From the NCBI RefSeq assembly GCF_029919115.1, contig NZ_CP123990.1, positions 124,001-188,000 of the forward strand: a stretch of 64,000 nucleotides of DNA, in the 5' to 3' direction. The notes beneath the pieces are model-generated. The model was not told where the DNA came from and searched no databases. It saw nothing but the letters and a program-made list of their open reading frames with translations. The translations under genes and the position numbers were made by a program. Positions 1 through 64,000 of the stretch are shown here, in pieces (position 1 is the stretch's first letter; every line of letters starts with the position of its first letter). The stretch comes from Variovorax paradoxus. GTDB lineage: Bacteria > Pseudomonadota > Gammaproteobacteria > Burkholderiales > Burkholderiaceae_C.

Positions 1-215
1 TCCTGCTGCTGCAAGGCCGTCCCATTGCGGAGCCGGTGGTGCAATACGGCCCCTTCGTGATGAACACGCAGGCAGAGATCAGCCAGACCCTCGCCGACTA
101 CCGCCGCACACAATTTGGTGGCTGGCCCTGGAGCGATCCGGCGCCGGTGCATGACCGCGACGCGGCGCGTTTTGCGCGGCACCCGGGCGGACGCGAAGAA
201 AAGCCAAACGCCTGA
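1..215 (+). CDS. Pirin family protein, C-terminal fragment
   Basis: Only the last 70 or so codons of this gene lie in the window; the reading frame enters at base 3 and stops at 213-215. The visible residues run through QYGPFVMNT, then QTLADYRRTQFGGWPW, which is typical of the C-terminal cupin domain and tail of pirin-like proteins. In that family the end is the substrate-side lid region. Pirins are cytoplasmic cupins, some with quercetinase activity and others acting as transcriptional cofactors. The metal-binding histidines lie upstream of the window and cannot be checked. The stop lies 28 bases from the end of the convergent YciI-like gene. The family call is fairly secure; the specific role is unknown. 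Confidence 0.7.
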   Translation, partial: LLLQGRPIAEPVVQYGPFVMNTQAEISQTLADYRRTQFGGWPWSDPAPVHDRDAARFARHPGGREEKPNA

Positions 216-243
216 AGAAGCGGCGAGCTGCCCCGGCGACGAA

Positions 244-534
244 TCAAAAAGTCTTAAGCAGCTCGACCGCCGGCGCGGTCATGCTGGGCACGAACTCGAT
301 CACGTGCGTGCTTGCCACGCCGCTCTGAACGAACGGGTCGCGCGCCAGCACCGCGTCGAGCGCGGCCCGGTCGCCCGAACGCGCGAGGATCACGCCGCCC
401 TTGCGTGGCACCTGACGACCAGAGGCCACGAACAGGCCGCTTGCGTAGTGCTTTCGTAGCCAGGTCATGTGCCCATCCATCAATGCATCGAGCTCTTCAA
501 GCGGACGAATGTAGGTGAGAGTGACGATGAACAT
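244..534 (-). CDS. YciI family protein
   Basis: This is a 96-residue protein beginning MFIVTLTY and carrying the family pattern of a dimeric alpha/beta ferredoxin-like fold, with DGHMTWLRKHYASGLFVASG in the middle and DPFVQSGVA near the end. The paired His and Asp of YciI proteins appear as DGH and DPF. YciI domains are small cytoplasmic enzymes or ligand-binding modules related to muconolactone isomerase and dehydrochlorinases. The start at 534 was chosen because the open frame continuing to 621 adds 29 residues that do not look like the family. No strong ribosome-binding site is visible. The substrate is unknown. Confidence 0.8.
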   Translation of the reverse strand: MFIVTLTYIRPLEELDALMDGHMTWLRKHYASGLFVASGRQVPRKGGVILARSGDRAALDAVLARDPFVQSGVASTHVIEFVPSMTAPAVELLKTF

Positions 535-682
535 GGACAAGGCGGCAGTAGATCTGGAACTACCGATCCTATGGCCTGAAGCGTGGGCATCCGTGACACG
601 AGAAGTAACGGAGTGATCCATGTTTTGCAGCTTCTGATACCTTCTTTTTTGTCGCCTTCAATTGCCGTAGGGGAGCCGTTCG

Positions 683-1753
683 ATGCCGCTTCAGTCGCCG
701 CGCCTTTTGCCGCCTGGTTTCGTACCGCCGTATCTGCTCGATCGGCTGGCGGAGCGGGCGGGCGCCCATGCCAGTGCGCGGGCGGCACAAACACTGATGA
801 TCGACCGCGAGCATCGCGGCCTTCGCGAGGCGGCCGCCACGCAAGGCGTGTCGTCGGGCCGCCCGCCGGCTTATGTGCGGCGCGACTCGCCGCAGCGCGC
901 CGTTCACGACGCCGAACACACCATGAGCCTGCCCGGCAAGCTGGTGCGCGCCGAGGGGCAAGCCCCCACCAACGACATCGCGGCCGACGAAGCCTACGAC
1001 TACCTGGGTGCCACCTACCGGCTGTACCGCGACATCTACGAGCGCGATTCGATCGACGGCGCCGGCATGCCCCTGACGGGCAGCGTGCACTACGGCAACG
1101 ACTATGACAACGCGTTCTGGAACGGCAAGCAGATGGTGTTCGGCGATGGCGACGGCGAGGTCATGAACCGCTTCACCATTGCGGTGGACATCATCGGCCA
1201 CGAGCTGACGCACGGTGTCATCGACCACGAATCCGGCCTGGTCTACCAGGGGCAATCGGGCGCACTGAACGAATCGATCTGCGACGTGTTCGGCGTGCTG
1301 GTCAAGCAGCACTTGCTGAAGCAGACGGCGCAGCAGTCCGACTGGCTCATCGGCGCAGGGCTTTTCACTGCCAAGGTCGCGGCGCGCGCACTGCGCTCGA
1401 TGGCCGAGCCCGGCACCGCCTACGACGACCCGGTGCTCGGCAAAGACCCGCAGCCTGCCCACATGAAAGACCTGGTCGTCACGCGGCAGGACAATGGCGG
1501 CGTGCACATCAATTCCGGCATTCCGAACCGCGCTTTCTATCTTGCGGCCACCGCCATCCAGGGCCCGGCCTGGGAGACTGCAGGCCGCGTCTGGTACGAC
1601 ACCGTGTGCGACAGGCGGCTGCGCCCGGACGCCGACTTCCTGGCCTTCGCGCAATTGAGCGCGGAGAATGCGGCCAAGCGCTTCGGCGCCGGCAGCGCGG
1701 CGCACAAGGCTATCGGCGCCGCATGGAACACCGCGGGGGTTACACCATCATGA
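683..1753 (+). CDS. M4 family metalloprotease, protealysin type
   Basis: This is a 356-residue zinc endopeptidase of the thermolysin family. The zinc motif HELTH is at residues 173-177, the third ligand is Glu197 in GALNES, and a histidine that could stabilise the transition state is at 275 in NGGVHINSG. The protein has no signal peptide and only a short N-terminal segment (PLQSPRLLPPGFVPPYLL) like the short propeptide of protealysin, rather than the long FTP/PepSY propeptide of thermolysin. A GGGGAG-like ribosome site (taggggag) precedes ATG 683. Its stop overlaps the start of the next gene in ATGA, so the two are translationally coupled. Protealysin-like enzymes are cytoplasmic until released and can cleave actin and outer-membrane proteins; those roles are family knowledge, not shown here. 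Confidence 0.92.
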   Translation: MPLQSPRLLPPGFVPPYLLDRLAERAGAHASARAAQTLMIDREHRGLREAAATQGVSSGRPPAYVRRDSPQRAVHDAEHTMSLPGKLVRAEGQAPTNDIAADEAYDYLGATYRLYRDIYERDSIDGAGMPLTGSVHYGNDYDNAFWNGKQMVFGDGDGEVMNRFTIAVDIIGHELTHGVIDHESGLVYQGQSGALNESICDVFGVLVKQHLLKQTAQQSDWLIGAGLFTAKVAARALRSMAEPGTAYDDPVLGKDPQPAHMKDLVVTRQDNGGVHINSGIPNRAFYLAATAIQGPAWETAGRVWYDTVCDRRLRPDADFLAFAQLSAENAAKRFGAGSAAHKAIGAAWNTAGVTPS

Positions 1754-2088
1754 TTCAGCTTCCGCCTCTGGACCAGGCTTCGGTCGTGCGGGTCACGCGC
1801 GAAGGCGGCGTCGCCTACCTGCCGGGCCTTTCTCGGCCGCGCAGCTATCAACTGGGCAACTGCAGCGAAGAATTGCGCCAGCAGATCGGCGAAGCCTTGC
1901 AAAGCGCCGCACCACATGCAGAACAGCGTGACGGACCCGGTTCGGCGGGCGGAGACCAGCGCTTCTACCGCGTCGAAGTGGTGGTGGAGAGCGCCACCAC
2001 GCATACGGGCTCAATCAGCTTCGAGGTGCCCGAGAGCGATGCACCGGAAGCGCTGGTGCATCTCTGGAAGGACGCGGCCGACCGCTGA
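1750..2088 (+). CDS. Emfourin-like protealysin inhibitor
   Basis: This small 112-residue protein begins MIQLPPLDQASVVRVTREGG. Its hydrophobic-charged strand pattern and a later FYRVEVVVES strand fit emfourin, the inhibitor encoded beside protealysin genes. The ATG at 1750-1752 overlaps the protease stop codon, which is the known bicistronic arrangement. Family members bind the protease with high affinity and are thought to keep it inactive in the producing cell. The start inside the overlap is preferred to upstream alternatives because those frames would lie wholly inside the protease gene. The assignment rests on gene order plus the N-terminal pattern, so it is good but not certain. Confidence 0.8.
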   Translation: MIQLPPLDQASVVRVTREGGVAYLPGLSRPRSYQLGNCSEELRQQIGEALQSAAPHAEQRDGPGSAGGDQRFYRVEVVVESATTHTGSISFEVPESDAPEALVHLWKDAADR

Positions 2089-2130
2089 GGCGCGGCCTTC
2101 CTGGCAAGTGCGGGCGGGCCCTTCTCTTCT

Positions 2131-3483
2131 CTACAAACCGCCGCGAATTGTGGAGGCCACCAGCCACACGTTGGCCGCGCTGATCACGCCGAACAGTCCC
2201 CAAGCCAGCAGCTTGATGACGGAGCCATTGGCAAAGGCGCCCATCAGCGCACGGCTGCTTGTGAACCGGATGAGCGGCCACATTGCGAACGGCAGCTGAA
2301 AGCTGAGCACCACCTGGCTCAGCACCAGCATCTTGCCCACGCCGCCGTCGCCAAACCACCAGACGCCGAGGAAAGCGGGGCCCAGGGCGAGCGCGCGCGT
2401 GATGAGGCGGCGCTGCCAGCACGGAATCTTCAGGTCCAGAAACCCTTCCATGATGATCTGGCCCGCAATGGTGCCGGTGAAGGTCGAACTCTGGCCCGAG
2501 GCCAGCAGCGCAATGCCGAACAGGGTGGCCGCCAGCGTACTGCCCACGATGGGTTCGATGAGCCGGTAGGCCTCGTCGATCTCCGTGACTTCCACATGGC
2601 CCGTGCTGTGAAAGGCGCTGGCCGCAAGCACCATGATGGCCGCATTGATCAGCAGCGCGAGCGAAAGCGAGAACACCGCATCGAAGGTGCAGAAGCGCAC
2701 CGCCTCGCGCCGCGCCGCATCGCTGTCGCCCACAAGCCGGGTCTGCACGATGGACGAATGCAGGTACAGGTTGTGCGGCATGACCGTGGCGCCGACCACG
2801 CCGATTGCAAGGTACAGCGCGCCCGGCTGCTGCAGCCGCTCGAAGGTCGGCGCAAAACCCATTGCCACGCCGAACCAGTTGGGCTGCGACATCGCAAGCT
2901 CCACCACGAAGCAGCCTGCAATGGTGCCCACCAGCCCGAGCACGATCGCTTCGACGCGCCGGAAGCCAGCGCCTTGCAGCCCCAGCACGAGCAGCGTATC
3001 GAATGCCGTGATTGCAATGCCGACCGGAATCGACACACCGAACAGCAGATGCAGTGCGAGCGCACTGCCAAGCACCTCGGCCAAGTCGCAGGCGACGATG
3101 GAGAGCTCCGCGCCCAGCCACAGAAAGCGGCTGATGCGCGGCGAGTAATGTTCTCGGCAAGCGCGCGCAAGGTCTTTTTGCGCCACAAGGCCGAGCCGCA
3201 CGCACAGCGTTTGCAGCAGCATCGCGGCCAGGCTTGCAAGCAGCACCACGAAGAGCAGGCCGTAGCCGAAGTGCGAGCCCGCCTCGATGTCGGTCGCCCA
3301 GTTGCCCGGGTCCATGTAGCCGACCGACACCAGAAGGCCGGGGCCGGCATAGCGCAGCAGTTTCTTGCCGAAGGGCATGTCCTGCGGGACCGCCACGCTG
3401 CCTTTGACTTCGGAAGGGCAGAAGGGCGCGGTGGCGGTGCGGGGCAGCGGAAAGAACATGCGCGCGATGATAGGGTGGCGCAT
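2131..3483 (-). CDS. mntH: Nramp family Mn2+/Fe2+ transporter
   Basis: This is a 450-residue inner-membrane protein with about 11 hydrophobic helices. It carries both signature motifs of Nramp transporters: DPGNWATD at residues 58-65 in helix 1 and MPHNLYLHSS starting at residue 235 in helix 6. These unwound segments bind the divalent metal, which is taken up with protons. The N-terminus is somewhat long; a second in-frame ATG at 3459 is an alternative start and neither has a strong ribosome site. The gene is divergent from the monooxygenase at 3576, with only 92 bases between them for both promoters. No manganese riboswitch was recognised here, unlike the exporter gene at 41.4-41.9 kb. Confidence 0.93.
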   Translation of the reverse strand: MRHPIIARMFFPLPRTATAPFCPSEVKGSVAVPQDMPFGKKLLRYAGPGLLVSVGYMDPGNWATDIEAGSHFGYGLLFVVLLASLAAMLLQTLCVRLGLVAQKDLARACREHYSPRISRFLWLGAELSIVACDLAEVLGSALALHLLFGVSIPVGIAITAFDTLLVLGLQGAGFRRVEAIVLGLVGTIAGCFVVELAMSQPNWFGVAMGFAPTFERLQQPGALYLAIGVVGATVMPHNLYLHSSIVQTRLVGDSDAARREAVRFCTFDAVFSLSLALLINAAIMVLAASAFHSTGHVEVTEIDEAYRLIEPIVGSTLAATLFGIALLASGQSSTFTGTIAGQIIMEGFLDLKIPCWQRRLITRALALGPAFLGVWWFGDGGVGKMLVLSQVVLSFQLPFAMWPLIRFTSSRALMGAFANGSVIKLLAWGLFGVISAANVWLVASTIRGGL

Positions 3484-3575
3484 CGGGTCTCGCGCGGGAC
3501 CGACACCAAAGCGCCGGATCTTTTAGATTCGACGCTCGCCATTCCATCACCTTCACAACATCGGAGTCCGTTTCA

Positions 3576-3884
3576 ATGATCCATGTCGTCGCCGTCATTA
3601 CCGCCAAGCCCGGCCAGCGCGCCCAGTTGCTCGAAGCCTTTGCCGCCAACCGCGCAGCCGTGCTGGCCGAAGAGGGCTGCATCGAGTACGGCGCCACCAT
3701 CGACGCGCAGGGCGTTCCGCCGTCGAAAGCCAGCTTCGGGCCCGACACTTTCGTGGTCATCGAGAAGTGGGAAACGCTGGGCCACCTGCAGGCGCACGCC
3801 GTCGCGCCGCACATGAAAGCCCATGGCGAGAAGACCAAGGCACTGGTCGAGAGCAAGCTGATCCACGTGCTCGAACCCGTCTGA
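3576..3884 (+). CDS. Antibiotic biosynthesis monooxygenase (ABM/YgiN-like) domain protein
   Basis: This 102-residue single-domain protein begins MIHVVAVITAKPGQ and continues with EEGCIEYGA and FVVIEKWETLGHLQAHAVAPH. That is the ferredoxin-like ABM fold with the conserved W-E and H-L-x-x-H positions. Relatives such as YgiN oxidise quinols or small aromatics without a cofactor. GGAG lies about nine bases before ATG 3576. It stands alone between the divergent mntH and the lipoprotein cassette. The actual substrate cannot be told from the sequence. Confidence 0.88.
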   Translation: MIHVVAVITAKPGQRAQLLEAFAANRAAVLAEEGCIEYGATIDAQGVPPSKASFGPDTFVVIEKWETLGHLQAHAVAPHMKAHGEKTKALVESKLIHVLEPV

Positions 3885-3969
3885 GAGGCCCGGCAGCGGC
3901 CCTTCGCGCGCAGGGCAATGCCTGCTACCCTCGCGCCGGGATCAGGCACCCCGAGGAGGGACTCACTGC

Positions 3970-4566
3970 ATGGCGATCTTCTTCAGACCGCGCGGCTGGC
4001 GCTTGCGCGCTTTCACCCCCTGGCTCTGTGCAACAGCCACGGCCGTGCTGCTGGCCGGTTGCGCGCAACTCGCCGCGCCGCCCTACGCAGCCGACTACGA
4101 GGCGCTCGACCGGCTCGAAGCCACGCGCCCCGGCATGGTGGCCGTGGCGAAAGTGCAGCCGAGCGACCCCGGCGACAACATCAACAGCTTGAGCCTGCGC
4201 CGCGCGAAACTGCTTTCGCCCAGCGGCACCTTTGCGCAATACCTGGAAGACGCGCTGATGCGCGACCTGGGAGAAATATCGGCGTACGACCCCAAGGCCC
4301 CGACCCGCATCGCGGCGCGAATACTGGTCAATGAACTCGACCTTGGCGTGATCAACGGCACGGGCCGCATGGACGTGGAGGTGGTGGTAACGCGCGCCAG
4401 CACGCAGCGGCTGCGCAAGACCTACCGCGGCGAAATCGCCTTCGATTCGAGCTACGCGAACATCGTGGCCGTGCCCGCCGGGCAGGCCGCCTACCCGAGG
4501 CTGGTGCGCGCGCTTTTGCGGCAGATGTATGCCGACCCGCAATTCATCGCGGCCATTGCGCCGTAG
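3970..4566 (+). CDS. Putative lipoprotein, cassette gene A (copy 1)
   Basis: This is a 198-residue protein with an N-terminal hydrophobic segment ending in the lipobox LLAGC (cysteine near residue 31), so it should be an anchored periplasmic lipoprotein. The mature part starts AQLAAPPYAADYEALDRL and contains LLSPSGTFAQYLEDALMRDL and a C-terminal VPAGQAAYPRLVRALLRQ helix. I do not recognise a named family. The protein at 5293-5862 is a clear paralog with the same motifs in the same order. The next gene starts 19 bases downstream, so the two are probably co-transcribed. Function is unknown; a role in envelope maintenance is only a guess. Confidence 0.82.
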   Translation: MAIFFRPRGWRLRAFTPWLCATATAVLLAGCAQLAAPPYAADYEALDRLEATRPGMVAVAKVQPSDPGDNINSLSLRRAKLLSPSGTFAQYLEDALMRDLGEISAYDPKAPTRIAARILVNELDLGVINGTGRMDVEVVVTRASTQRLRKTYRGEIAFDSSYANIVAVPAGQAAYPRLVRALLRQMYADPQFIAAIAP

Positions 4567-4585
4567 AACCGGAGAGAGCCGCACC

Positions 4586-5182
4586 ATGACGTTCGCTTTT
4601 TCTCCGGCCGCACGCCTGTGCACCGCCACTGCGCTCGCGGCCTTGCTGGCCGCCTGCTCCCATCCGATCACCATGATCACCGAGACCGCGCCGCCGCGAT
4701 CGACGGCCCATCTCATCCCGAAGAAAGTGGCCTATGTGATGACCGACGGCCAGCGCGACCAGCAGGTGACAAGCCCCGGCGGCAGCGGCGACCGCGTGAG
4801 CTACTACCCCTACCGCGATCTCGAAAAGTCGATTCGAGATGCACTGCGCGCGGTGTACCGGGACGTGATCGTGCTGCGCACCGCGGGCGATGCAAAGGCC
4901 AACGAGGCGGCGGGCGTGTCGCTGGTATTCACGCCGCAGATCAAGACCGATTCGAGCTCGTCCTCATGGATCACCTGGCCGCCCACGTCGTTCACGGCCG
5001 AGGTGAGTTGCGTGGTGAGCGACACCGCGGGCGCCGAGGTCACGCGCGTGCGCGCGGTGGGCAACGGCATGGCGGATTTCGGCGAGTTCAACGGCGACTA
5101 TGGCCTTGCCGCCCGACGTGCGGCAAAGCAGATGACTTCGCAGCTCAGCAGCGAGATCCGGCGGAACGAGAAGCTGCGTTGA
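4586..5182 (+). CDS. Putative lipoprotein, cassette gene B (copy 1)
   Basis: This is a 198-residue protein with a signal peptide and lipobox LLAAC (cysteine near residue 23), followed by SHPITMITETAPP. Conserved blocks shared with its paralog at 5889-6482 are LIPKKVAYVMTD, GDRVSYYPYRDLEKSIRDAL, VFTPQIKTDS, and a C-terminal LSSEIRRNEKLR. The ATG at 4586 follows a gagag purine tract at a suitable distance. It lies directly after gene A of the same cassette, suggesting a lipoprotein pair that works together. No family name or function can be given. Confidence 0.82.
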   Translation: MTFAFSPAARLCTATALAALLAACSHPITMITETAPPRSTAHLIPKKVAYVMTDGQRDQQVTSPGGSGDRVSYYPYRDLEKSIRDALRAVYRDVIVLRTAGDAKANEAAGVSLVFTPQIKTDSSSSSWITWPPTSFTAEVSCVVSDTAGAEVTRVRAVGNGMADFGEFNGDYGLAARRAAKQMTSQLSSEIRRNEKLR

Positions 5183-5292
5183 GTGCATCGTGCGATCGAC
5201 AGCAGCGCCAATCTCTGTGAAGTAATACCGCGTCTCGGCCGTATCACCGTGTTACCGTTCCGTCTCCAAAACACCCATAGAGGGGGGAGAAC

Positions 5293-5862
5293 GTGACAGT
5301 GACTCGCATGCATGGATTTGCCTTCTGCGCCTTGGCCATCCTGGCCACAGGGTGTGCGCAATTGAAGGCCCCGCCCTATGCGGCGGACTATGAAGCCCTT
5401 GACCACCTCAAGGCAACCAAGCCTGCCGCCGTGGCGGTAGTGAAAGTTGAGCCGACCGATCCGAACGACGCGGTGAACAATCTTTCACTGCGCGGCGCGC
5501 GCCTGGTTTCTCCTAGCGGCACATTCGCCAAGTACCTCGAAGACGCTCTAATCAGCGACCTCAAGGAAGTATCGGCGTACGACGCGAAATCGCGCACGCG
5601 AATCGACGCACGCATCCTCAGCAACGAGATCAGCGTCGGGAACATCGTCACCGGAACCGGTGTGATGGAGGTGCAGATCGAGGTCACGCGCGAGGGCGTG
5701 CAGCGACTCAAGAAAACCTACAAGGCGAACACCAGCTTCGAATCGAGCTTCGCAGGCATCGTGGCCATCCCGGCAGGACAAGCCGCCTACTCGGATCTCG
5801 TGCGCGCGCTGCTGCGGCAGGTGTATGCCGATCCGCAGTTTGCTACCGCCCTTGCTTCCTAA
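5293..5862 (+). CDS. Putative lipoprotein, cassette gene A (copy 2)
   Basis: This 189-residue lipoprotein is a paralog of the protein at 3970-4566. Both share GCAQL directly after the lipobox, then APPYAADYEALD, LVSPSGTFAKYLEDAL and VPAGQAAY/IPAGQAAY near the end. The start is GTG 5293, chosen because a strong aggggggag ribosome site ends about five bases upstream; a downstream ATG at 5308 would lack one. A 110-base gap separates it from copy 1 of gene B and probably holds its own promoter. Copy 2 appears slightly less GC-rich than copy 1 by eye. Function is unknown. Confidence 0.82.
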   Translation: MTVTRMHGFAFCALAILATGCAQLKAPPYAADYEALDHLKATKPAAVAVVKVEPTDPNDAVNNLSLRGARLVSPSGTFAKYLEDALISDLKEVSAYDAKSRTRIDARILSNEISVGNIVTGTGVMEVQIEVTREGVQRLKKTYKANTSFESSFAGIVAIPAGQAAYSDLVRALLRQVYADPQFATALAS

Positions 5863-5888
5863 AAAACAGAACCCGGAGAAGAAATTTC

Positions 5889-6482
5889 ATGTCCCTCGTT
5901 TCCAGAATCCTTCACGCCGCCACGGCGTTCGCTGTCGTGGCCGTGCTTGCAGGCTGCGCGCATCCTATAAACGTTGGCACCGACACCTCGCCGCCGCGCG
6001 TGGAAGCCAACCTGATCCAGAAGAAGGTGGCCTACACCATGACCGACGCGCAACGGGCTTTGCAGGCAGTGACGCCAGGCGGCGGCGGCGACCGGATCAG
6101 CTACTACCCGTACCGAGATCTGGAGAAGTCGATCCGCGATGCGCTACGCGCGGTCTACCAGGACGTGGTTGTCCTTAAGTCCACTGCGGATGTCGGCGCT
6201 GTCCAAGCGTCGGGCGCCTCTCTCGTGTTCACTCCCGAGATCAAGACCGACTCGGGCTCGCCGTCGCCTTTCACCTGGCCGCCCACATACTTCACGACCG
6301 AGGTGTCGTGTGTCGTAACCGATCCTTCAGGCGCCGAGATCACCCGCGTCAAGGCGTCGGGCCGAGGCGAAGCGGAGTTCAGCGAGTTCAAGGGCGAGTT
6401 CGGCCTTTCCGCCAAGCGCGCCGCAACCAAGGTGGCCACCGAACTCAGCAGCGAGATTGCCAAAAACGAAAAATTGCGCTGA
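5889..6482 (+). CDS. Putative lipoprotein, cassette gene B (copy 2)
   Basis: This 197-residue lipoprotein is a paralog of the protein at 4586-5182. It has a signal peptide ending in LAGC followed by AHPINVGTDTSPP, then LIQKKVAYTMTD, GDRISYYPYRDLEKSIRDAL, VFTPEIKTDSG and the same LSSEIAKNEKLR tail. A ggagaagaaa ribosome site precedes ATG 5889. It follows gene A of its cassette by 26 bases and is followed by a strong bidirectional terminator at 6506-6538. The near-identical C-terminal helix in both copies suggests a conserved contact, possibly with the gene A partner; this is inference. Confidence 0.82.
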   Translation: MSLVSRILHAATAFAVVAVLAGCAHPINVGTDTSPPRVEANLIQKKVAYTMTDAQRALQAVTPGGGGDRISYYPYRDLEKSIRDALRAVYQDVVVLKSTADVGAVQASGASLVFTPEIKTDSGSPSPFTWPPTYFTTEVSCVVTDPSGAEITRVKASGRGEAEFSEFKGEFGLSAKRAATKVATELSSEIAKNEKLR

Positions 6483-6505
6483 GCGGTCCTGTCGTCCGGC
6501 CCCCT

Positions 6506-6538
6506 CAAAAAAAACGCGCCCCTCGGGGCGCATTTTTA
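6506..6538. terminator. Bidirectional rho-independent terminator
   Basis: A seven-base GC stem, GCGCCCC paired with GGGGCGC around a two-base loop (6516-6531), is flanked by a run of eight A on the left and five T on the right. It sits between the convergent lipoprotein gene and gap and can end both transcripts. Confidence 0.85.
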
Positions 6539-6556
6539 TTGAAGAGCTGCGAAGGC

Positions 6557-9732
<3,176 letters not shown>

Positions 9733-9867
9733 GGGCGGTGGACTTTCGGGGAATGTGGATTGGGGGGAACCCGCGATTTTACCGGGCTCGCTCCAACCCG
9801 CTCCAATACGGCCTGAACACCCGACTGATGTTCTTTGGCGACAGCCGGACTGCTAGAGTTGCCACCC

Positions 9868-10257
9868 ATGCACGGGCTGCACCTCACCGCCGATCTCCAC
9901 GACTGCCAATGCGCAATGCAATGGCTCACCGACAAGGAGGCGCTCGGCGCCGTTTGCCTGAAGGCCGTCACGGCCGCCGGGCTGCAGCCGGTGGGCAAAC
10001 TGGTGCACGGGTTTCCGGCCACTCCGCAGGGGCCGGGCGGCGTCACGGCCACGGTGCTGCTGGCCGAATCGCACCTGTGCATCCACACCTGGCCAGAGCA
10101 GCGCGGCGCCACGCTCGACGTGTATGTGTGCAACTTCGGCGCCGACCATTCGGCCAAGGCCCATGCGCTGATGGAATGCCTGGTGGCGCTGTTCCAACCC
10201 GGCCTCAGCGAACGCAACGAGCTCGTACGCGGCCAGGTCGGCCAGGTGGCCGCTTGA
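9868..10257 (+). CDS. speD: S-adenosylmethionine decarboxylase proenzyme, prokaryotic class
   Basis: This 129-residue protein supplies decarboxylated SAM as aminopropyl donor for spermidine synthesis. The self-cleavage site is in AESHLCIHTWPE, between Glu67 and Ser68, and would generate the pyruvoyl cofactor from Ser68. Cys88 in DVYVCNFG fits the catalytic proton donor. The ATG at 9868 was chosen over a TTG at 9835 because the family begins close to this point. It is followed closely by the MurU-like gene and pepP on the same strand. A membrane spermidine synthase is encoded at 16447-18006, so the product of this gene could feed that enzyme. Confidence 0.93.
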   Translation: MHGLHLTADLHDCQCAMQWLTDKEALGAVCLKAVTAAGLQPVGKLVHGFPATPQGPGGVTATVLLAESHLCIHTWPEQRGATLDVYVCNFGADHSAKAHALMECLVALFQPGLSERNELVRGQVGQVAA

Positions 10258-10277
10258 AGCCGACAGCGCCTTCCTCC

Positions 10278-10997
10278 GTGCGAGCCATGATCCTCGCGGC
10301 CGGCCGCGGCGAGCGCATGCGGCCGCTGACCGACATCACGCCCAAGCCGCTGCTCGAAGTGCGCGGCAAGCCGCTGATGCAATGGCCCATGGAAGCCCTT
10401 GCCGCCGGTGGATTCACCGAACTGGTGGTCAACACCGACTGGCTCGGCGAGCAGATTTCGGGTCGCTTCGGTGCCGAACCGCAGCTTGGCGAGCAGGCAG
10501 CGCTATCAATTTCATATTCCGACGAAGGCCGCGACTTTGGCGGCGCGCTTGAAACGGCCGGCGGCATCGTGCGCGCTCTGCCGCGGCTGGGCGATATTTT
10601 CTGGGTGGCGGCTGGCGATGTGTTCGCGCCGGATTTCGCCTTCACGCAGGCTTCGGTGGCGCGGTTCATGGCCGGCGGCAAGCTCGCACACCTGTGGCTC
10701 GTACCCAACCCGGCGCACAACCCGAAGGGCGATTTCGGGCTTTCGACCGAGGGACTCGCGCTCAAATCGGCGGCGGAGAAATACACCTTCTCGACCATCG
10801 GCCTGTACCGCGCTGCGCTCTTTGCGGCGCCCTACTGCAATATTCCCGCCGGCAACCCGGCGGGCCTCAAAGCCCCGTTGGCACCCATCTTGCGCGCCGC
10901 GATGGACAATGAACTCGTGAGCGCCGAGCTCTACACCGGGCAATGGACCGATGTGGGAACGCCCGAACGGCTTCTTCAACTGAACACGCCAAGATGA
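10278..10997 (+). CDS. murU: Nucleotidyltransferase, MurU-like N-acetylmuramate-1-phosphate uridylyltransferase
   Basis: This is a sugar-phosphate nucleotidyltransferase of about 239 residues. It opens with RAMILAAGRGERMRPLTD, the NTP-binding signature, followed by TPKPLLEVRGKPL and ISYSDEGRDFGGALETAGGI. The ETAGGI and short length match MurU, which makes UDP-MurNAc from MurNAc-1-phosphate during cell-wall recycling. The start is uncertain: GTG 10278 gives the usual family N-terminus, while TTG 10254 overlapping the speD stop and ATG 10287 are alternatives. It ends in an ATGA overlap with pepP. Its usual partner, an AmgK-type kinase, is encoded at 29694-30788 instead of next door. Confidence 0.8.
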   Translation: MRAMILAAGRGERMRPLTDITPKPLLEVRGKPLMQWPMEALAAGGFTELVVNTDWLGEQISGRFGAEPQLGEQAALSISYSDEGRDFGGALETAGGIVRALPRLGDIFWVAAGDVFAPDFAFTQASVARFMAGGKLAHLWLVPNPAHNPKGDFGLSTEGLALKSAAEKYTFSTIGLYRAALFAAPYCNIPAGNPAGLKAPLAPILRAAMDNELVSAELYTGQWTDVGTPERLLQLNTPR

Positions 10998-12388
10998 CCT
11001 CAGAAGACCACAAGATCTACGCCGAGCGCCGCGCGCGCCTCGCCTCGCAACTGGGCAAGGACGGCATCGCCATCGTGCCGACCGCGCCCGAGCGGCAGCG
11101 CAACCGCGACAGCGACTTCCTGTTTCGGCACGACAGCTACTTCTACTACCTGACGGGCTTCACCGAGCCGAACGCCTGGCTGGTGCTGGCGGGCGATGGC
11201 CGAAGCACGCTGTTCTGTGCCCCCAAAGACCTGGAACGCGAAATCTGGGACGGCTATCGCCTGGGCCCCGACGCAGCCCCCGAGGCGCTTGGCGTGAACG
11301 AGGCCTTCTCGGTCAACGACCTCGACGCCAAGCTGCCCAAGCTGCTCGAGAACAGGTCGACCGTGTGGTTTCCGTTCGCCACCCACAAGGGACTCGAAAC
11401 CCGCGTCGACGGCTGGCTGCAATCGGTGCGTGCGCGCGTGCGCTACGGCGCGCTGTGCCCGCAGGAGCAGCACGACCTGTGCGGCCCGCTCGATGAAATG
11501 CGCCTGGTCAAGGACGCACACGAGCAGGACATCATGCGGCGTGCCGCGCAGATCAGCGCCAAGGCGCACATTCGCGCGATGCAGCTTTCAGCCCGCATGC
11601 TGCGCGAGGGCAAGGACGTGCGCGAATACCACCTCGACGCCGAGCTGCTGCACGAGTTTCGCCTGGGCGGCTCGCAGTACCCGGCGTACGGCTCCATCGT
11701 GGCCGCGGGTGCCAATGCCTGCGTGCTGCATTACCGCGCCGACGCTGCCCCGGTGCGAAGCGGCGAGCTGGTGCTCATCGACGCAGGTTGCGAGCTCGAC
11801 GGCTACGCCAGCGATATCACGCGCACCTTTCCGGCCAACGGCAAGTTCAGCGGCCCGCAGCGCGCGCTGTACGACCTGGTGCTTGCAAGCCAGGACGCAT
11901 CGGCCGCGGCCACCAAGGCCGGCAACCGCTTCAACGACCCGCACGATGCGGCCGTGAAGGTGCTTGCGCAAGGCATGCTCGACCTGGGCCTGCTCGATGG
12001 CAACAAGGTCGGCAGCGTGGACGACGTGATCGACAGCCGCGCCTATTTCCAGTTCTACATGCACCGCACCGGCCACTGGCTGGGCATGGACGTGCACGAC
12101 TGCGGCAGCTACGTCGAGCCTACGCAGGTGGGCGAAGTGAGCGAACGGAAAGATCCGCTCTCGAACGAAGTCATCAAGAACCGGCCGAGCCGCATCCTGC
12201 AACCCGGCATGGTGCTGACGCTGGAACCCGGCATCTACGTGCGGCCCGGCGAGGGCGTGCCCGAGCAGTTCCACAACATCGGCATTCGCGTCGAGGACGA
12301 CGCCATCGTCACGGCCACCGGCTGCGAGCTTATTTCGCGCGGCGTGCCGGTGAAGGCGGACGAGATCGAGGCACTGATGCGAGCTTGA
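10994..12388 (+). CDS. pepP: Xaa-Pro aminopeptidase
   Basis: This 464-residue M24B metallopeptidase removes an N-terminal residue preceding proline. The N-terminal domain carries DSDFLFRHDSYFYYLTGF, typical of aminopeptidase P. The pita-bread catalytic domain shows the five metal ligands in order: two aspartates in IDAGCELDGYASDITRTFP, the histidine in HRTGHWLGMDVHD, the glutamate in LEPGIYV and the glutamate in IRVEDD. ATG 10994 overlaps the previous stop in ATGA. The 3' end overlaps the convergent LysR gene by 59 bases, so one of the two annotated ends may be longer than needed, but both frames have clear stops. Confidence 0.94.
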   Translation: MTSEDHKIYAERRARLASQLGKDGIAIVPTAPERQRNRDSDFLFRHDSYFYYLTGFTEPNAWLVLAGDGRSTLFCAPKDLEREIWDGYRLGPDAAPEALGVNEAFSVNDLDAKLPKLLENRSTVWFPFATHKGLETRVDGWLQSVRARVRYGALCPQEQHDLCGPLDEMRLVKDAHEQDIMRRAAQISAKAHIRAMQLSARMLREGKDVREYHLDAELLHEFRLGGSQYPAYGSIVAAGANACVLHYRADAAPVRSGELVLIDAGCELDGYASDITRTFPANGKFSGPQRALYDLVLASQDASAAATKAGNRFNDPHDAAVKVLAQGMLDLGLLDGNKVGSVDDVIDSRAYFQFYMHRTGHWLGMDVHDCGSYVEPTQVGEVSERKDPLSNEVIKNRPSRILQPGMVLTLEPGIYVRPGEGVPEQFHNIGIRVEDDAIVTATGCELISRGVPVKADEIEALMRA

Positions 12389-13304
12389 CCGCCCGCTGAG
12401 AGACCGGCGGCGGCGCGTGCCGCGCCTGCAGGAAGTCGATGAACACCCGCAGCTTGCGCGGTATCTGCGCGGAGCTCGGGTGATAGAGGTAGAAGCCCGG
12501 AAAGGTCGGCCACCAGGGTTCGAGCAGCGGCACCAGCCGGCCGCTGTCGAGATCGCCGCGCACCGAGCCTTCGAAAGCCACCGCAATGCCCGCGCCGTCG
12601 CGCGCGGCGGCCAGCAGCACGTCGCCGTCGTTGCTGATCAGCGGGCCGGCCACTTCGACGTCGAGCACGCGGCCGTCCTGCGCGTACTCCCACCGATAAA
12701 GGCCGCCCGTGGTCAGGCGGTAGTTCATGCATTGGTGCTCGCGCAGGTCTTCGGGCGTCTTCGGCAATTGGCGTTTCGCAAGGTAGCGCGGCGACGCAAC
12801 AGTCACCATGCGCTGCGGCCCGCCCATCGGCAACGCCACCACGTCTTGCGCCAGGCTTTCGCCAAGCCGGATGCCCGCATCGAAACCACCTTCGACCAGA
12901 TCGACCATGCGGTTGTCGCAGACCAGCTCCAGCGTGATGTCCGGAAACGCTTCGGCAAAGTCCCCCAGGTGCGGGTACAGCAGGAGCTCGGCCGACGCGC
13001 GCGCAACGTTCAGCCGCAGCAGCCCGGCCGGTTTGTCGCGCGCCTCGTTGATGCCTTCGACCGTTTGCGCGATCGCGGCAAGCGCCGGCTGCGCACCCTT
13101 CAGCAGTTGCTGGCCCAGCTCGGTCACGCCCACGCGGCGCGTGGTGCGATCGAGCAGGCGCACGCCCAACCGCCGCTCGAGCGTGCGCAAGGTCTGCGAC
13201 AGGGCAGAGGGCGAGACGCCCAGCTCTTCCGCCGCCCGCGTGAAGCTGGCGTGGTGCGCAACGCGTGCGAAGGCGGCAATGGCGGGAAGCAGTTCGGGCG
13301 ACAT
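12330..13304 (-). CDS. LysR family transcriptional regulator
   Basis: This 324-residue regulator has an N-terminal winged helix-turn-helix (ARVAHHASFTRAAEELGVSPSALSQTLRTLE, residues 13-43 or so) and a LysR substrate-binding domain with LRLNVARASAELLLYPHL and LDSGRLVPLLEPW. The basic, proline-rich C-terminal extension of about 25 residues past the ligand domain is encoded in the part overlapping pepP. Target genes are not evident. The phytase-like gene at 13338-14690 is on the same strand upstream rather than divergent, so the usual LysR divergent target is missing here. The ligand is unknown. Confidence 0.92.
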   Translation of the reverse strand: MSPELLPAIAAFARVAHHASFTRAAEELGVSPSALSQTLRTLERRLGVRLLDRTTRRVGVTELGQQLLKGAQPALAAIAQTVEGINEARDKPAGLLRLNVARASAELLLYPHLGDFAEAFPDITLELVCDNRMVDLVEGGFDAGIRLGESLAQDVVALPMGGPQRMVTVASPRYLAKRQLPKTPEDLREHQCMNYRLTTGGLYRWEYAQDGRVLDVEVAGPLISNDGDVLLAAARDGAGIAVAFEGSVRGDLDSGRLVPLLEPWWPTFPGFYLYHPSSAQIPRKLRVFIDFLQARHAPPPVSQRAVKLASVPRSRPPSPARRAK

Positions 13305-13337
13305 GCGCCCGATTATCGAGACCTCGGCAGACCCCAG

Positions 13338-14690
13338 CTACTTGGCCTGCAGCAGCGCGCCCGCCTCAAGCAGCACCAGCTCGTTGTCGTCCGCCTTGTT
13401 GGGCTCGCGGCTGCTGGAGAACGGCAGGTTGTTGTCGTTGCCCACCACGATGTGCGTGGCGTCGACCACATCGACGTTCTCGATGGTGAAGAACGGGAAC
13501 TTGAGCACACCCTCGTCCAGCGGCTTGCGCGCGAGCTTGGCTGGGTCGGCGATGTTCAGCAGGTCGATGTAGCCGATCTTGCGCACTGCGCCGCCCACGT
13601 TGGCGTCGTTCAGTTCGACCTTGTAGACGCGCTTGAACCTGGCGATGTCGTGGAAGCAGTCGGTGCGCTTCTGGCCTTCGGGGCAGGCCTTGTCGCTCGT
13701 GCCTTCGCCGTTGTCGCGCTCGATGATGAGGCCCGTGGTGCCGTCGATCATGTTGAAGTCGCCGATGGCGTGGCCGTTGGTTTCGAGCACGTATTTCCAG
13801 TGGCGGCCGGTCCACTTTTCCGAAGCCACGTCGAACTCCAGCACGCGCAGCGCTTCCTTTCCGTCCTGCTTCTCGTAGTCCTTCGCGTCGGCGTTCCACA
13901 CCGGGCCTTCCAGCAGCGCATAGAGTTTGCTGCCGTCTTTCGACGCCGCCATGCCCTCGAAGCCCTTGGAGCGCTTGGTCTGGAAATCGACCGCGCCGCG
14001 TGGCGCGCCCGGCGTCGTCACTGCAGGATGGTCAGGCGAGCGCACGGCCTTGCCGTCCACCAGCGTATCGAACACCGCGAGCACCTTGCCCTTGAGGTCG
14101 GCCTTGATCAGGAAAGGGCCGAACTCATCGCCGATCCACGTCGCGCCACCCGCGAACTGGAAACTCTCGGGGTCGAAGTCGGAGCCCGTCAGGTAGCGCT
14201 GCTTCGTGCCTTCGTGGACGATGCGAAAAGGCACCTTCTTGTCGGGGTCGTGCAGAAAGACGGTTTCGAGGCGGTTGAACTTGCCGCTCTTGAAGTCCAC
14301 CTTGTAGTGGTTCAGGTAGAGCATGAAGTCGGGCGAGTTGGCCTTGGCACCGGCGCCGTTGTCCGTAAGGATCCAGAACGAGCCATCGTCCATCTTCTTG
14401 ATGCCCGAATGGCCTTGCAGCGGCTGGCCCTTGAAGGGCACCGACACGCCGGTGCCGCGCCCGCCCGAGAGACCCTCTACTGTGCCCAGCGCCTCGACGC
14501 GCTTGCCCGAGGTGAACTTGCCGCTCACCTGCAGATCGGCCGGCGCATCCTTGGGCGCGGCCACGAAGCTCTGCGCGGGCAGCACGGCATGGCCGGCGAG
14601 CGTGGCGGGAAAGGCCGCCTGTGCGGCGGCGTTGCCGCAAGCAAATGCGGCGGCAAGGGCGATGAAGGAGAGGGGAGCGAGGCGCGTCAT
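13338..14690 (-). CDS. Esterase-like activity of phytase family protein, secreted
   Basis: This is a 450-residue protein with a signal peptide (MTRLAPLSFIALAAAFACGNAAAQA) and a beta-propeller-like body. Blocks such as GLSGGRGTG, FWILTDNGAGAKANSPDF and IGDEFGPFLIKADLKGKVL match the phytase-like domain (Pfam 13449 type) found in periplasmic phosphoesterases. The start ATG 14690 was preferred to an upstream alternative at 14759 because it begins the signal peptide and is preceded by a purine-rich region. It follows the polyamine operon on the same strand, with a gap of about 140 bases, so it may or may not be part of that transcript. Substrate is unknown. Confidence 0.82.
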   Translation of the reverse strand: MTRLAPLSFIALAAAFACGNAAAQAAFPATLAGHAVLPAQSFVAAPKDAPADLQVSGKFTSGKRVEALGTVEGLSGGRGTGVSVPFKGQPLQGHSGIKKMDDGSFWILTDNGAGAKANSPDFMLYLNHYKVDFKSGKFNRLETVFLHDPDKKVPFRIVHEGTKQRYLTGSDFDPESFQFAGGATWIGDEFGPFLIKADLKGKVLAVFDTLVDGKAVRSPDHPAVTTPGAPRGAVDFQTKRSKGFEGMAASKDGSKLYALLEGPVWNADAKDYEKQDGKEALRVLEFDVASEKWTGRHWKYVLETNGHAIGDFNMIDGTTGLIIERDNGEGTSDKACPEGQKRTDCFHDIARFKRVYKVELNDANVGGAVRKIGYIDLLNIADPAKLARKPLDEGVLKFPFFTIENVDVVDATHIVVGNDNNLPFSSSREPNKADDNELVLLEAGALLQAK

Positions 14691-14828
14691 GAGAGCAAGC
14701 AGAGAGGTTTCAGTCGAAACGCGAGACCATGCCGATTGCGCGTGACGCGGCCGTGACATGCAACGCTCAGAAATGGAGCGGGGGCTTGTTCACCATTGCG
14801 CGGAACACGGCAACCGCGACAAAGATCT

Positions 14829-16439
14829 TCATGTGGCGACCGTGCCCGCAACGTGCCCGCGCGTGAAGGCTTCTTCAAAAATCGAATAGCCCGACCAGTC
14901 CGCATGCGCGAAGGAGAGCCGGCCGGCAGAAATGGGGCCGCGGTGCGCGGGCCCTAGCCGTGCCAGCAAGCCCGGTGTGGGAATGGCCATGGCGTGCCCA
15001 TAGCGGGTGATCTCGACGCGCGTTGCCAGCTGCGGCAGGTCTGGGTGCGGCACCGAGAGTTCGGCAAGCAGATCGTCGCGCCAGCCGGTCCACGGGCGCT
15101 CCTGCAGCACGCTACGCCCGTCGGGCGCGTCATAGCGGCTGGGGCCAAGCGGCCGGTACCAGCTGATGACGGTGCCGCGCGGCGTCGGATCGAGCGTCTG
15201 GTGGCGGGCGTCGACGTAGCCCAGGCCTCGCGTGCCGTAGACCACGTTGTCCCAGCTCGGTGCGGCGCCAAGACGGTCGGCCAACGGGCCGCTCAGGTGC
15301 ACGTTGGCAACCAGCCATGGCGCATGGCGCACATGCGCTGCAGCATTGCTCAGTACCTCTGGCGCGTTCTCGACGATGCGGGCGGCAATGAACACCGGCA
15401 GGGCGACGATGCAGCGCTCGGCTTGCCAGCGCACCAGCGATTTCGTTTCGGCGTCCCATGCGTCGACCTCCACGCCGCTGCGCAGATCGGCAATGCGCGT
15501 GACGACCTGCCCCGTACGCAGCCGGTCACCAAGGGGCTCTGCGAGCCGCTTCGTGAGCCAGCCGTTGCCCTCGGGCCAGGTGAGTACGCCGTCGCGCTCC
15601 AGGTTCGAATCGGCAACGCTGCCCGATGAACCCGGCGCGTGAAACCCGTGCCGGCTGGCGAAGTAATGGATGCCGGCCCAAGCCGAAACATGGGCGATGC
15701 CGGCGCCATAGTCGTCGCGGCAACAGTAGTCGAGATACCACCTGAGTTGCGGGTCGCCGAAGCCTTCGCTGTCGAGCCAGCGCTCGAACGGAACGGCGTC
15801 GAGCGCGAGCAGTTCGGGGGTTGTTGCTACCTTGAGTGTGGGGATGGCGAAATGCTCGGCGTGCTGCAGTGCCTCGATTCGCTGCGCGAACTTGCGGTAC
15901 TGGGCATGGGTGCTTTCGCCGACGTCATGAACGGGCAAGAGGCCCTCTTGCCACTCGCCGCGAAAGAACAGGCGCTCCTGGGGGCTGTGGCAAAGATGGC
16001 GCTCGTCATATTCCCAGCGGCCCGACACGCGCCGGCGCAGGCCCAGCTCTTCGAGCAGGTCTTGCACTTCGCGGGCGTTGTCGTCGGGCACCGGCAGGTA
16101 ATGTGCGCCTAGCGGACACGCAATGCCGTTGACCATGCCGCCGCGCGAATTGCCGCCGGCCGTGTCTTCGAGCTCGAGCAGGACGAAGTCTTCGACGCCC
16201 GAAAGCCGCAAGGCGCGCGCCGCCGCGAGGCCTGCGACCCCGCCTCCGGCAATGACCACGCGCGTGCGCTTCACGGTTGCGGGTGCCTGGCTCTTGAGCG
16301 CGCCATCCCGCATGGCGTGGCCCCGCGCCATGTCGATGCCGGTGAAGCCGCCTTCGATGATTGGCAGCGGCGCCTCGCAGCCGGCGAGCGCCAATGCGCC
16401 TGCCGCACCTGCCACACCCAGAAAATCGCGCCGCTGCAT
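14829..16439 (-). CDS. Tat-exported lipoprotein, FAD-dependent amine oxidase family
   Basis: This 536-residue flavoprotein begins MQRRDFLGVAGAAGALALAGC, which combines a twin-arginine motif (RRDFL) with a lipobox (LAGC). It is therefore predicted to be exported folded and then lipid-anchored. The FAD-binding Rossmann motif VVIAGGGVAGLAAARALRLSG is at about residues 61-81, followed by ELEDTAGGNSRGG. The C-terminal part, FEEAFTRGHVAGTV, is the second FAD contact seen in monoamine and polyamine oxidases. It is the last gene of the five-gene operon, seven bases after the membrane spermidine synthase. Oxidation of a polyamine-type substrate is a reasonable inference; no substrate is proven. Confidence 0.85.
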   Translation of the reverse strand: MQRRDFLGVAGAAGALALAGCEAPLPIIEGGFTGIDMARGHAMRDGALKSQAPATVKRTRVVIAGGGVAGLAAARALRLSGVEDFVLLELEDTAGGNSRGGMVNGIACPLGAHYLPVPDDNAREVQDLLEELGLRRRVSGRWEYDERHLCHSPQERLFFRGEWQEGLLPVHDVGESTHAQYRKFAQRIEALQHAEHFAIPTLKVATTPELLALDAVPFERWLDSEGFGDPQLRWYLDYCCRDDYGAGIAHVSAWAGIHYFASRHGFHAPGSSGSVADSNLERDGVLTWPEGNGWLTKRLAEPLGDRLRTGQVVTRIADLRSGVEVDAWDAETKSLVRWQAERCIVALPVFIAARIVENAPEVLSNAAAHVRHAPWLVANVHLSGPLADRLGAAPSWDNVVYGTRGLGYVDARHQTLDPTPRGTVISWYRPLGPSRYDAPDGRSVLQERPWTGWRDDLLAELSVPHPDLPQLATRVEITRYGHAMAIPTPGLLARLGPAHRGPISAGRLSFAHADWSGYSIFEEAFTRGHVAGTVAT

Positions 16440-16446
16440 GTCGGGG

Positions 16447-18006
16447 CTAGTGCGTCATGACCTTGCCCCACTCCTGCTCGTAAGTGGTGACAAGGGTCTG
16501 GTTCGACAGGCGGTTGACCTCGGCCGGCACACGCGCCATGTCGAGCGGAAAGTCGAACATCAACGGCAATGTCGAAGGTGCCAGAAAACGCAGTCCGGAG
16601 GGCAGCGCATCGGGCATGCGGTACGGGCGGCGGCTGGCAATGATGTAGCCCCACTCGCCGAAGCTCGGTACATGCGCGTGATACGGCGTGGCCTTCAGAC
16701 CGACCGACTCGATGGTGGTTGCCACGGTCCAGTAGCTCTTGCGCGCCACCAGCGGAGAGGTAGTCTGGATCACCGCATAGCCGCTCGCGGAAAGGCGCTT
16801 TTCGAGCAGCGAATAGAAGCTGTTGGTGTAGAGCTTGCCAATGGCAAAGTTGGTGGGGTCGGGAAAGTCGACCACGATGACGTCGAACACGTCTCCTGGC
16901 TGCTGCAGCCACTGGAAGGCATCTGTGTTGACGACCTTCACCTTGGGTGAAGACAGCGAATGGCCGTTGAGTGCCGCGAGCGTTTCATGCTCGGTGAAGA
17001 GCCGGGTCATGTTCGGGTCGAGCTCCACCAGCGTGACCGATTCGACCGAGGGGTATTTCAGGATCTCGCGTACCGCCATGCCGTCGCCGCCGCCGAGCAC
17101 CGCCACCTTCTTCGGCGCGCCATGGGCGGCCATCGCCGGATGAACGAGCGCCTCGTGGTAGCGGTATTCATCGCGCTCCGCAAACTGCAGGTTGCCATTG
17201 AGGAAAAGACGATGGCCGAGTTGCCCGCGCGTGACCACGATGCGCTGGTAAGGCGAAGTGGCGCTGAACACGATGCGGTCCTGGTAGAACTTGTCTTCGG
17301 CCAGGGTGGTGATGTGGTCGGCCCACACAAAGGCGCCGAGCAGCGCGGCGAGCGCAAGAAAGCAAGCCAGCGCATGCGCACCGATGCGGCGCAGCTCATG
17401 GCGAAACAGCCAAAGTGCCCATACGGCCACGGCCGCGTTCATGAAGCCGAACAGGAGCCCCGTGCGAATCATGCCGAGCTGCGGCACCAGGATGAGCGGA
17501 AAGGCGACCGACACCGCGAGCGCGCCGAGATAGTCGAACGTGAGCACCTGCGACACGAGGTTCTTGAGCTGGATGTTGCGCTTGAGGATGCGCATCACGA
17601 GCGGTATCTCGAGCCCCACCAGCGTGCCCACCACCATCACAAGGCCGTAGAGCAACAGGCGGAACGCGCCGGGCACGTACGCATTCGCCAGGAAAAGAAT
17701 GGCCGGCAGCGCGCCGCCGACGAGCGCGACGAGCAGCTCGATGCGAAGGAAGTGCGCGGGCAGTTGCCGCTCGAAGTAGCGCGAGAGCCACGAGCCGACG
17801 CCCATGGCGAACAGGTAGGTGCCGATGATGGTGCTGAACTGCAGCACCGAATCGCCGAGCAGGTAGGAGCTCAGCGCTGCGGCGGTCAGTTCGTAGACCA
17901 GGCCGCAGGCGGCCACCACGAACACGCTGGCGAGCAGCGCAATTTCAACGGGCTGCGGCCCCTTGGCCGGCCGCGCCGGGCTGGCAGGAGCATCCACGGA
18001 AGCCAA
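16447..18006 (-). CDS. Membrane-bound polyamine aminopropyltransferase (spermidine synthase-like)
   Basis: This 519-residue protein has two parts. Residues 20-230 form about seven transmembrane helices. Residues 240-519 are a spermidine synthase domain with NGNLQFAERDEYRYHE (271-285 or so), the SAM-binding loop GGGDG (305-309), the acidic ELDPNM (residues 329-333) and VVDFPDP (378-384). The motifs match SpeE-type transferases using decarboxylated SAM, whose source here would be speD at 9868-10257. It follows the DUF350 gene by seven bases and precedes the amine oxidase by seven, so it is firmly inside the operon. The natural acceptor may be a polyamine or a membrane component; only the enzyme class is supported by the sequence. 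Confidence 0.9.
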   Translation of the reverse strand: MASVDAPASPARPAKGPQPVEIALLASVFVVAACGLVYELTAAALSSYLLGDSVLQFSTIIGTYLFAMGVGSWLSRYFERQLPAHFLRIELLVALVGGALPAILFLANAYVPGAFRLLLYGLVMVVGTLVGLEIPLVMRILKRNIQLKNLVSQVLTFDYLGALAVSVAFPLILVPQLGMIRTGLLFGFMNAAVAVWALWLFRHELRRIGAHALACFLALAALLGAFVWADHITTLAEDKFYQDRIVFSATSPYQRIVVTRGQLGHRLFLNGNLQFAERDEYRYHEALVHPAMAAHGAPKKVAVLGGGDGMAVREILKYPSVESVTLVELDPNMTRLFTEHETLAALNGHSLSSPKVKVVNTDAFQWLQQPGDVFDVIVVDFPDPTNFAIGKLYTNSFYSLLEKRLSASGYAVIQTTSPLVARKSYWTVATTIESVGLKATPYHAHVPSFGEWGYIIASRRPYRMPDALPSGLRFLAPSTLPLMFDFPLDMARVPAEVNRLSNQTLVTTYEQEWGKVMTH

Positions 18007-18013
18007 CGAAGCG

Positions 18014-18232
18014 CTAATGAATTGCCGCCGCCACGATGACGCAGATGCCCAGGCTCATCGCCGCGACCACCAGCCCCAGCGCGACGTTCTGCTTCTCGAC
18101 GATCTCGCCCCACAGGTCATAAGGGGTGAGCTTGTCGATGATCAGGAAACAGAGCCAGAAGATCAGCACGCCAAGCAGCGCATACACGAGCGATCCGAGG
18201 ACCACGCCCGGTTTCAGCCATTCAAATCCCAT
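18014..18232 (-). CDS. DUF350 small membrane protein (YjfL-like half)
   Basis: This is a 72-residue protein consisting of two transmembrane helices (residues 8-31 and 48-71) joined by a short loop IDKLTPYDLWGEIVEKQN. The WxEI-xxxxNxAL pattern in this loop is the DUF350 signature. YjfL proteins usually have two such units; this one has a single unit. DUF350 genes recur near polyamine enzymes, SPFH and DUF4178 proteins. The gene lies 60 bases after the DUF4178 gene and seven bases before the spermidine synthase. The molecular role is unknown. Confidence 0.88.
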   Translation of the reverse strand: MGFEWLKPGVVLGSLVYALLGVLIFWLCFLIIDKLTPYDLWGEIVEKQNVALGLVVAAMSLGICVIVAAAIH

Positions 18233-18292
18233 GGGGACCTCCAGTCGTAGTAGCAGTAGTGAGTGTCATCGACGCGAACCTGGTTGCGTTCT

Positions 18293-19771
18293 TCATTTAT
18301 GGCCGCCTCCGCTCGAGTAGCCGCCGTACGAGCCGCCCGAACTGCGCGATCCGCTGGACGAGCTGCTGCAGGTGCTCAGGATGATGAGCAAAACGATGAC
18401 GACGACCGCAATGAGGATGATCGTGCCGCAGCCCAGGCCCGATGCAGCGCTGACGGGCAGCGCGTCGCCGCGCACGAACATGTCCTTCTTGTCGTCGAGC
18501 TTGAACGCAGCGGACACCGCGCCGCTGTCGAGCTTGCTGCCCGAAGACCAGGTCAGCTCGTTGGCCGAACGCTCCATCGACAGCAGCGAATTGCCGCTGG
18601 CGAAGTCGCGGTTGAAGGTTTTCTGCCCTCGCTCGACCTGCCAGTAGAACTCGCCCGCCACATAGGTGGTCTCGGCGTTGTAGGCGTATTGCTGCGTGAA
18701 GCGTTTGCCAAGGTAGGTGGCGCTGCTGCCGTTCTCGGCCATCACGGGCGCGCCGGTGGTCGGCTTGACCATGCTCCAGCCGTCTTCGGCATCGACAAGG
18801 AAGCTGAAGCCGCGCTTCTTGTTGTACAGCAGGTACTCGCTCCAGCCGAAGTGCTCGTCGTCGCCGGGCTCGGTGCCCATGCGGTGCTGGAAGCCCACCA
18901 CCTGCCACTGCGCACCCTGCAGCTGGCCCACGCTGCCGATGGCGATGAGCGGACGAACGGGTTCGTTCTGCTCGGCGTGCTTCAGCTCCCCGCCAATGCC
19001 GTGCGACAGGTCGATGATGCTGTTGCACGAGCCGCAGGTAATGCTCTTGCTGTCGGCCAGGTTGACGGTAACGGGCGCACCGCAATTGGGGCAGTTGAAG
19101 GCGCGGCCTTTTTCGTCCTTGGCGGACTCGTCGCGCAGGCCGGTGAGCTGCAAGTCTTCGAGCTGTACGGAGCGGCCCAGGTACGCGCTGGGCGGGTGCG
19201 TGCTGTAGTCGAGGCTGAGCACCAGCCCGTTACCGCTGCGCAGTTCGACCATGGGGAATGAACGGCCCAGTTCCGGCAGATGCGACAGCTCGCCCTGGGC
19301 GGAAAGCAGCGCCACCTGTTCGTTCGACGAAACGGTGTAGCTCTGGCCGTTGAACGCGCTGGTCGCGCCCACGCGCAGGTCGGTTGGCGGCGGCGGGTCG
19401 CGCTGCAGCTCGAAGGGCAACGCAAAGACATAGGCGCCGTTGTCCTCGCTGAGGATGCCGGTGCGGTCGCCGTCGAGCGCGGCAATCCATTCGGTCCAGC
19501 GGCCGCCGGGGTTGCTGTATTGCAGCCGCCCGACGATGGTGAACGGCTTGTCCTGGATGCGGCCCGCCGCAAACAGCTGCAGCGGGCTGAAATCGTCGAA
19601 CAGTTCGGCCATCTTGCCGATGCGCGCGAGCGTGTCGCCCTGGCGCACGACCGTGCTCTGGCAGTACGGGCACACCGCATGCGTCGATTGCGCGGAACGG
19701 AATTCGACCGGTGCGCCGCAGCCGGGGCAGGGCGCACGGTAGGCGCGCTGGGCGCCTGGTTGCTCAGCCAT
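18293..19771 (-). CDS. DUF4178 domain protein with zinc-ribbon motifs and C-terminal membrane helix
   Basis: This is a 492-residue protein. An N-terminal treble-clef pair, CPGCG and CPYC (residues 15-37), precedes a first DUF4178 unit with PFTIVGRLQYSNPGGRWTEW. A second pair, CPNCG and CGSC, precedes another DUF4178-like unit containing QWQVVGFQHRMG and GWSEYLLYN. A transmembrane helix (GCGTIILIAVVVIVLLIIL) follows near residue 450, and the tail is Ser/Gly-rich with a short GYSSGGGHK end. The layout suggests a membrane-anchored protein with its zinc-binding and DUF4178 part on one side. It starts nine bases after the SPFH gene stop. Function is unknown; it belongs to the same operon as polyamine and SPFH genes. 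Confidence 0.9.
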   Translation of the reverse strand: MAEQPGAQRAYRAPCPGCGAPVEFRSAQSTHAVCPYCQSTVVRQGDTLARIGKMAELFDDFSPLQLFAAGRIQDKPFTIVGRLQYSNPGGRWTEWIAALDGDRTGILSEDNGAYVFALPFELQRDPPPPTDLRVGATSAFNGQSYTVSSNEQVALLSAQGELSHLPELGRSFPMVELRSGNGLVLSLDYSTHPPSAYLGRSVQLEDLQLTGLRDESAKDEKGRAFNCPNCGAPVTVNLADSKSITCGSCNSIIDLSHGIGGELKHAEQNEPVRPLIAIGSVGQLQGAQWQVVGFQHRMGTEPGDDEHFGWSEYLLYNKKRGFSFLVDAEDGWSMVKPTTGAPVMAENGSSATYLGKRFTQQYAYNAETTYVAGEFYWQVERGQKTFNRDFASGNSLLSMERSANELTWSSGSKLDSGAVSAAFKLDDKKDMFVRGDALPVSAASGLGCGTIILIAVVVIVLLIILSTCSSSSSGSRSSGGSYGGYSSGGGHK

Positions 19772-19780
19772 TGCCGGTGC

Positions 19781-20830
19781 TTAGACCAGCTTCTTGAGCA
19801 GCTCCGCCTTCTTGGCGTCGAACTCTTCCTGCGTGAGGATGCCCTTGGCCTTGAGCTCGCCGAGTTTCTCGAGCGTGGTCATGACATCGTTCGGGCTCAC
19901 CACGGCAACGGCGGGCTGCTGCTGCGTTGCCGCAGCCTGGGCAGCAGCATTCGGGCTCAGGCCCTGTGCGAGGTTTTGCGCCAGCACCTGGCCGAGCGCC
20001 ACGCCGGCACCCAGGCCCATGGCGTCGCCCGCAATGCCGCCGCCGTTGCCGGCACCCTCGGCAAACTTGGGAATGGCCTGCGCCGTCTGGTACTGCATGA
20101 ACTTGCCCATGTCGTTGCCGACCATGCCCATGCCGATCTTCTGGTCGAGGATCTTCTGCAGCTCTTCGGGCAGCGAGACGTTCTGGACCGTGATGTTCTC
20201 GAGCTTGATGCCGATCTTCTCGAACTCGGGCACCAATTGCGCGGCCAGCGCCTGCGCAAACTGGATCTGGTTGGCCGCAAGGTCGAGAAAGGGCACGCCG
20301 CTCGAGGCAATGGCGTTGCTGATGTTCTGCAGCACCAGGCCGCGCAGCTGGCCGTCGAGGTCGGCCGCGCTGTAGATGTCGCGCGTGCCGGAAATCTCGG
20401 TGTGGAACAGCTTGGCGTCGCCAATGCGGAACGAGTAGTTGCCGAAGGCGCGAAGGCGCACGGCGCCGAAGTCCTTGTCGCGGATGGTGATGGGCTGCGG
20501 CGTGCCCCACTTCTGGTCGACCTGCTGGCGCGTGCTGAAGAAGTACACGTCACTCTTGAAGGGAGATTCGAAGAGCTTGTCCCAGTTCTTGAGATACGTG
20601 AGCACGGGCAGGGTCTGCGTCGTGAGCTTGTACATGCCGGGGCCGAACACGTCGGCCACCTGGCCTTCGTTGACGAACACGGCCACCTGGGACTCGCGCA
20701 CGGTGAGCGAGGCGCCGTTCTGGATTTCCATCTCGGCCATGGGGAAACGCCAGGCCAGCGTGCCATCGCCAGTCTCGGTCCACTGGATGATGTCGATGAA
20801 CTGTTTCTTGATGAAATCCATCAGGGCCAT
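19781..20830 (-). CDS. SPFH domain protein with C-terminal SHOCT domain
   Basis: This 349-residue protein heads the operon. It begins MALMDFIKKQFIDIIQWTE and contains an SPFH-type middle with NEGQVADVFGPGMYKL and AFGNYSFRIGDAKLFHTEISG. A Gly/Ala/Gln-rich linker leads to a C-terminal SHOCT helix pair, LEKLGELKAKGILTQEEFDAKKAELL. SPFH proteins scaffold membrane microdomains; this type has no clear transmembrane segment and may attach to the membrane face. The start ATG 20830 is preferred over one 15 codons upstream because gaggagcg precedes it. It diverges from maeB with 167 bases between. Role in the membrane polyamine system is inferred from the operon. Confidence 0.9.
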   Translation of the reverse strand: MALMDFIKKQFIDIIQWTETGDGTLAWRFPMAEMEIQNGASLTVRESQVAVFVNEGQVADVFGPGMYKLTTQTLPVLTYLKNWDKLFESPFKSDVYFFSTRQQVDQKWGTPQPITIRDKDFGAVRLRAFGNYSFRIGDAKLFHTEISGTRDIYSAADLDGQLRGLVLQNISNAIASSGVPFLDLAANQIQFAQALAAQLVPEFEKIGIKLENITVQNVSLPEELQKILDQKIGMGMVGNDMGKFMQYQTAQAIPKFAEGAGNGGGIAGDAMGLGAGVALGQVLAQNLAQGLSPNAAAQAAATQQQPAVAVVSPNDVMTTLEKLGELKAKGILTQEEFDAKKAELLKKLV

Positions 20831-20997
20831 GGCCGCTCCTCGTCGAGTTTTTTTGCAGACTGCGCATATTGCCACATCGGCTTGACAGGCCGTGTTGCTT
20901 TCGGCATGCCTGGTACCTCGCCATGCGGCCTATGGCGTCATGGGCCGAGGTCTACAATCGGCGCCCCCAGAAGAAGCGCCACCAGGAGCAACGGCAC

Positions 20998-23340
<2,343 letters not shown>

Positions 23341-23520
23341 GTCATCCGGCGAGAGTGGCTGCCCACTTAAGCGACCACTCTCCGCCCCTTTGCACTGCTC
23401 AAACTTTGGGCAGTCGCTTGCTATTTTCGCCAGCGTGGTGCACACTCGCGGGCTTGAATTTGCGGGTTAACCCCATGGTTTCCTGCAATTCGGAACCCCG
23501 CTCTTTTCTTGTGGTGCCCC

Positions 23521-23934
23521 ATGGCGGCTTACGCCTCGATCACGTCCTCTGTCACTAAGTTTGCGCTCACCGGCTTTGTGCTGGCGGCGTTGGCGACGGG
23601 GGCCGAGGCCCGCCGCGAGTGGTTCGGCACCGGAAAGCCCGCCCAGGAATCGATCGCACTGTCCGAATTGCCGGCACAGGGCCAGCGAACCTACGAAGCC
23701 ATTCTGAGTGGCGGCCCCTTCCGATACGAAAAGGACGGCACGGTATTTGGCAATCGCGAGCGTCTTTTGCCGCCGGCGCGGCGCGGTCACTACCGCGAGT
23801 ACACGGTGGCAACACCCGGCTCGCGCGATCGCGGTGCACGGCGCATTGTCTGCGGCGGTGAACAGCGCACCACACCCGAGGCCTGCTGGTACACGGCAGA
23901 CCACTACGCGAGTTTCAGACGGATTGCACCATGA
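23521..23934 (+). CDS. Secreted barnase-like ribonuclease
   Basis: This is a 137-residue protein with a signal peptide (FALTGFVLAALATGAEA) and a mature domain of about 105 residues. The fold features of the barnase/RNase Sa group are visible: LSELPAQGQRTYEAILSGGPFRYEKDGTVFGNRERLLP, with a putative catalytic glutamate and the conserved FGNRERLLP strand, then YREYTVATPGSRDRGARRIVCGG with the arginines and a final YTADHYASFRRI containing the active-site His. Such enzymes cleave single-stranded RNA after guanine and are toxic to the producer unless inhibited. It overlaps the barstar gene in ATGA at 23931-23934. Confidence 0.88.
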   Translation: MAAYASITSSVTKFALTGFVLAALATGAEARREWFGTGKPAQESIALSELPAQGQRTYEAILSGGPFRYEKDGTVFGNRERLLPPARRGHYREYTVATPGSRDRGARRIVCGGEQRTTPEACWYTADHYASFRRIAP

Positions 23935-24410
23935 GCGATGACAACGACTTGAGCGGCGCCCCGAAGCGCCCCGAAGAAATGATGATGACTATGGAAAGAC
24001 CAGCGGAGATGACCTTATCCCTTCGTGCCGTACGCCCGAACATCGTGCAATCGATTCGTGCGTTCCGCGTGAACGACCTGCAGGAAGCCGCCAACGCAGC
24101 CGGCCAGCACTTCCTGTACGCCAACCTGGGCAACGCCCAGACCAAGCAGGACGTTCTCGACCTCATCGCGCAGCAGTTCACCTTTCCGGCGCACTTCGGC
24201 AAGAATTTCGACGCGCTGTACGACTGCATGACCGACCCGTTGCATAAATCGGGCCCGCAGCCCGGTTTTGTCATCGTGCTCGAGCAGATCCCGGCCAACG
24301 CCAAGTTCGACAAGGAAGCGCGCGAGCAGCTGCTCGACATCTTCCGCGATGCCTCCGACTACTGGGGAGACCGGAAAGTCCCCTTCCGGTGCTTCTATTC
24401 TTTTCTGTAG
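23931..24410 (+). CDS. Barstar family ribonuclease inhibitor
   Basis: This 159-residue protein has an N-terminal extension of about 45 residues and a C-terminal barstar domain. The key block FPAHFGKNFDALYDCMTD matches the barstar core with its acidic residues that plug the RNase active site, and the end YWGDRKVPFRCFYSFL is typical of the family. It protects the cell from the ribonuclease encoded immediately upstream, with which its start codon overlaps. Translational coupling would keep inhibitor in step with enzyme. It is followed by a terminator at 24658-24690 after a 250-base gap. Confidence 0.93.
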   Translation: MSDDNDLSGAPKRPEEMMMTMERPAEMTLSLRAVRPNIVQSIRAFRVNDLQEAANAAGQHFLYANLGNAQTKQDVLDLIAQQFTFPAHFGKNFDALYDCMTDPLHKSGPQPGFVIVLEQIPANAKFDKEAREQLLDIFRDASDYWGDRKVPFRCFYSFL

Positions 24411-24541
24411 CCCGTTCTGCACACACCAGCCAAGCAGAACGGGCGAACGAGGCTCAGCCGAACGGCGCAGCACTCGATGGCATCGAAATCAACGGCAGCA
24501 CAGCTGCCGCGGCAACCGGCACGGAGCCGGAAGGCGAAAAA

Positions 24542-24631
24542 ATGCCGACCGATAAACTGGTCGACGTTTCGCCGCTCGCATTGCGCATGAGCAGCCCGTT
24601 CAATGCGGGTTACTGGCTGGCGGCGGCTTAA
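24542..24631 (+). CDS. Possible 29-residue microprotein
   Basis: A short frame begins ATG 24542 after ggaaggcg six bases upstream, which is a good ribosome site, and reads MPTDKLVDVSPLALRMSSPF before stopping at 24629-24631. The frame remains open upstream to a GTG at 24389, so it could also be the end of a longer 80-residue frame that overlaps barstar. I do not recognise the product. Position just before a strong terminator is compatible with a small gene but also with untranslated tail. Support is weak. Confidence 0.25.
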   Translation: MPTDKLVDVSPLALRMSSPFNAGYWLAAA

Positions 24632-24657
24632 AAAATAGCCCTCGCCTCCGGCGCAAG

Positions 24658-24690
24658 AAAAAAGCCCGTTTCGACGGGCTTTTTTTATTT
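24658..24690. terminator. Bidirectional rho-independent terminator
   Basis: AGCCCGT pairs with ACGGGCT around the stable loop TTCG (24663-24680), with an A run before and seven T after. It ends transcripts coming from the barstar side and, read on the other strand, those of rsmA, whose stop codon lies within the T run. Confidence 0.85.
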
Positions 24691-25455
24691 GGGCTCGGGG
24701 GGGACGGCCTGCGCCAAGGCCACGTATTCGGCCACGGGCACTTCCTCGGCCCGGCGCTGGGCGTCGAATTCGCCCGCAAAGCCATGCTCTTCGAGCCACC
24801 TGCCCAGGGTATGCCGCATGATCTTGCGGCGCTGGCTGAAGGCGACCTGCACGATCTCACCGAGCCGCGCGGCATCGACGGCCGGCGGCTGCGCCAACGG
24901 CACCATCCGCACCACGGCGCTGTCGACACGCGGCGGCGGGTCGAAGCTCTCCGGCGGCACGAACAGCACGTTTTCCATCTCGTAGCGCCACTGCAGCATC
25001 ACGCTCAGGCGGCTGTAGTCGGAGGTGGCGGGCTTGGCGACCATGCGGTCGATCACTTCCTTCTGCAACATGAAATGCTGGTTGGCAATCAGGTGGGCGA
25101 AGCCCAGCAAATGGAAAAGAATGGGCGTCGAGATGTTGTAGGGCAGGTTGCCGACCACGCGAAGCGGTGTCGGAAACCGGGCGGCTAGTTCGGCGAAGTC
25201 GACCTTGAGCACGTCCGACTCGATCACGTCGAGTTGCGGGTGGTCCCGCAGCCGCTTGGCGAGGTCGCGGTCGAGCTCGACCACCGTGAGGCGCCCGAGC
25301 CGTTCGACCAGCGGCTGCGTGAGCGCCGCGAGCCCCGGGCCGATTTCGACCATGGCATCGCCGGGCTGCGGTGCGATCTCGTGCACGATCGCATCGATGA
25401 TGCCGCCGTCGGACAGGAAGTGCTGCCCGAACCGCTTCCTGGCGATGTGTGCCAT
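24685..25455 (-). CDS. rsmA: 16S rRNA (adenine1518/1519-N6) dimethyltransferase
   Basis: This is a 256-residue SAM-dependent methyltransferase, KsgA type, modifying two adenines near the 3' end of 16S rRNA in late small-subunit assembly. [10 protein letters not shown] opens the protein; [14 protein letters not shown] is the SAM loop and [17 protein letters not shown] contains the NLPY catalytic motif. The start shares one base with the surA stop (TGATG), so it is coupled to the lptD-surA operon. Its stop overlaps the downstream terminator. Confidence 0.97.
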
Positions 25456-26861
25456 CAGGACTGGGGCGCCTCGCGGTACTCGACGTAGGCGCGCGCGCGC
25501 ACTTCCTGCACCCAGGTGGTGAAGGCTTCCTCGACTCGCTGCTCGCGCAGCACGGCGCGTGCGGCTTCGCGCTGCTCGGCCTGGGTGAGCTTGGATTCAC
25601 GGCGGCCGACGACCTGGATCAGGTGAACGCCGAAGCGGGACACCACCGGGTCGCTGATCTGGCCGGGTGCGAGACGGTCCATCGCTTCTTCGAATTCAGG
25701 CACGAACTGGCCCGGGCGCGACCAGCCGAGATCGCCGCCTTCCTTGGCGCTGGCGTCTTGCGAGTTGTCGCGCGCCAGGCCGGCAAAGTCGGCCGAGCCG
25801 GCTTGCACGCGGCGCTTGAATTCCGCCAGCTGCGCCACCGCTTGCGCCGTCGTGCGCTTGGGGTCGTTGAGCAGCAGGATGTGGCGCACCTGGGTTTGCG
25901 TAACGGTCGCGTCCACAGCGCCCAATTGGGCCTTGGCCAGCACCTTCAGCACGTGAAAGCCCGCCCCCGAGCGGATGGGCCCCGCAATGCCGTTGACCGG
26001 CGTCGACTGCGTCGCTTCGACGAACAGCGTGGGATAGCGGTCGGCGCTGCGCATGCCGATGGCGCCGCCGTTGGCGCGATCGGGCGAATCGGAGTTTTCC
26101 TGCACCAGCTTTGCGAAGTCTTCGCCCGAGCGGGCGCGCTGCGCGAGGCCCTGGGCCTTCTGCTGCAGCGTGGCGACCTGCGCGTCGGTGGCGCTCTCGG
26201 GCACGGCGACGAGCAGCTGCGCAAGGTTGATGTTCTGCAGGGCCGCGGCCTTGGTGGGCGAGTTGCGCTGGTCGCGCAGGTATTCGTCGGCTTCGGAATC
26301 GCTGATCTTGACCTTCGACTCGACTTCGCGGTCGCGCAGGCGCGTGAGCAGCAGCTGGTCGCGCAGGTCGTTGCGGAACTGGCGTGCCGAGATGCCTTCG
26401 GCGACCACGCGGCGGCGCAGTTCTTCAACGCTGAGTTCGTTCTGGCGCGCCACGGTCTGTTCGGCCTGGTCGATCGCCACGTCGTCCACCTTGATGCCGT
26501 TTTCCTTCGCCAACTGGAGCTGGGCTCGCTCGGAAATCAGGCGCTCGAGCACCAGGCGCGTGAGCTCGGCACGCGGCACGCGTTCGGCCTCCGGATTCTC
26601 CCGGACGAGGCGCGTGACGCGCGTCTGCACCTCGGTGTTGGTGATGGGCTCGGAATTGACCAGGGCGACGATGTACTCGGCCGAGCGCTGCACGGGTGCC
26701 GCAGCCGGAGGCGCGCTGCGCTGCACCGGAGGCGCAAGGCGCGGCCCCGCGCGCATGATGTCCGTGATGCCGCCGCCGCCGGTACGCAGGCCCTGCGCGC
26801 CCGAGGTTGCGGCCAGCGCCGCAAGGCAGCTCAGGGTAAGGATGGAACGGATGTGTTTCAT
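25455..26861 (-). CDS. surA: Periplasmic peptidyl-prolyl isomerase and chaperone SurA
   Basis: This 468-residue protein has a signal peptide ([19 protein letters not shown]), an N-terminal chaperone domain starting [19 protein letters not shown], and two parvulin domains, the first around [10 protein letters not shown] and the second around VRHILLLND with [20 protein letters not shown]. SurA helps outer-membrane proteins, including LptD, reach the Bam complex. The start ATG 26861 lies 17 bases after the lptD stop. Open frame upstream to 28901 is an artefact of reading opposite the lptD frame and was rejected. Confidence 0.95.
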
Positions 26862-26878
26862 GGCGTTGCTCAATCGTC

Positions 26879-29461
26879 TCAGTCGTAATTGGTGAAGCGG
26901 CTCGGCGCCTCGGTGGGCTCGCGCAGGGGCTGGTAGCGCTGGATGTTTTGCCGCAGGGCCTGCATGGGACTCGATCCGATGCTGGAAAATCCGACAAATT
27001 CGAGCTGGAACATGATGCGGGTGTTGGCCGTCACCTGGCCGGTGGTCACGCGCTGCAGCACCACGCGGCCGATCCAGCAGCAACCGTCGTACTCGAAACC
27101 GAGCACGCCGTCCGTGAGCTTCCTGTCCTGCAGGCTGTAGTTGAGCCGGCCCACTGCATACCAACGGCCGCCGCCCTGGCCCTTGCCCGGGCCGAGGTCC
27201 TTGCCCTTGTCGCCCCACAGGTCGTTGAGCGGCCACTGCCAGCCCACGTCGATCGACTTGTTGCCGTCGGTGGCGGTCGGGGTGCTGGGCGCCTGGTAGC
27301 GGAATGCGGCGCTGAGGTTGTGGTACGGCTCGGGGTTGTAGCGTGCACTGATGGCCGAACGCGTGGATCTTTGCGTGTCGGGGTTGTATTGCACGACGGT
27401 GTCCAGACTCCACTTGGGCGTCCAGTTGATCTGGGCACCCACCAGCAGGTCGCTCGCACGATCGGTGACCGGCACGCCGCCCGGCAGCGTGACCTTCTGG
27501 TCGCTGAAGCGCAGCCGCTGCGCAATGCCGAACCGCGCCGCTTCGACGCCTGTGTCGGGGTCGATCAGCCGGGACGTCACGCCGAGCGTGAGCGTGTTGG
27601 TGTCGGAAATGCGGTCGTTGCCCGAGAACGCGTTCTCGGTATAGATGGTCGCAAAGCTGAAATCGTTGGCGGCCGAATCGTAGTTCGGCAGCATGCTCTG
27701 GTTGCGGTACGGCGTATAGACGTAGTAGGCGCGCGGTTCGAGCGTCTGGCGGAAGGCACGGCCGAAATAGTTCGCGTCGCGCTCGAAGATCAGGCCGCTG
27801 TCGAGGCTGAAGGTCGGGACCGTGCGGCTGCTCGAAGTCGGAAAGTAGTACAGCGAATTCGGGTTGTAGGGCACGCCGTTGACGTACGTGATTCCGTTGA
27901 CGGTGAGCTTCGGAATGTCCGCCTGCGGCAGGTAGTAGTTGTACGAAGTCGCGTGCAGCTGCAGCTTCGGAATGATGAACGAGCTTGGCGTGATGAACGG
28001 GCGGCTGATGCTTGCCTGCGCAAAGGCGCGGTCCCCATCGGGTTGCGACTGCTGGTTGAAGTCGTAGCCGGGCTGGCCGTTCAGGATGCTGTTGACGCGA
28101 AAGCGCGTGTAGTCGAGGTTCAGCCCCACATCGAAGCCGTGCCAGTCGTACTTCTTGTAGTTGGCCGTGATCTGCGGCATGCGGTCGTAGGACGGCACGA
28201 TGGGCGACGCGGTGTATTGCAGCGTCTGGTAGCGCGTGGTGCGCAGAATGCCGCTCCAGTCGTCCTTGGCCCAGTTGAGTGCCGCTTCGTTGGGCAGCTG
28301 CCGCTGTGCCAGCGTGGGGGTGCGCGTGAAGTCGCGCCAGTAGTCGTTGTCGCTGACGCGGTTGATGTTGATGTTGGCCGTCAGCGAATCCAGGCCCAGA
28401 GCCTTGGCGTTGAACTCCTGGTGGTGGCTGGCCCAGATACCCCAGCGCTTGGTGCCGTTGGGCGCCGCGGTCAGGTCCTTGGCCTGGATTTCTCCATTGG
28501 CCAGCTGCTGAAGCTGCGTGGTGCGCAACTCGTTGTAGCGCTGGCCCACCAGGCGGTCGCTGCCCATGAAGTCGAGGCGAATGGTCCCGTCGTACCCCTT
28601 CTCGAGATAGCGGAACTCCGAGCCCAGGTTGAGCCCGCGCTTGCTCATCAGCGTGGGCGTGAAGGTGGCGTCCCGGTTGGGTGCGATGTTCCAGTAGTAC
28701 GGCTGCGAAATCTCGATGCCGTTGGTGTTGTCGACGCCGATCGTGGGCGGCAGCAGGCCGCTCTTGCGTTCGCTCGACAGCGGGAAGCTCACGCTCGGAA
28801 GCGGCGGCGTGCTGATGCCCATGAAGCTCAGCCGCGCATCGGTGGCCACGCCGACGTTTTCCTCGGTGTCGGTGGTCATGGTTGCGGCAGTCAGGAGCCA
28901 TGCCGGCATCCAGCCCGGGTAGTCTTCGCGGCGACAGGTGGTGTAGGTGGCGCGGCGGGCCACGGACACGCTGCTGTCGACAAAGTCGATGCGCTGGGCC
29001 TCGCCGTGCCCGCCGGTGGCCAGGAAGCTGTAGCGCACGTTGTTGAAGAAGCCTTCGAAGGTCTCGAGCTTGAGTTCGAGTTCGGGGCCTTCGTACACGT
29101 TGCCGGCCTGGTTAACACGCACGTTGCCGCGCGCCTTGGCGCGGTCGTCGGGCTGGTAGTACTCGAGCCGGTCGGCGGTGATGGCGACTTCGCCGCGCCG
29201 CAGGGTGGCGTTGCCTTCGACCACGGTTTCGAGATCCTGGCGTCCCGACAGGCGGTCGCCGGTAATCAGGCTCGGCAGCTGGCCGCGCTCGGCCGGCGGC
29301 AGGGTTTCGGTCAGCTGCGGCGTGCGCTTGAGCACCAGCGGGCCGTCGAGGCCGCCCGCCGGCTGCGCGAAAGCGCCGTGCGCGTGCAGCAGCGCAAGCG
29401 ACAGCAACGCCAATGGCAGCGGCGGGCCGGAACGCCGCAGGGCGGCAGCACGTCGGCTCAT
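26879..29461 (-). CDS. lptD: LPS-assembly protein LptD
   Basis: This 860-residue outer-membrane protein inserts lipopolysaccharide into the outer leaflet together with LptE. A signal peptide (LPLALLSLALLHAHGAFA) is followed by an OstA-type N-terminal domain (TLRRGEVAITADRLEYYQPDDRA) and a long beta-barrel domain. Cysteines in YTTCRRED and DGCCWIG fit the inter-domain disulfides of the family. The start ATG 29461 was chosen because GGGAGG lies six bases upstream; the frame is open to 29800 but that part diverges from known LptD starts. It heads the lptD-surA-rsmA operon and diverges from amgK. Confidence 0.95.
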   Translation of the reverse strand: MSRRAAALRRSGPPLPLALLSLALLHAHGAFAQPAGGLDGPLVLKRTPQLTETLPPAERGQLPSLITGDRLSGRQDLETVVEGNATLRRGEVAITADRLEYYQPDDRAKARGNVRVNQAGNVYEGPELELKLETFEGFFNNVRYSFLATGGHGEAQRIDFVDSSVSVARRATYTTCRREDYPGWMPAWLLTAATMTTDTEENVGVATDARLSFMGISTPPLPSVSFPLSSERKSGLLPPTIGVDNTNGIEISQPYYWNIAPNRDATFTPTLMSKRGLNLGSEFRYLEKGYDGTIRLDFMGSDRLVGQRYNELRTTQLQQLANGEIQAKDLTAAPNGTKRWGIWASHHQEFNAKALGLDSLTANININRVSDNDYWRDFTRTPTLAQRQLPNEAALNWAKDDWSGILRTTRYQTLQYTASPIVPSYDRMPQITANYKKYDWHGFDVGLNLDYTRFRVNSILNGQPGYDFNQQSQPDGDRAFAQASISRPFITPSSFIIPKLQLHATSYNYYLPQADIPKLTVNGITYVNGVPYNPNSLYYFPTSSSRTVPTFSLDSGLIFERDANYFGRAFRQTLEPRAYYVYTPYRNQSMLPNYDSAANDFSFATIYTENAFSGNDRISDTNTLTLGVTSRLIDPDTGVEAARFGIAQRLRFSDQKVTLPGGVPVTDRASDLLVGAQINWTPKWSLDTVVQYNPDTQRSTRSAISARYNPEPYHNLSAAFRYQAPSTPTATDGNKSIDVGWQWPLNDLWGDKGKDLGPGKGQGGGRWYAVGRLNYSLQDRKLTDGVLGFEYDGCCWIGRVVLQRVTTGQVTANTRIMFQLEFVGFSSIGSSPMQALRQNIQRYQPLREPTEAPSRFTNYD

Positions 29462-29693
29462 CAAGCCTCCCGCCGCATCGTTCCGGAGAAGGACCGCAGT
29501 CTCCCCGAGGAGGGCTGCGAGTGCACAGGGTGCCAAACGTGGGAGCTTTGGATCGTAGGCATCGGTCAGGAACGAAGGATCGTCGGGAGGACGGCGCGGC
29601 AGGCCGGCAGGTTGCAGGAGCCGGCGGCAACTCTGTTCGACCAGGGGACCGCAGGAGTTGCCGCGCCAGGCGGATTTGTAGAATCGATTATCC

Positions 29694-30788
29694 ATGACAG
29701 CACCCCCGTCCCCGGCCGCCGAGCCCGCACCCCCTGCCAACCCCATTCTGTGGGCCGATCCGCAGCGCGCCGCAGTGTTCGAAGGCTGGCTGGCCGGCAT
29801 TGCCGCCGCACACCACCTGCTGCCCGGTACCGTGCGCCTTGCCTCGGCGGATGCGAGCTTCAGGCGCTACTTCCGCGTCGGCACCACCGAAGCCGCCGGC
29901 ACGCGCATCGTGATGGATGCGCCGCCCGACAAGGAAAACAGCGAACCGTTCGTGCACATCGCGCGCCTCATGGCCGAAGCCGGCGTGACGGCGCCGCGAG
30001 TGCTCGAATGGGACCGGCCCAACGGCTTTCTGCTGCTCGACGATCTCGGCCACCAGACCATGCTCGATGTGATCGATCCGGCCAGGCCCGATGCGAGCCG
30101 TCCGCTCTACGACGAGGCGATCGACGCGCTGATCCGCTGGCAGCTGGCGTCCAGGCCGGGTGTGCTGCCGCCCTACGACAGGGCTTTGCTCGAACGCGAG
30201 CTGGCGCTTTTCCCCGAGTGGTACATCGGCCGCCATCGCGGCATTGCCGTCGAAGGCAAGCTCAAGGAGCGGCTGGAGCGCAGCTTCAAGCTCATTGTCG
30301 AGAGCAACCTGGCCTCGCCAAGTGTCTACGTCCACCGCGACTTCATGCCCCGCAATCTCATGGTCCGCAGCGGGGCCGACCTGGGCGTGCTCGATTTCCA
30401 GGACGCGGTCTACGGCCCCATCACCTACGACATCGCAAGCCTGATGCGCGACGCCTTCCTGAGCTGGGAGGAAGAGTTCGTGCTGGACATCACCGTCCGC
30501 TACTGGGAGGCCGCCCGCAAGGCCAAGCTGCCGGTCGATCCCGATTTCGGGGCCTTCTATCGTTCGGTGGAATGGATGGGCCTGCAGCGCCACCTCAAGG
30601 TCGCCGGCATCTTCGCGCGCCTGACGCTGCGCGACGGCAAGCCGCGCTACCTGGCCGACACACCGCGCTTCATCGCCTACATCCGCTCCACGGCCAGCCG
30701 CTACATGGAGCTGACCCCCCTGCTGCGCGTGATCGACGAAATCGAAGGCAGCTCGGCCATCACCGGCTTCGCCTACGGCAGGGTCTAG
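29694..30788 (+). CDS. amgK: AmgK-like sugar kinase (aminoglycoside phosphotransferase family)
   Basis: This 364-residue protein has the phosphotransferase fold with FRRYFRVG in the N-lobe, YVHRDFMPRNLMV as the catalytic loop (HRD with the following Asn) and LDFQDAVYGPITYDIASLM as the metal-binding DFx motif. This pattern matches AmgK, which phosphorylates MurNAc and GlcNAc at C1 in a peptidoglycan-recycling route that bypasses de novo MurNAc synthesis. A MurU-like partner is at 10278-10997. It is followed without gap by rsmE and diverges from lptD. Confidence 0.85.
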   Translation: MTAPPSPAAEPAPPANPILWADPQRAAVFEGWLAGIAAAHHLLPGTVRLASADASFRRYFRVGTTEAAGTRIVMDAPPDKENSEPFVHIARLMAEAGVTAPRVLEWDRPNGFLLLDDLGHQTMLDVIDPARPDASRPLYDEAIDALIRWQLASRPGVLPPYDRALLERELALFPEWYIGRHRGIAVEGKLKERLERSFKLIVESNLASPSVYVHRDFMPRNLMVRSGADLGVLDFQDAVYGPITYDIASLMRDAFLSWEEEFVLDITVRYWEAARKAKLPVDPDFGAFYRSVEWMGLQRHLKVAGIFARLTLRDGKPRYLADTPRFIAYIRSTASRYMELTPLLRVIDEIEGSSAITGFAYGRV

Positions 30789-31523
30789 ATGCCCCGCTTC
30801 CACTGCCCGGTGCCGCTGGCCTCCGGCGCCACGCTGGCGTTGCCGCCCGGCGCCGCCCGCCATGTGCAAGTGCTGCGGATGCAACCCGGCGATGCGCTCA
30901 CGCTGTTCAACGGCTCAGGCGGCGAATACGCCGCCGTTGTCGAGCGCATGGGGCGCAGCGACGTTTCGGTCACGGTCGGCGCCCATGCGCCGGCGGAGCG
31001 CGAAGCCGCGCGGGCGGTGCATCTCGCCGTCGGCATGCCAGCCAACGAACGCATGGACTGGCTGGTCGAAAAGGCCACCGAACTGGGTGTCGCAAGCATC
31101 CAACCCCTGGCAACCGCCCACGGCGTCCTGCGCCTTTCGGGCGAACGCGCCGAGAAGAAGCGGGCGCACTGGGAGGCCATTGCCATTGCGGCCTGCGAGC
31201 AATGCGGCCGCAACCGTGTGCCGGTGATTCATCCGGTGCGGTCTTTCTCGAGCCCATCGGCATGGACCGATGCAGCAGCCCGGGAAGGCGCTCTGCGCGT
31301 CATCCTGAGCCTCGCCGAAGGCACGCGCCGTCTTGCGGACGCCATCGCATCGGCTCCGGCCGGACGCAGCGTGCTGGTGCTGAGCGGCCCCGAAGGCGGC
31401 TTGAGCGGCGCCGAAGAGCAGGAAGCGATTGCGTGCGGCTTTGCGCCGGTCACGCTCGGCCCCCGCGTGCTGCGCGCAGAAACCGCAGCGCTCGCCGCGC
31501 TGGTGTCGCTGGCCGGGAGCTAG
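30789..31523 (+). CDS. rsmE: 16S rRNA (uracil1498-N3) methyltransferase
   Basis: This is a 244-residue SPOUT-class methyltransferase with an N-terminal PUA-like part (PRFHCPVPLASGATLALPP, HVQVLRMQPGD) and the knotted C-terminal domain (LVLSGPEGGLSGAEEQEA, VTLGPRVLRAETAALAAL). It modifies U1498 of 16S rRNA. The start codon follows the amgK stop with no gap. Confidence 0.96.
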   Translation: MPRFHCPVPLASGATLALPPGAARHVQVLRMQPGDALTLFNGSGGEYAAVVERMGRSDVSVTVGAHAPAEREAARAVHLAVGMPANERMDWLVEKATELGVASIQPLATAHGVLRLSGERAEKKRAHWEAIAIAACEQCGRNRVPVIHPVRSFSSPSAWTDAAAREGALRVILSLAEGTRRLADAIASAPAGRSVLVLSGPEGGLSGAEEQEAIACGFAPVTLGPRVLRAETAALAALVSLAGS

Positions 31524-31598
31524 GCACGCGGGCGAGCAAGTTGCGGAACAATGCCTGTTCCACCCCTTTCGTCACGACAAGAGAAGGATCTTCACGCC

Positions 31599-32963
31599 AT
31601 GCTTCGCTCGCCACGCGCGCTCCGATTCGCACCCCTTGCTCCCCTTGTGCTGGCCATGTTCTTCGCCGCCCACGGCGCGCGAGCCCAGAACACCGCCGTG
31701 GCCCCCACGCCCGCACAGGTCGCTCCGGAGGTGGACAAGGCCTTTGCCCAGCTGACAGCCGCGCCTTCGATCCAAAAGCTGCTCGACGCGGTCAAGGCCG
31801 ACCATGAGCGCTCTGTCGAAGACCTGAAGATGCTGACCGAGATCGAGGCGCCTCCCTTCAAGGAACAGAAACGTGCCGAAGCCTTCCTGGCCCGCATGAA
31901 GGCGCTGGGCCTCAGCGATGCAAGGATCGATGCAGAAGGCAACGTGGTGGGTCTTCGCAAGGGCACCGGCAACGGCCCCAAGCTGCTGGTTTCTGCGCAC
32001 CTGGACACCGTATTCCCCGCCGGCACTGACGTGAAGGTGAAGGAGCGCGACGGCAAGCTGCACGCGCCCGGCATCGCCGACGACACGCGCGGCCTGTCGG
32101 TGCTGCTGTCATGGCTCAAGGTGCTCAACGACAACAAGGTGCAGACCGTAGGCGACCTGCTGTTCGTTGCCAACGTCGGCGAGGAGGAACTGGGCAATCT
32201 GCGCGGCATGAAGGCGATCTTCCGCGACCACCTCGACATCGACGGCATGGTGGGACTGGAGCCTTCGCCAGATGGCAACGTGCTGGTGCTGGGCACCGCG
32301 AGCCACCGCTATGAAGTCACTTTCAAGGGCCCGGGCGGCCACAGCTTTGCCGCTTTCGGCCAGGTGCCGAGCGCGATCCACGGCATGGGCCGCGCCATCG
32401 CCAAGATTGCCGAGGTTCGCACGCCCAGCTTCCCGAAAACGACGTTCACCGTCGGCACCGTGGGCGGCGGCACGTCGGTGAACACCATTGCGCCGGATGC
32501 GCGCATGGCCATCGACATTCGCTCGGACGACATGGCGTCGCTGCTCGAAACCGAAAAGAAGATTCTCGCCGCCATCGACGAAGCCGTGGCCGAGGAGAAC
32601 AAGCGCTGGAACGTCACCACGCTGAGCGCCAGCAACAAGCTGATCGGCGACCGGCCCGGCGGCCGCACGCCCTCGGATTCAGTGATCGTGGAAGCGGCCA
32701 TCCGATCGAACACCGCCTTCGGCCACAAGACATTGCTGCGCGGCGGCAGCACCGACGCCAACGTGCCGATGTCGTACGGCATTCCCGCCATCATCATCGG
32801 CGGCGGCGGCAAGTCCACCGGCTTCCATGCCCTCAGCGAGTCGATCGACGTGACAGACGCATGGAAAGGCGCGCAGAATTCGCTCGTGACAGTGCTAGGG
32901 CTGGTCGGCGTGCAAGGGGTGAGCCCGGCCCTGCTGCCGAAACGCGCGGTGCGCACCAAGTAA
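31599..32963 (+). CDS. M20 family metallopeptidase, exported
   Basis: This 454-residue enzyme has a signal peptide (FAPLAPLVLAMFFAAHGARA) and the M20 metal site: His and Asp in SAHLDTVF and GIADDTRGLS, the catalytic glutamate pair in VGEEELGN, and a dimerisation domain with FKGPGGHSFAAFG. Related enzymes are di- or tripeptidases or amidohydrolases in the periplasm. The ATG at 31599 was chosen because it begins the signal peptide; the frame is open upstream to 31551. The substrate is not defined. Confidence 0.9.
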   Translation: MLRSPRALRFAPLAPLVLAMFFAAHGARAQNTAVAPTPAQVAPEVDKAFAQLTAAPSIQKLLDAVKADHERSVEDLKMLTEIEAPPFKEQKRAEAFLARMKALGLSDARIDAEGNVVGLRKGTGNGPKLLVSAHLDTVFPAGTDVKVKERDGKLHAPGIADDTRGLSVLLSWLKVLNDNKVQTVGDLLFVANVGEEELGNLRGMKAIFRDHLDIDGMVGLEPSPDGNVLVLGTASHRYEVTFKGPGGHSFAAFGQVPSAIHGMGRAIAKIAEVRTPSFPKTTFTVGTVGGGTSVNTIAPDARMAIDIRSDDMASLLETEKKILAAIDEAVAEENKRWNVTTLSASNKLIGDRPGGRTPSDSVIVEAAIRSNTAFGHKTLLRGGSTDANVPMSYGIPAIIIGGGGKSTGFHALSESIDVTDAWKGAQNSLVTVLGLVGVQGVSPALLPKRAVRTK

Positions 32964-33063
32964 TTTGTCACGCAGCGCAGGCGAAAGTGGGGCAACCTCT
33001 TTCGCCCGCGTCCCACCGCGCTGGGACAATGCCAGCAGTTTTGTCACACACCAAGGAAACGTC

Positions 33064-33516
33064 ATGGGATTGCTCGATTCAGTACTCGGCCAAGTGCTGG
33101 GAGGCGCTGCCCAGCAGCAGCAACCGCAAGGCGGCGGCTTGGGAGACCTGGGCGGCCTTGCTGGCGCACTGGGCGGCCTGCTCGCAAATAACGGCGGCCA
33201 AGGTGGCTTGGGAGGGCTGGTCTCGAAGTTCGAGCAGGCCGGCATGGGCGATGTGATCGGCTCGTGGATCGGCAAGGGAGAAAACCAGCCAGTCTCGGGC
33301 GGCCAGCTGCAAGACGTGCTGGGCAGCGACACCATTGCCAGCATCGCCTCCAAGCTCGGCATCAATGCACAAACGCTGCTCCCCATGCTGGCCACGATGC
33401 TGCCGGCCCTCATCGATCAACTCACGCCGCACGGCAAGGTGCCCGAGCAAGGCCTCGACACCCCCAACGACCTCTTGGGTTCGCTCAGCGGCCTGCTGCA
33501 GAACAAGCAGCTGTAA
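33064..33516 (+). CDS. YidB family protein (DUF937)
   Basis: This 150-residue protein begins MGLLDSVLGQVLGG and contains a long Gly/Gln-rich stretch followed by the DUF937 motif (VIGSWIGKGENQPVSGGQL and LGINAQTLLPML). It is a small soluble protein of unknown function that is widespread in proteobacteria. Gly/Gln-rich repeats near residues 18-50 are low complexity. A terminator follows at 33540-33564. Confidence 0.9.
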   Translation: MGLLDSVLGQVLGGAAQQQQPQGGGLGDLGGLAGALGGLLANNGGQGGLGGLVSKFEQAGMGDVIGSWIGKGENQPVSGGQLQDVLGSDTIASIASKLGINAQTLLPMLATMLPALIDQLTPHGKVPEQGLDTPNDLLGSLSGLLQNKQL

Positions 33517-33539
33517 GCAAATTTGCTCATTGAAGTCCA

Positions 33540-33564
33540 AGCGCCCGCGAGGGCGCTTTTTTTT
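33540..33564 (+). terminator. Rho-independent terminator
   Basis: AGCGCCC and GGGCGCT form a seven-base stem around GCGA, followed by eight T. It ends the yidB-like transcript and lies 85 bases before the MFS gene. Confidence 0.85.
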
Positions 33565-33648
33565 GGCCGCTCATTTCGACTGGCGCAGCCGGGGCGAATC
33601 ACGTAGAACCTCAGCCTTCATGCCGCAACCTGCTTCCAGCTCCTTTCC

Positions 33649-34824
33649 ATGAACCGCAATCTCTGGCTGCTTGCCATCTGCCAGGGCTTGTTCCTGACCA
33701 ACAACGTCACGTTCATTGCCATCAACGGCCTTGTGGGCCTGAGCATTGCGCCGCGCGGCTGGATGGCCACCCTGCCGATCATGGGCTACGTGGTGGGCGG
33801 CGCGCTCACCACCGGGCTGGTGGCACGCACGCAGCAGCGCTTCGGCCGGCGCGGGTCGTTCCAGATCGGCCTGGCTGTCGGGTTCGCATCGGCCTTGCTG
33901 TGCGCATTCGCAGCCGTTTCGAAGAACTTCTGGCTGCTGTGCCTTGCCACGCTGGTGGCCGGCTACTACAACGCCAACGCCGGCCTCTACCGCTTTGCAG
34001 CCGCCGAACTTGCGGCCCCGGCGTGGCGCGAAAAGGCCGTGTCGCTGGTCATGGCCGGCGGATTGATCGGCGCCGTGGCAGGACCCAACCTGGCGGCGGT
34101 CACGCGCGAAGTGTTCGCAGTGCCGTTCGCGGGTGCCTACATTGCGCTGGCGGGCGTCGCGCTGCTGTCCATGGCGATCATGCGCTTCATCGAGTTTCCG
34201 GCCCCGCTCACGCGCGAGCAGGCGCTCGGCGGGCGAACCTTGCCGGAACTCATGCGGCAGCCGGTCTTCATCGTGGCGGCGGCTTCGGGGGCGCTGGGCT
34301 TTGGCGTGATGAACCTGCTGATGGCCGCTACGCCAATTGCCATGCAGATCTGCAGCCTGCCATTCTCCGATGTCGCGCTGGTGCTCGAATGGCACGTGAT
34401 CGGCATGTTCGCGCCGGGCTTCTTTACGGGCCACCTGATCCGCCGCTTCGGTGCGCTGCCGGTCATGGGTGTGGGGCTGCTCCTCAACTTCTGCTGCATT
34501 GCGGTGGCGCTGTCGGGCGTGGAGCTGCAGCACTTTCTCGTGGCGCTCTGCCTCTTGGGCGTGGGCTGGAACTTCCTCTTTACCGGCAGCACCACGCTTT
34601 CGCTCACGGCCTACACGGCGGAGGAACGCGACAGGGCACAGGGTGCGCTCAATTTCTGCGTGTTTGCCACCGTGGCGCTCACTTCATTCGCCTCCGGCGT
34701 GCTGGTGACGACGCAGGGCTGGCAGCTCTTGAACTACGGCTCGCTGGTACCGGTGGTGCTCACGGGCGCGGGGCTGCTGTGGCTTGCGCGAACCCGTCGG
34801 CGCGAGGCCGCCGCAAACGCGTGA
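33649..34824 (+). CDS. MFS family transporter
   Basis: This is a 391-residue inner-membrane protein with 12 predicted hydrophobic helices. The N-terminal helix NLWLLAICQGLFLTNNVTFIA and RTQQRFGRRGSFQIG between helices 2 and 3, which is a degenerate form of the MFS signature loop, support the assignment. Repeated acidic-basic loops are present. No ligand can be named; the family exports drugs, sugars or metabolites. No clear operon partner; the next gene on the minus strand is convergent. Confidence 0.88.
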   Translation: MNRNLWLLAICQGLFLTNNVTFIAINGLVGLSIAPRGWMATLPIMGYVVGGALTTGLVARTQQRFGRRGSFQIGLAVGFASALLCAFAAVSKNFWLLCLATLVAGYYNANAGLYRFAAAELAAPAWREKAVSLVMAGGLIGAVAGPNLAAVTREVFAVPFAGAYIALAGVALLSMAIMRFIEFPAPLTREQALGGRTLPELMRQPVFIVAAASGALGFGVMNLLMAATPIAMQICSLPFSDVALVLEWHVIGMFAPGFFTGHLIRRFGALPVMGVGLLLNFCCIAVALSGVELQHFLVALCLLGVGWNFLFTGSTTLSLTAYTAEERDRAQGALNFCVFATVALTSFASGVLVTTQGWQLLNYGSLVPVVLTGAGLLWLARTRRREAAANA

Positions 34825-34891
34825 GGCGCCGCTTCAAGCGGGCGTGACGGTGAAACGCGCTGCAGCGGGGGCTGCCGCAGCGCGGTACCGG

Positions 34892-36403
34892 TCAAGCGGC
34901 GGCCGGCTCCATTGCGGCGGCGCGATGCGCAGCGGGCAACGCCGCAATCACTTCTGCCACGGCCGCGGTCAGCTTCTTGGCATAGGGCACATGCAGGAAC
35001 TCGTTGGGGCCGTGCGCATTGCTCTTTGGGCCGAGCACGCCGCAGACCATCATCTGCGCCTTGGGAAAGCCTGCGCTCAGCATGTTCATGAGCGGAATGG
35101 TGCCACCCTGGCCGATATAGCCGCACGAAGCGCCGAAGTGCGCCTGCGAGGCCTTGTTGAGCGCGTCCTCGAACCACGGTGTGATCGTCGGCGCGTTCCA
35201 GCCGGTGGCGCCGCCGCCGCTTTCGAAGGTGACCCGGGCCTGGTAGGGCGCGTTGTCCTCGAGCAGGGCCTTCAGCTTCTGTACTGCCTCGGCCGCATCG
35301 ACCAGCGGGGGCAGGCGAAGCGAGAGCTTGAACGCGGTGTAGGGGCGCAGCACGTTGCCCGCATCCTTCAACGCCGGAAAGCCTTCGGCGCCGGTGACCG
35401 ACAGCGTGGGCTTCCAGGTGCGGTTGAGCAGCGCCTCGACCGGGTCGGTGGTGGTCGGCAGCGCGAACATGGTCGAGCCGCCGCAGTCGTAGTGCGCCCA
35501 CGGAAAGCGCTTGTAGACCTCTTCGCCAAGGATGGCGGCGGTGGCCTTGGCCTGCGCCAGGCGGTCGGCCGGCACTTCGCAATGGAAGCTGGCGGGCAGC
35601 AGGCGGCCGGTGGCGCTGTCTTCGAGGCGGTCGAGCACCTGCCGCATGATGCGGAAGCTCGAGGGCACCAGGCCCGATGCGTCGCCGGAGTGAATGCCCT
35701 CGGTCAGCACTTCGACCTTGAGCGTGCCGCTGGCCATGCCGCGCAGCGACGTCGTGAGCCACAGCTGATCGTAGTTGCCCGCGCCGGAATCGAGGCAGAT
35801 CACCAGTTCGACATTGCCAAGGCGCGGGCGCAGCGCATCGACGTAGGGCAGCAGGTCGTAGGAGCCGCTTTCCTCGCAGGTTTCGATGATCCCGACGATG
35901 CGCGGGTGCGCTGCGCCCTGGTTCTTGAGCGCCTGCAGCGCCGCCACGCTTGCGTAGACCGCGTAGCCGTCGTCCGCTCCGCCGCGGCCGTAGAGCAGGC
36001 CGTTCTCGTACTTGGGCGTCCAGGGGCCGAGGTCGTTGCGCCAGCCGGTGAACTCGGGCTGCTTGTCCAGGTGGCCATACATCAGCACCGTTTCGCCCAT
36101 GTCTGTGCCGGTGGCCGGCACTTCGAAGAACAGCACCGGCGTGCGGCCCGGCAGGCGCACGATCTCGAGCTTCAGGCCTTCGACCTTTTGCGCCTCGACC
36201 CAGGCGGCCGCGTTGCGCAGCACCGTTTCCAGGTAGCCGTTGGCCGACCAGTCCTTGTCGAAGCCCGGTGACTTGGCGGGAATGGCGATGTAGTCGGTGA
36301 GTTGCCTGAGGATGTCGCCGTCCCATTGGGCGGTGACATCGGAGAGGGCGCGCTCGGCGTCGAGCGTTCCGGCGGGCATTTCGCGGTGCAGGGGGGCGTT
36401 CAT
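34892..36403 (-). CDS. M20 family dipeptidase-type metallopeptidase
   Basis: This 503-residue cytoplasmic peptidase shows the M20 metal and catalytic residues in order: LMYGHLDKQPE (His and Asp), GRGGADDGYA (Asp), ETCEESGS (two Glu), and LDSGAG (Asp). Its length and the large lid domain resemble M20 family members annotated as dipeptidases. ATG 36403 is chosen, with ggagaaccc just upstream; a longer frame to 36439 adds residues without family support. It diverges from the DUF72 gene. Confidence 0.9.
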   Translation of the reverse strand: MNAPLHREMPAGTLDAERALSDVTAQWDGDILRQLTDYIAIPAKSPGFDKDWSANGYLETVLRNAAAWVEAQKVEGLKLEIVRLPGRTPVLFFEVPATGTDMGETVLMYGHLDKQPEFTGWRNDLGPWTPKYENGLLYGRGGADDGYAVYASVAALQALKNQGAAHPRIVGIIETCEESGSYDLLPYVDALRPRLGNVELVICLDSGAGNYDQLWLTTSLRGMASGTLKVEVLTEGIHSGDASGLVPSSFRIMRQVLDRLEDSATGRLLPASFHCEVPADRLAQAKATAAILGEEVYKRFPWAHYDCGGSTMFALPTTTDPVEALLNRTWKPTLSVTGAEGFPALKDAGNVLRPYTAFKLSLRLPPLVDAAEAVQKLKALLEDNAPYQARVTFESGGGATGWNAPTITPWFEDALNKASQAHFGASCGYIGQGGTIPLMNMLSAGFPKAQMMVCGVLGPKSNAHGPNEFLHVPYAKKLTAAVAEVIAALPAAHRAAAMEPAAA

Positions 36404-36495
36404 CGGTGGGTTCTCCGCGGGGGTGACGAAAAATCGCATTTTGCGCCTCGCCGCGACCCCGCGTAGAGTGCGGCGATCTCAACCCGGAGGGCAAT

Positions 36496-37293
36496 GTGAG
36501 CAAGGCAACATCGACTCGGACCCAGGCAAACATCAAGGTGGGCATCGGCGGCTGGACCTACGAGCCCTGGCGCGACAACTTCTATCCCAAGGGGCTCGCG
36601 CACGCGAAGGAGCTGCGCTATGCCAGCCGCAAGGTCAGCGCCATCGAGATCAACGGCACCTACTACAGCACCTTCAAGCCTGAGACTTTCCGCAAGTGGC
36701 ATGACGAGGTGCCCGACGACTTCATGTTCTCGATGAAGGCCTCGCGCTTTTCCACCAATCGCAAGGTGCTGGCTACCGCGGAAGACTCGATCAAGCGCTT
36801 CATCGACAGCGGGGTGAGCGAGCTGGGCGACAAGCTCGGGCCGATCGTCTGGCAGTTCATGCCTACCAAGCAGTTCGATGCGGAAGACTTCGAGGCCTTT
36901 CTGGAGCTGTTGCCCAAGAAGGAGGGCAGCCGCGCGCTGCGCCACGTGATGGACGTGCGGCACGAAAGCTTCATCACGCCCGCCTACCGGGCGCTTGCGA
37001 AGAAGCACAAGGTGTCGACCGTGTTCACCGATGCCGACAAGTTTCCGTCGTTCGAAGAGCCCGAGGGGGATGTTGCTTACGCGCGGCTCATGATGGCCGA
37101 CGCCAAGCTGAAGACCGGCTATGCGCCCAAAGCGCTCGACAGCTGGGCCGAGCGCGCGCAGCAATGGGCCGGGTCGCCCAAGAAGCGCGACGTGTTCGTT
37201 TACTTCATCAATGGCGCCAAAGAAAAAGCACCGGCCGCGGCCGGTGCCTTGCTGGAGCGCCTGGGCTGGACGCCGCCCGAAGAGGCGGCCTGA
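36496..37293 (+). CDS. DUF72 domain protein (YecE-like)
   Basis: This 265-residue protein has the TIM-barrel-like DUF72 pattern: IGGWTYEPWRDNFYPKG, INGTYYSTFKPETFRKW and MKASRFSTNRKVLATAED, then DVRHESF. The GTG start at 36496 has a cggaggg site nearby. The function of this widely conserved family is not established. A short sequence separates it from the bactofilin gene, which is convergent. Confidence 0.9.
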   Translation: MSKATSTRTQANIKVGIGGWTYEPWRDNFYPKGLAHAKELRYASRKVSAIEINGTYYSTFKPETFRKWHDEVPDDFMFSMKASRFSTNRKVLATAEDSIKRFIDSGVSELGDKLGPIVWQFMPTKQFDAEDFEAFLELLPKKEGSRALRHVMDVRHESFITPAYRALAKKHKVSTVFTDADKFPSFEEPEGDVAYARLMMADAKLKTGYAPKALDSWAERAQQWAGSPKKRDVFVYFINGAKEKAPAAAGALLERLGWTPPEEAA

Positions 37294-37314
37294 CAGCTGA
37301 ACGTTAGAAACGGA

Positions 37315-37833
37315 TCAAGCGGCCGCTTGCAGCGACTGCTTGGCGCCGAAGCTGATTTCGCCCGAGAGCTGGCCGCCTTCTTCGATCACGATCTTGCCGT
37401 AGCGGATCTTGCCGGTGACCTTGCCCGTCGAATGGATCACGAGCTTTTCGCGCACCGTGAGGCTGCCGTCGAAAATGCCGCGGATTTCGGCGATGTCGAT
37501 TTCGGCCGAGCCTTTGAATTCGCCTTGTTCGGCGATCTGCATCAGGCGCGAGTCCATGGTGGCTTCGACCAGGCCTTCGACCACGAGCGTGTCGCAATCG
37601 GTGATCTCGACGCCCTTGAGCTTGATGTTCGGGCCGACGGTGAGCTTGCTGCCGCCTTCCTTGGCGGCAGGGGCCGCAGCCGGTGCCAAGCCGCCTTGCT
37701 GTGCGGTCAGCGAAGAAGGATTGACGGGCGAACCAGAGAGATTGGTACCCGAGCCCACCAGCGGCGCGGGGCGGGAGGTCAACGAGTCGGTGTCACGATC
37801 ACGCTTGCCGAAAAATGGGGACTGTGTAGCCAA
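37315..37833 (-). CDS. Bactofilin (polymer-forming cytoskeletal protein)
   Basis: This 172-residue protein has a flexible N-terminal region rich in Pro/Ala/Ser and a C-terminal right-handed beta-helix, with the pattern GPNIKLKGVEITDCDTLVVEGLVEATMDSR and IYGKI-like IRYGKIVIEEGGQLSGEI. Bactofilins polymerise without nucleotide and shape cells or anchor proteins at the membrane. The start is a TTG at 37833 with an AGGAG site seven bases upstream; a GTG at 37872 has no comparable site. N-terminal MATQSPFFGKR fits the usual membrane-contacting start. Confidence 0.85.
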   Translation of the reverse strand: MATQSPFFGKRDRDTDSLTSRPAPLVGSGTNLSGSPVNPSSLTAQQGGLAPAAAPAAKEGGSKLTVGPNIKLKGVEITDCDTLVVEGLVEATMDSRLMQIAEQGEFKGSAEIDIAEIRGIFDGSLTVREKLVIHSTGKVTGKIRYGKIVIEEGGQLSGEISFGAKQSLQAAA

Positions 37834-37970
37834 TGGGGAGCTCCTCAACAAAGGGGCTATCGTAAGAACCACTCCATGGCCTGCCGCACTTCATTGCGCA
37901 ATAAACGTAACTGAATAAATCTCCGGCGAGTTGGACAATCGCCTCTTCCGTGATCTCCTGGCCCGCAAAG

Positions 37971-38907
37971 ATGACCCGATCGAACACTGCTCCCGCTTCC
38001 CGGAACCTGGCTATCTCATCGACGATCGATGCGCGCTTCGACAAGCCGGCAAGCGGATGGCGGCGGCGGCTGTTCGGGGTGATCTTCGAGGCCGACACGC
38101 GCGCCGGGCTGCTTTTCGACCTTGCGCTGATCGCCGTCATCGTGACCAGCGTGCTGGTGGTCATTCTGGACAGCGTGCAGTCGATCCGCGATCAGTGGCG
38201 CCCGCTGTTCAATGCGTTCGAGTGGGGGTTCACGATTCTTTTCACGCTCGAATACATCGCGCGTCTCGCCTGCGTGAACAAGCCGATGCGCTATGCGCTA
38301 TGCGCTGAGCTTCTACGGCGTCATTGACCTGCTTGCGTTGCTGCCAACGTACCTGGTGGCGTTCGCGCCCGAGCTCGCCTATCTCATCGATGTGCGCGTG
38401 CTGCGGCTGCTGCGCGTGTTTCGCATCTTCAAGCTGTCGCGCTACTCGGTGGAATACCGTGCGCTGGTCACGGCCGTGGCCGCAAGCCGCAGGAAGATCA
38501 CGGTGTTCGTCGGCTTCGTGATGCTCGTGGTGCTGGTCATGGGCACGCTGATGTACGTGGTCGAAGGGCCGGTGCACGGCTTCACCAGCATTCCGGTTGC
38601 GATTTACTGGGCCATCTCGACAATGGCCACGGTGGGCTTCGGCGACCTGGTGCCCAAGACCGATCTCGGCCGCGCGATCGCGTCCGTGATGATGCTGCTC
38701 GGCTGGGGTGTGCTGGCGGTGCCGACGGGCATCGTCACCGCCGAAATGGCGCGCCGCGGTCCGGGCGACGACGAGGCACCGGTGGCGCTCGCGCCGCGCG
38801 GCGTGCTGGCGATGACGCCGCCCCCGGCCCCGGCGGTTCCTGCGCGGCGGATTACGCCTGCGGCCAGACGGCGCGCCCTTGCGCAGCATCGTCGAGGCGG
38901 GCGATGA
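37971..38907 (+). pseudogene. Voltage-gated type potassium channel, frameshifted
   Basis: Two overlapping frames encode halves of one ion-channel protein. The first (from ATG 37971, or GTG 37950) gives the first helices including FEADTRAGLLFDLALIAVIVTSVLVV and FTILFTLEYIARLACVNKPMRYA. The second, from about 38293, continues LSFYGVIDLLALLPTYLV, an arginine-rich S4-like segment RVLRLLRVFRIFKLSRYSVEYR, and the selectivity filter TVGFGD. The frame breaks at a triple ATGCGCT repeat at 38286-38306; with two copies the reading frame would be continuous through KPMRYALSFYG. The gene is therefore probably disrupted, phase-variable, or an assembly error. The 3' end overlaps the YigZ gene by 56 bases. 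Confidence 0.8.
38286..38306. repeat. Triple 7-base tandem repeat at the channel frameshift
   Basis: Three head-to-tail copies of ATGCGCT lie exactly where the channel frame is lost. A two-copy version restores it, so this repeat is the direct cause of the frameshift in the present sequence. Confidence 0.9.
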
Positions 38908-39442
38908 AGGCGTCGGCATCGGGCTCGGGCAGCGTGAACGTGAAGTCCACCGCATCTCCGTGCCGCACCTCCACGAGCGCGGCGCCGCTCACGGCTGCAA
39001 TCTCGCGCCGCACGAGCCCTTCCAGCGCATAGGGCACGGTGCATTGCAACTGCCGCTGGCGCACCAGCGGAACCAGCGCTGCGCCGGCACAAGCCTGCGC
39101 AACCGCATCGGTATAGGCCCGCACGAGTCCGCCCGCGCCCAGCTTGATGCCGCCGAAGTAGCGCACCACGGTGGCGAGCACGCCTTCGAGCTGCTGGTGC
39201 CGCAGCACCTCGAGCATCGGCCGTCCGGCCGTGCCACCTGGCTCGCCGTCGTCGTTGGCCGCCGACTGGCCGCCGGCCATGAGCGCCCAGCACACATGCG
39301 CGGCGGCGGGGTGTTCGTTGCGCAGCGCCGCCACGATGGCGAGCGCTGCGGCGCGGTCCGCCACAGGCTGCACACAACCGATGAAGCGGCTTTTCTTGAC
39401 CAGCAGTTCGCTGTGCGCCGGATGCGAGAGCGTGAAGCTCAT
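38852..39442 (-). CDS. YigZ/IMPACT family protein
   Basis: This 196-residue protein shows the two-domain IMPACT family pattern: VKKSRFIGCVQPV, HVCWALMAGG, NDDGEPGGTAGRPMLEVL and VVRYFGGIKLGAGGLVRAY. Members relate to translation control or proteostasis in other organisms. ATG 39442 starts the family's typical N-terminus (MSFTLSHPAHSEL); the frame open to 39574 was rejected. It follows metW on the same strand with a 40-base gap and overlaps the channel's 3' end. Confidence 0.93.
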   Translation of the reverse strand: MSFTLSHPAHSELLVKKSRFIGCVQPVADRAAALAIVAALRNEHPAAAHVCWALMAGGQSAANDDGEPGGTAGRPMLEVLRHQQLEGVLATVVRYFGGIKLGAGGLVRAYTDAVAQACAGAALVPLVRQRQLQCTVPYALEGLVRREIAAVSGAALVEVRHGDAVDFTFTLPEPDADAFIARLDDAAQGRAVWPQA

Positions 39443-39482
39443 GAGCGCGCCGTGTTCCCGTTTTGCGGGGATGCGAAAGCGC

Positions 39483-40070
39483 TCAGCGCTCCCGCTCGAA
39501 CTTGAACACCGCGGTGCCCGCGCGCGCGTTGGGCAGCCAGCGCACGCTGCGGCCTTCCTGCACGCCGAAGGCATCGAGCACGCGCAGACTGTTCTTTTGC
39601 GCCAGCACCTCGAAGTCCTTGAAGGTGCCGACCCGGATGTTGGGCGTGTCGTACCACTGGTAGGGCAAGCGGCGCGTCACGGGCATGCGGCCGCGCGCAA
39701 TGCTGATGCGGTTCGGCCAGTGGGCAAAGTTTGGAAACGCGACGATGCCGATGCGGCCCACGCGCGCAGTTTCGCGCAGCATGACCTCGGCATTGCGCAG
39801 ATGCTGCAGCGTGTCGATCTGCAGCACCACGTCGAACGTGGCGTCGTCGAACACCGCCAGGCCTTCGTCGAGATTCAGCTGGATCACGTCGACACCTCGG
39901 CGAATGCACTGCAGCACATTGCCGTCGGCAATTTCCACGCCGTAGCCGGTGCAGCCGCGCTCACGCTGCAGCAGGTCGAGCAGGGCGCCGTCGCCGCAGC
40001 CGAGGTCGAGCACGCGGGCGCCTTCAGGCACAAGGTTCGCGATGAGGCGCTGGGTTTCGATATCGCTCAT
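39483..40070 (-). CDS. metW: Methionine biosynthesis protein MetW
   Basis: This 195-residue methyltransferase-fold protein begins [34 protein letters not shown], where DLGCGDG is the SAM-binding loop, and has [20 protein letters not shown]. MetW is encoded next to MetX in many proteobacteria and supports homoserine acylation. Its start overlaps the metX stop by four bases (ATGA), so they are translationally coupled. Confidence 0.95.
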
Positions 40071-41245
40071 TGGGCAGCACTCCCTTCGGCCTGGATCTCG
40101 TGCGCCACGCGCTCGAAGTAAGACCGCACCACGCCCATGTAGCGCACGTCGTCGAGCAGGAATGCGTCGTGGCCGTGCGGCGCATCGATTTCGGCGTAGC
40201 TCACGTTGCGCCGGTTGTCGAGCAGCGCCTTTACCAGTTCGCGGCTGCGCGCGGGCGAAAACCGCCAGTCGGTCTTGAAGCTGACGAGTAAAAACTTGGC
40301 CGTGGCCTTCGCAAGCGCGGCGCTGAGGTTTCCGCCATGCGCGCGCGCGGGGTCGAAGTAGTCGAGTGCGCGCGTGATCAGCAGGTAGGTGTTCGCATCG
40401 AAGTATTCGCTGAACTTGTCGCCCTGGTAGCGCAGGTAGCTTTCGATCTGGAACTCGATTTCCTGCGTGGAATAGCGGTAGTCAAGCGTGGCCGCCTCGC
40501 CTTCGACCGCGCTGCGCAGGATGCGTCCGAACTTCTCGTTCATGACGTCGTCGCTCAGGTAGGTGATGTGGCCGATCATCCGCGCGATGCGCAGGCCCCG
40601 CTTGGGAACGACGCCGTGTTCATAGAAGTGGCCGCCGTGAAAGTCGGGGTCGGTCACGATGGCGCGGCGCGCCACTTCGTTGAAGGCAATGTTCTCGGCC
40701 GTGAGGTTGGGCGCACTGGCCACCACGACGGCGTGGCGCACGCGGTCCGGGTACTGCAGCGTCCACGACAGCGCCTGCATGCCGCCCAGGCTGCCGCCCA
40801 TCACGGCGGCGAGCGTGCGAATGCCGAGCGCGTCGAGCAGCGCGGCCTGCGCATCGACCCAGTCTTCGACCGTGACCACCGGAAAGTCCGCGCCGTAGAT
40901 GCGCCCCGTGGCGGGGTTGGTGTGCATCGGGCCGGTCGAGCCGAAGCATGAGCCGAGGTTGTTCACGCCGATCACGAAGAAGCGGTCGGTGTCGACCGGC
41001 TTGCCGGGTCCCACCATGTTGTCCCACCAGCCTTCGGACCTGGCCTGGCCTTCATAGACGCCGGCCACGTGGTGGGACGCATTGAGCGCATGGCACACCA
41101 GCACCGCGTTGCTGCGCTCGGCGTTCAGGGTGCCGTAGGTTTCGTAGGCGAGCGTGTAGCTGCCGAGCGACGCGCCGCTGCGCAAGGCCAGCGGGCCCGC
41201 GAACTGCATCGACTGCGCAGAGACGACCAAAGAAGATGACGACAT
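40067..41245 (-). CDS. metX: Homoserine O-acyltransferase MetX
   Basis: This 392-residue alpha/beta-hydrolase-fold enzyme activates homoserine in the first committed step of methionine synthesis. The oxyanion and nucleophile motif [14 protein letters not shown] has its serine at residue 152; late Asp and His residues in [14 protein letters not shown] complete the triad. Whether it uses acetyl- or succinyl-CoA cannot be told with certainty; presence of metW and taxonomy suggest succinyl. The start ATG 41245 lies directly downstream of a terminator hairpin and a SAM-II-like aptamer, with no ribosome site of its own between. Confidence 0.94.
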
Positions 41246-41250
41246 CAATG

Positions 41251-41286
41251 AAAAAACCCGGCCTCGCCAAAAACGAGCCGGGTTGT
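41251..41286 (-). terminator. Leader terminator of metX
   Basis: On the minus strand AACCCGGCTCG pairs with CGAGGCCGGGTT (one bulged G) around a T-rich loop and is followed by six T. It ends only five bases before the metX ATG. In this place it is an attenuator rather than the end of an upstream gene. Confidence 0.85.
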
Positions 41287-41298
41287 TCGCCAACTGAC

Positions 41299-41350
41299 TG
41301 TCTTTAGCTGAATTTATAAAGCGCCCGCAAGCTGAAGCAAATCGGCGCAG
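41299..41350 (-). promoter_or_regulatory. SAM-II-like riboswitch aptamer
   Basis: The minus-strand leader of metX carries a stem GCGCC/GGCGC (41348-41344 with 41325-41321) enclosing a loop that begins GATTT and ends CTTGCG, followed by TTTATAAATTCAGCTAAAGA. These elements, GATTT in the loop, TTGC before the second arm, ATAAAT and AGCTAAA after it, match the conserved SAM-II pseudoknot by memory. The aptamer lies just upstream of a terminator and a methionine gene, its known context. The pseudoknot pairing itself could not be fully verified by hand. Confidence 0.72.
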
Positions 41351-41374
41351 CCGGCAGTATATCGCTCCGCCGCG

Positions 41375-41938
41375 TTACCAGCCGATGATCATCACGATGC
41401 CAAGCACGAGGAAGATCGCCGCCGATATGCCGTGCACGAGCGTGATCGGCACCCGCTTCACGATCTTGTCGCCCAGCCAGACGACCGGTGCATTGGCCAG
41501 CATCATGCCGAGCGTGGTGCCCGCAACCACCCAGATGTAGGCCTCGGTGAAACGGGCAGCGAGCATCACGGTGGCAATCTGGGTCTTGTCGCCCATCTCG
41601 GCCAGGAAGAACGCAATGAGCGTGGTGCCGAAGACACCGTAGTGCGAGGCCGCGGGAGCGTCGTCTTCGTCGAGCTTGTCCGGAATCAGCATCCAGGCGG
41701 CCATGGCAATGAACGAGCCGCCAAGTATCCAGCGCAGGACCTCGGGGCCGAGCCAATGGGTGATGTAGTTGCCGACGGCACCCGCCAAGGCATGGTTGAC
41801 GATGGTGGCAGCGAAGATCCCGAGCACGATCGGCCAGGGTTTCCTGAAGCGGGCGGCAAGCAAGAGGGCCAGCAACTGGGTCTTGTCGCCCATTTCGGCG
41901 AGCGCGACCACGCCGGTTGCAACGAGAAAAGCTTCCAT
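41375..41938 (-). CDS. TMEM165/GDT1 (UPF0016) family manganese exporter
   Basis: This is a 187-residue protein with six transmembrane helices arranged as two homologous halves. Each half carries the family motif EMGDKTQ (residues about 15-21 and 112-118), which binds the cation. Bacterial relatives export manganese. ATG 41938 starts MEAFLVATGVVALAEMGDKTQ; upstream frame to 41995 belongs to the leader. It is preceded by a Mn-sensing riboswitch-like leader and followed by the metX leader. Confidence 0.92.
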   Translation of the reverse strand: MEAFLVATGVVALAEMGDKTQLLALLLAARFRKPWPIVLGIFAATIVNHALAGAVGNYITHWLGPEVLRWILGGSFIAMAAWMLIPDKLDEDDAPAASHYGVFGTTLIAFFLAEMGDKTQIATVMLAARFTEAYIWVVAGTTLGMMLANAPVVWLGDKIVKRVPITLVHGISAAIFLVLGIVMIIGW

Positions 41939-41972
41939 GAGAGAGAGGTTCCTTGGGCCGAAGGACGCAATT

Positions 41973-42128
41973 GACCGTGCAACACCTTCGGCCATATTCC
42001 CGAAGTTGCACGGTCAAAGGTCTCGCCAGGTGAATCACTGCACGCGCCATGTCCTGTGTGGGGCAGGACAAGTCTGTTGACGCGGGCCCTTCTCGCGGTG
42101 GAAGGCGGCTACTCCCCAATGACGGGTG
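41973..42128 (-). promoter_or_regulatory. Putative yybP-ykoY (Mn2+) riboswitch
   Basis: The minus-strand leader begins GTCATTGGGGAGTAGCC and later has GCGTCAACAGAC, the two most conserved segments of the yybP-ykoY manganese riboswitch, and ends CCTTTGAC, which can pair with GTCATTGG to close the outer stem. Downstream, TTGACCGTGCAAC pairs with GTTGCACGGTCAA in a long hairpin (41971-42017) that competes for the closing stem and is the likely expression platform. It precedes a GDT1-type manganese exporter, the expected target. Confidence 0.78.
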
Positions 42129-42351
42129 GATTCTACCTGTGCCGTTTGCAGCCCCCTTCGGGCACCATTTTGTAAGCGGGCGCTAGCTTCTTCTAATTTC
42201 TATCGGCCCTACAGGAAGCAGCAAATTCCTGCTTGCATTTTGTGTATTTCACCCATAATGCACGAGCCTCCCTCTTCATTTTGCCGGGGCGGCAGTTCGG
42301 TGATCGGTCAGTTTCGCGCGACTCGACAGCTCTTGGTTGAGTGATGCTTTC

Positions 42352-42393
42352 GGGACTCCATCGCTTTTCTTGCTATGTGTTTATAGGAGTCCC
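42352..42393 (+). promoter_or_regulatory. Hairpin sequestering the ribosome site of the RNA-binding protein gene
   Basis: GGGACTCC (42352-42359) and GGAGTCCC (42386-42393) form a perfect eight-base stem around a 26-base T-rich loop. The right arm contains the GGAG ribosome site, three bases short of ATG 42397. This could make translation temperature- or protein-dependent. Confidence 0.6.
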
Positions 42394-42396
42394 TTG

Positions 42397-42978
42397 ATGG
42401 GCAACAAACTGTATGTCGGCAACCTGCCTTACTCGGTGCGCGACGGTGATCTCGAACAGGCTTTCGGACAATTCGGCTCGGTGACCAGTGCAAAGGTCAT
42501 GATGGAACGCGACACGGGCCGCTCGAAGGGCTTCGGCTTTGTCGAGATGGGCAGCGACGCGGAAGCCCAGGCAGCAATCAACGGCATGAACGGCCAGCCC
42601 CTGGGCGGCCGCAGCGTCGTCGTCAATGAAGCACGCCCGATGGAAGCACGTCCCCCGCGCAGCGGTGGTGGCGGCTACGGCGGCGGCGGTGGTGGTTATG
42701 GCGGCGGTGGTGGCGGTGGCTACGGCGGCGGCGGTGGTGGCTACGGTGGTGGTGGCGATCGCAGCGGCGGTGGTGGTGGCTACGGCGGTGGCGGCGATCG
42801 CAGCGGCGGCGGTGGCCGTTCCGGTGGTGGCGGCTATAGCGGTGGTGGCCGCAGTGGCGGCGGCGGTGGTGGTGGCGACGGCGGTTTCCGCAGCCCCTAC
42901 GGCGCCGGTCCCCGTGGCGGCGGCGGTGGCCGCTCCGGCGGTGGTGGCGGCTACGGCGGCGGAAACAGCGGCTACTGA
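42397..42978 (+). CDS. RRM domain, glycine-rich RNA-binding protein
   Basis: This 193-residue protein has an N-terminal RNA recognition motif with RNP2 KLYVGNLPY and RNP1 KGFGFVEM, plus DLEQAFGQFGSVTSAKVM between. Residues 85-193 are Gly-rich with repeated GGGGYGGG and RSGGGG, like cold-induced RNA-binding proteins. It would bind single-stranded RNA in the cytoplasm and may act as an RNA chaperone. ATG 42397 is preferred over an upstream frame because of ggag at 42386-42389. Promoter-like TTGCAT and CATAAT (42234-42260) lie upstream but with a short 15-base spacer. Confidence 0.93.
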   Translation: MGNKLYVGNLPYSVRDGDLEQAFGQFGSVTSAKVMMERDTGRSKGFGFVEMGSDAEAQAAINGMNGQPLGGRSVVVNEARPMEARPPRSGGGGYGGGGGGYGGGGGGGYGGGGGGYGGGGDRSGGGGGYGGGGDRSGGGGRSGGGGYSGGGRSGGGGGGGDGGFRSPYGAGPRGGGGGRSGGGGGYGGGNSGY

Positions 42979-42999
42979 GCCCTGCCTTCCGGGCACACA

Positions 43000-43026
43000 A
43001 AAAAAGGCTCCTCGGGAGCCTTTTTT
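43000..43026. terminator. Bidirectional rho-independent terminator
   Basis: GGCTCC pairs with GGAGCC around TCG (43006-43020), with seven A on the left and six T on the right. It separates the RNA-binding protein gene from the convergent SDR gene. Confidence 0.88.
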
Positions 43027-43064
43027 GTTGGTCTTTGCTGCAGGCCGGCGTGCGGCGAAAAAAA

Positions 43065-43847
43065 TCAGCTTTCGCCGCTGCGCTTCTTGCGGCCCCGCCC
43101 TTGCACGGCGCGGTCGAGCAGGGCGTTCGGCAGCATGCGCATGAACTTGGCAATGACACCCATCTGCCACGGAATGACGCGGTAGCTGGTGCCGGCCTCG
43201 ATGGCGCCGAGCGCCTGTTCCGCAAAGTCTTCGGCCTTCATGAGAAAGGGCATGCCGTACCGGTTGCCCTGTGTCAGCGGCGTGTCGATGTAGCCGGGGC
43301 AGATGGTGACGACCTTGACGCCGCTTTTGTGCAATTCGCCCCGCAAGCTCTCGCAGTACGCGACCACGCCCGCCTTGCTGGCGCAATAGGCGCCATGTCC
43401 GGGCAGGCCGCGAATGGCCGCGACGCTCCCGATGCCAACGAGCCGGCCGCTGCCGCGCTGCCGCATCGCCGCCACGAAGGGATGGAAGGTGGCCATCAGG
43501 CCCACGTTGTTGGTGGCAAAGGTTCGCGCCATCACGTCGATGTCTTCCCGCTCGGTCGTGTCGACGCCGACGCTGATGCCCGCGTTGGCAATCACCACAT
43601 CGGGCAGGCCCTGGCGCTCGATGCAGGCGGCCCCGGCGGCCACGATGCTGTCTGTCTGCGCCACGTCCGCGCTATAGACCTGGTAGCGGGCCGGATCCAG
43701 GTTGCGCGCGGCTGCCCACGATTCGATCTCGGCGGTGCGCCGCGCGACGAGTGCCAGCCGGTAGCCGGCGTCGTGGAAGCTGGCGGCCAGAGCCTGGCCG
43801 ATGCCGCTCGATGCACCGGTGATGAAGACTAGCGGGGACGTACTCAT
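43065..43847 (-). CDS. Short-chain dehydrogenase/reductase
   Basis: This 260-residue NAD(P)-dependent oxidoreductase has the nucleotide motif TGASSGIGQALA near residue 10, NAG at about residue 88, and the catalytic Ser-Tyr-Lys in IGSVAAIRGLPGHGAYCASKAG. The C-terminus is basic (GRGRKKRSGES). It lies 34 bases after lptC on the same strand in a position where lptA is often found, but it bears no relation to LPS transport by sequence. Substrate is unknown. Confidence 0.92.
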   Translation of the reverse strand: MSTSPLVFITGASSGIGQALAASFHDAGYRLALVARRTAEIESWAAARNLDPARYQVYSADVAQTDSIVAAGAACIERQGLPDVVIANAGISVGVDTTEREDIDVMARTFATNNVGLMATFHPFVAAMRQRGSGRLVGIGSVAAIRGLPGHGAYCASKAGVVAYCESLRGELHKSGVKVVTICPGYIDTPLTQGNRYGMPFLMKAEDFAEQALGAIEAGTSYRVIPWQMGVIAKFMRMLPNALLDRAVQGRGRKKRSGES

Positions 43848-43881
43848 GGGGTGCGAGGGGCTTACGGTAGATTTTTCTGTT

Positions 43882-44526
43882 TCAGCGCGGCTTGCCGCCT
43901 GGGGTGGCCGCCGACGGAATCAGAACGCCGCGCACCCGCCCGGTCAGGTTGGCGACCCCGCTCAGGTTGTCGTAGTCGAGGTTGTCCGCAGTGAACTGGT
44001 CGGTCCCGCGGATGAGCGTGACAGGCTTGTTCGAAGTCACGCGTTCGCTGTCGAGAAAGGCATGGAGAAAGTCACCGCGAAACTCGAGCCGCGGCGTGCC
44101 CTTGCCATTGGGATTGACGACCGGATCGCGGATGACGACCGCGTTGCCGAACAGCTGGATCTCGCTGCCGTCGGAATTCGAGAGGCCGCGATTGGCGGTG
44201 GCATGGGTCGTGTAGCCCTGCGGCGACACGGAGCGAACGCGCACGTCGTCGACTTCGGTGGTGTCGGTGTCGGGGTAATGCCGGCCTTCCTTGCCGTGGA
44301 GTTCGCTGCGCAAGTCACCGTTGGGCAGGTAGTTCTTGATGACGAAGCCCCGCATGAAATAGTCGGGCTCGTGCGTGGGCGCGGCCTTGGTGGTGGGCTC
44401 GAGCAGCTTGGGCGCATTGCGCACCAGCCAGTAGGTACCGAGCGCCACGGCCGCCGTCAGGATGATGGGCAGGTAGATGGTGGCGCGGTCGACCGCGTTG
44501 CGCAGCAGGTTCCAGGCGCGGCTCAT
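43882..44526 (-). CDS. lptC: LPS export ABC transporter periplasmic protein LptC
   Basis: This 214-residue protein has one N-terminal membrane anchor (TIYLPIILTAAVALGTYWLV) and a periplasmic beta-jellyroll with EPDYFMRGFVIKNYLPNGDLRSELHGKEGRHYPDTDTTEVDDV. It links the LptBFG transporter to LptA in the periplasmic bridge. The start overlaps the kdsC stop in ATGA. lptA and lptB, often next, are not found downstream here. Confidence 0.92.
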   Translation of the reverse strand: MSRAWNLLRNAVDRATIYLPIILTAAVALGTYWLVRNAPKLLEPTTKAAPTHEPDYFMRGFVIKNYLPNGDLRSELHGKEGRHYPDTDTTEVDDVRVRSVSPQGYTTHATANRGLSNSDGSEIQLFGNAVVIRDPVVNPNGKGTPRLEFRGDFLHAFLDSERVTSNKPVTLIRGTDQFTADNLDYDNLSGVANLTGRVRGVLIPSAATPGGKPR

Positions 44527-45071
44527 TGCGTGGGACCTCGCGCGGCATCGAGCAGGCGCCTGTACTGGCCGCAGGCCGTCAGCAGCAGATCGCAGAACTC
44601 GCGCGCCGCGCCTTCGCCGCCGCGCGCACGGGTCACGTAGTTGACGGCGTCTCGCACTTCCACATGCGCGTTGGCGGGCGCCGCTGCAAACCCGGCGCGC
44701 GCCAGCACCGGCAGGTCGGGCCAGTCGTCGCCGATGGCCGCGGCCTGGTGCCAGCCGAAGCCCAGCTGTTCGAGCATGGCTTCGGCCGCGGGCAGCTTGT
44801 CTTCGGTGCCGTAGCGCACATGCTGGATGCCGAGCGCCTCGAGCCGCACGCGCAGCGGCTTGGAATCGCGCCCGGTAATGACCGCCGGCGTGATGCCGGC
44901 GAGGCGAAGCAGCTTGAGCCCGTAGCCGTCGAGAATGCTGAAGCGCTTGAGGGTTTCGCCGTGTTCGGTGAAATAAACGCCGCCGTCGGTCAGCACGCCG
45001 TCGATGTCGAAGAAGGCCATGCGCACATCCTGTGCGGCCAGCAAGGTTTCGGCCTGGAAGTCGAGCGGCAT
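44523..45071 (-). CDS. kdsC: 3-deoxy-D-manno-octulosonate 8-phosphate phosphatase
   Basis: This 182-residue HAD-family phosphatase yields KDO from KDO-8-phosphate. The catalytic aspartates are in FFDIDGVLTDGGVYF (residues about 20-34); TGRDSKPL and AIGDDWPDLPVL are the later HAD motifs. It is a tetrameric cap-less type. Its start shares one base with the kdsD stop. Confidence 0.95.
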   Translation of the reverse strand: MPLDFQAETLLAAQDVRMAFFDIDGVLTDGGVYFTEHGETLKRFSILDGYGLKLLRLAGITPAVITGRDSKPLRVRLEALGIQHVRYGTEDKLPAAEAMLEQLGFGWHQAAAIGDDWPDLPVLARAGFAAAPANAHVEVRDAVNYVTRARGGEGAAREFCDLLLTACGQYRRLLDAARGPTQ

Positions 45072-46069
45072 CAGATGACCTTCGCGCGCATCAGATCGTT
45101 GATGCTGAGCGCGCCGATCAAATGCCCTGCGGGGTCGACGATGAGCACGCTGGTGATGCGGTGTTCTTCCATCAGCTCGGCCGCCTCGACCGCCAGCGCC
45201 TCGGCACGCAGCGTGCGCGGCCCGGGGTGCATCACGTCGGCGGCGGTGAGGCCGCGCAGGTCGCCGCCGGTTTCGACCTGGCGGCGCAAATCGCCGTCGG
45301 TAAAGATGCCGATGGCGCGGCCATCAGCGTCGACCACGGCCGTGGCGCCCAAGCCTTTGGAGCTCATTTCGCGCATCAATTCGCTGAGCGTTGCGGTGGG
45401 CGCCACGCGCGGCACCTCGTCGCCCGAGCGCATCACGTCGCTCACATGGGTAAGGAGCTTGCGGCCCAGCGCACCGCCGGGGTGCGAGCGCGCGAAGTCT
45501 TCGGAGCCGAAACCGCGCGCGTCGAGCAGCGCCACCGCCAGTGCATCGCCCATCGCCATCTGCGCGGTGGTGCTTGCGGTGGGGGCCAGGTTGAGCGGGC
45601 AGGCTTCCTTGGCAACGCCGGCATCGATCACGATGTCGGCATGGCGCGCCAAGGTGGAATCGGTGCGGCCGGTCATGGCGATGAGGGGCACGCCCTGGCG
45701 CTTGACCACGGGCAGGATCACGGTGAGCTCGTCGACCTCGCCGCTGTTGGAGATGGCCAGCACCAGGTCGACCGACTTGATCATGCCGAGGTCGCCGTGG
45801 CTGGCCTCGGCCGGGTGGACGAACATGGCCGGCGTGCCGGTGGAGGCCAGGGTGGCGGCAATCTTGCGGCCGACATGGCCGCTCTTGCCCATGCCCATGA
45901 CGACCACGCGGCCGCGCACTTCGAGGACCTTGCGCACGGCCTCCACGAAGCTGGGACCCACGCGCGACTTGAGGCCGAGTACGGCATCGGACTCGATGTC
46001 GAAGGTGGCACGGGCCCGCGCGAGTATTGCGTCGGCGTCGACCACGGGGGGCAGGGGAGCTGAACTCAT
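45071..46069 (-). CDS. kdsD: Arabinose 5-phosphate isomerase (KpsF/GutQ family)
   Basis: This 332-residue protein has an N-terminal SIS sugar-isomerase domain (VVMGMGKSGHVGRKIAATLASTGTPAMFVHPAEASHGDLGMI) and two C-terminal CBS domains (MRSGDEVPRV to the end, ending INDLMRAKVI). It converts ribulose 5-phosphate to arabinose 5-phosphate for KDO synthesis. It begins the kdsD-kdsC-lptC operon and is divergent from the antiporter gene at 46157, with 87 bases between. Confidence 0.95.
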   Translation of the reverse strand: MSSAPLPPVVDADAILARARATFDIESDAVLGLKSRVGPSFVEAVRKVLEVRGRVVVMGMGKSGHVGRKIAATLASTGTPAMFVHPAEASHGDLGMIKSVDLVLAISNSGEVDELTVILPVVKRQGVPLIAMTGRTDSTLARHADIVIDAGVAKEACPLNLAPTASTTAQMAMGDALAVALLDARGFGSEDFARSHPGGALGRKLLTHVSDVMRSGDEVPRVAPTATLSELMREMSSKGLGATAVVDADGRAIGIFTDGDLRRQVETGGDLRGLTAADVMHPGPRTLRAEALAVEAAELMEEHRITSVLIVDPAGHLIGALSINDLMRAKVI

Positions 46070-46156
46070 CGGCGGATTTTACGGGCCGCCCGGCCTCTGC
46101 CGTCATCGGGGGAAAGCGGCGCGTGCGGGGCATGGACATTGCTCTAGCATCCAGCC

Positions 46157-48142
46157 ATGTCTTCGTTCGATCTCACGCTGTTGTATTTGCTTGCCGCTGT
46201 CATCGGCGTCGTGGTCTGCCGCTCGCTGAAGCTGCCGCCGATGCTCGGCTATCTGTCTGCCGGCGTGCTGATCGGCCCTCATGCGCTGGCATTGGCTCAG
46301 AACTCCGAAGGCATTCGCCACCTGGGCGAGTTTGGCGTGGTGTTCCTGATGTTCGTCATCGGGCTGGAGTTCAGCCTGCCCAAGCTGCGCGCCATGCGCA
46401 AGCACGTTTTCGGGCTCGGCCTGCTCCAGGTGCTGCTGACCATGACGCTCGCCACCGCGGGCGCGCTCTTGATCGCCTCGCAGCTGCCGCCGGCCTGGCG
46501 GCTCGGCTGGCAAACGGCGCTGGCACTGTCGGGCGCGCTCACCATGAGCAGCACTGCCATCGTGGTCAAGCTGATGGCCGAGCGGCTCGAGCTTGAAAGC
46601 GAGCACGGCAAGCGCGTGATGGGCGTGCTGCTGTTCCAGGACTTGGCGGTGGTGCCGCTGCTGGTGCTGATTCCCGCTCTTGGCGCGCCACCCGAGGCGC
46701 TGGCCAAGGCGATCGGCTTCGCGATGGTGAAGGCGGTCCTGCTGATCGGCGTGCTGCTTTATGGCGGGCCGCGGGTCATGCGCTGGTGGCTCACGCTCGT
46801 GGCCCGGCGGCGCAGCGAAGAGCTCTTCATCCTGAACGTGCTGCTGATCACGCTCGGCCTGGCCTGGCTCACCGAGCTGGCCGGCCTGAGCCTCGCGCTG
46901 GGCGCCTTCATCGCCGGCATGCTGGTTTCGGAGACCGAATACAAGCACCAGGTGGAAACCGACATCCGACCGTTCCACGACGTGCTGCTGGGCCTCTTCT
47001 TCATCACGGTGGGCATGTCGCTCGACTGGCACATCGTGGTGGACCGCTGGGCGCTGGTGGGTGTGCTGCTGCTGGTACCGTTGGCCTTCAAACTCGTCCT
47101 GGTGACGGTGCTGGCGCGAGTGCTTGGCGCCACATCGGGCGTGTCGCTGCGCACCGGCCTCTACCTGGCGCAGGCCGGCGAATTCGGCTTTGTGCTGCTG
47201 ACGCTCGCGCAGGAGCGCAGCCTGCTGCCGCCGTGGCTGGCCAATCCGGTGCTGGCGTCGATGGTGCTGTCGATGCTGGCCACGCCGTTCATCGTGATGT
47301 ACACCAACGCCATCGTGCGCAAGCTGGTGGCGAGCGACTGGCTCCAGCAGTCGCTGCAGATGACGTCCATCGCGCGCAAGACCATCAACACCGCCAAGCA
47401 CGTGATCATCTGCGGCTACGGGCGCTGCGGCCAGAACCTGGCCCGCATCCTGGAGCGCGAAGGCATTCCCTACATGGCGCTCGACCTCGACCCCGACCGG
47501 GTACGCCAGGCTGCGGCCGCCGGCGATTCGGTGGTGTTCGGCGATGCGGCGCGGCTGCAGGCGCTGATGGCGGCCGGCCTGGCCCGCGCCAGCGCCGTGG
47601 TCGTGACCTATCTCGACGTGCCCGGCGCCATGAAGGTGCTGGCCAACACGCGCGCCCATGCGCCGCAGGTGCCGGTGATCGTGCGCACGCAGGACGACCA
47701 CGACCTGGAAAAGTTGCAGGCGGCCGGCGCGACCGAAGTGGTGCCCGAAGCCATCGAGGGTTCGCTGATGCTCGCAAGCCATGCGCTGGCGCTGGTCGGC
47801 GTGCCGATGCGGCGCGTGATCCGCGTGGTGCAGGACCAGCGCGACGCGCGCTACAACTTGCTGCGCGGCTACTTTCACGGTGCCGACGACGACAACGCGG
47901 ACGAGCTCGACCACGAGCGGCTCGACACCTTCACGCTCACCCCCGGAGCCCGGGCCGTGGGCCAGACGCTGGCGCGGGTGGCACTGGAAACGCTGGGGGT
48001 GCGCATCGCCGGCCTGCGCCGGCATGACGGGCAACCGCAGGTGCCCACCGAAGACACGGTGCTGACGGACGGCGACACCCTGGTGCTGTCGGGCAAGCCC
48101 GCCGCGTTGGCCATCGCCATCGAGCGGCTGCAAAAAGGCTGA
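46157..48142 (+). CDS. CPA2 family monovalent cation:proton antiporter with TrkA-N domain (KefB/KefC-like)
   Basis: This 661-residue inner-membrane protein has about 12 helices in residues 1-390 with GYLSAGVLIGPHAL and QDLAVVPLLVLIPALG, then a TrkA-N (RCK) domain VIICGYGRCGQNLARILEREGIPYMALD around residue 418 and a C-terminal TrkA-C-like segment. Kef-type transporters exchange potassium for protons and respond to ligand or redox state through the RCK domain. ATG 46157 lies near a strand switch from kdsD. Confidence 0.9.
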   Translation: MSSFDLTLLYLLAAVIGVVVCRSLKLPPMLGYLSAGVLIGPHALALAQNSEGIRHLGEFGVVFLMFVIGLEFSLPKLRAMRKHVFGLGLLQVLLTMTLATAGALLIASQLPPAWRLGWQTALALSGALTMSSTAIVVKLMAERLELESEHGKRVMGVLLFQDLAVVPLLVLIPALGAPPEALAKAIGFAMVKAVLLIGVLLYGGPRVMRWWLTLVARRRSEELFILNVLLITLGLAWLTELAGLSLALGAFIAGMLVSETEYKHQVETDIRPFHDVLLGLFFITVGMSLDWHIVVDRWALVGVLLLVPLAFKLVLVTVLARVLGATSGVSLRTGLYLAQAGEFGFVLLTLAQERSLLPPWLANPVLASMVLSMLATPFIVMYTNAIVRKLVASDWLQQSLQMTSIARKTINTAKHVIICGYGRCGQNLARILEREGIPYMALDLDPDRVRQAAAAGDSVVFGDAARLQALMAAGLARASAVVVTYLDVPGAMKVLANTRAHAPQVPVIVRTQDDHDLEKLQAAGATEVVPEAIEGSLMLASHALALVGVPMRRVIRVVQDQRDARYNLLRGYFHGADDDNADELDHERLDTFTLTPGARAVGQTLARVALETLGVRIAGLRRHDGQPQVPTEDTVLTDGDTLVLSGKPAALAIAIERLQKG

Positions 48143-48187
48143 CTTGGCAACTTGGGCAGCAGGAGCTACGGCCGCTTTGGGACGTGC

Positions 48188-49192
48188 TCAGTTCACCAGC
48201 GTGGGATTGCGCTTTTCTTCTTCGATCCGCTGTTGCCGGCGCACTGCCTCGCATTGCGCGTGCGGCTTGAATTCGGGCTTGAGGCATTGCGCGGCCATGC
48301 ATTGGGCCTTCGCGATGAAATTGCGGTCGCCGCAGGCGGACATCGGATCGGCCGGCCCGGCCGCTGCGGGCTGCGGCGCGGGCGCGGCGGCGGCTGCCGG
48401 CGCGGTTTCGGGCGCGCCGGGTTGCGATGCCGCCGCTGGCGCCGGCTTGCGCAGCTTTGCCGCGGCGGAAGGCTTCGGGGGGGTCGTGGGCGCAGGGATC
48501 GCCGTGGCCGTGGCCGCGGCCGCGGCAGCAGGTGCGGCGTCTGCGGCAGCTGGTGGCTCGGCAGGCTGAGGCTCCGGTGCTGCCGGGGGGGTCTCGGGCA
48601 CTGCGGCGGGCGCAACGGCCTGCGTAGCGGGCGGGGTTCCGGGCGCGTCCGGCGCCGCGGCTTCAACCCGCTCGGCCGGCTTGCCCTTTCCGTAGCCGTG
48701 CCAGCCGGCAACGATCATGAGCAGGCCCACCGCCAGCAACACCAGCCAAAGCAGCATCCCGCGCAAGCGCGACGGTTTGGGTACCTCGGCGGGTGCGGGC
48801 CGCGGGGTCTTTGGCCTGGAGGACTTCCTGGCGCGGGGCTCGCGCGGCGGCGAAGGCGGCCGTTTGGAGCGGCCCGCCCCGACGATGACGGTCTTTTCTT
48901 CGGCCCGCTCCGCCGCTGCATCAGCGTAAGGAGCTTGCGAAGCAAGCGGCAAATTGGCGTCGAAGAGTCCGCCCGGAATGGTGGGGGCGCGCAGTTGCGC
49001 GGGAGCTGTAGCGGCCCATTCGCGCTCCGACCGGCCTTCTGGCGCAGGCGGGGGCGCCATTGGTGCAGGGGATGTGGGGGATGTGGGCGCGGGGGGTGTG
49101 GATGGCGCTGCCGCCAGCTTGCCACCGCAACTCCTGCAGAAATTCGCGCCTTCGCGGTTCTCCGCGCTGCACACCGGACAGATCAAGGCCAT
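48188..49192 (-). CDS. Zinc-ribbon, proline/alanine-rich membrane protein
   Basis: This 334-residue protein begins MALICPVCSAENREGANFCRSCGGKL, a clear zinc ribbon of the CPxC-CxxC type. Residues 30-150 are Pro/Ala-rich, a single membrane helix (LLWLVLLAVGLLMIVAGWH) lies near residue 160, and a second Pro/Ala-rich stretch leads to a compact cysteine-containing end with SACGDRNFIAKAQCMAAQCLKP. The start is ATG 49192; the longer frame to 49222 lacks support. The Cys-rich end may form a disulfide domain outside the cytoplasm, by inference. Not recognised by family name. Confidence 0.8.
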   Translation of the reverse strand: MALICPVCSAENREGANFCRSCGGKLAAAPSTPPAPTSPTSPAPMAPPPAPEGRSEREWAATAPAQLRAPTIPGGLFDANLPLASQAPYADAAAERAEEKTVIVGAGRSKRPPSPPREPRARKSSRPKTPRPAPAEVPKPSRLRGMLLWLVLLAVGLLMIVAGWHGYGKGKPAERVEAAAPDAPGTPPATQAVAPAAVPETPPAAPEPQPAEPPAAADAAPAAAAAATATAIPAPTTPPKPSAAAKLRKPAPAAASQPGAPETAPAAAAAPAPQPAAAGPADPMSACGDRNFIAKAQCMAAQCLKPEFKPHAQCEAVRRQQRIEEEKRNPTLVN

Positions 49193-49280
49193 GACGACTG
49201 ACTTCTGGGGAAACGATTTCAAAAAAACTGGCTGCGAAGAGCCGTCTGGGCCTGGATTGCGGAACTGACCCGATGGATGT

Positions 49281-49742
49281 TCAGGTCACCGCGACGCGCT
49301 TGGACCGGTGCGCCATGCGCTTGGCGATCACCGCGCCGAGTCCCATGGCAATTTCGAGAGCCAGGTTCGGCTGGCGATTCGACATTTCCGCGAAACGGAT
49401 GGCCGTGAGCCGCCAGACGCGGCCCGCACCGGTAACCACCACGTTGGCCGAATGCGGCTCGCGCGAGAAAAAAGAGCCTTCGCCCACCACGGAGCCCGGC
49501 ATGAGCACGGCCAGCTTCATCTGTTCCTTGCTGCTCACGCGATGCACGCTGATCGCGCCGCTTTCAAGAAAGTACACCGAACGGTCGTGCGTGCCTTGTT
49601 CGATGAGAACGTCGCCGACGCCGGTATCGATGGGCTGCAGGTAGCCCGCCAGCGTTTCCCATTGCTGTACGTTGAGCGTCAACGCAAAGGCGTCGTTGCT
49701 GTTGTTGTCCGCGATGGCGCGGCTCAGGTTCTGGATGGACAT
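49281..49742 (-). CDS. Cyclic nucleotide-binding domain protein
   Basis: This 153-residue protein is a single cNMP-binding domain with PIDTGVGDVLIEQGTHDRSVYFLESGAISV and LMPGSVVGEGSFFSREPHSANVVV, the phosphate-binding cassette region. It lacks the helix-turn-helix of CRP proteins, so it is not a typical transcription factor. It may act as a nucleotide sensor. It follows mnmE on the same strand with a 90-base gap. Confidence 0.88.
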   Translation of the reverse strand: MSIQNLSRAIADNNSNDAFALTLNVQQWETLAGYLQPIDTGVGDVLIEQGTHDRSVYFLESGAISVHRVSSKEQMKLAVLMPGSVVGEGSFFSREPHSANVVVTGAGRVWRLTAIRFAEMSNRQPNLALEIAMGLGAVIAKRMAHRSKRVAVT

Positions 49743-49832
49743 GCTTTTCTCGACCCCCGCATCAGTGCCGAAGTATCCGCGAAGGCCGCAGGTTTCGGCT
49801 ACAACTCTTTACGTTTTTCGTTGCGGATGTCG

Positions 49833-51251
49833 CTATTTGCCGATGCAGAAGCGCGAAAAGATGACTCCGAGCAGGTCGTCCGCGCCGAATTCGCCGGTGA
49901 TTTCGTTCAGTGCGTTCTGCGCAAGACGCAACTCCTCGGCCAGCAGATCGAGCAACTGGGCTTGTGCCGCCAGGTGGCTTGCAGCCAACCCCAGGTGGGT
50001 TTCGACCCGGCCGAGCGCCTGCACATGGCGGGCTCGCGCGAGGTAAGCACCTTCGGGCACCGACTGCCAGCCCGCCATGGCCAGCAACTGCTCGCGCAAT
50101 GCCTCGATGCCGAGACCCGTCTTTGCGGACAACACGATGCCCTGGGCTGTGCCAGCCATGCCGGCCGCCGGCGCGGCGTCCTGCTTGTTCCAGACATCCA
50201 GCACCGGCACGCTCGCTGGCAGCTTCTGCCGCAGGTTGCGCAAAATCTCCGCGTCGGCGGCGGCGTAGTCGGCAAGGCTCGCGCGCGTCAGGTCGTGCAG
50301 GAACAGCACGGCGTCGGCGGTTTCGATCTGGCCCCAGGCCCGTGCCACGCCGATCTGTTCGACCTCGTCGCTGCTCTCGCGCAGCCCCGCGGTGTCGGCC
50401 ACGTGCAGCGGCACGCCGTGGATCTGGATGGTTTGCGAAACCACGTCGCGGGTTGTGCCCGCCACCGCGCTCACGATAGCCAGTTCGGCGCCCGCGAGCG
50501 CATTGAGCAGCGAGCTCTTGCCTGCATTGGGCTGCCCAGCGATCACCACCTTGATGCCCTCGCGCAGGAGCGCCCCTTGCTTGGCGCGCTGCTGCACCGC
50601 CGCGAGTTGCGCCTGCAACTTCGCCAACTGGCCGGCCGCATCGGCCTTTTGAAGAAAGTCGATTTCCTCTTCAGGAAAGTCGAGCGTGGCCTCGACCAGC
50701 ATGCGCAGGTGGATGAGTGCGTCGCGCAGCGTATGGATCTCGCGTGAGAACGCGCCCGAAAGCGAGCGGCCGGCACTGCGCGCTGCCGCCTCGGTGCTGG
50801 CGTCGATCAGGTCTGCAATGGCCTCGGCCTGGGCCAGGTCGATCTTGCCGTTGAGAAAAGCGCGCTGGCTGAACTCGCCCGGCTCGGCCACGCGCAGGCC
50901 GGGCAGCCGCGGTCGGCCGGTAATCGGATCGGGCTCGGCGGCCGCCTCGAGGCAGCGCGCCAGCAACAGTTGCAGCACCACTGTTCCGCCGTGCGCCTGC
51001 AGTTCGAGCACGTCTTCGCCGGTGAACGAATGCGGCGAGGGAAAGTGGATGGCCAGCCCATGGTCGACCGGTTCGCCGGCCGCATCGCGAAAGGGAAGGT
51101 AGGTGGCCTCGCGCGGCTTGAGCACCCGCCCGCAGAGCGCGTCGACAAGCGGTGCGAGCCGCGCGCCAGATACGCGCACGATGCCCACCGCTCCGCGCCC
51201 CGAGGCGGTGGCAATGGCGACGATGGGATCGGTGGTGCGGGCGAATGTCAT
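49833..51251 (-). CDS. mnmE: tRNA modification GTPase MnmE
   Basis: This 472-residue protein works with MnmG to modify wobble uridine in tRNAs. The N-terminal tetrahydrofolate-binding domain carries [22 protein letters not shown]; the G domain has [18 protein letters not shown] and DTAGLRES; and the C-terminal FCIGK holds the catalytic cysteine. It is upstream of the terminator that ends yidC transcripts. Confidence 0.97.
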
Positions 51252-51277
51252 GGAAGCGCGATTCTTTCAGCAAAAGC

Positions 51278-51303
51278 AAAAGGGCCGCGAGTGCGGCCCT
51301 TTT
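51278..51303. terminator. Bidirectional terminator between mnmE and yidC
   Basis: AAAAGGGCCGC pairs with GCGGCCCTTTT around GAGT, a perfect 11-base stem with A/T ends. It ends the rpmH-rnpA-yidD-yidC transcript on the minus strand, 26 bases after the yidC stop. Confidence 0.85.
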
Positions 51304-51328
51304 GCGGAGTGGCAAAGACTGCCGCGGC

Positions 51329-53014
51329 TTACTTGCCCAGCACGCCCAGCCGCTTGTTGATGAACCACTGCTGCGCGATCGACAGCACGTTGTTGGTGAT
51401 CCAGTACAGCACCAGGCCGGCCGGGAAGAAGATGAACATCACGCTGAACGCGAGCGGCATGATCCACATCAGCTTGGCTTGCATCGGATCGGGTGGCGTC
51501 GGGTTGAGCCAGGTCTGGAACAGCGAGGTGAGGGTCATCACGATCGGCAGGATGTACCAGGGGTCGGGTGCCGAAAGGTCGGTGATCCAGCCGATCCACG
51601 GTGCGTGGCGCATTTCGACCGACGACAGCAGCACCCAGTAGAGCGCGATGAACACCGGGATCTGGATCACGATCGGGAAGCAGCCGCCCATCGGGTTGAC
51701 CTTCTCGGTCTTGTAGATGCGCATCATCTCCTGCTGCATTTCCTGCGGCTTGTCCTTCAGCCGCTCGCGCATTTCCATGATCTTGGGGTTGATGGCCTTC
51801 ATCTTGGCCATGCTGGCGTAGGCCTTGGCGTTGAGCCAGTAGAAGGCTGCCTTCAGCAGCACCACCAGCGCCACGATGGACCAGCCCCAGTTGCCCAGAA
51901 TGCCGTGCAGCTGGTTCAGCAGCCAGTACAGCGGCTTGGAAATGATCGCGAAGATGCCGTAGTCCTTGACCAGGTCGAGGCCCGGCGCAATGGCTTCGAG
52001 CTTCTTTTCTTCTTCGGGGCCCGCGAACAGCGCGCTGTTGACCACCAGGGTCTGGCCCGGGGCGATCTTCGGCAGCGTAGCCACCATGGCAACGGTAAAG
52101 AGGTTGTCGCCCAGGTCCTTCACGCGGAACTCACGCTTGAGCTGCTCGCTCGCCGGGTCGCCCTTCAGGAGCCACGCCGACACGAAGTAATGCTGCACCA
52201 TTGCAATCCAGCCGTCGTTGGCGGGCGGCGGCGGCTCGACCTTGCCCTTGGCAATGTCCTTGAAGTCGAGCTTGTGGAACTTCTTCTCGTTGGTGTAGGC
52301 CGCCGGACCGGTGAAGGTGTTGGTGCCGAACATCGTGCCCGCGGCCACCGTGCCGTGGCGCAGCAGCTGCATGTAGAGCTGCGCGTCGCGCGGCTGGTCG
52401 CTCACGTTGACCACTTCGTGGCGCACGCCGACGGTGTATTCGCCGCGCTTGAACACGTAGGTCTTGACGTACTTGAGGCCGCCCGAGGGTGCGCTTTCGA
52501 AGCTCACTTCGAGCGTGTTCTGGCCCTCGGCCATTTCGCGCGGACCGGCCTTCGGCGTCATCGGCGTCAGGTGGTTGGGAAAGGCTTCCCCGCTCTGGCT
52601 CAGCAGGCCGGTTTGTGCGACGTAGCGGGTGGCGGGCGAATCGTTCTCGAACAGCACCACGTGCTTGGTGCGGTCGGCTTCGTCGAACTTCAGCAGCTCG
52701 AGATAGTTGACCGTGGCGCCTTCGCTGTCGATCACCGCCTTGAACAGGTCGGTGGTAACGCTGACCCGCTCACGCGGTGCGGCCGGCGCAGCTTGCGCGG
52801 GCACGGCCGCGGCGCTGCTGCCCGGGGCCGATGCAGTCGGAACGCCGTTGGCGGCGGCCGGCGTGCTGCCTGCGGGCGCGGTGGCCACGGCGGCCGGCTT
52901 GGTCGACGGCAGGAAGGTCGGCTTGTTGCCGTTGAAGACCTGCCATTGGTCCCACAGCAGCACCAGCGAGAAACCAAAAATCACCCACAGGATCGTGCGG
53001 CGTATATCGTTCAT
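51329..53014 (-). CDS. yidC: Membrane protein insertase YidC
   Basis: This 561-residue inner-membrane insertase has an N-terminal helix RTILWVIFGFSLVLLWDQW, a large periplasmic domain, and a C-terminal group of helices starting around YWLLNQLHGILGNWGWSIVAL. The cytoplasmic loop AKAYASMAKMKAINPKIMEMRERLKDKPQEMQQEMMRIYKTEKVNPMGGC is typical. It acts with Sec or alone to insert proteins. Its start overlaps the yidD stop by four bases, and the long frame to 53230 was rejected. Confidence 0.96.
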   Translation of the reverse strand: MNDIRRTILWVIFGFSLVLLWDQWQVFNGNKPTFLPSTKPAAVATAPAGSTPAAANGVPTASAPGSSAAAVPAQAAPAAPRERVSVTTDLFKAVIDSEGATVNYLELLKFDEADRTKHVVLFENDSPATRYVAQTGLLSQSGEAFPNHLTPMTPKAGPREMAEGQNTLEVSFESAPSGGLKYVKTYVFKRGEYTVGVRHEVVNVSDQPRDAQLYMQLLRHGTVAAGTMFGTNTFTGPAAYTNEKKFHKLDFKDIAKGKVEPPPPANDGWIAMVQHYFVSAWLLKGDPASEQLKREFRVKDLGDNLFTVAMVATLPKIAPGQTLVVNSALFAGPEEEKKLEAIAPGLDLVKDYGIFAIISKPLYWLLNQLHGILGNWGWSIVALVVLLKAAFYWLNAKAYASMAKMKAINPKIMEMRERLKDKPQEMQQEMMRIYKTEKVNPMGGCFPIVIQIPVFIALYWVLLSSVEMRHAPWIGWITDLSAPDPWYILPIVMTLTSLFQTWLNPTPPDPMQAKLMWIMPLAFSVMFIFFPAGLVLYWITNNVLSIAQQWFINKRLGVLGK

Positions 53015-53298
53015 GACGAAGACTTCTTGTCGGAGGAGAGAAGAGACGAAAACAGCGAGCCTGGCTTGCCAGTGCGACGCGGTGATTTCGGTGGAACCGG
53101 ATCGTGCCCGCCCTGGCACCAGGGCTGGCAGCGCACGATGCGGTGCAGGGTGAGATAGCTGCCCTTCAGGGCGCCGTGCGTCTCGAGCGCTTCGATCGAA
53201 TAGCGCGAGCAGGTCGGCTCGAAGCGGCACGACTGGCCGAGCCAGGGGCTCAGCAGCAGGCGGTAGCCCTTCACGAGGCCGATCAGCAGGCGTTTCAT
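53011..53298 (-). CDS. yidD: Membrane protein insertion efficiency factor YidD
   Basis: This 95-residue protein begins MKRLLIGLVKGYRLLLSPWLGQSCRFEPTCSRYSIEAL, with the conserved cysteines CRFEPTCS. It helps YidC-dependent insertion and is anchored by an amphipathic helix. It starts four bases before the rnpA stop and overlaps yidC. Confidence 0.95.
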   Translation of the reverse strand: MKRLLIGLVKGYRLLLSPWLGQSCRFEPTCSRYSIEALETHGALKGSYLTLHRIVRCQPWCQGGHDPVPPKSPRRTGKPGSLFSSLLSSDKKSSS

Positions 53299-53696
53299 GA
53301 CGAAGGTGCGGATGCGGGTGCGCGCGCGGCCCGCGCCAGCAGTTGCTGGAGCTCGGCGCGCACTGCGGCCTTGAGCTTGTCGGAGCTGGCGCTCACGAAT
53401 TCCTTGCGGTCAAACGCCGCGCGCAGCCGCACCACGTGCGCCGCACGGGGCAGGCCGACGCCAGGCGCGGCGCTCACGGTATAGATCTGGCGCTTGATGG
53501 CGTTGCGCGTGACAGCGCGGCGCGCCCAGCGCTTGGGCACCATGGCGCCCAGCCAGACGTCGTCGGACGCGAACAAGGGCTGCGCGCTCGATGTTGAATC
53601 GAGTGCGCAGCGATGCAATGCGAAATGAGCAGTGCGCGCCACGGTGGCACCTGCGAGGACGGCCTGGAATTGCGCGCGGGTCTTGAGCCGCTGCAT
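53295..53696 (-). CDS. rnpA: Ribonuclease P protein component
   Basis: This 133-residue basic protein binds the catalytic RNA subunit to process tRNA 5' ends. The start MQRLKTRAQFQAVL and the RNR-type motif AVTRNAIKRQI fit the family, though the usual RNR is RNA here. ATG 53696 was chosen; the frame upstream to 54056 covers rpmH in another frame and is not coding. It is in the conserved rpmH-rnpA-yidD-yidC order. Confidence 0.93.
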   Translation of the reverse strand: MQRLKTRAQFQAVLAGATVARTAHFALHRCALDSTSSAQPLFASDDVWLGAMVPKRWARRAVTRNAIKRQIYTVSAAPGVGLPRAAHVVRLRAAFDRKEFVSASSDKLKAAVRAELQQLLARAARAPASAPSS

Positions 53697-53782
53697 GGAA
53701 GCCGGGCCGGACACGCCAGAAACACTGGCTACAAAAGCTGGCGCTGGCGGATCGGCGGCTGGCAACGGCAGAGGAACTGCCG

Positions 53783-53917
53783 TCAGACGGCCAGGCGCTT
53801 GCGGCCCTTGGCGCGGCGTGCGTTGATGACGGCGCGGCCGCCACGGGTCTTCATGCGGACCAGAAAGCCGTGGGTACGGGCGCGGCGGACTTTGGAAGCT
53901 TGGTAAGTGCGTTTCAT
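53783..53917 (-). CDS. rpmH: 50S ribosomal protein L34
   Basis: This 44-residue protein reads [20 protein letters not shown] and continues [20 protein letters not shown] to its end LAV; the order of motifs is the standard L34 sequence. It heads the minus-strand operon next to the origin. An aggaaat purine stretch precedes ATG 53917. Confidence 0.98.
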
Positions 53918-54236
53918 GATGAGATTTCCTGCTGATTCCCCCGATATCCACCGTGCCCGACGAAGCCTTGAAAGGCCGCATTGAGCAGGCGGGCGCTGGG
54001 AGCGTTTTTCGGATGACCCCCGAAAGACGCAATGAGGTTTTCAGGGAAACCCGCAATTATCGCAAACATTCGGCCCAACACCAAACATCGAGTAACTTTG
54101 CGGGCCTTTGCATGGTGCCCCGGGGGATGTGGATAAGGTTTTGACAAGTTAGAATGCGGGCCGCCTTGCAGCAGAGAATATCCACAATACATATACCAAA
54201 AAATGGACGAGGGACGAACCACTTTTTCAAGCACCC
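53918..54236. other. Likely replication origin region oriC, rpmH-dnaA intergenic
   Basis: The 319 bases between rpmH and dnaA contain one perfect DnaA box (TGTGGATAA, 54128-54136) and a second near-perfect one (ATATCCACA, 54178-54186), next to an AT-rich stretch just before dnaA. Gene order and orientation to both sides fit an origin. Only two boxes were found by eye, fewer than usual, so the exact origin boundary or alternative in this region remains open. Confidence 0.6.
54056..54084 (-). promoter_or_regulatory. Candidate promoter of rpmH operon
   Basis: On the minus strand TTGGTG is followed after 17 bases by GATAAT, close to sigma-70 consensus. It lies about 140 bases upstream of rpmH. 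Confidence 0.45.
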
Positions 54237-55616
54237 ATGTCGACTGACGGCATCGGTGAAAGCCTCTGGCAGGCCTGTGTCGACCAGCTCGCGCAGGAGC
54301 TGTCCGAGCAGCAATTCAATACCTGGATCAAACCCCTGACGGCGCAGGTCACCGACGACCTTTCGCGCATGACGGTGTTCGTTGCCAACCGCTTCAAGCT
54401 CGACTGGATCCGCGCCCAGTACGCCGGCAAGATTGCCGCCATGGCCGAGAAGATGTACGGCCAGCCCGTGGCAGTAGAGTTAGCGCTTGCTCCGCGCGAA
54501 GCGCCCGTGCGGTCTGCCCCCATTGCCGTCATGGCAGAGACCGACGTGCCGCGCGACATGGCCGGCCCGGGCGAGGAGCCGGCCGCTGCAGGTTTCAAGA
54601 ATCGCCTTAATTCGGGCCTCACCTTCGACACGCTGGTGGAGGGCACGGCCAACCGCATGGCGCGCGCTGCCGCCATGCACGTGGCCGGCATGCCGGGGCA
54701 TCTGTACAACCCGCTGTTCATCTACGGCGGCGTGGGCCTGGGCAAGACCCACCTGATGCATGCTGTGGGTAACCGGCTGCTCGCCGACCGGCCCGATTCC
54801 AAAGTTCTCTACATCCACGCCGAGCAGTTCGTGTCGGATGTGGTCAAGGCCTACCAGCGCAAGACTTTCGACGAATTCAAGGAGCGCTACCACTCGCTCG
54901 ACCTGCTCCTGATCGACGATGTGCAGTTCTTCGCCAACAAGGACCGCACGCAGGAAGAATTCTTCAATGCGTTCGAGGCCCTGCTGGCCAAGAAGTCGCA
55001 CATCGTGATGACCAGCGACACCTATCCCAAGGGCCTGGCCGACATCCACGAGCGCCTGGTTTCGCGTTTCGATTCGGGCCTGACGGTCGCCATAGAGCCG
55101 CCCGAGCTCGAAATGCGCGTGGCCATCCTGATCAACAAGGCGCGCGCCGAATCGGCCGAAATGCCGGAAGAAGTCGCCTTCTTCGTTGCCAAGAACGTGC
55201 GCTCCAACGTGCGCGAGCTCGAAGGCGCGCTGCGCAAGATCCTGGCTTACTCGCGCTTCAACCAGAAAGAAATCTCGATCGCCCTGGCGCGCGAGGCGCT
55301 GCGCGACTTGCTGTCGATCCAGAATCGGCAGATCTCGGTCGAAAATATCCAGAAGACGGTGGCCGACTACTACAAGATCAAGGTCGCCGACATGTACAGC
55401 AAGAAGCGCCCGGCCAGCATTGCGCGGCCGCGGCAGATCGCGATGTACCTGGCCAAGGAACTCACCCAGAAGAGCCTGCCGGAAATCGGCGAGCTGTTCG
55501 GTGGGCGCGATCACACGACGGTGCTGCATGCGGTGCGCAAGATCTCGGGCGAGCGCCAGCAGCTCACCGAACTGAACCAGCAACTCCACGTGCTCGAACA
55601 AACGCTCAAGGGCTGA
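54237..55616 (+). CDS. dnaA: Chromosomal replication initiator DnaA
   Basis: This 459-residue AAA+ protein opens the origin. Domain I starts [25 protein letters not shown]; the Walker A motif is [16 protein letters not shown] near residue 164, Walker B is [10 protein letters not shown] near 223, and the C-terminal DNA-binding motif [15 protein letters not shown] is near 422. It is adjacent to DnaA boxes in the upstream region, permitting autoregulation. Confidence 0.98.
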
Positions 55617-55705
55617 CCCCGGATGTCATCAAGAAAGCCACCCGCAACAGCGGAGAATGGCGTCTTACAAGCGGATTCAAAGAGATAAGAGAAGAGGAAG
55701 AAGAC

Positions 55706-56812
55706 ATGATCGTTTTGAAGGCAACCCAAGACAAAGTCCTCGCCGCGCTGCAATCGGTGGCGGGCATCGTGGAACGGCGCCATACCCTGCCTATCCTGGC
55801 CAACGTGCTGATTCGCAAGACCGGCGGCCAGCTGCAGCTCACAACCAGCGACCTCGAGATCCAGATCCGCACCACGGCCGAGCTTGGCGGCGACGAAGGC
55901 AACTTCACCACCACCATCGGCGCGCGCAAGCTCATCGACATCCTGCGCACCATGCCGGCCGACCAGACCGTGAGCCTCGAATCGAGCGCGAGCAAGCTGG
56001 TGCTCAAGGGCGGCAAGAGCCGCTTCACGCTGCAGTCGCTGCCGGCCGAAGACTTTCCGCTGGTGCAAGAGGCCGCCAATTTCGGCCCCGTGTTCAGCGT
56101 GCCGCAAAAGACGCTGAAGGACCTGCTCTCGCAAGTCTCCTTTGCCATGGCCGTGCACGACATCCGCTACTACCTCAACGGCATCCTGTTCGTGGCCGAA
56201 GGCAAGCAGCTGAGCCTGGTGGCCACCGACGGCCACCGCCTGGCGTTTTCGTCGGCCACGCTCGACGTCGAAGTGCCGCGCCAGGAAGTGATTCTTCCGC
56301 GCAAGACCGTGCTCGAAATGCAGCGCCTGCTGTCTGACGCCGAAGGCGCCATCGAGATGCAGTTTGCGAACAACCAGGCCAAGTTCAGCTTTGGCGGCAT
56401 GGAGTTCGTTACCAAGCTGGTCGAGGGCAAGTTCCCCGACTACAACCGCGTGATTCCCAAGAACCACAAGAACAGCGTCACGCTCGGCCGCGCCCCTTTG
56501 CTGGCCAGCCTGCAGCGCACCGCCATTCTGACCAGCGAAAAGTTCAAGGGCGTGCGCCTGAACATCGAGCCCGGCACGCTGCGCATTGCATCGAACAACG
56601 CCGAGCAGGAAGAAGCACAGGACGAGCTCGACATCGACTACGGCGGCGACGCCATCGAGATCGGCTTCAACGTAACCTACCTGATCGACGCCCTCGCCAA
56701 TATGGGCCAGGACATGGTCAAGCTGGACCTGGCCGACTCCAACAGTTCCGCCCTTTTGACCATCCCCGAGAACGCATCCTTCAAATATGTCGTGATGCCG
56801 ATGCGGATCTAG
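55706..56812 (+). CDS. dnaN: DNA polymerase III subunit beta (sliding clamp)
   Basis: This 368-residue protein forms the ring-shaped processivity clamp. The three similar domains are visible, beginning MIVLKATQDKVLAALQSVAGIVERRHTLPIL and ending NASFKYVVMPMRI, the typical C-terminus. It follows dnaA by 89 bases and precedes gyrB. Confidence 0.98.
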   Translation: MIVLKATQDKVLAALQSVAGIVERRHTLPILANVLIRKTGGQLQLTTSDLEIQIRTTAELGGDEGNFTTTIGARKLIDILRTMPADQTVSLESSASKLVLKGGKSRFTLQSLPAEDFPLVQEAANFGPVFSVPQKTLKDLLSQVSFAMAVHDIRYYLNGILFVAEGKQLSLVATDGHRLAFSSATLDVEVPRQEVILPRKTVLEMQRLLSDAEGAIEMQFANNQAKFSFGGMEFVTKLVEGKFPDYNRVIPKNHKNSVTLGRAPLLASLQRTAILTSEKFKGVRLNIEPGTLRIASNNAEQEEAQDELDIDYGGDAIEIGFNVTYLIDALANMGQDMVKLDLADSNSSALLTIPENASFKYVVMPMRI

Positions 56813-56844
56813 AAGACAGAAAACACAGCGCCTTGCGCAGACAG

Positions 56845-56862
56845 CCCGCGGCCCTCCGCGGG
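56845..56862 (+). terminator. Possible weak terminator between dnaN and gyrB
   Basis: CCCGCGG pairs with CCGCGGG around CCCT, followed by a broken T-rich stretch (TTTGCGCTTT). This may give partial termination between dnaN and gyrB. Support is moderate because the T run is interrupted. Confidence 0.4.
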
Positions 56863-56934
56863 TTTGCGCTTTCAAGAGGCAGGAAAAGCAGGCCGCCAAG
56901 GCCCGAAAAATCCCGTGAATGCCGTGAGAGATAG

Positions 56935-59571
<2,637 letters not shown>

Positions 59572-59620
59572 CAAGCACGGCAGCTAAGTCGCCGCCGCGA
59601 ACAGCTGCTGTAAAAACGAT

Positions 59621-59651
59621 AAAGCGCCCAGCGATGCTGGGCGCTTTTTTT
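59621..59651 (+). terminator. Rho-independent terminator after gyrB
   Basis: AAAGCGCCCAGC pairs with GCTGGGCGCTTT around GAT, followed by seven T. It ends the dnaA-dnaN-gyrB transcripts. Confidence 0.9.
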
Positions 59652-59810
59652 ATTCCAAGCCCAACTGTGGCTTGGATTTCTTCGGGACCTCTACCGAGGA
59701 TTGGGAGCTACTGCCCCTGCCCCCAGAATATCCACCACCACACGCCCATCCGCTTACAGGCAGGCCATCAGGCGCGCCGAGCGCGGCACGCCTGTTCTGG
59801 ATTCACGGCT

Positions 59811-60782
59811 TCAAGCCGGGAGACGAGCAATGAAGCTGCGCATGTACCGAATGAACTCTGCCGGCTCTTCCTGAAACGGCCAGTGTCCGCTATTGGCGAA
59901 ATACTTCAGCGCGGCGCCCGGAATGTTCTTTGCCAGCTTTTCGTCATCGCCAAAACGCCAGATATCACCCGAGCCATAGTTAACCGACGTGGGAACATTG
60001 ATGGACGACAACCGCGAAACAAAGTTGTAGTCGGCCAGAAGCTGGTTGCCGCGATTGAACGCCGCGCCTGAGTAAATTGTCCTTTGATCGACGTCTGCGA
60101 TAACCCCGGGCGGCGGGGTTGCATTGTTGTAATACAAAGGCGCGCCGGCGGTCCATTTTTTACGAAGATCCTCATCGCTCGCGACTGGAGCTGTCAGCAA
60201 TTGGCCCAGGGCTGCTTGCTGGTCAGGCGTTCCGCCGACCGGATTGCGCTGAACGAAAGATGCGGTGTCTGCCGCCGTGCACGACAACACCAGCCCCGAA
60301 AGGCGATCAGGAAACCGCAACGCGAAATCTAGCGCAACAAAACCACCGAACGAGTGGCCGACAAGAACGAACTTGTCGATGCCGAGCGCCTTGGTCAATG
60401 CGTTGCAATCCGCGCTCATGCGCTCGAGGGTCAGCTCGTCATAGCTGGCCGGGCGGTCCGATTTGCCTTGTCCCAACTGGTCGTAGCAAACGATGCGGGC
60501 GTGGTCGGCAAGCGGATCGATGAAAGGGCGGAAGTATTGGTGATCCAGGCCCAGGCCGCCGTGCATGAAGACGATTGGAACCCCCTTGCCGGAGCTCACG
60601 TGGTAAAGGTTTTTTCCGTTCACGGAAGCGAACCCCGAAGTCTCGGCTTTGGGAGCAGGCGAAGGAGCGATGGGCCAGACGGCATTGCCGCCCTCGCCAC
60701 TTCCTCCTCCGCCGCAGCCGGCGAGGGTCAAGACTGAAAAAATGGACCCGGCTGCATTGAAATTACGTCGGCTGATCGTCAC
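59811..60782 (-). CDS. Alpha/beta hydrolase, Tat/lipobox-exported
   Basis: This 323-residue protein begins at GTG 60782 with MTISRRNFNAAGSIFSVLTLAGC, a twin-arginine motif followed by a lipobox. GGGGAGG lies seven bases upstream of this GTG, which decided the start. The hydrolase core has FMHGGLGLDHQYF, DQLGQGKSDRP and the nucleophile motif GHSFGG; DIWRFGDDEK and NSGHWPFQEEP supply the acid and histidine. It resembles proline iminopeptidase-type hydrolases, substrate unknown. Codon use looks less GC-rich than the surrounding genes. Confidence 0.88.
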   Translation of the reverse strand: MTISRRNFNAAGSIFSVLTLAGCGGGGSGEGGNAVWPIAPSPAPKAETSGFASVNGKNLYHVSSGKGVPIVFMHGGLGLDHQYFRPFIDPLADHARIVCYDQLGQGKSDRPASYDELTLERMSADCNALTKALGIDKFVLVGHSFGGFVALDFALRFPDRLSGLVLSCTAADTASFVQRNPVGGTPDQQAALGQLLTAPVASDEDLRKKWTAGAPLYYNNATPPPGVIADVDQRTIYSGAAFNRGNQLLADYNFVSRLSSINVPTSVNYGSGDIWRFGDDEKLAKNIPGAALKYFANSGHWPFQEEPAEFIRYMRSFIARLPA

Positions 60783-61101
60783 CAGAAAACCTCCCCGGAG
60801 CGGGCCGACAAACGATATTTGTGGCCGACTCTTGACTGTCTCGGAAAGCCACAAAAAAAGCGGCGCGAAGGGCGTAATAAATTAGCCCTGCGCGAGTCTA
60901 GATTCGCTTTGCCGCCGCTTATGTGAACCCGCGATCCGGGGTGTTTTTTTGAGCGAGATCGAGATATCTTTCACGATCCAAGCTCGGGGGAATTGCTGGA
61001 AGAAAACGCCTGAACGTCTAATTCAAGTAAATACTTGACATTGATTTAATTCGATGACTGACGCCAGCAAAATTTACCGCGAATTGATGTGACGGTTCCG
61101 G
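60783..61101. other. Intergenic region, no gene seen
   Basis: These 319 bases between the hydrolase start and the end of the small membrane protein gene carry no convincing frame. They are notably AT-rich for this window, with a TTGACA at 61037-61042 not followed by a good -10 element. The hydrolase promoter probably lies here. Nothing else is recognised. Confidence 0.5.
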
Positions 61102-61368
61102 TTACGGCATACGCATCGCGCGCCTGCCGCCAATGCCGCCCTGCAACACGCGGGCGACGCGCGCCAGCCCGCCGGTCCCGCTGGCCGCTCGGCCAACCAG
61201 TGCGCCGCCTGCAGCGCCCGCCAGCACGCGGCGCACGAGCGACCGGCTGCGCCCGGCCGTCAGCAGCAGCAGAACGCCCGCGCCCAGAACGGCGAGGTGC
61301 TCACCCGGAAAGTCCGGCCGCTGGGCGTCCATCTTCTTGACTGCCTCGATCCTGGATCCGATGTTCAT
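61102..61368 (-). CDS. Small membrane protein of unknown function
   Basis: This 88-residue protein begins MNIGSRIEAVKKMDAQRPDF, has one or two hydrophobic segments (HLAVLGAGVLLLLTA and VLAGAAGGALVGRAASG), and ends in Arg-rich sequence. AAAAGGAGCTTCCA places a good ribosome site seven bases before ATG 61368, which supports it as a real gene. It is divergent from the secreted protein gene at 61665 with 296 bases between. Not recognised by family. Confidence 0.65.
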   Translation of the reverse strand: MNIGSRIEAVKKMDAQRPDFPGEHLAVLGAGVLLLLTAGRSRSLVRRVLAGAAGGALVGRAASGTGGLARVARVLQGGIGGRRAMRMP

Positions 61369-61664
61369 TGGAAGCTCCTTTTCTGTACGAACTTCTTCAT
61401 ATCAAGCGAGGCAATGCACCGGTGTAGGCGCCGGTCACGTGCAACGTGCCGAATCGGGCGTACGGCACCGCTCTCAGGGTTTTCACATAGAGGAAGACCA
61501 AAAACGGCCGGGCGGCCCGTCATACAGGCGTCACAAGCTATTAAAACAATAGCGTTCAATACTTTCGCGAGGATCGTTCCTCGTAAACGCTATATCTAGC
61601 CCGACTCTTGCTAAGCAAAATCCTCGACGGATTCACGTCACCCATGATCGAGGACATCGAAGCA

Positions 61665-62186
61665 ATGAACCTTTTGCGTCTCCGGCAGCCGATGGCTGCG
61701 TTGGTATTGGGCGGCACAGCAGCATTCTTGGGGGCCATGGCCACATCGGCCCATGCGTTCTCGAACCCGCCCATACAGATGGCGCAAGGCGTCGAATACA
61801 TGTGCGGGGGCACGAGCAAGGCCGAGGCGTCGTTCATGCAGATGGTGTCGCCGCGGTGGGCGGCGACCATCGAGTTCGGCATCAACGACAGCACGCAAAA
61901 GAGCAATTTCCCGGTGCGGGCCGCGGTTCAGGTGCGCGAAAAGTACACGGGCCGCCCCGTGATGGAGGCGCAGTCGAACGGCCCCTACATGCTGGCCCGG
62001 CTCGATCCCGGCGCATACGACGTGAACGTGACGCTCGGCGGCCTGACGATCACGCAGACACTGACCGTGATTGCCGGCGTGCCGGCCCGCGCGGTCTTCA
62101 TGTGGCCTTCGAACTTCGACATGGCGTCGGTGCTGCCGCCCGCGCCGCAAACGCAGGCATTCGCGCAGACATCCGCCGCCCGCTGA
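61665..62186 (+). CDS. Secreted protein of unknown function, tandem paralog 1
   Basis: This 173-residue protein has a signal peptide (MAALVLGGTAAFLGAMATSAHA) and a mature domain opening FSNPPIQMAQGVEYMCGG. The order of motifs, PRWAATIEF, GPYMLARLDPGAYDV, QTLTVIAGVPARAVFMWP and DMAS, is shared with the protein at 62329-62814. The ARLDPGxYxV block resembles the carboxypeptidase regulatory-like (beta-sandwich) fold. The ATG 61665 was chosen over upstream starts because it begins the signal peptide. Function is unknown. Confidence 0.8.
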   Translation: MNLLRLRQPMAALVLGGTAAFLGAMATSAHAFSNPPIQMAQGVEYMCGGTSKAEASFMQMVSPRWAATIEFGINDSTQKSNFPVRAAVQVREKYTGRPVMEAQSNGPYMLARLDPGAYDVNVTLGGLTITQTLTVIAGVPARAVFMWPSNFDMASVLPPAPQTQAFAQTSAAR

Positions 62187-62328
62187 ACCCCGCTTTCCCC
62201 CGGTTCAGGCTGCGGGGACGACGGGGCCGGTCTTTCCTCTTTTCTTGTTAAGCCTTGCCTAAGGCCCGCGCCGCACAGTGGCGTCGTGGCTCTTTGCCAC
62301 GCAGACAAGGAAGAAAGGATTTCAGACC

Positions 62329-62814
62329 ATGACCTCCCTGATTTCATCTCGCCGGCGGCCCCTTGCGGCCGCCGCGCTGTGCGGCGCCGTTCTTCTTGCG
62401 GCGCTTTCTCCGGCGCACGCGGCGGTCAACCCGCCCATCTACATGACGCACGGCATCGAGTACATGAGCGGCGGCATCGGCAGCGACGAGGCCCAGCTGA
62501 TGGAAACCGTGGCGCCACGCTGGCCGGCCACCTTCGAATTTGCCATCAAGGACCACAAGGGCGCCGAGTTCGCGGCCGACGTTCACGTGACGGTGCGCAA
62601 CAGCAAGGGCGCCGCGCTGATCGACAACGTGGTGTCGGGCGGCCCGTTCATGGTGGCCCGGCTCGACCCCGGGACTTACGAAGTGGAGGCTCGCTTGCTT
62701 GGAAACACGCTCAAGCAAACGCTGCACGTCTTGCCGGGTACGCCCGCAAAGGTGGCATTCGTGTGGCCAGCCGGCACCGACATGGCATCTGCCGGCACGC
62801 GCCCGGTGCAGTAG
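62329..62814 (+). CDS. Secreted protein of unknown function, tandem paralog 2
   Basis: This 161-residue protein has a signal peptide (RRRPLAAAALCGAVLLAALS, cleaved after AHA) and the same architecture as its neighbour: AVNPPIYMTHGIEYMSGG, PRWPATFEFAI, GPFMVARLDPGTYEV, QTLHVLPGTPAKVAFVWP and DMAS. An aagaaagga site precedes ATG 62329. Sequence similarity and adjacency imply tandem duplication with divergence, giving two exported domains. Function is unknown. Confidence 0.8.
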   Translation: MTSLISSRRRPLAAAALCGAVLLAALSPAHAAVNPPIYMTHGIEYMSGGIGSDEAQLMETVAPRWPATFEFAIKDHKGAEFAADVHVTVRNSKGAALIDNVVSGGPFMVARLDPGTYEVEARLLGNTLKQTLHVLPGTPAKVAFVWPAGTDMASAGTRPVQ

Positions 62815-63004
62815 CGCGCGTGTGCGGCCGGTACCCTTGCCGCTGAGCCGTGCGGTTCGGCGCATGTATCGCCGGCAACGCCTGCTATCTGGATACCCGA
62901 CGCTATAGAAAAAATAGCGGCCTGTGGCCGAGCGGCCGTCTTGAATGCGCGGCATGCGCCTTGCACATGTTGCGTCCCGGGCAGTGCCCGTTCCCATTGC
63001 CCCC

Positions 63005-64000
63005 ATGCCGATACGTCCCCTGAGCGTCCTCACCGCGCTACTGCATGTCTACATAGCGCTGCGCCTGGTGCCGGCGCTGGCCATGCTCACGCCCGCCTGG
63101 CCGCTGCCGCTTGCCGCGCTCGCCGTTTCGGCTTTCACGATTCCGCTGCCGTTCGTTTCGCGCCGCTCGGAGCGCAGCGCTTCGCTGAAAGAGGCGCTCA
63201 AATGGACCGGGCTGATCAGCATGGGCTGGTTCTCCTCGATGTTCGTGCTGACGCTGCTGCGCGACGTGGGCCTGTTGCTCACCTGGCTTGCGAGCGCGGT
63301 GGCCGGCCTGCAGGTGTCCTGGAGCGCGGTGCTGCCGTGGAGCGCAATGGCCGTTCCGGTGGTGGCCACACTGGCATCGCTGGTGGGTTTTCTCAATGCC
63401 CGCCGCACCGCGGCCGTCAAGCGTGTGGAGGTTCCCATCCAGGGACTGCCTTCCGCGCTCGAGGGCTTCACGATTGCGCAGCTCAGCGACATCCACGTTG
63501 GGCCGACGATCCGGAGCGACTACATCCAGCGCATCGTCGACGCCGTGAACCGCCTCGGCGCCGACGCCATCGCGATCACCGGCGACCTGGTGGACGGCAC
63601 CGTGGCCGAGTTGCGCGAGCACATTGCACCCCTGGCCGGCCTTCGCGCGCGGCACGGCACCTTCGTGGTCACGGGCAACCACGAGTACTACGCCGGCGCC
63701 CACGCGTGGATCGACGAACTGCGCCGGCTCGGGCTGAAGGTGCTGCTCAACGAGCACGTGGTGTTGCAGACGCGCAATGTGCGCGGTGCGCAGAACGACG
63801 AAGAACTGTTCGAAAGCCAGCTGGTGCTTGCCGGGGTGACCGACTTCACCGCCGGCCATTTCGATGCCGCGCATGAAAGCGATCCGCATCTTGCGCTGCA
63901 CGACGCGCCGCCGCTGGTGCACACGCGCGTGCTGCTGGCCCACCAGCCGCGCAGTGCGCCGCTCGCGGCCCGGGCCGGCTACCAGCTGCAGCTGTCGGGC
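63005..64000 (+). CDS. Membrane metallophosphoesterase, 3' truncated by window
   Basis: At least 332 residues are visible, and the gene runs off the end of the window. The N-terminal half has about four hydrophobic helices (LSVLTALLHVYIALRLVPALAML and others), and the C-terminal half is a calcineurin-like phosphoesterase with AQLSDIHVG, AITGDLVDG and VTGNHEYYAG, all metal ligands of that superfamily. The start is uncertain: ATG 63005 or an in-frame ATG at 62945. Related proteins act on lipid or nucleotide phosphates at the membrane, including YkuE-like enzymes, but the substrate here is unknown. Confidence 0.88.
   Translation, partial: MPIRPLSVLTALLHVYIALRLVPALAMLTPAWPLPLAALAVSAFTIPLPFVSRRSERSASLKEALKWTGLISMGWFSSMFVLTLLRDVGLLLTWLASAVAGLQVSWSAVLPWSAMAVPVVATLASLVGFLNARRTAAVKRVEVPIQGLPSALEGFTIAQLSDIHVGPTIRSDYIQRIVDAVNRLGADAIAITGDLVDGTVAELREHIAPLAGLRARHGTFVVTGNHEYYAGAHAWIDELRRLGLKVLLNEHVVLQTRNVRGAQNDEELFESQLVLAGVTDFTAGHFDAAHESDPHLALHDAPPLVHTRVLLAHQPRSAPLAARAGYQLQLSG

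Follow-up and report, generated by a model that had tools for sequence, protein, structure and literature searches.

What does an aminopropyltransferase fused to a membrane domain do in an operon that also encodes a Band-7 protein, DUF4178 and DUF350 proteins and a predicted exported flavoenzyme? The question is raised by a 64,000-nucleotide stretch of the Variovorax paradoxus genome (C1:124001–188000; hereafter the window), in which five ORFs occupy positions 14829–20830, all on the minus strand and with intergenic gaps of 9, 60, 7 and 7 bases calculated from the ORF coordinates. The ORFs and their Pfam matches agree with the original prediction as to the common strand, the families and the short gaps. 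The literature found shows no function for DUF4178, for DUF350 beside it or for a membrane aminopropyltransferase. Searches were run on the whole genome (5.81 Mb, a single contig).

The first gene (19781–20830) encodes a 349-residue SPFH/Band-7 protein with a C-terminal SHOCT domain (PF13421, 262 bits; PF09851, 38.9 bits; both above the cut-off), in which hydropathy (KD 1.6 over 19 residues) detected no transmembrane (TM) segment, the stretch between the Band-7 and SHOCT domains included. It is followed by a 492-residue protein (18293–19771) with two DUF4178 domains (PF13785 in two stretches), one C-terminal TM segment and the zinc ribbons that had been anticipated, two of the CxxC...CxxC type, both of which are retained in 132 of 137 homologues. 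Next comes a 72-residue DUF350 protein (18014–18232) with two TM segments, the match of which to PF03994 (53.4 bits) covers profile positions 7–65 of 133, half of the usual profile. The fourth gene (16447–18006; TTG start, with an in-frame GTG alternative) encodes mSpeE, a 519-residue fusion of a seven-TM MFS-like domain and an aminopropyltransferase domain (PF01564, NF002956), and the last (14829–16439) encodes the 536-residue predicted flavoenzyme, here termed AO. No sigma-70 promoter was detected within 14600–21100; the same interval contains ten terminator-like sites against 4.2 expected, none of them close to the end of AO. An S-adenosylmethionine (AdoMet) decarboxylase gene, speD (9868–10257, plus strand; PF02675, 86 bits; TIGR03330, 76.0 against a cut-off of 75.65), which was absent from the original account, is convergent with the AO gene and lies about 4.6 kb past its end, outside the five-gene operon; a phytase-like esterase gene, a LysR gene (Pfam) and an ORF judged by eye to be aminopeptidase P occupy the interval. 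Elsewhere in the window, two tandem lipoprotein-like ORFs (4529–5182 and 5889–6482, plus strand) look alike by eye, with a third lipoprotein-like ORF (5293–5862) between them.

The operon belongs to a kind already described, since Ravi et al. (2024; mSystems, PMC11237479) give a brief account of an operon type with band-7/SHOCT, AdoMet decarboxylase and polyamine oxidase components; that account already covers the clustering of related genes, as stated in the original prediction, and brings up a connection with membrane stress. The window shares with this Band-7/SHOCT variant the Band-7–SHOCT fusion, DUF350, a nearby AdoMet decarboxylase gene and a polyamine-oxidase-like protein, and by Pfam none of its five genes is PspA or CesT/Tir. 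It differs in that no two-TM segment is seen between Band-7 and SHOCT (by hydropathy only), so that the window operon is close to the variant rather than a strict member, and in that speD is on the opposite strand at a distance of 4.6 kb, although it is in the run in L236, a plasmid-borne set. The section of the paper on this variant neither describes export signals of the oxidase nor analyses its active site, and it does not mention a 7TM synthase as part of the variant. The PspA–CesT/Tir operon outlined in the same source (7TM-spermidine synthase, DUF350, DUF4178 and a lipoprotein) has the same mSpeE, DUF350 and DUF4178 families; the window has SPFH-SHOCT instead of PspA–CesT/Tir, AO in addition, and a DUF350 protein of 72 residues as opposed to the described 8TM form. 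New here are the strict co-occurrence of the genes, the plasmid-borne sets with speD, the argument for a sole route, the export signals of AO, its missing lysine combined with a predicted fold like that of spermidine dehydrogenase (SpdH), and a conflict over the topology of mSpeE.

Among 120 genomes of the family, one per genus, mSpeE was found in 66, DUF4178 in 64, AO in 64 and AdoMet decarboxylase in 68. AO is present in 64 of the 66 mSpeE genera and in none of the other 54, DUF4178 likewise never occurs without mSpeE (at the cut-offs used), and SpeD is present in 62 of the 66 versus six of the 54; the Fisher tests on these genera treat related genera as independent. The mSpeE genera without AO at the cut-off are G121 and G153 (genomes 65% and 74% complete), and in the G121 locus (L091) an AO match lies at the contig end despite the genus-level miss; those without DUF4178 are G203 and G214. 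Loci were compared for 60 of the 66 genera, the window being another and G153, G176, G196, G207 and G214 being left out. In 52 of the 60, the five genes are all present with order and strand conserved, some neighbours being several kilobases apart. The eight exceptions, some of whose stretches stop at contig ends, lack AO (L041 and L044), SPFH and DUF4178 (L045 and L055), SPFH, DUF4178 and DUF350 (L069 and L092), SPFH (L070), or DUF4178 and DUF350 with SPFH on the opposite strand (L076). A separate scan of named loci gave all five genes with order and strand kept in 62 of 80 (the best 80 of 587); the two sets are partly the same genomes and their counts are not additive. The co-occurrence check suggested at the outset thus found the five genes kept together, and the gene set and its linkage are taken as established. 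SpeD falls within 27 of the 60 family stretches, and in two of them (L089 and L093) it is on the same strand.

The junction between DUF350 and mSpeE admits foreign genes, with a gap of more than 500 bases in 20 of 77 named loci. Four family genera (L038, L043, L082 and L090) have related cargo at this position, typed in L038 as a type III methylase and restriction enzyme, and L083 has a type I restriction enzyme there.

In a survey of 398 genomes of the phylum, mSpeE was found in 44 (E ≤ 1e-60) and AO in 13 (E ≤ 1e-40; three best candidates scored per genome), all 13 being among the 44. AO occurs in six of 40 loci from outside the family, five with SPFH and one (L214) without, while L181 and L215 have SPFH without AO. 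SPFH, two DUF4178 genes, DUF350, mSpeE, AO and SpeD lie on one strand in L180 and L182; the SPFH, DUF4178, mSpeE, AO and SpeD families form two divergent runs in L177–L179, in which DUF350 is weak (L178) or unmatched (L177 and L179). Five loci without SPFH (L187, L193, L197, L202 and L207) contain ORFs, unscored, some of which resemble PspA and its partners by eye, the arrangement of the second operon group of Ravi et al. A plasmid search with AO returned seven of 72,556 records, four of which were examined. Novosphingobium sp. ES2-1 p1 carries SPFH, two DUF4178 genes, a small ORF, DUF350, mSpeE, AO and speD in one run, the last four named overlapping. The same families are found on N. resinovorum pSA1, on a plasmid of Gemmatirosa kalamazoonensis (another phylum) and, with a weak DUF350, on a Burkholderia cenocepacia replicon; the Novosphingobium and Gemmatirosa sets include speD. 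The four replicons measure 0.6–3.2 Mb, pSA1 being typed as conjugative and the other three as non-mobilizable, and mobility of the plasmid-borne sets is possible. In L236, where speD is in the same run, a small hypothetical gene (5999–6145) lies between DUF4178 and DUF350.

mSpeE matches Spermine_synth (PF01564, 128 bits) and passes the whole-protein curated cut-off of the membrane polyamine aminopropyltransferase NF002956/PRK03612 (NCBIfam; 692 bits, cut-off 472). It also matches the fused MFS/spermidine synthase NF037959 (47.6 bits over residues 32–415, cut-off 40), but is closer to NF002956 and has only seven helices. All seven are visible in the AlphaFold model, as the original prediction of about seven membrane helices fused to a spermidine synthase had it. 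Residues Asp279, Glu280, His284, Asp308, Asp330, Asp362, Asp380 and Asp383 are identical in 45 of 45 aligned sequences, and we take these to be the decarboxylated-AdoMet and amine-site residues of known SpeE structures. The aminopropyltransferase residues are intact, and transferase activity is predicted. The passages found in two polyamine papers (PMC11107197 and PMC10407285) contain nothing on membrane-fused synthases.

In a genome-wide profile search speD is the only AdoMet decarboxylase gene, and mSpeE is the only aminopropyltransferase of the genome above the Pfam cut-off; a second PF01564 match (C1:712379, 20.9 bits) is PRK04457-like, with 181 bits against that model's cut-off of 304. 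The sole PF02784 protein is LysA, and one large OKR-type decarboxylase falls under all curated cut-offs. Apart from mSpeE with SpeD, therefore, no clear route leads from a diamine to spermidine, given that the decarboxylase is unique and the transferase is the sole one above the cut-off. Spermidine is favoured as the product because it has been measured in Caenimonas aquaedulcis (putrescine 61.01%, cadaverine 33.86%, spermidine 5.13% in the data available for it) and is listed in the description available for Lampropedia cohaerens, both species other than this strain; a Caenimonas strain other than the measured one carries the operon and speD (L124). The pertinent passage of a Variovorax genome paper (PMC10946135) notes only predicted speD and speE.

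AO (Amino_oxidase, PF01593; 61 bits) contains an FAD Rossmann motif and both signals of a Tat lipoprotein. The twin arginine is found in 116 of 130 loci (L037–L176, some genomes counted twice) and is accompanied by a lipobox in 115; the lipobox cysteine (LAGC, Cys21) is present in 48 of 48 family sequences and in 21 of 27 from a wider set. Of the Tat models, TIGR01409 scores 16.7 against a cut-off of 16.7 and PF10518 15.8, below 22.7. These signals predict export, in keeping with the exported oxidase proposed originally, for which a cytoplasmic location had been named beforehand as the contrary outcome. Asn379 aligns with the active-site lysine of putrescine oxidase, near flavin N5; this position holds 47 Asn and one His in the 48 family sequences and 24 Asn, two Ser and one Ala in the wider 27. 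By this alignment AO lacks the lysine of classical MAO/PAO amine oxidases, which counts against a flavin amine oxidase as first proposed, if a classical one was meant, and weakens the candidate assignment of AO as an ordinary polyamine oxidase.

The best Foldseek matches of AO are putrescine oxidases, and AO shares its fold, FAD motif and PF01593 match with the putrescine oxidase/monoamine oxidase family, from which it differs in Asn379 and in its Tat and lipobox signals. Its predicted fold also appears to be common with SpdH of Pseudomonas aeruginosa (PDB entries 7d9f–7d9j), probably with the N-terminal heme segment included (aligned range 30–535). His41 and His482 are invariant (48/48 and 27/27), and their match to the SpdH heme ligands His54 and His562 is estimated from the ends of the alignment ranges only. 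In sequence searches, SpdH was absent from the best 60 of 119 matches to a 48-row AO profile and was not found with a 24-row profile of the C-terminal region; the N-terminal piece gave no matches and the C-terminal piece a single chance match, a glycerol kinase. Membership of AO in the SpdH family by sequence was rejected on these two profiles and two pieces and, since all of the sequence searches failed, the likeness is one of fold.

These results could be accommodated by a membrane-anchored polyamine module, in which mSpeE would produce spermidine, or an amine resembling it, at a membrane site organised by SPFH, and AO would oxidise this product outside; we give this reading about an even chance. 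SpeD would supply decarboxylated AdoMet, and mSpeE would move its aminopropyl group to a diamine at the membrane, most likely giving spermidine. The SPFH-SHOCT, DUF4178 and DUF350 proteins might build or regulate the membrane assembly housing mSpeE. AO, Tat-exported and lipid-anchored, would oxidise the polyamine from mSpeE on the periplasmic side and would probably be an SpdH-type dehydrogenase that passes electrons to the respiratory chain and not to oxygen. Such a module would set the membrane polyamine level, the presumed flow running from mSpeE to AO. Evidence against this reading comes from AO, with neither the MAO/PAO lysine nor a sequence match to SpdH, from the second, weak SpeE-like protein, from the position of speD outside the operon and from the biased charges of the loops in the membrane domain of mSpeE. 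If all seven helices cross, this bias would place the aminopropyltransferase domain outside the cell, in conflict with the original prediction of synthesis at the inner face.

The fusion of the transferase to a membrane domain is also consistent with a membrane-held substrate: mSpeE might aminopropylate an aminophospholipid or protein and so shift the envelope charge, with AO removing or oxidising the group on the outer face. In six genera (G117, G123, G128, G138, G185 and G208) the only SpeD adjoins a soluble SpeE or is fused to it, and mSpeE is retained as well; in five of these genera the five genes all stand in order, in some cases with cargo between them, and in G138 AO is on another contig. 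Their retention of the set favours a membrane-held substrate and counts against a plain spermidine synthase, which would not need both enzymes. The link of relatives to PspA points to a role at the membrane, and the aminopropylation of other substrates is a possibility mentioned by Ravi et al. (PMC11237479). This explanation is nevertheless rather unlikely. The small-amine active-site residues examined are kept, and the matches listed for the other 60 mSpeE genera include no second SpeE adjoining SpeD, so that no clear enzyme would remain there to make spermidine; among the titles and abstract openings listed for literature pairing aminopropylation with phosphatidylethanolamine (12 of 24 papers), none names a bacterial aminopropyl lipid. 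In two family genera (L220 and L223), SpeD and a soluble SpeE form one open reading frame.

The sole SpeD and the sole transferase above the cut-off would also fit mSpeE being only the housekeeping spermidine synthase of the family, with the other genes encoding independent membrane proteins under a common promoter, and the long gaps or foreign genes that separate DUF350 from mSpeE in 20 of 77 named loci mean that the two halves need not form one transcript. This is distinctly unlikely, however, given that at the cut-offs used none of the 120 genera has AO or DUF4178 without mSpeE, that every AO-bearing genome of the phylum survey (13 of 398) has mSpeE and that the set is held together on plasmids and in another phylum. 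AO might instead be an exported flavoenzyme other than an amine oxidase, from the desaturase/protoporphyrinogen-oxidase side of the fold and with another substrate; its Foldseek matches to putrescine oxidases and its strict linkage to a polyamine gene make this improbable. A reversible envelope modification, in which mSpeE, its catalytic domain possibly periplasmic as the charge bias suggests, would aminopropylate a membrane-bound amine and the group would be removed on that side by a lipid-anchored FAD/heme dehydrogenase passing electrons to respiration, is a decidedly improbable variant. A hybrid route, in which mSpeE would extend a triamine (thermospermine type) and AO would trim the product to norspermidine or a similar amine, is highly improbable, since no other triamine-supplying enzyme is seen outside the six genera and synthase and oxidase are expected on opposite sides of the membrane, despite a plant thermospermine synthase being the best PDB match of mSpeE after the T. 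thermophilus enzyme and a precedent, in the part of PMC11531321 that describes it, of such a route built from algal and lycophyte enzymes and working in E. coli.

Through these operons polyamine metabolism is connected with membrane scaffolds, and in relatives also with the PspA envelope-stress proteins. The plasmid-borne version, with its own speD and a predicted exported oxidase with candidate cofactor residues, makes the system tractable gene by gene. Should the product remain at the membrane, it would represent a new bacterial means of tuning envelope charge.
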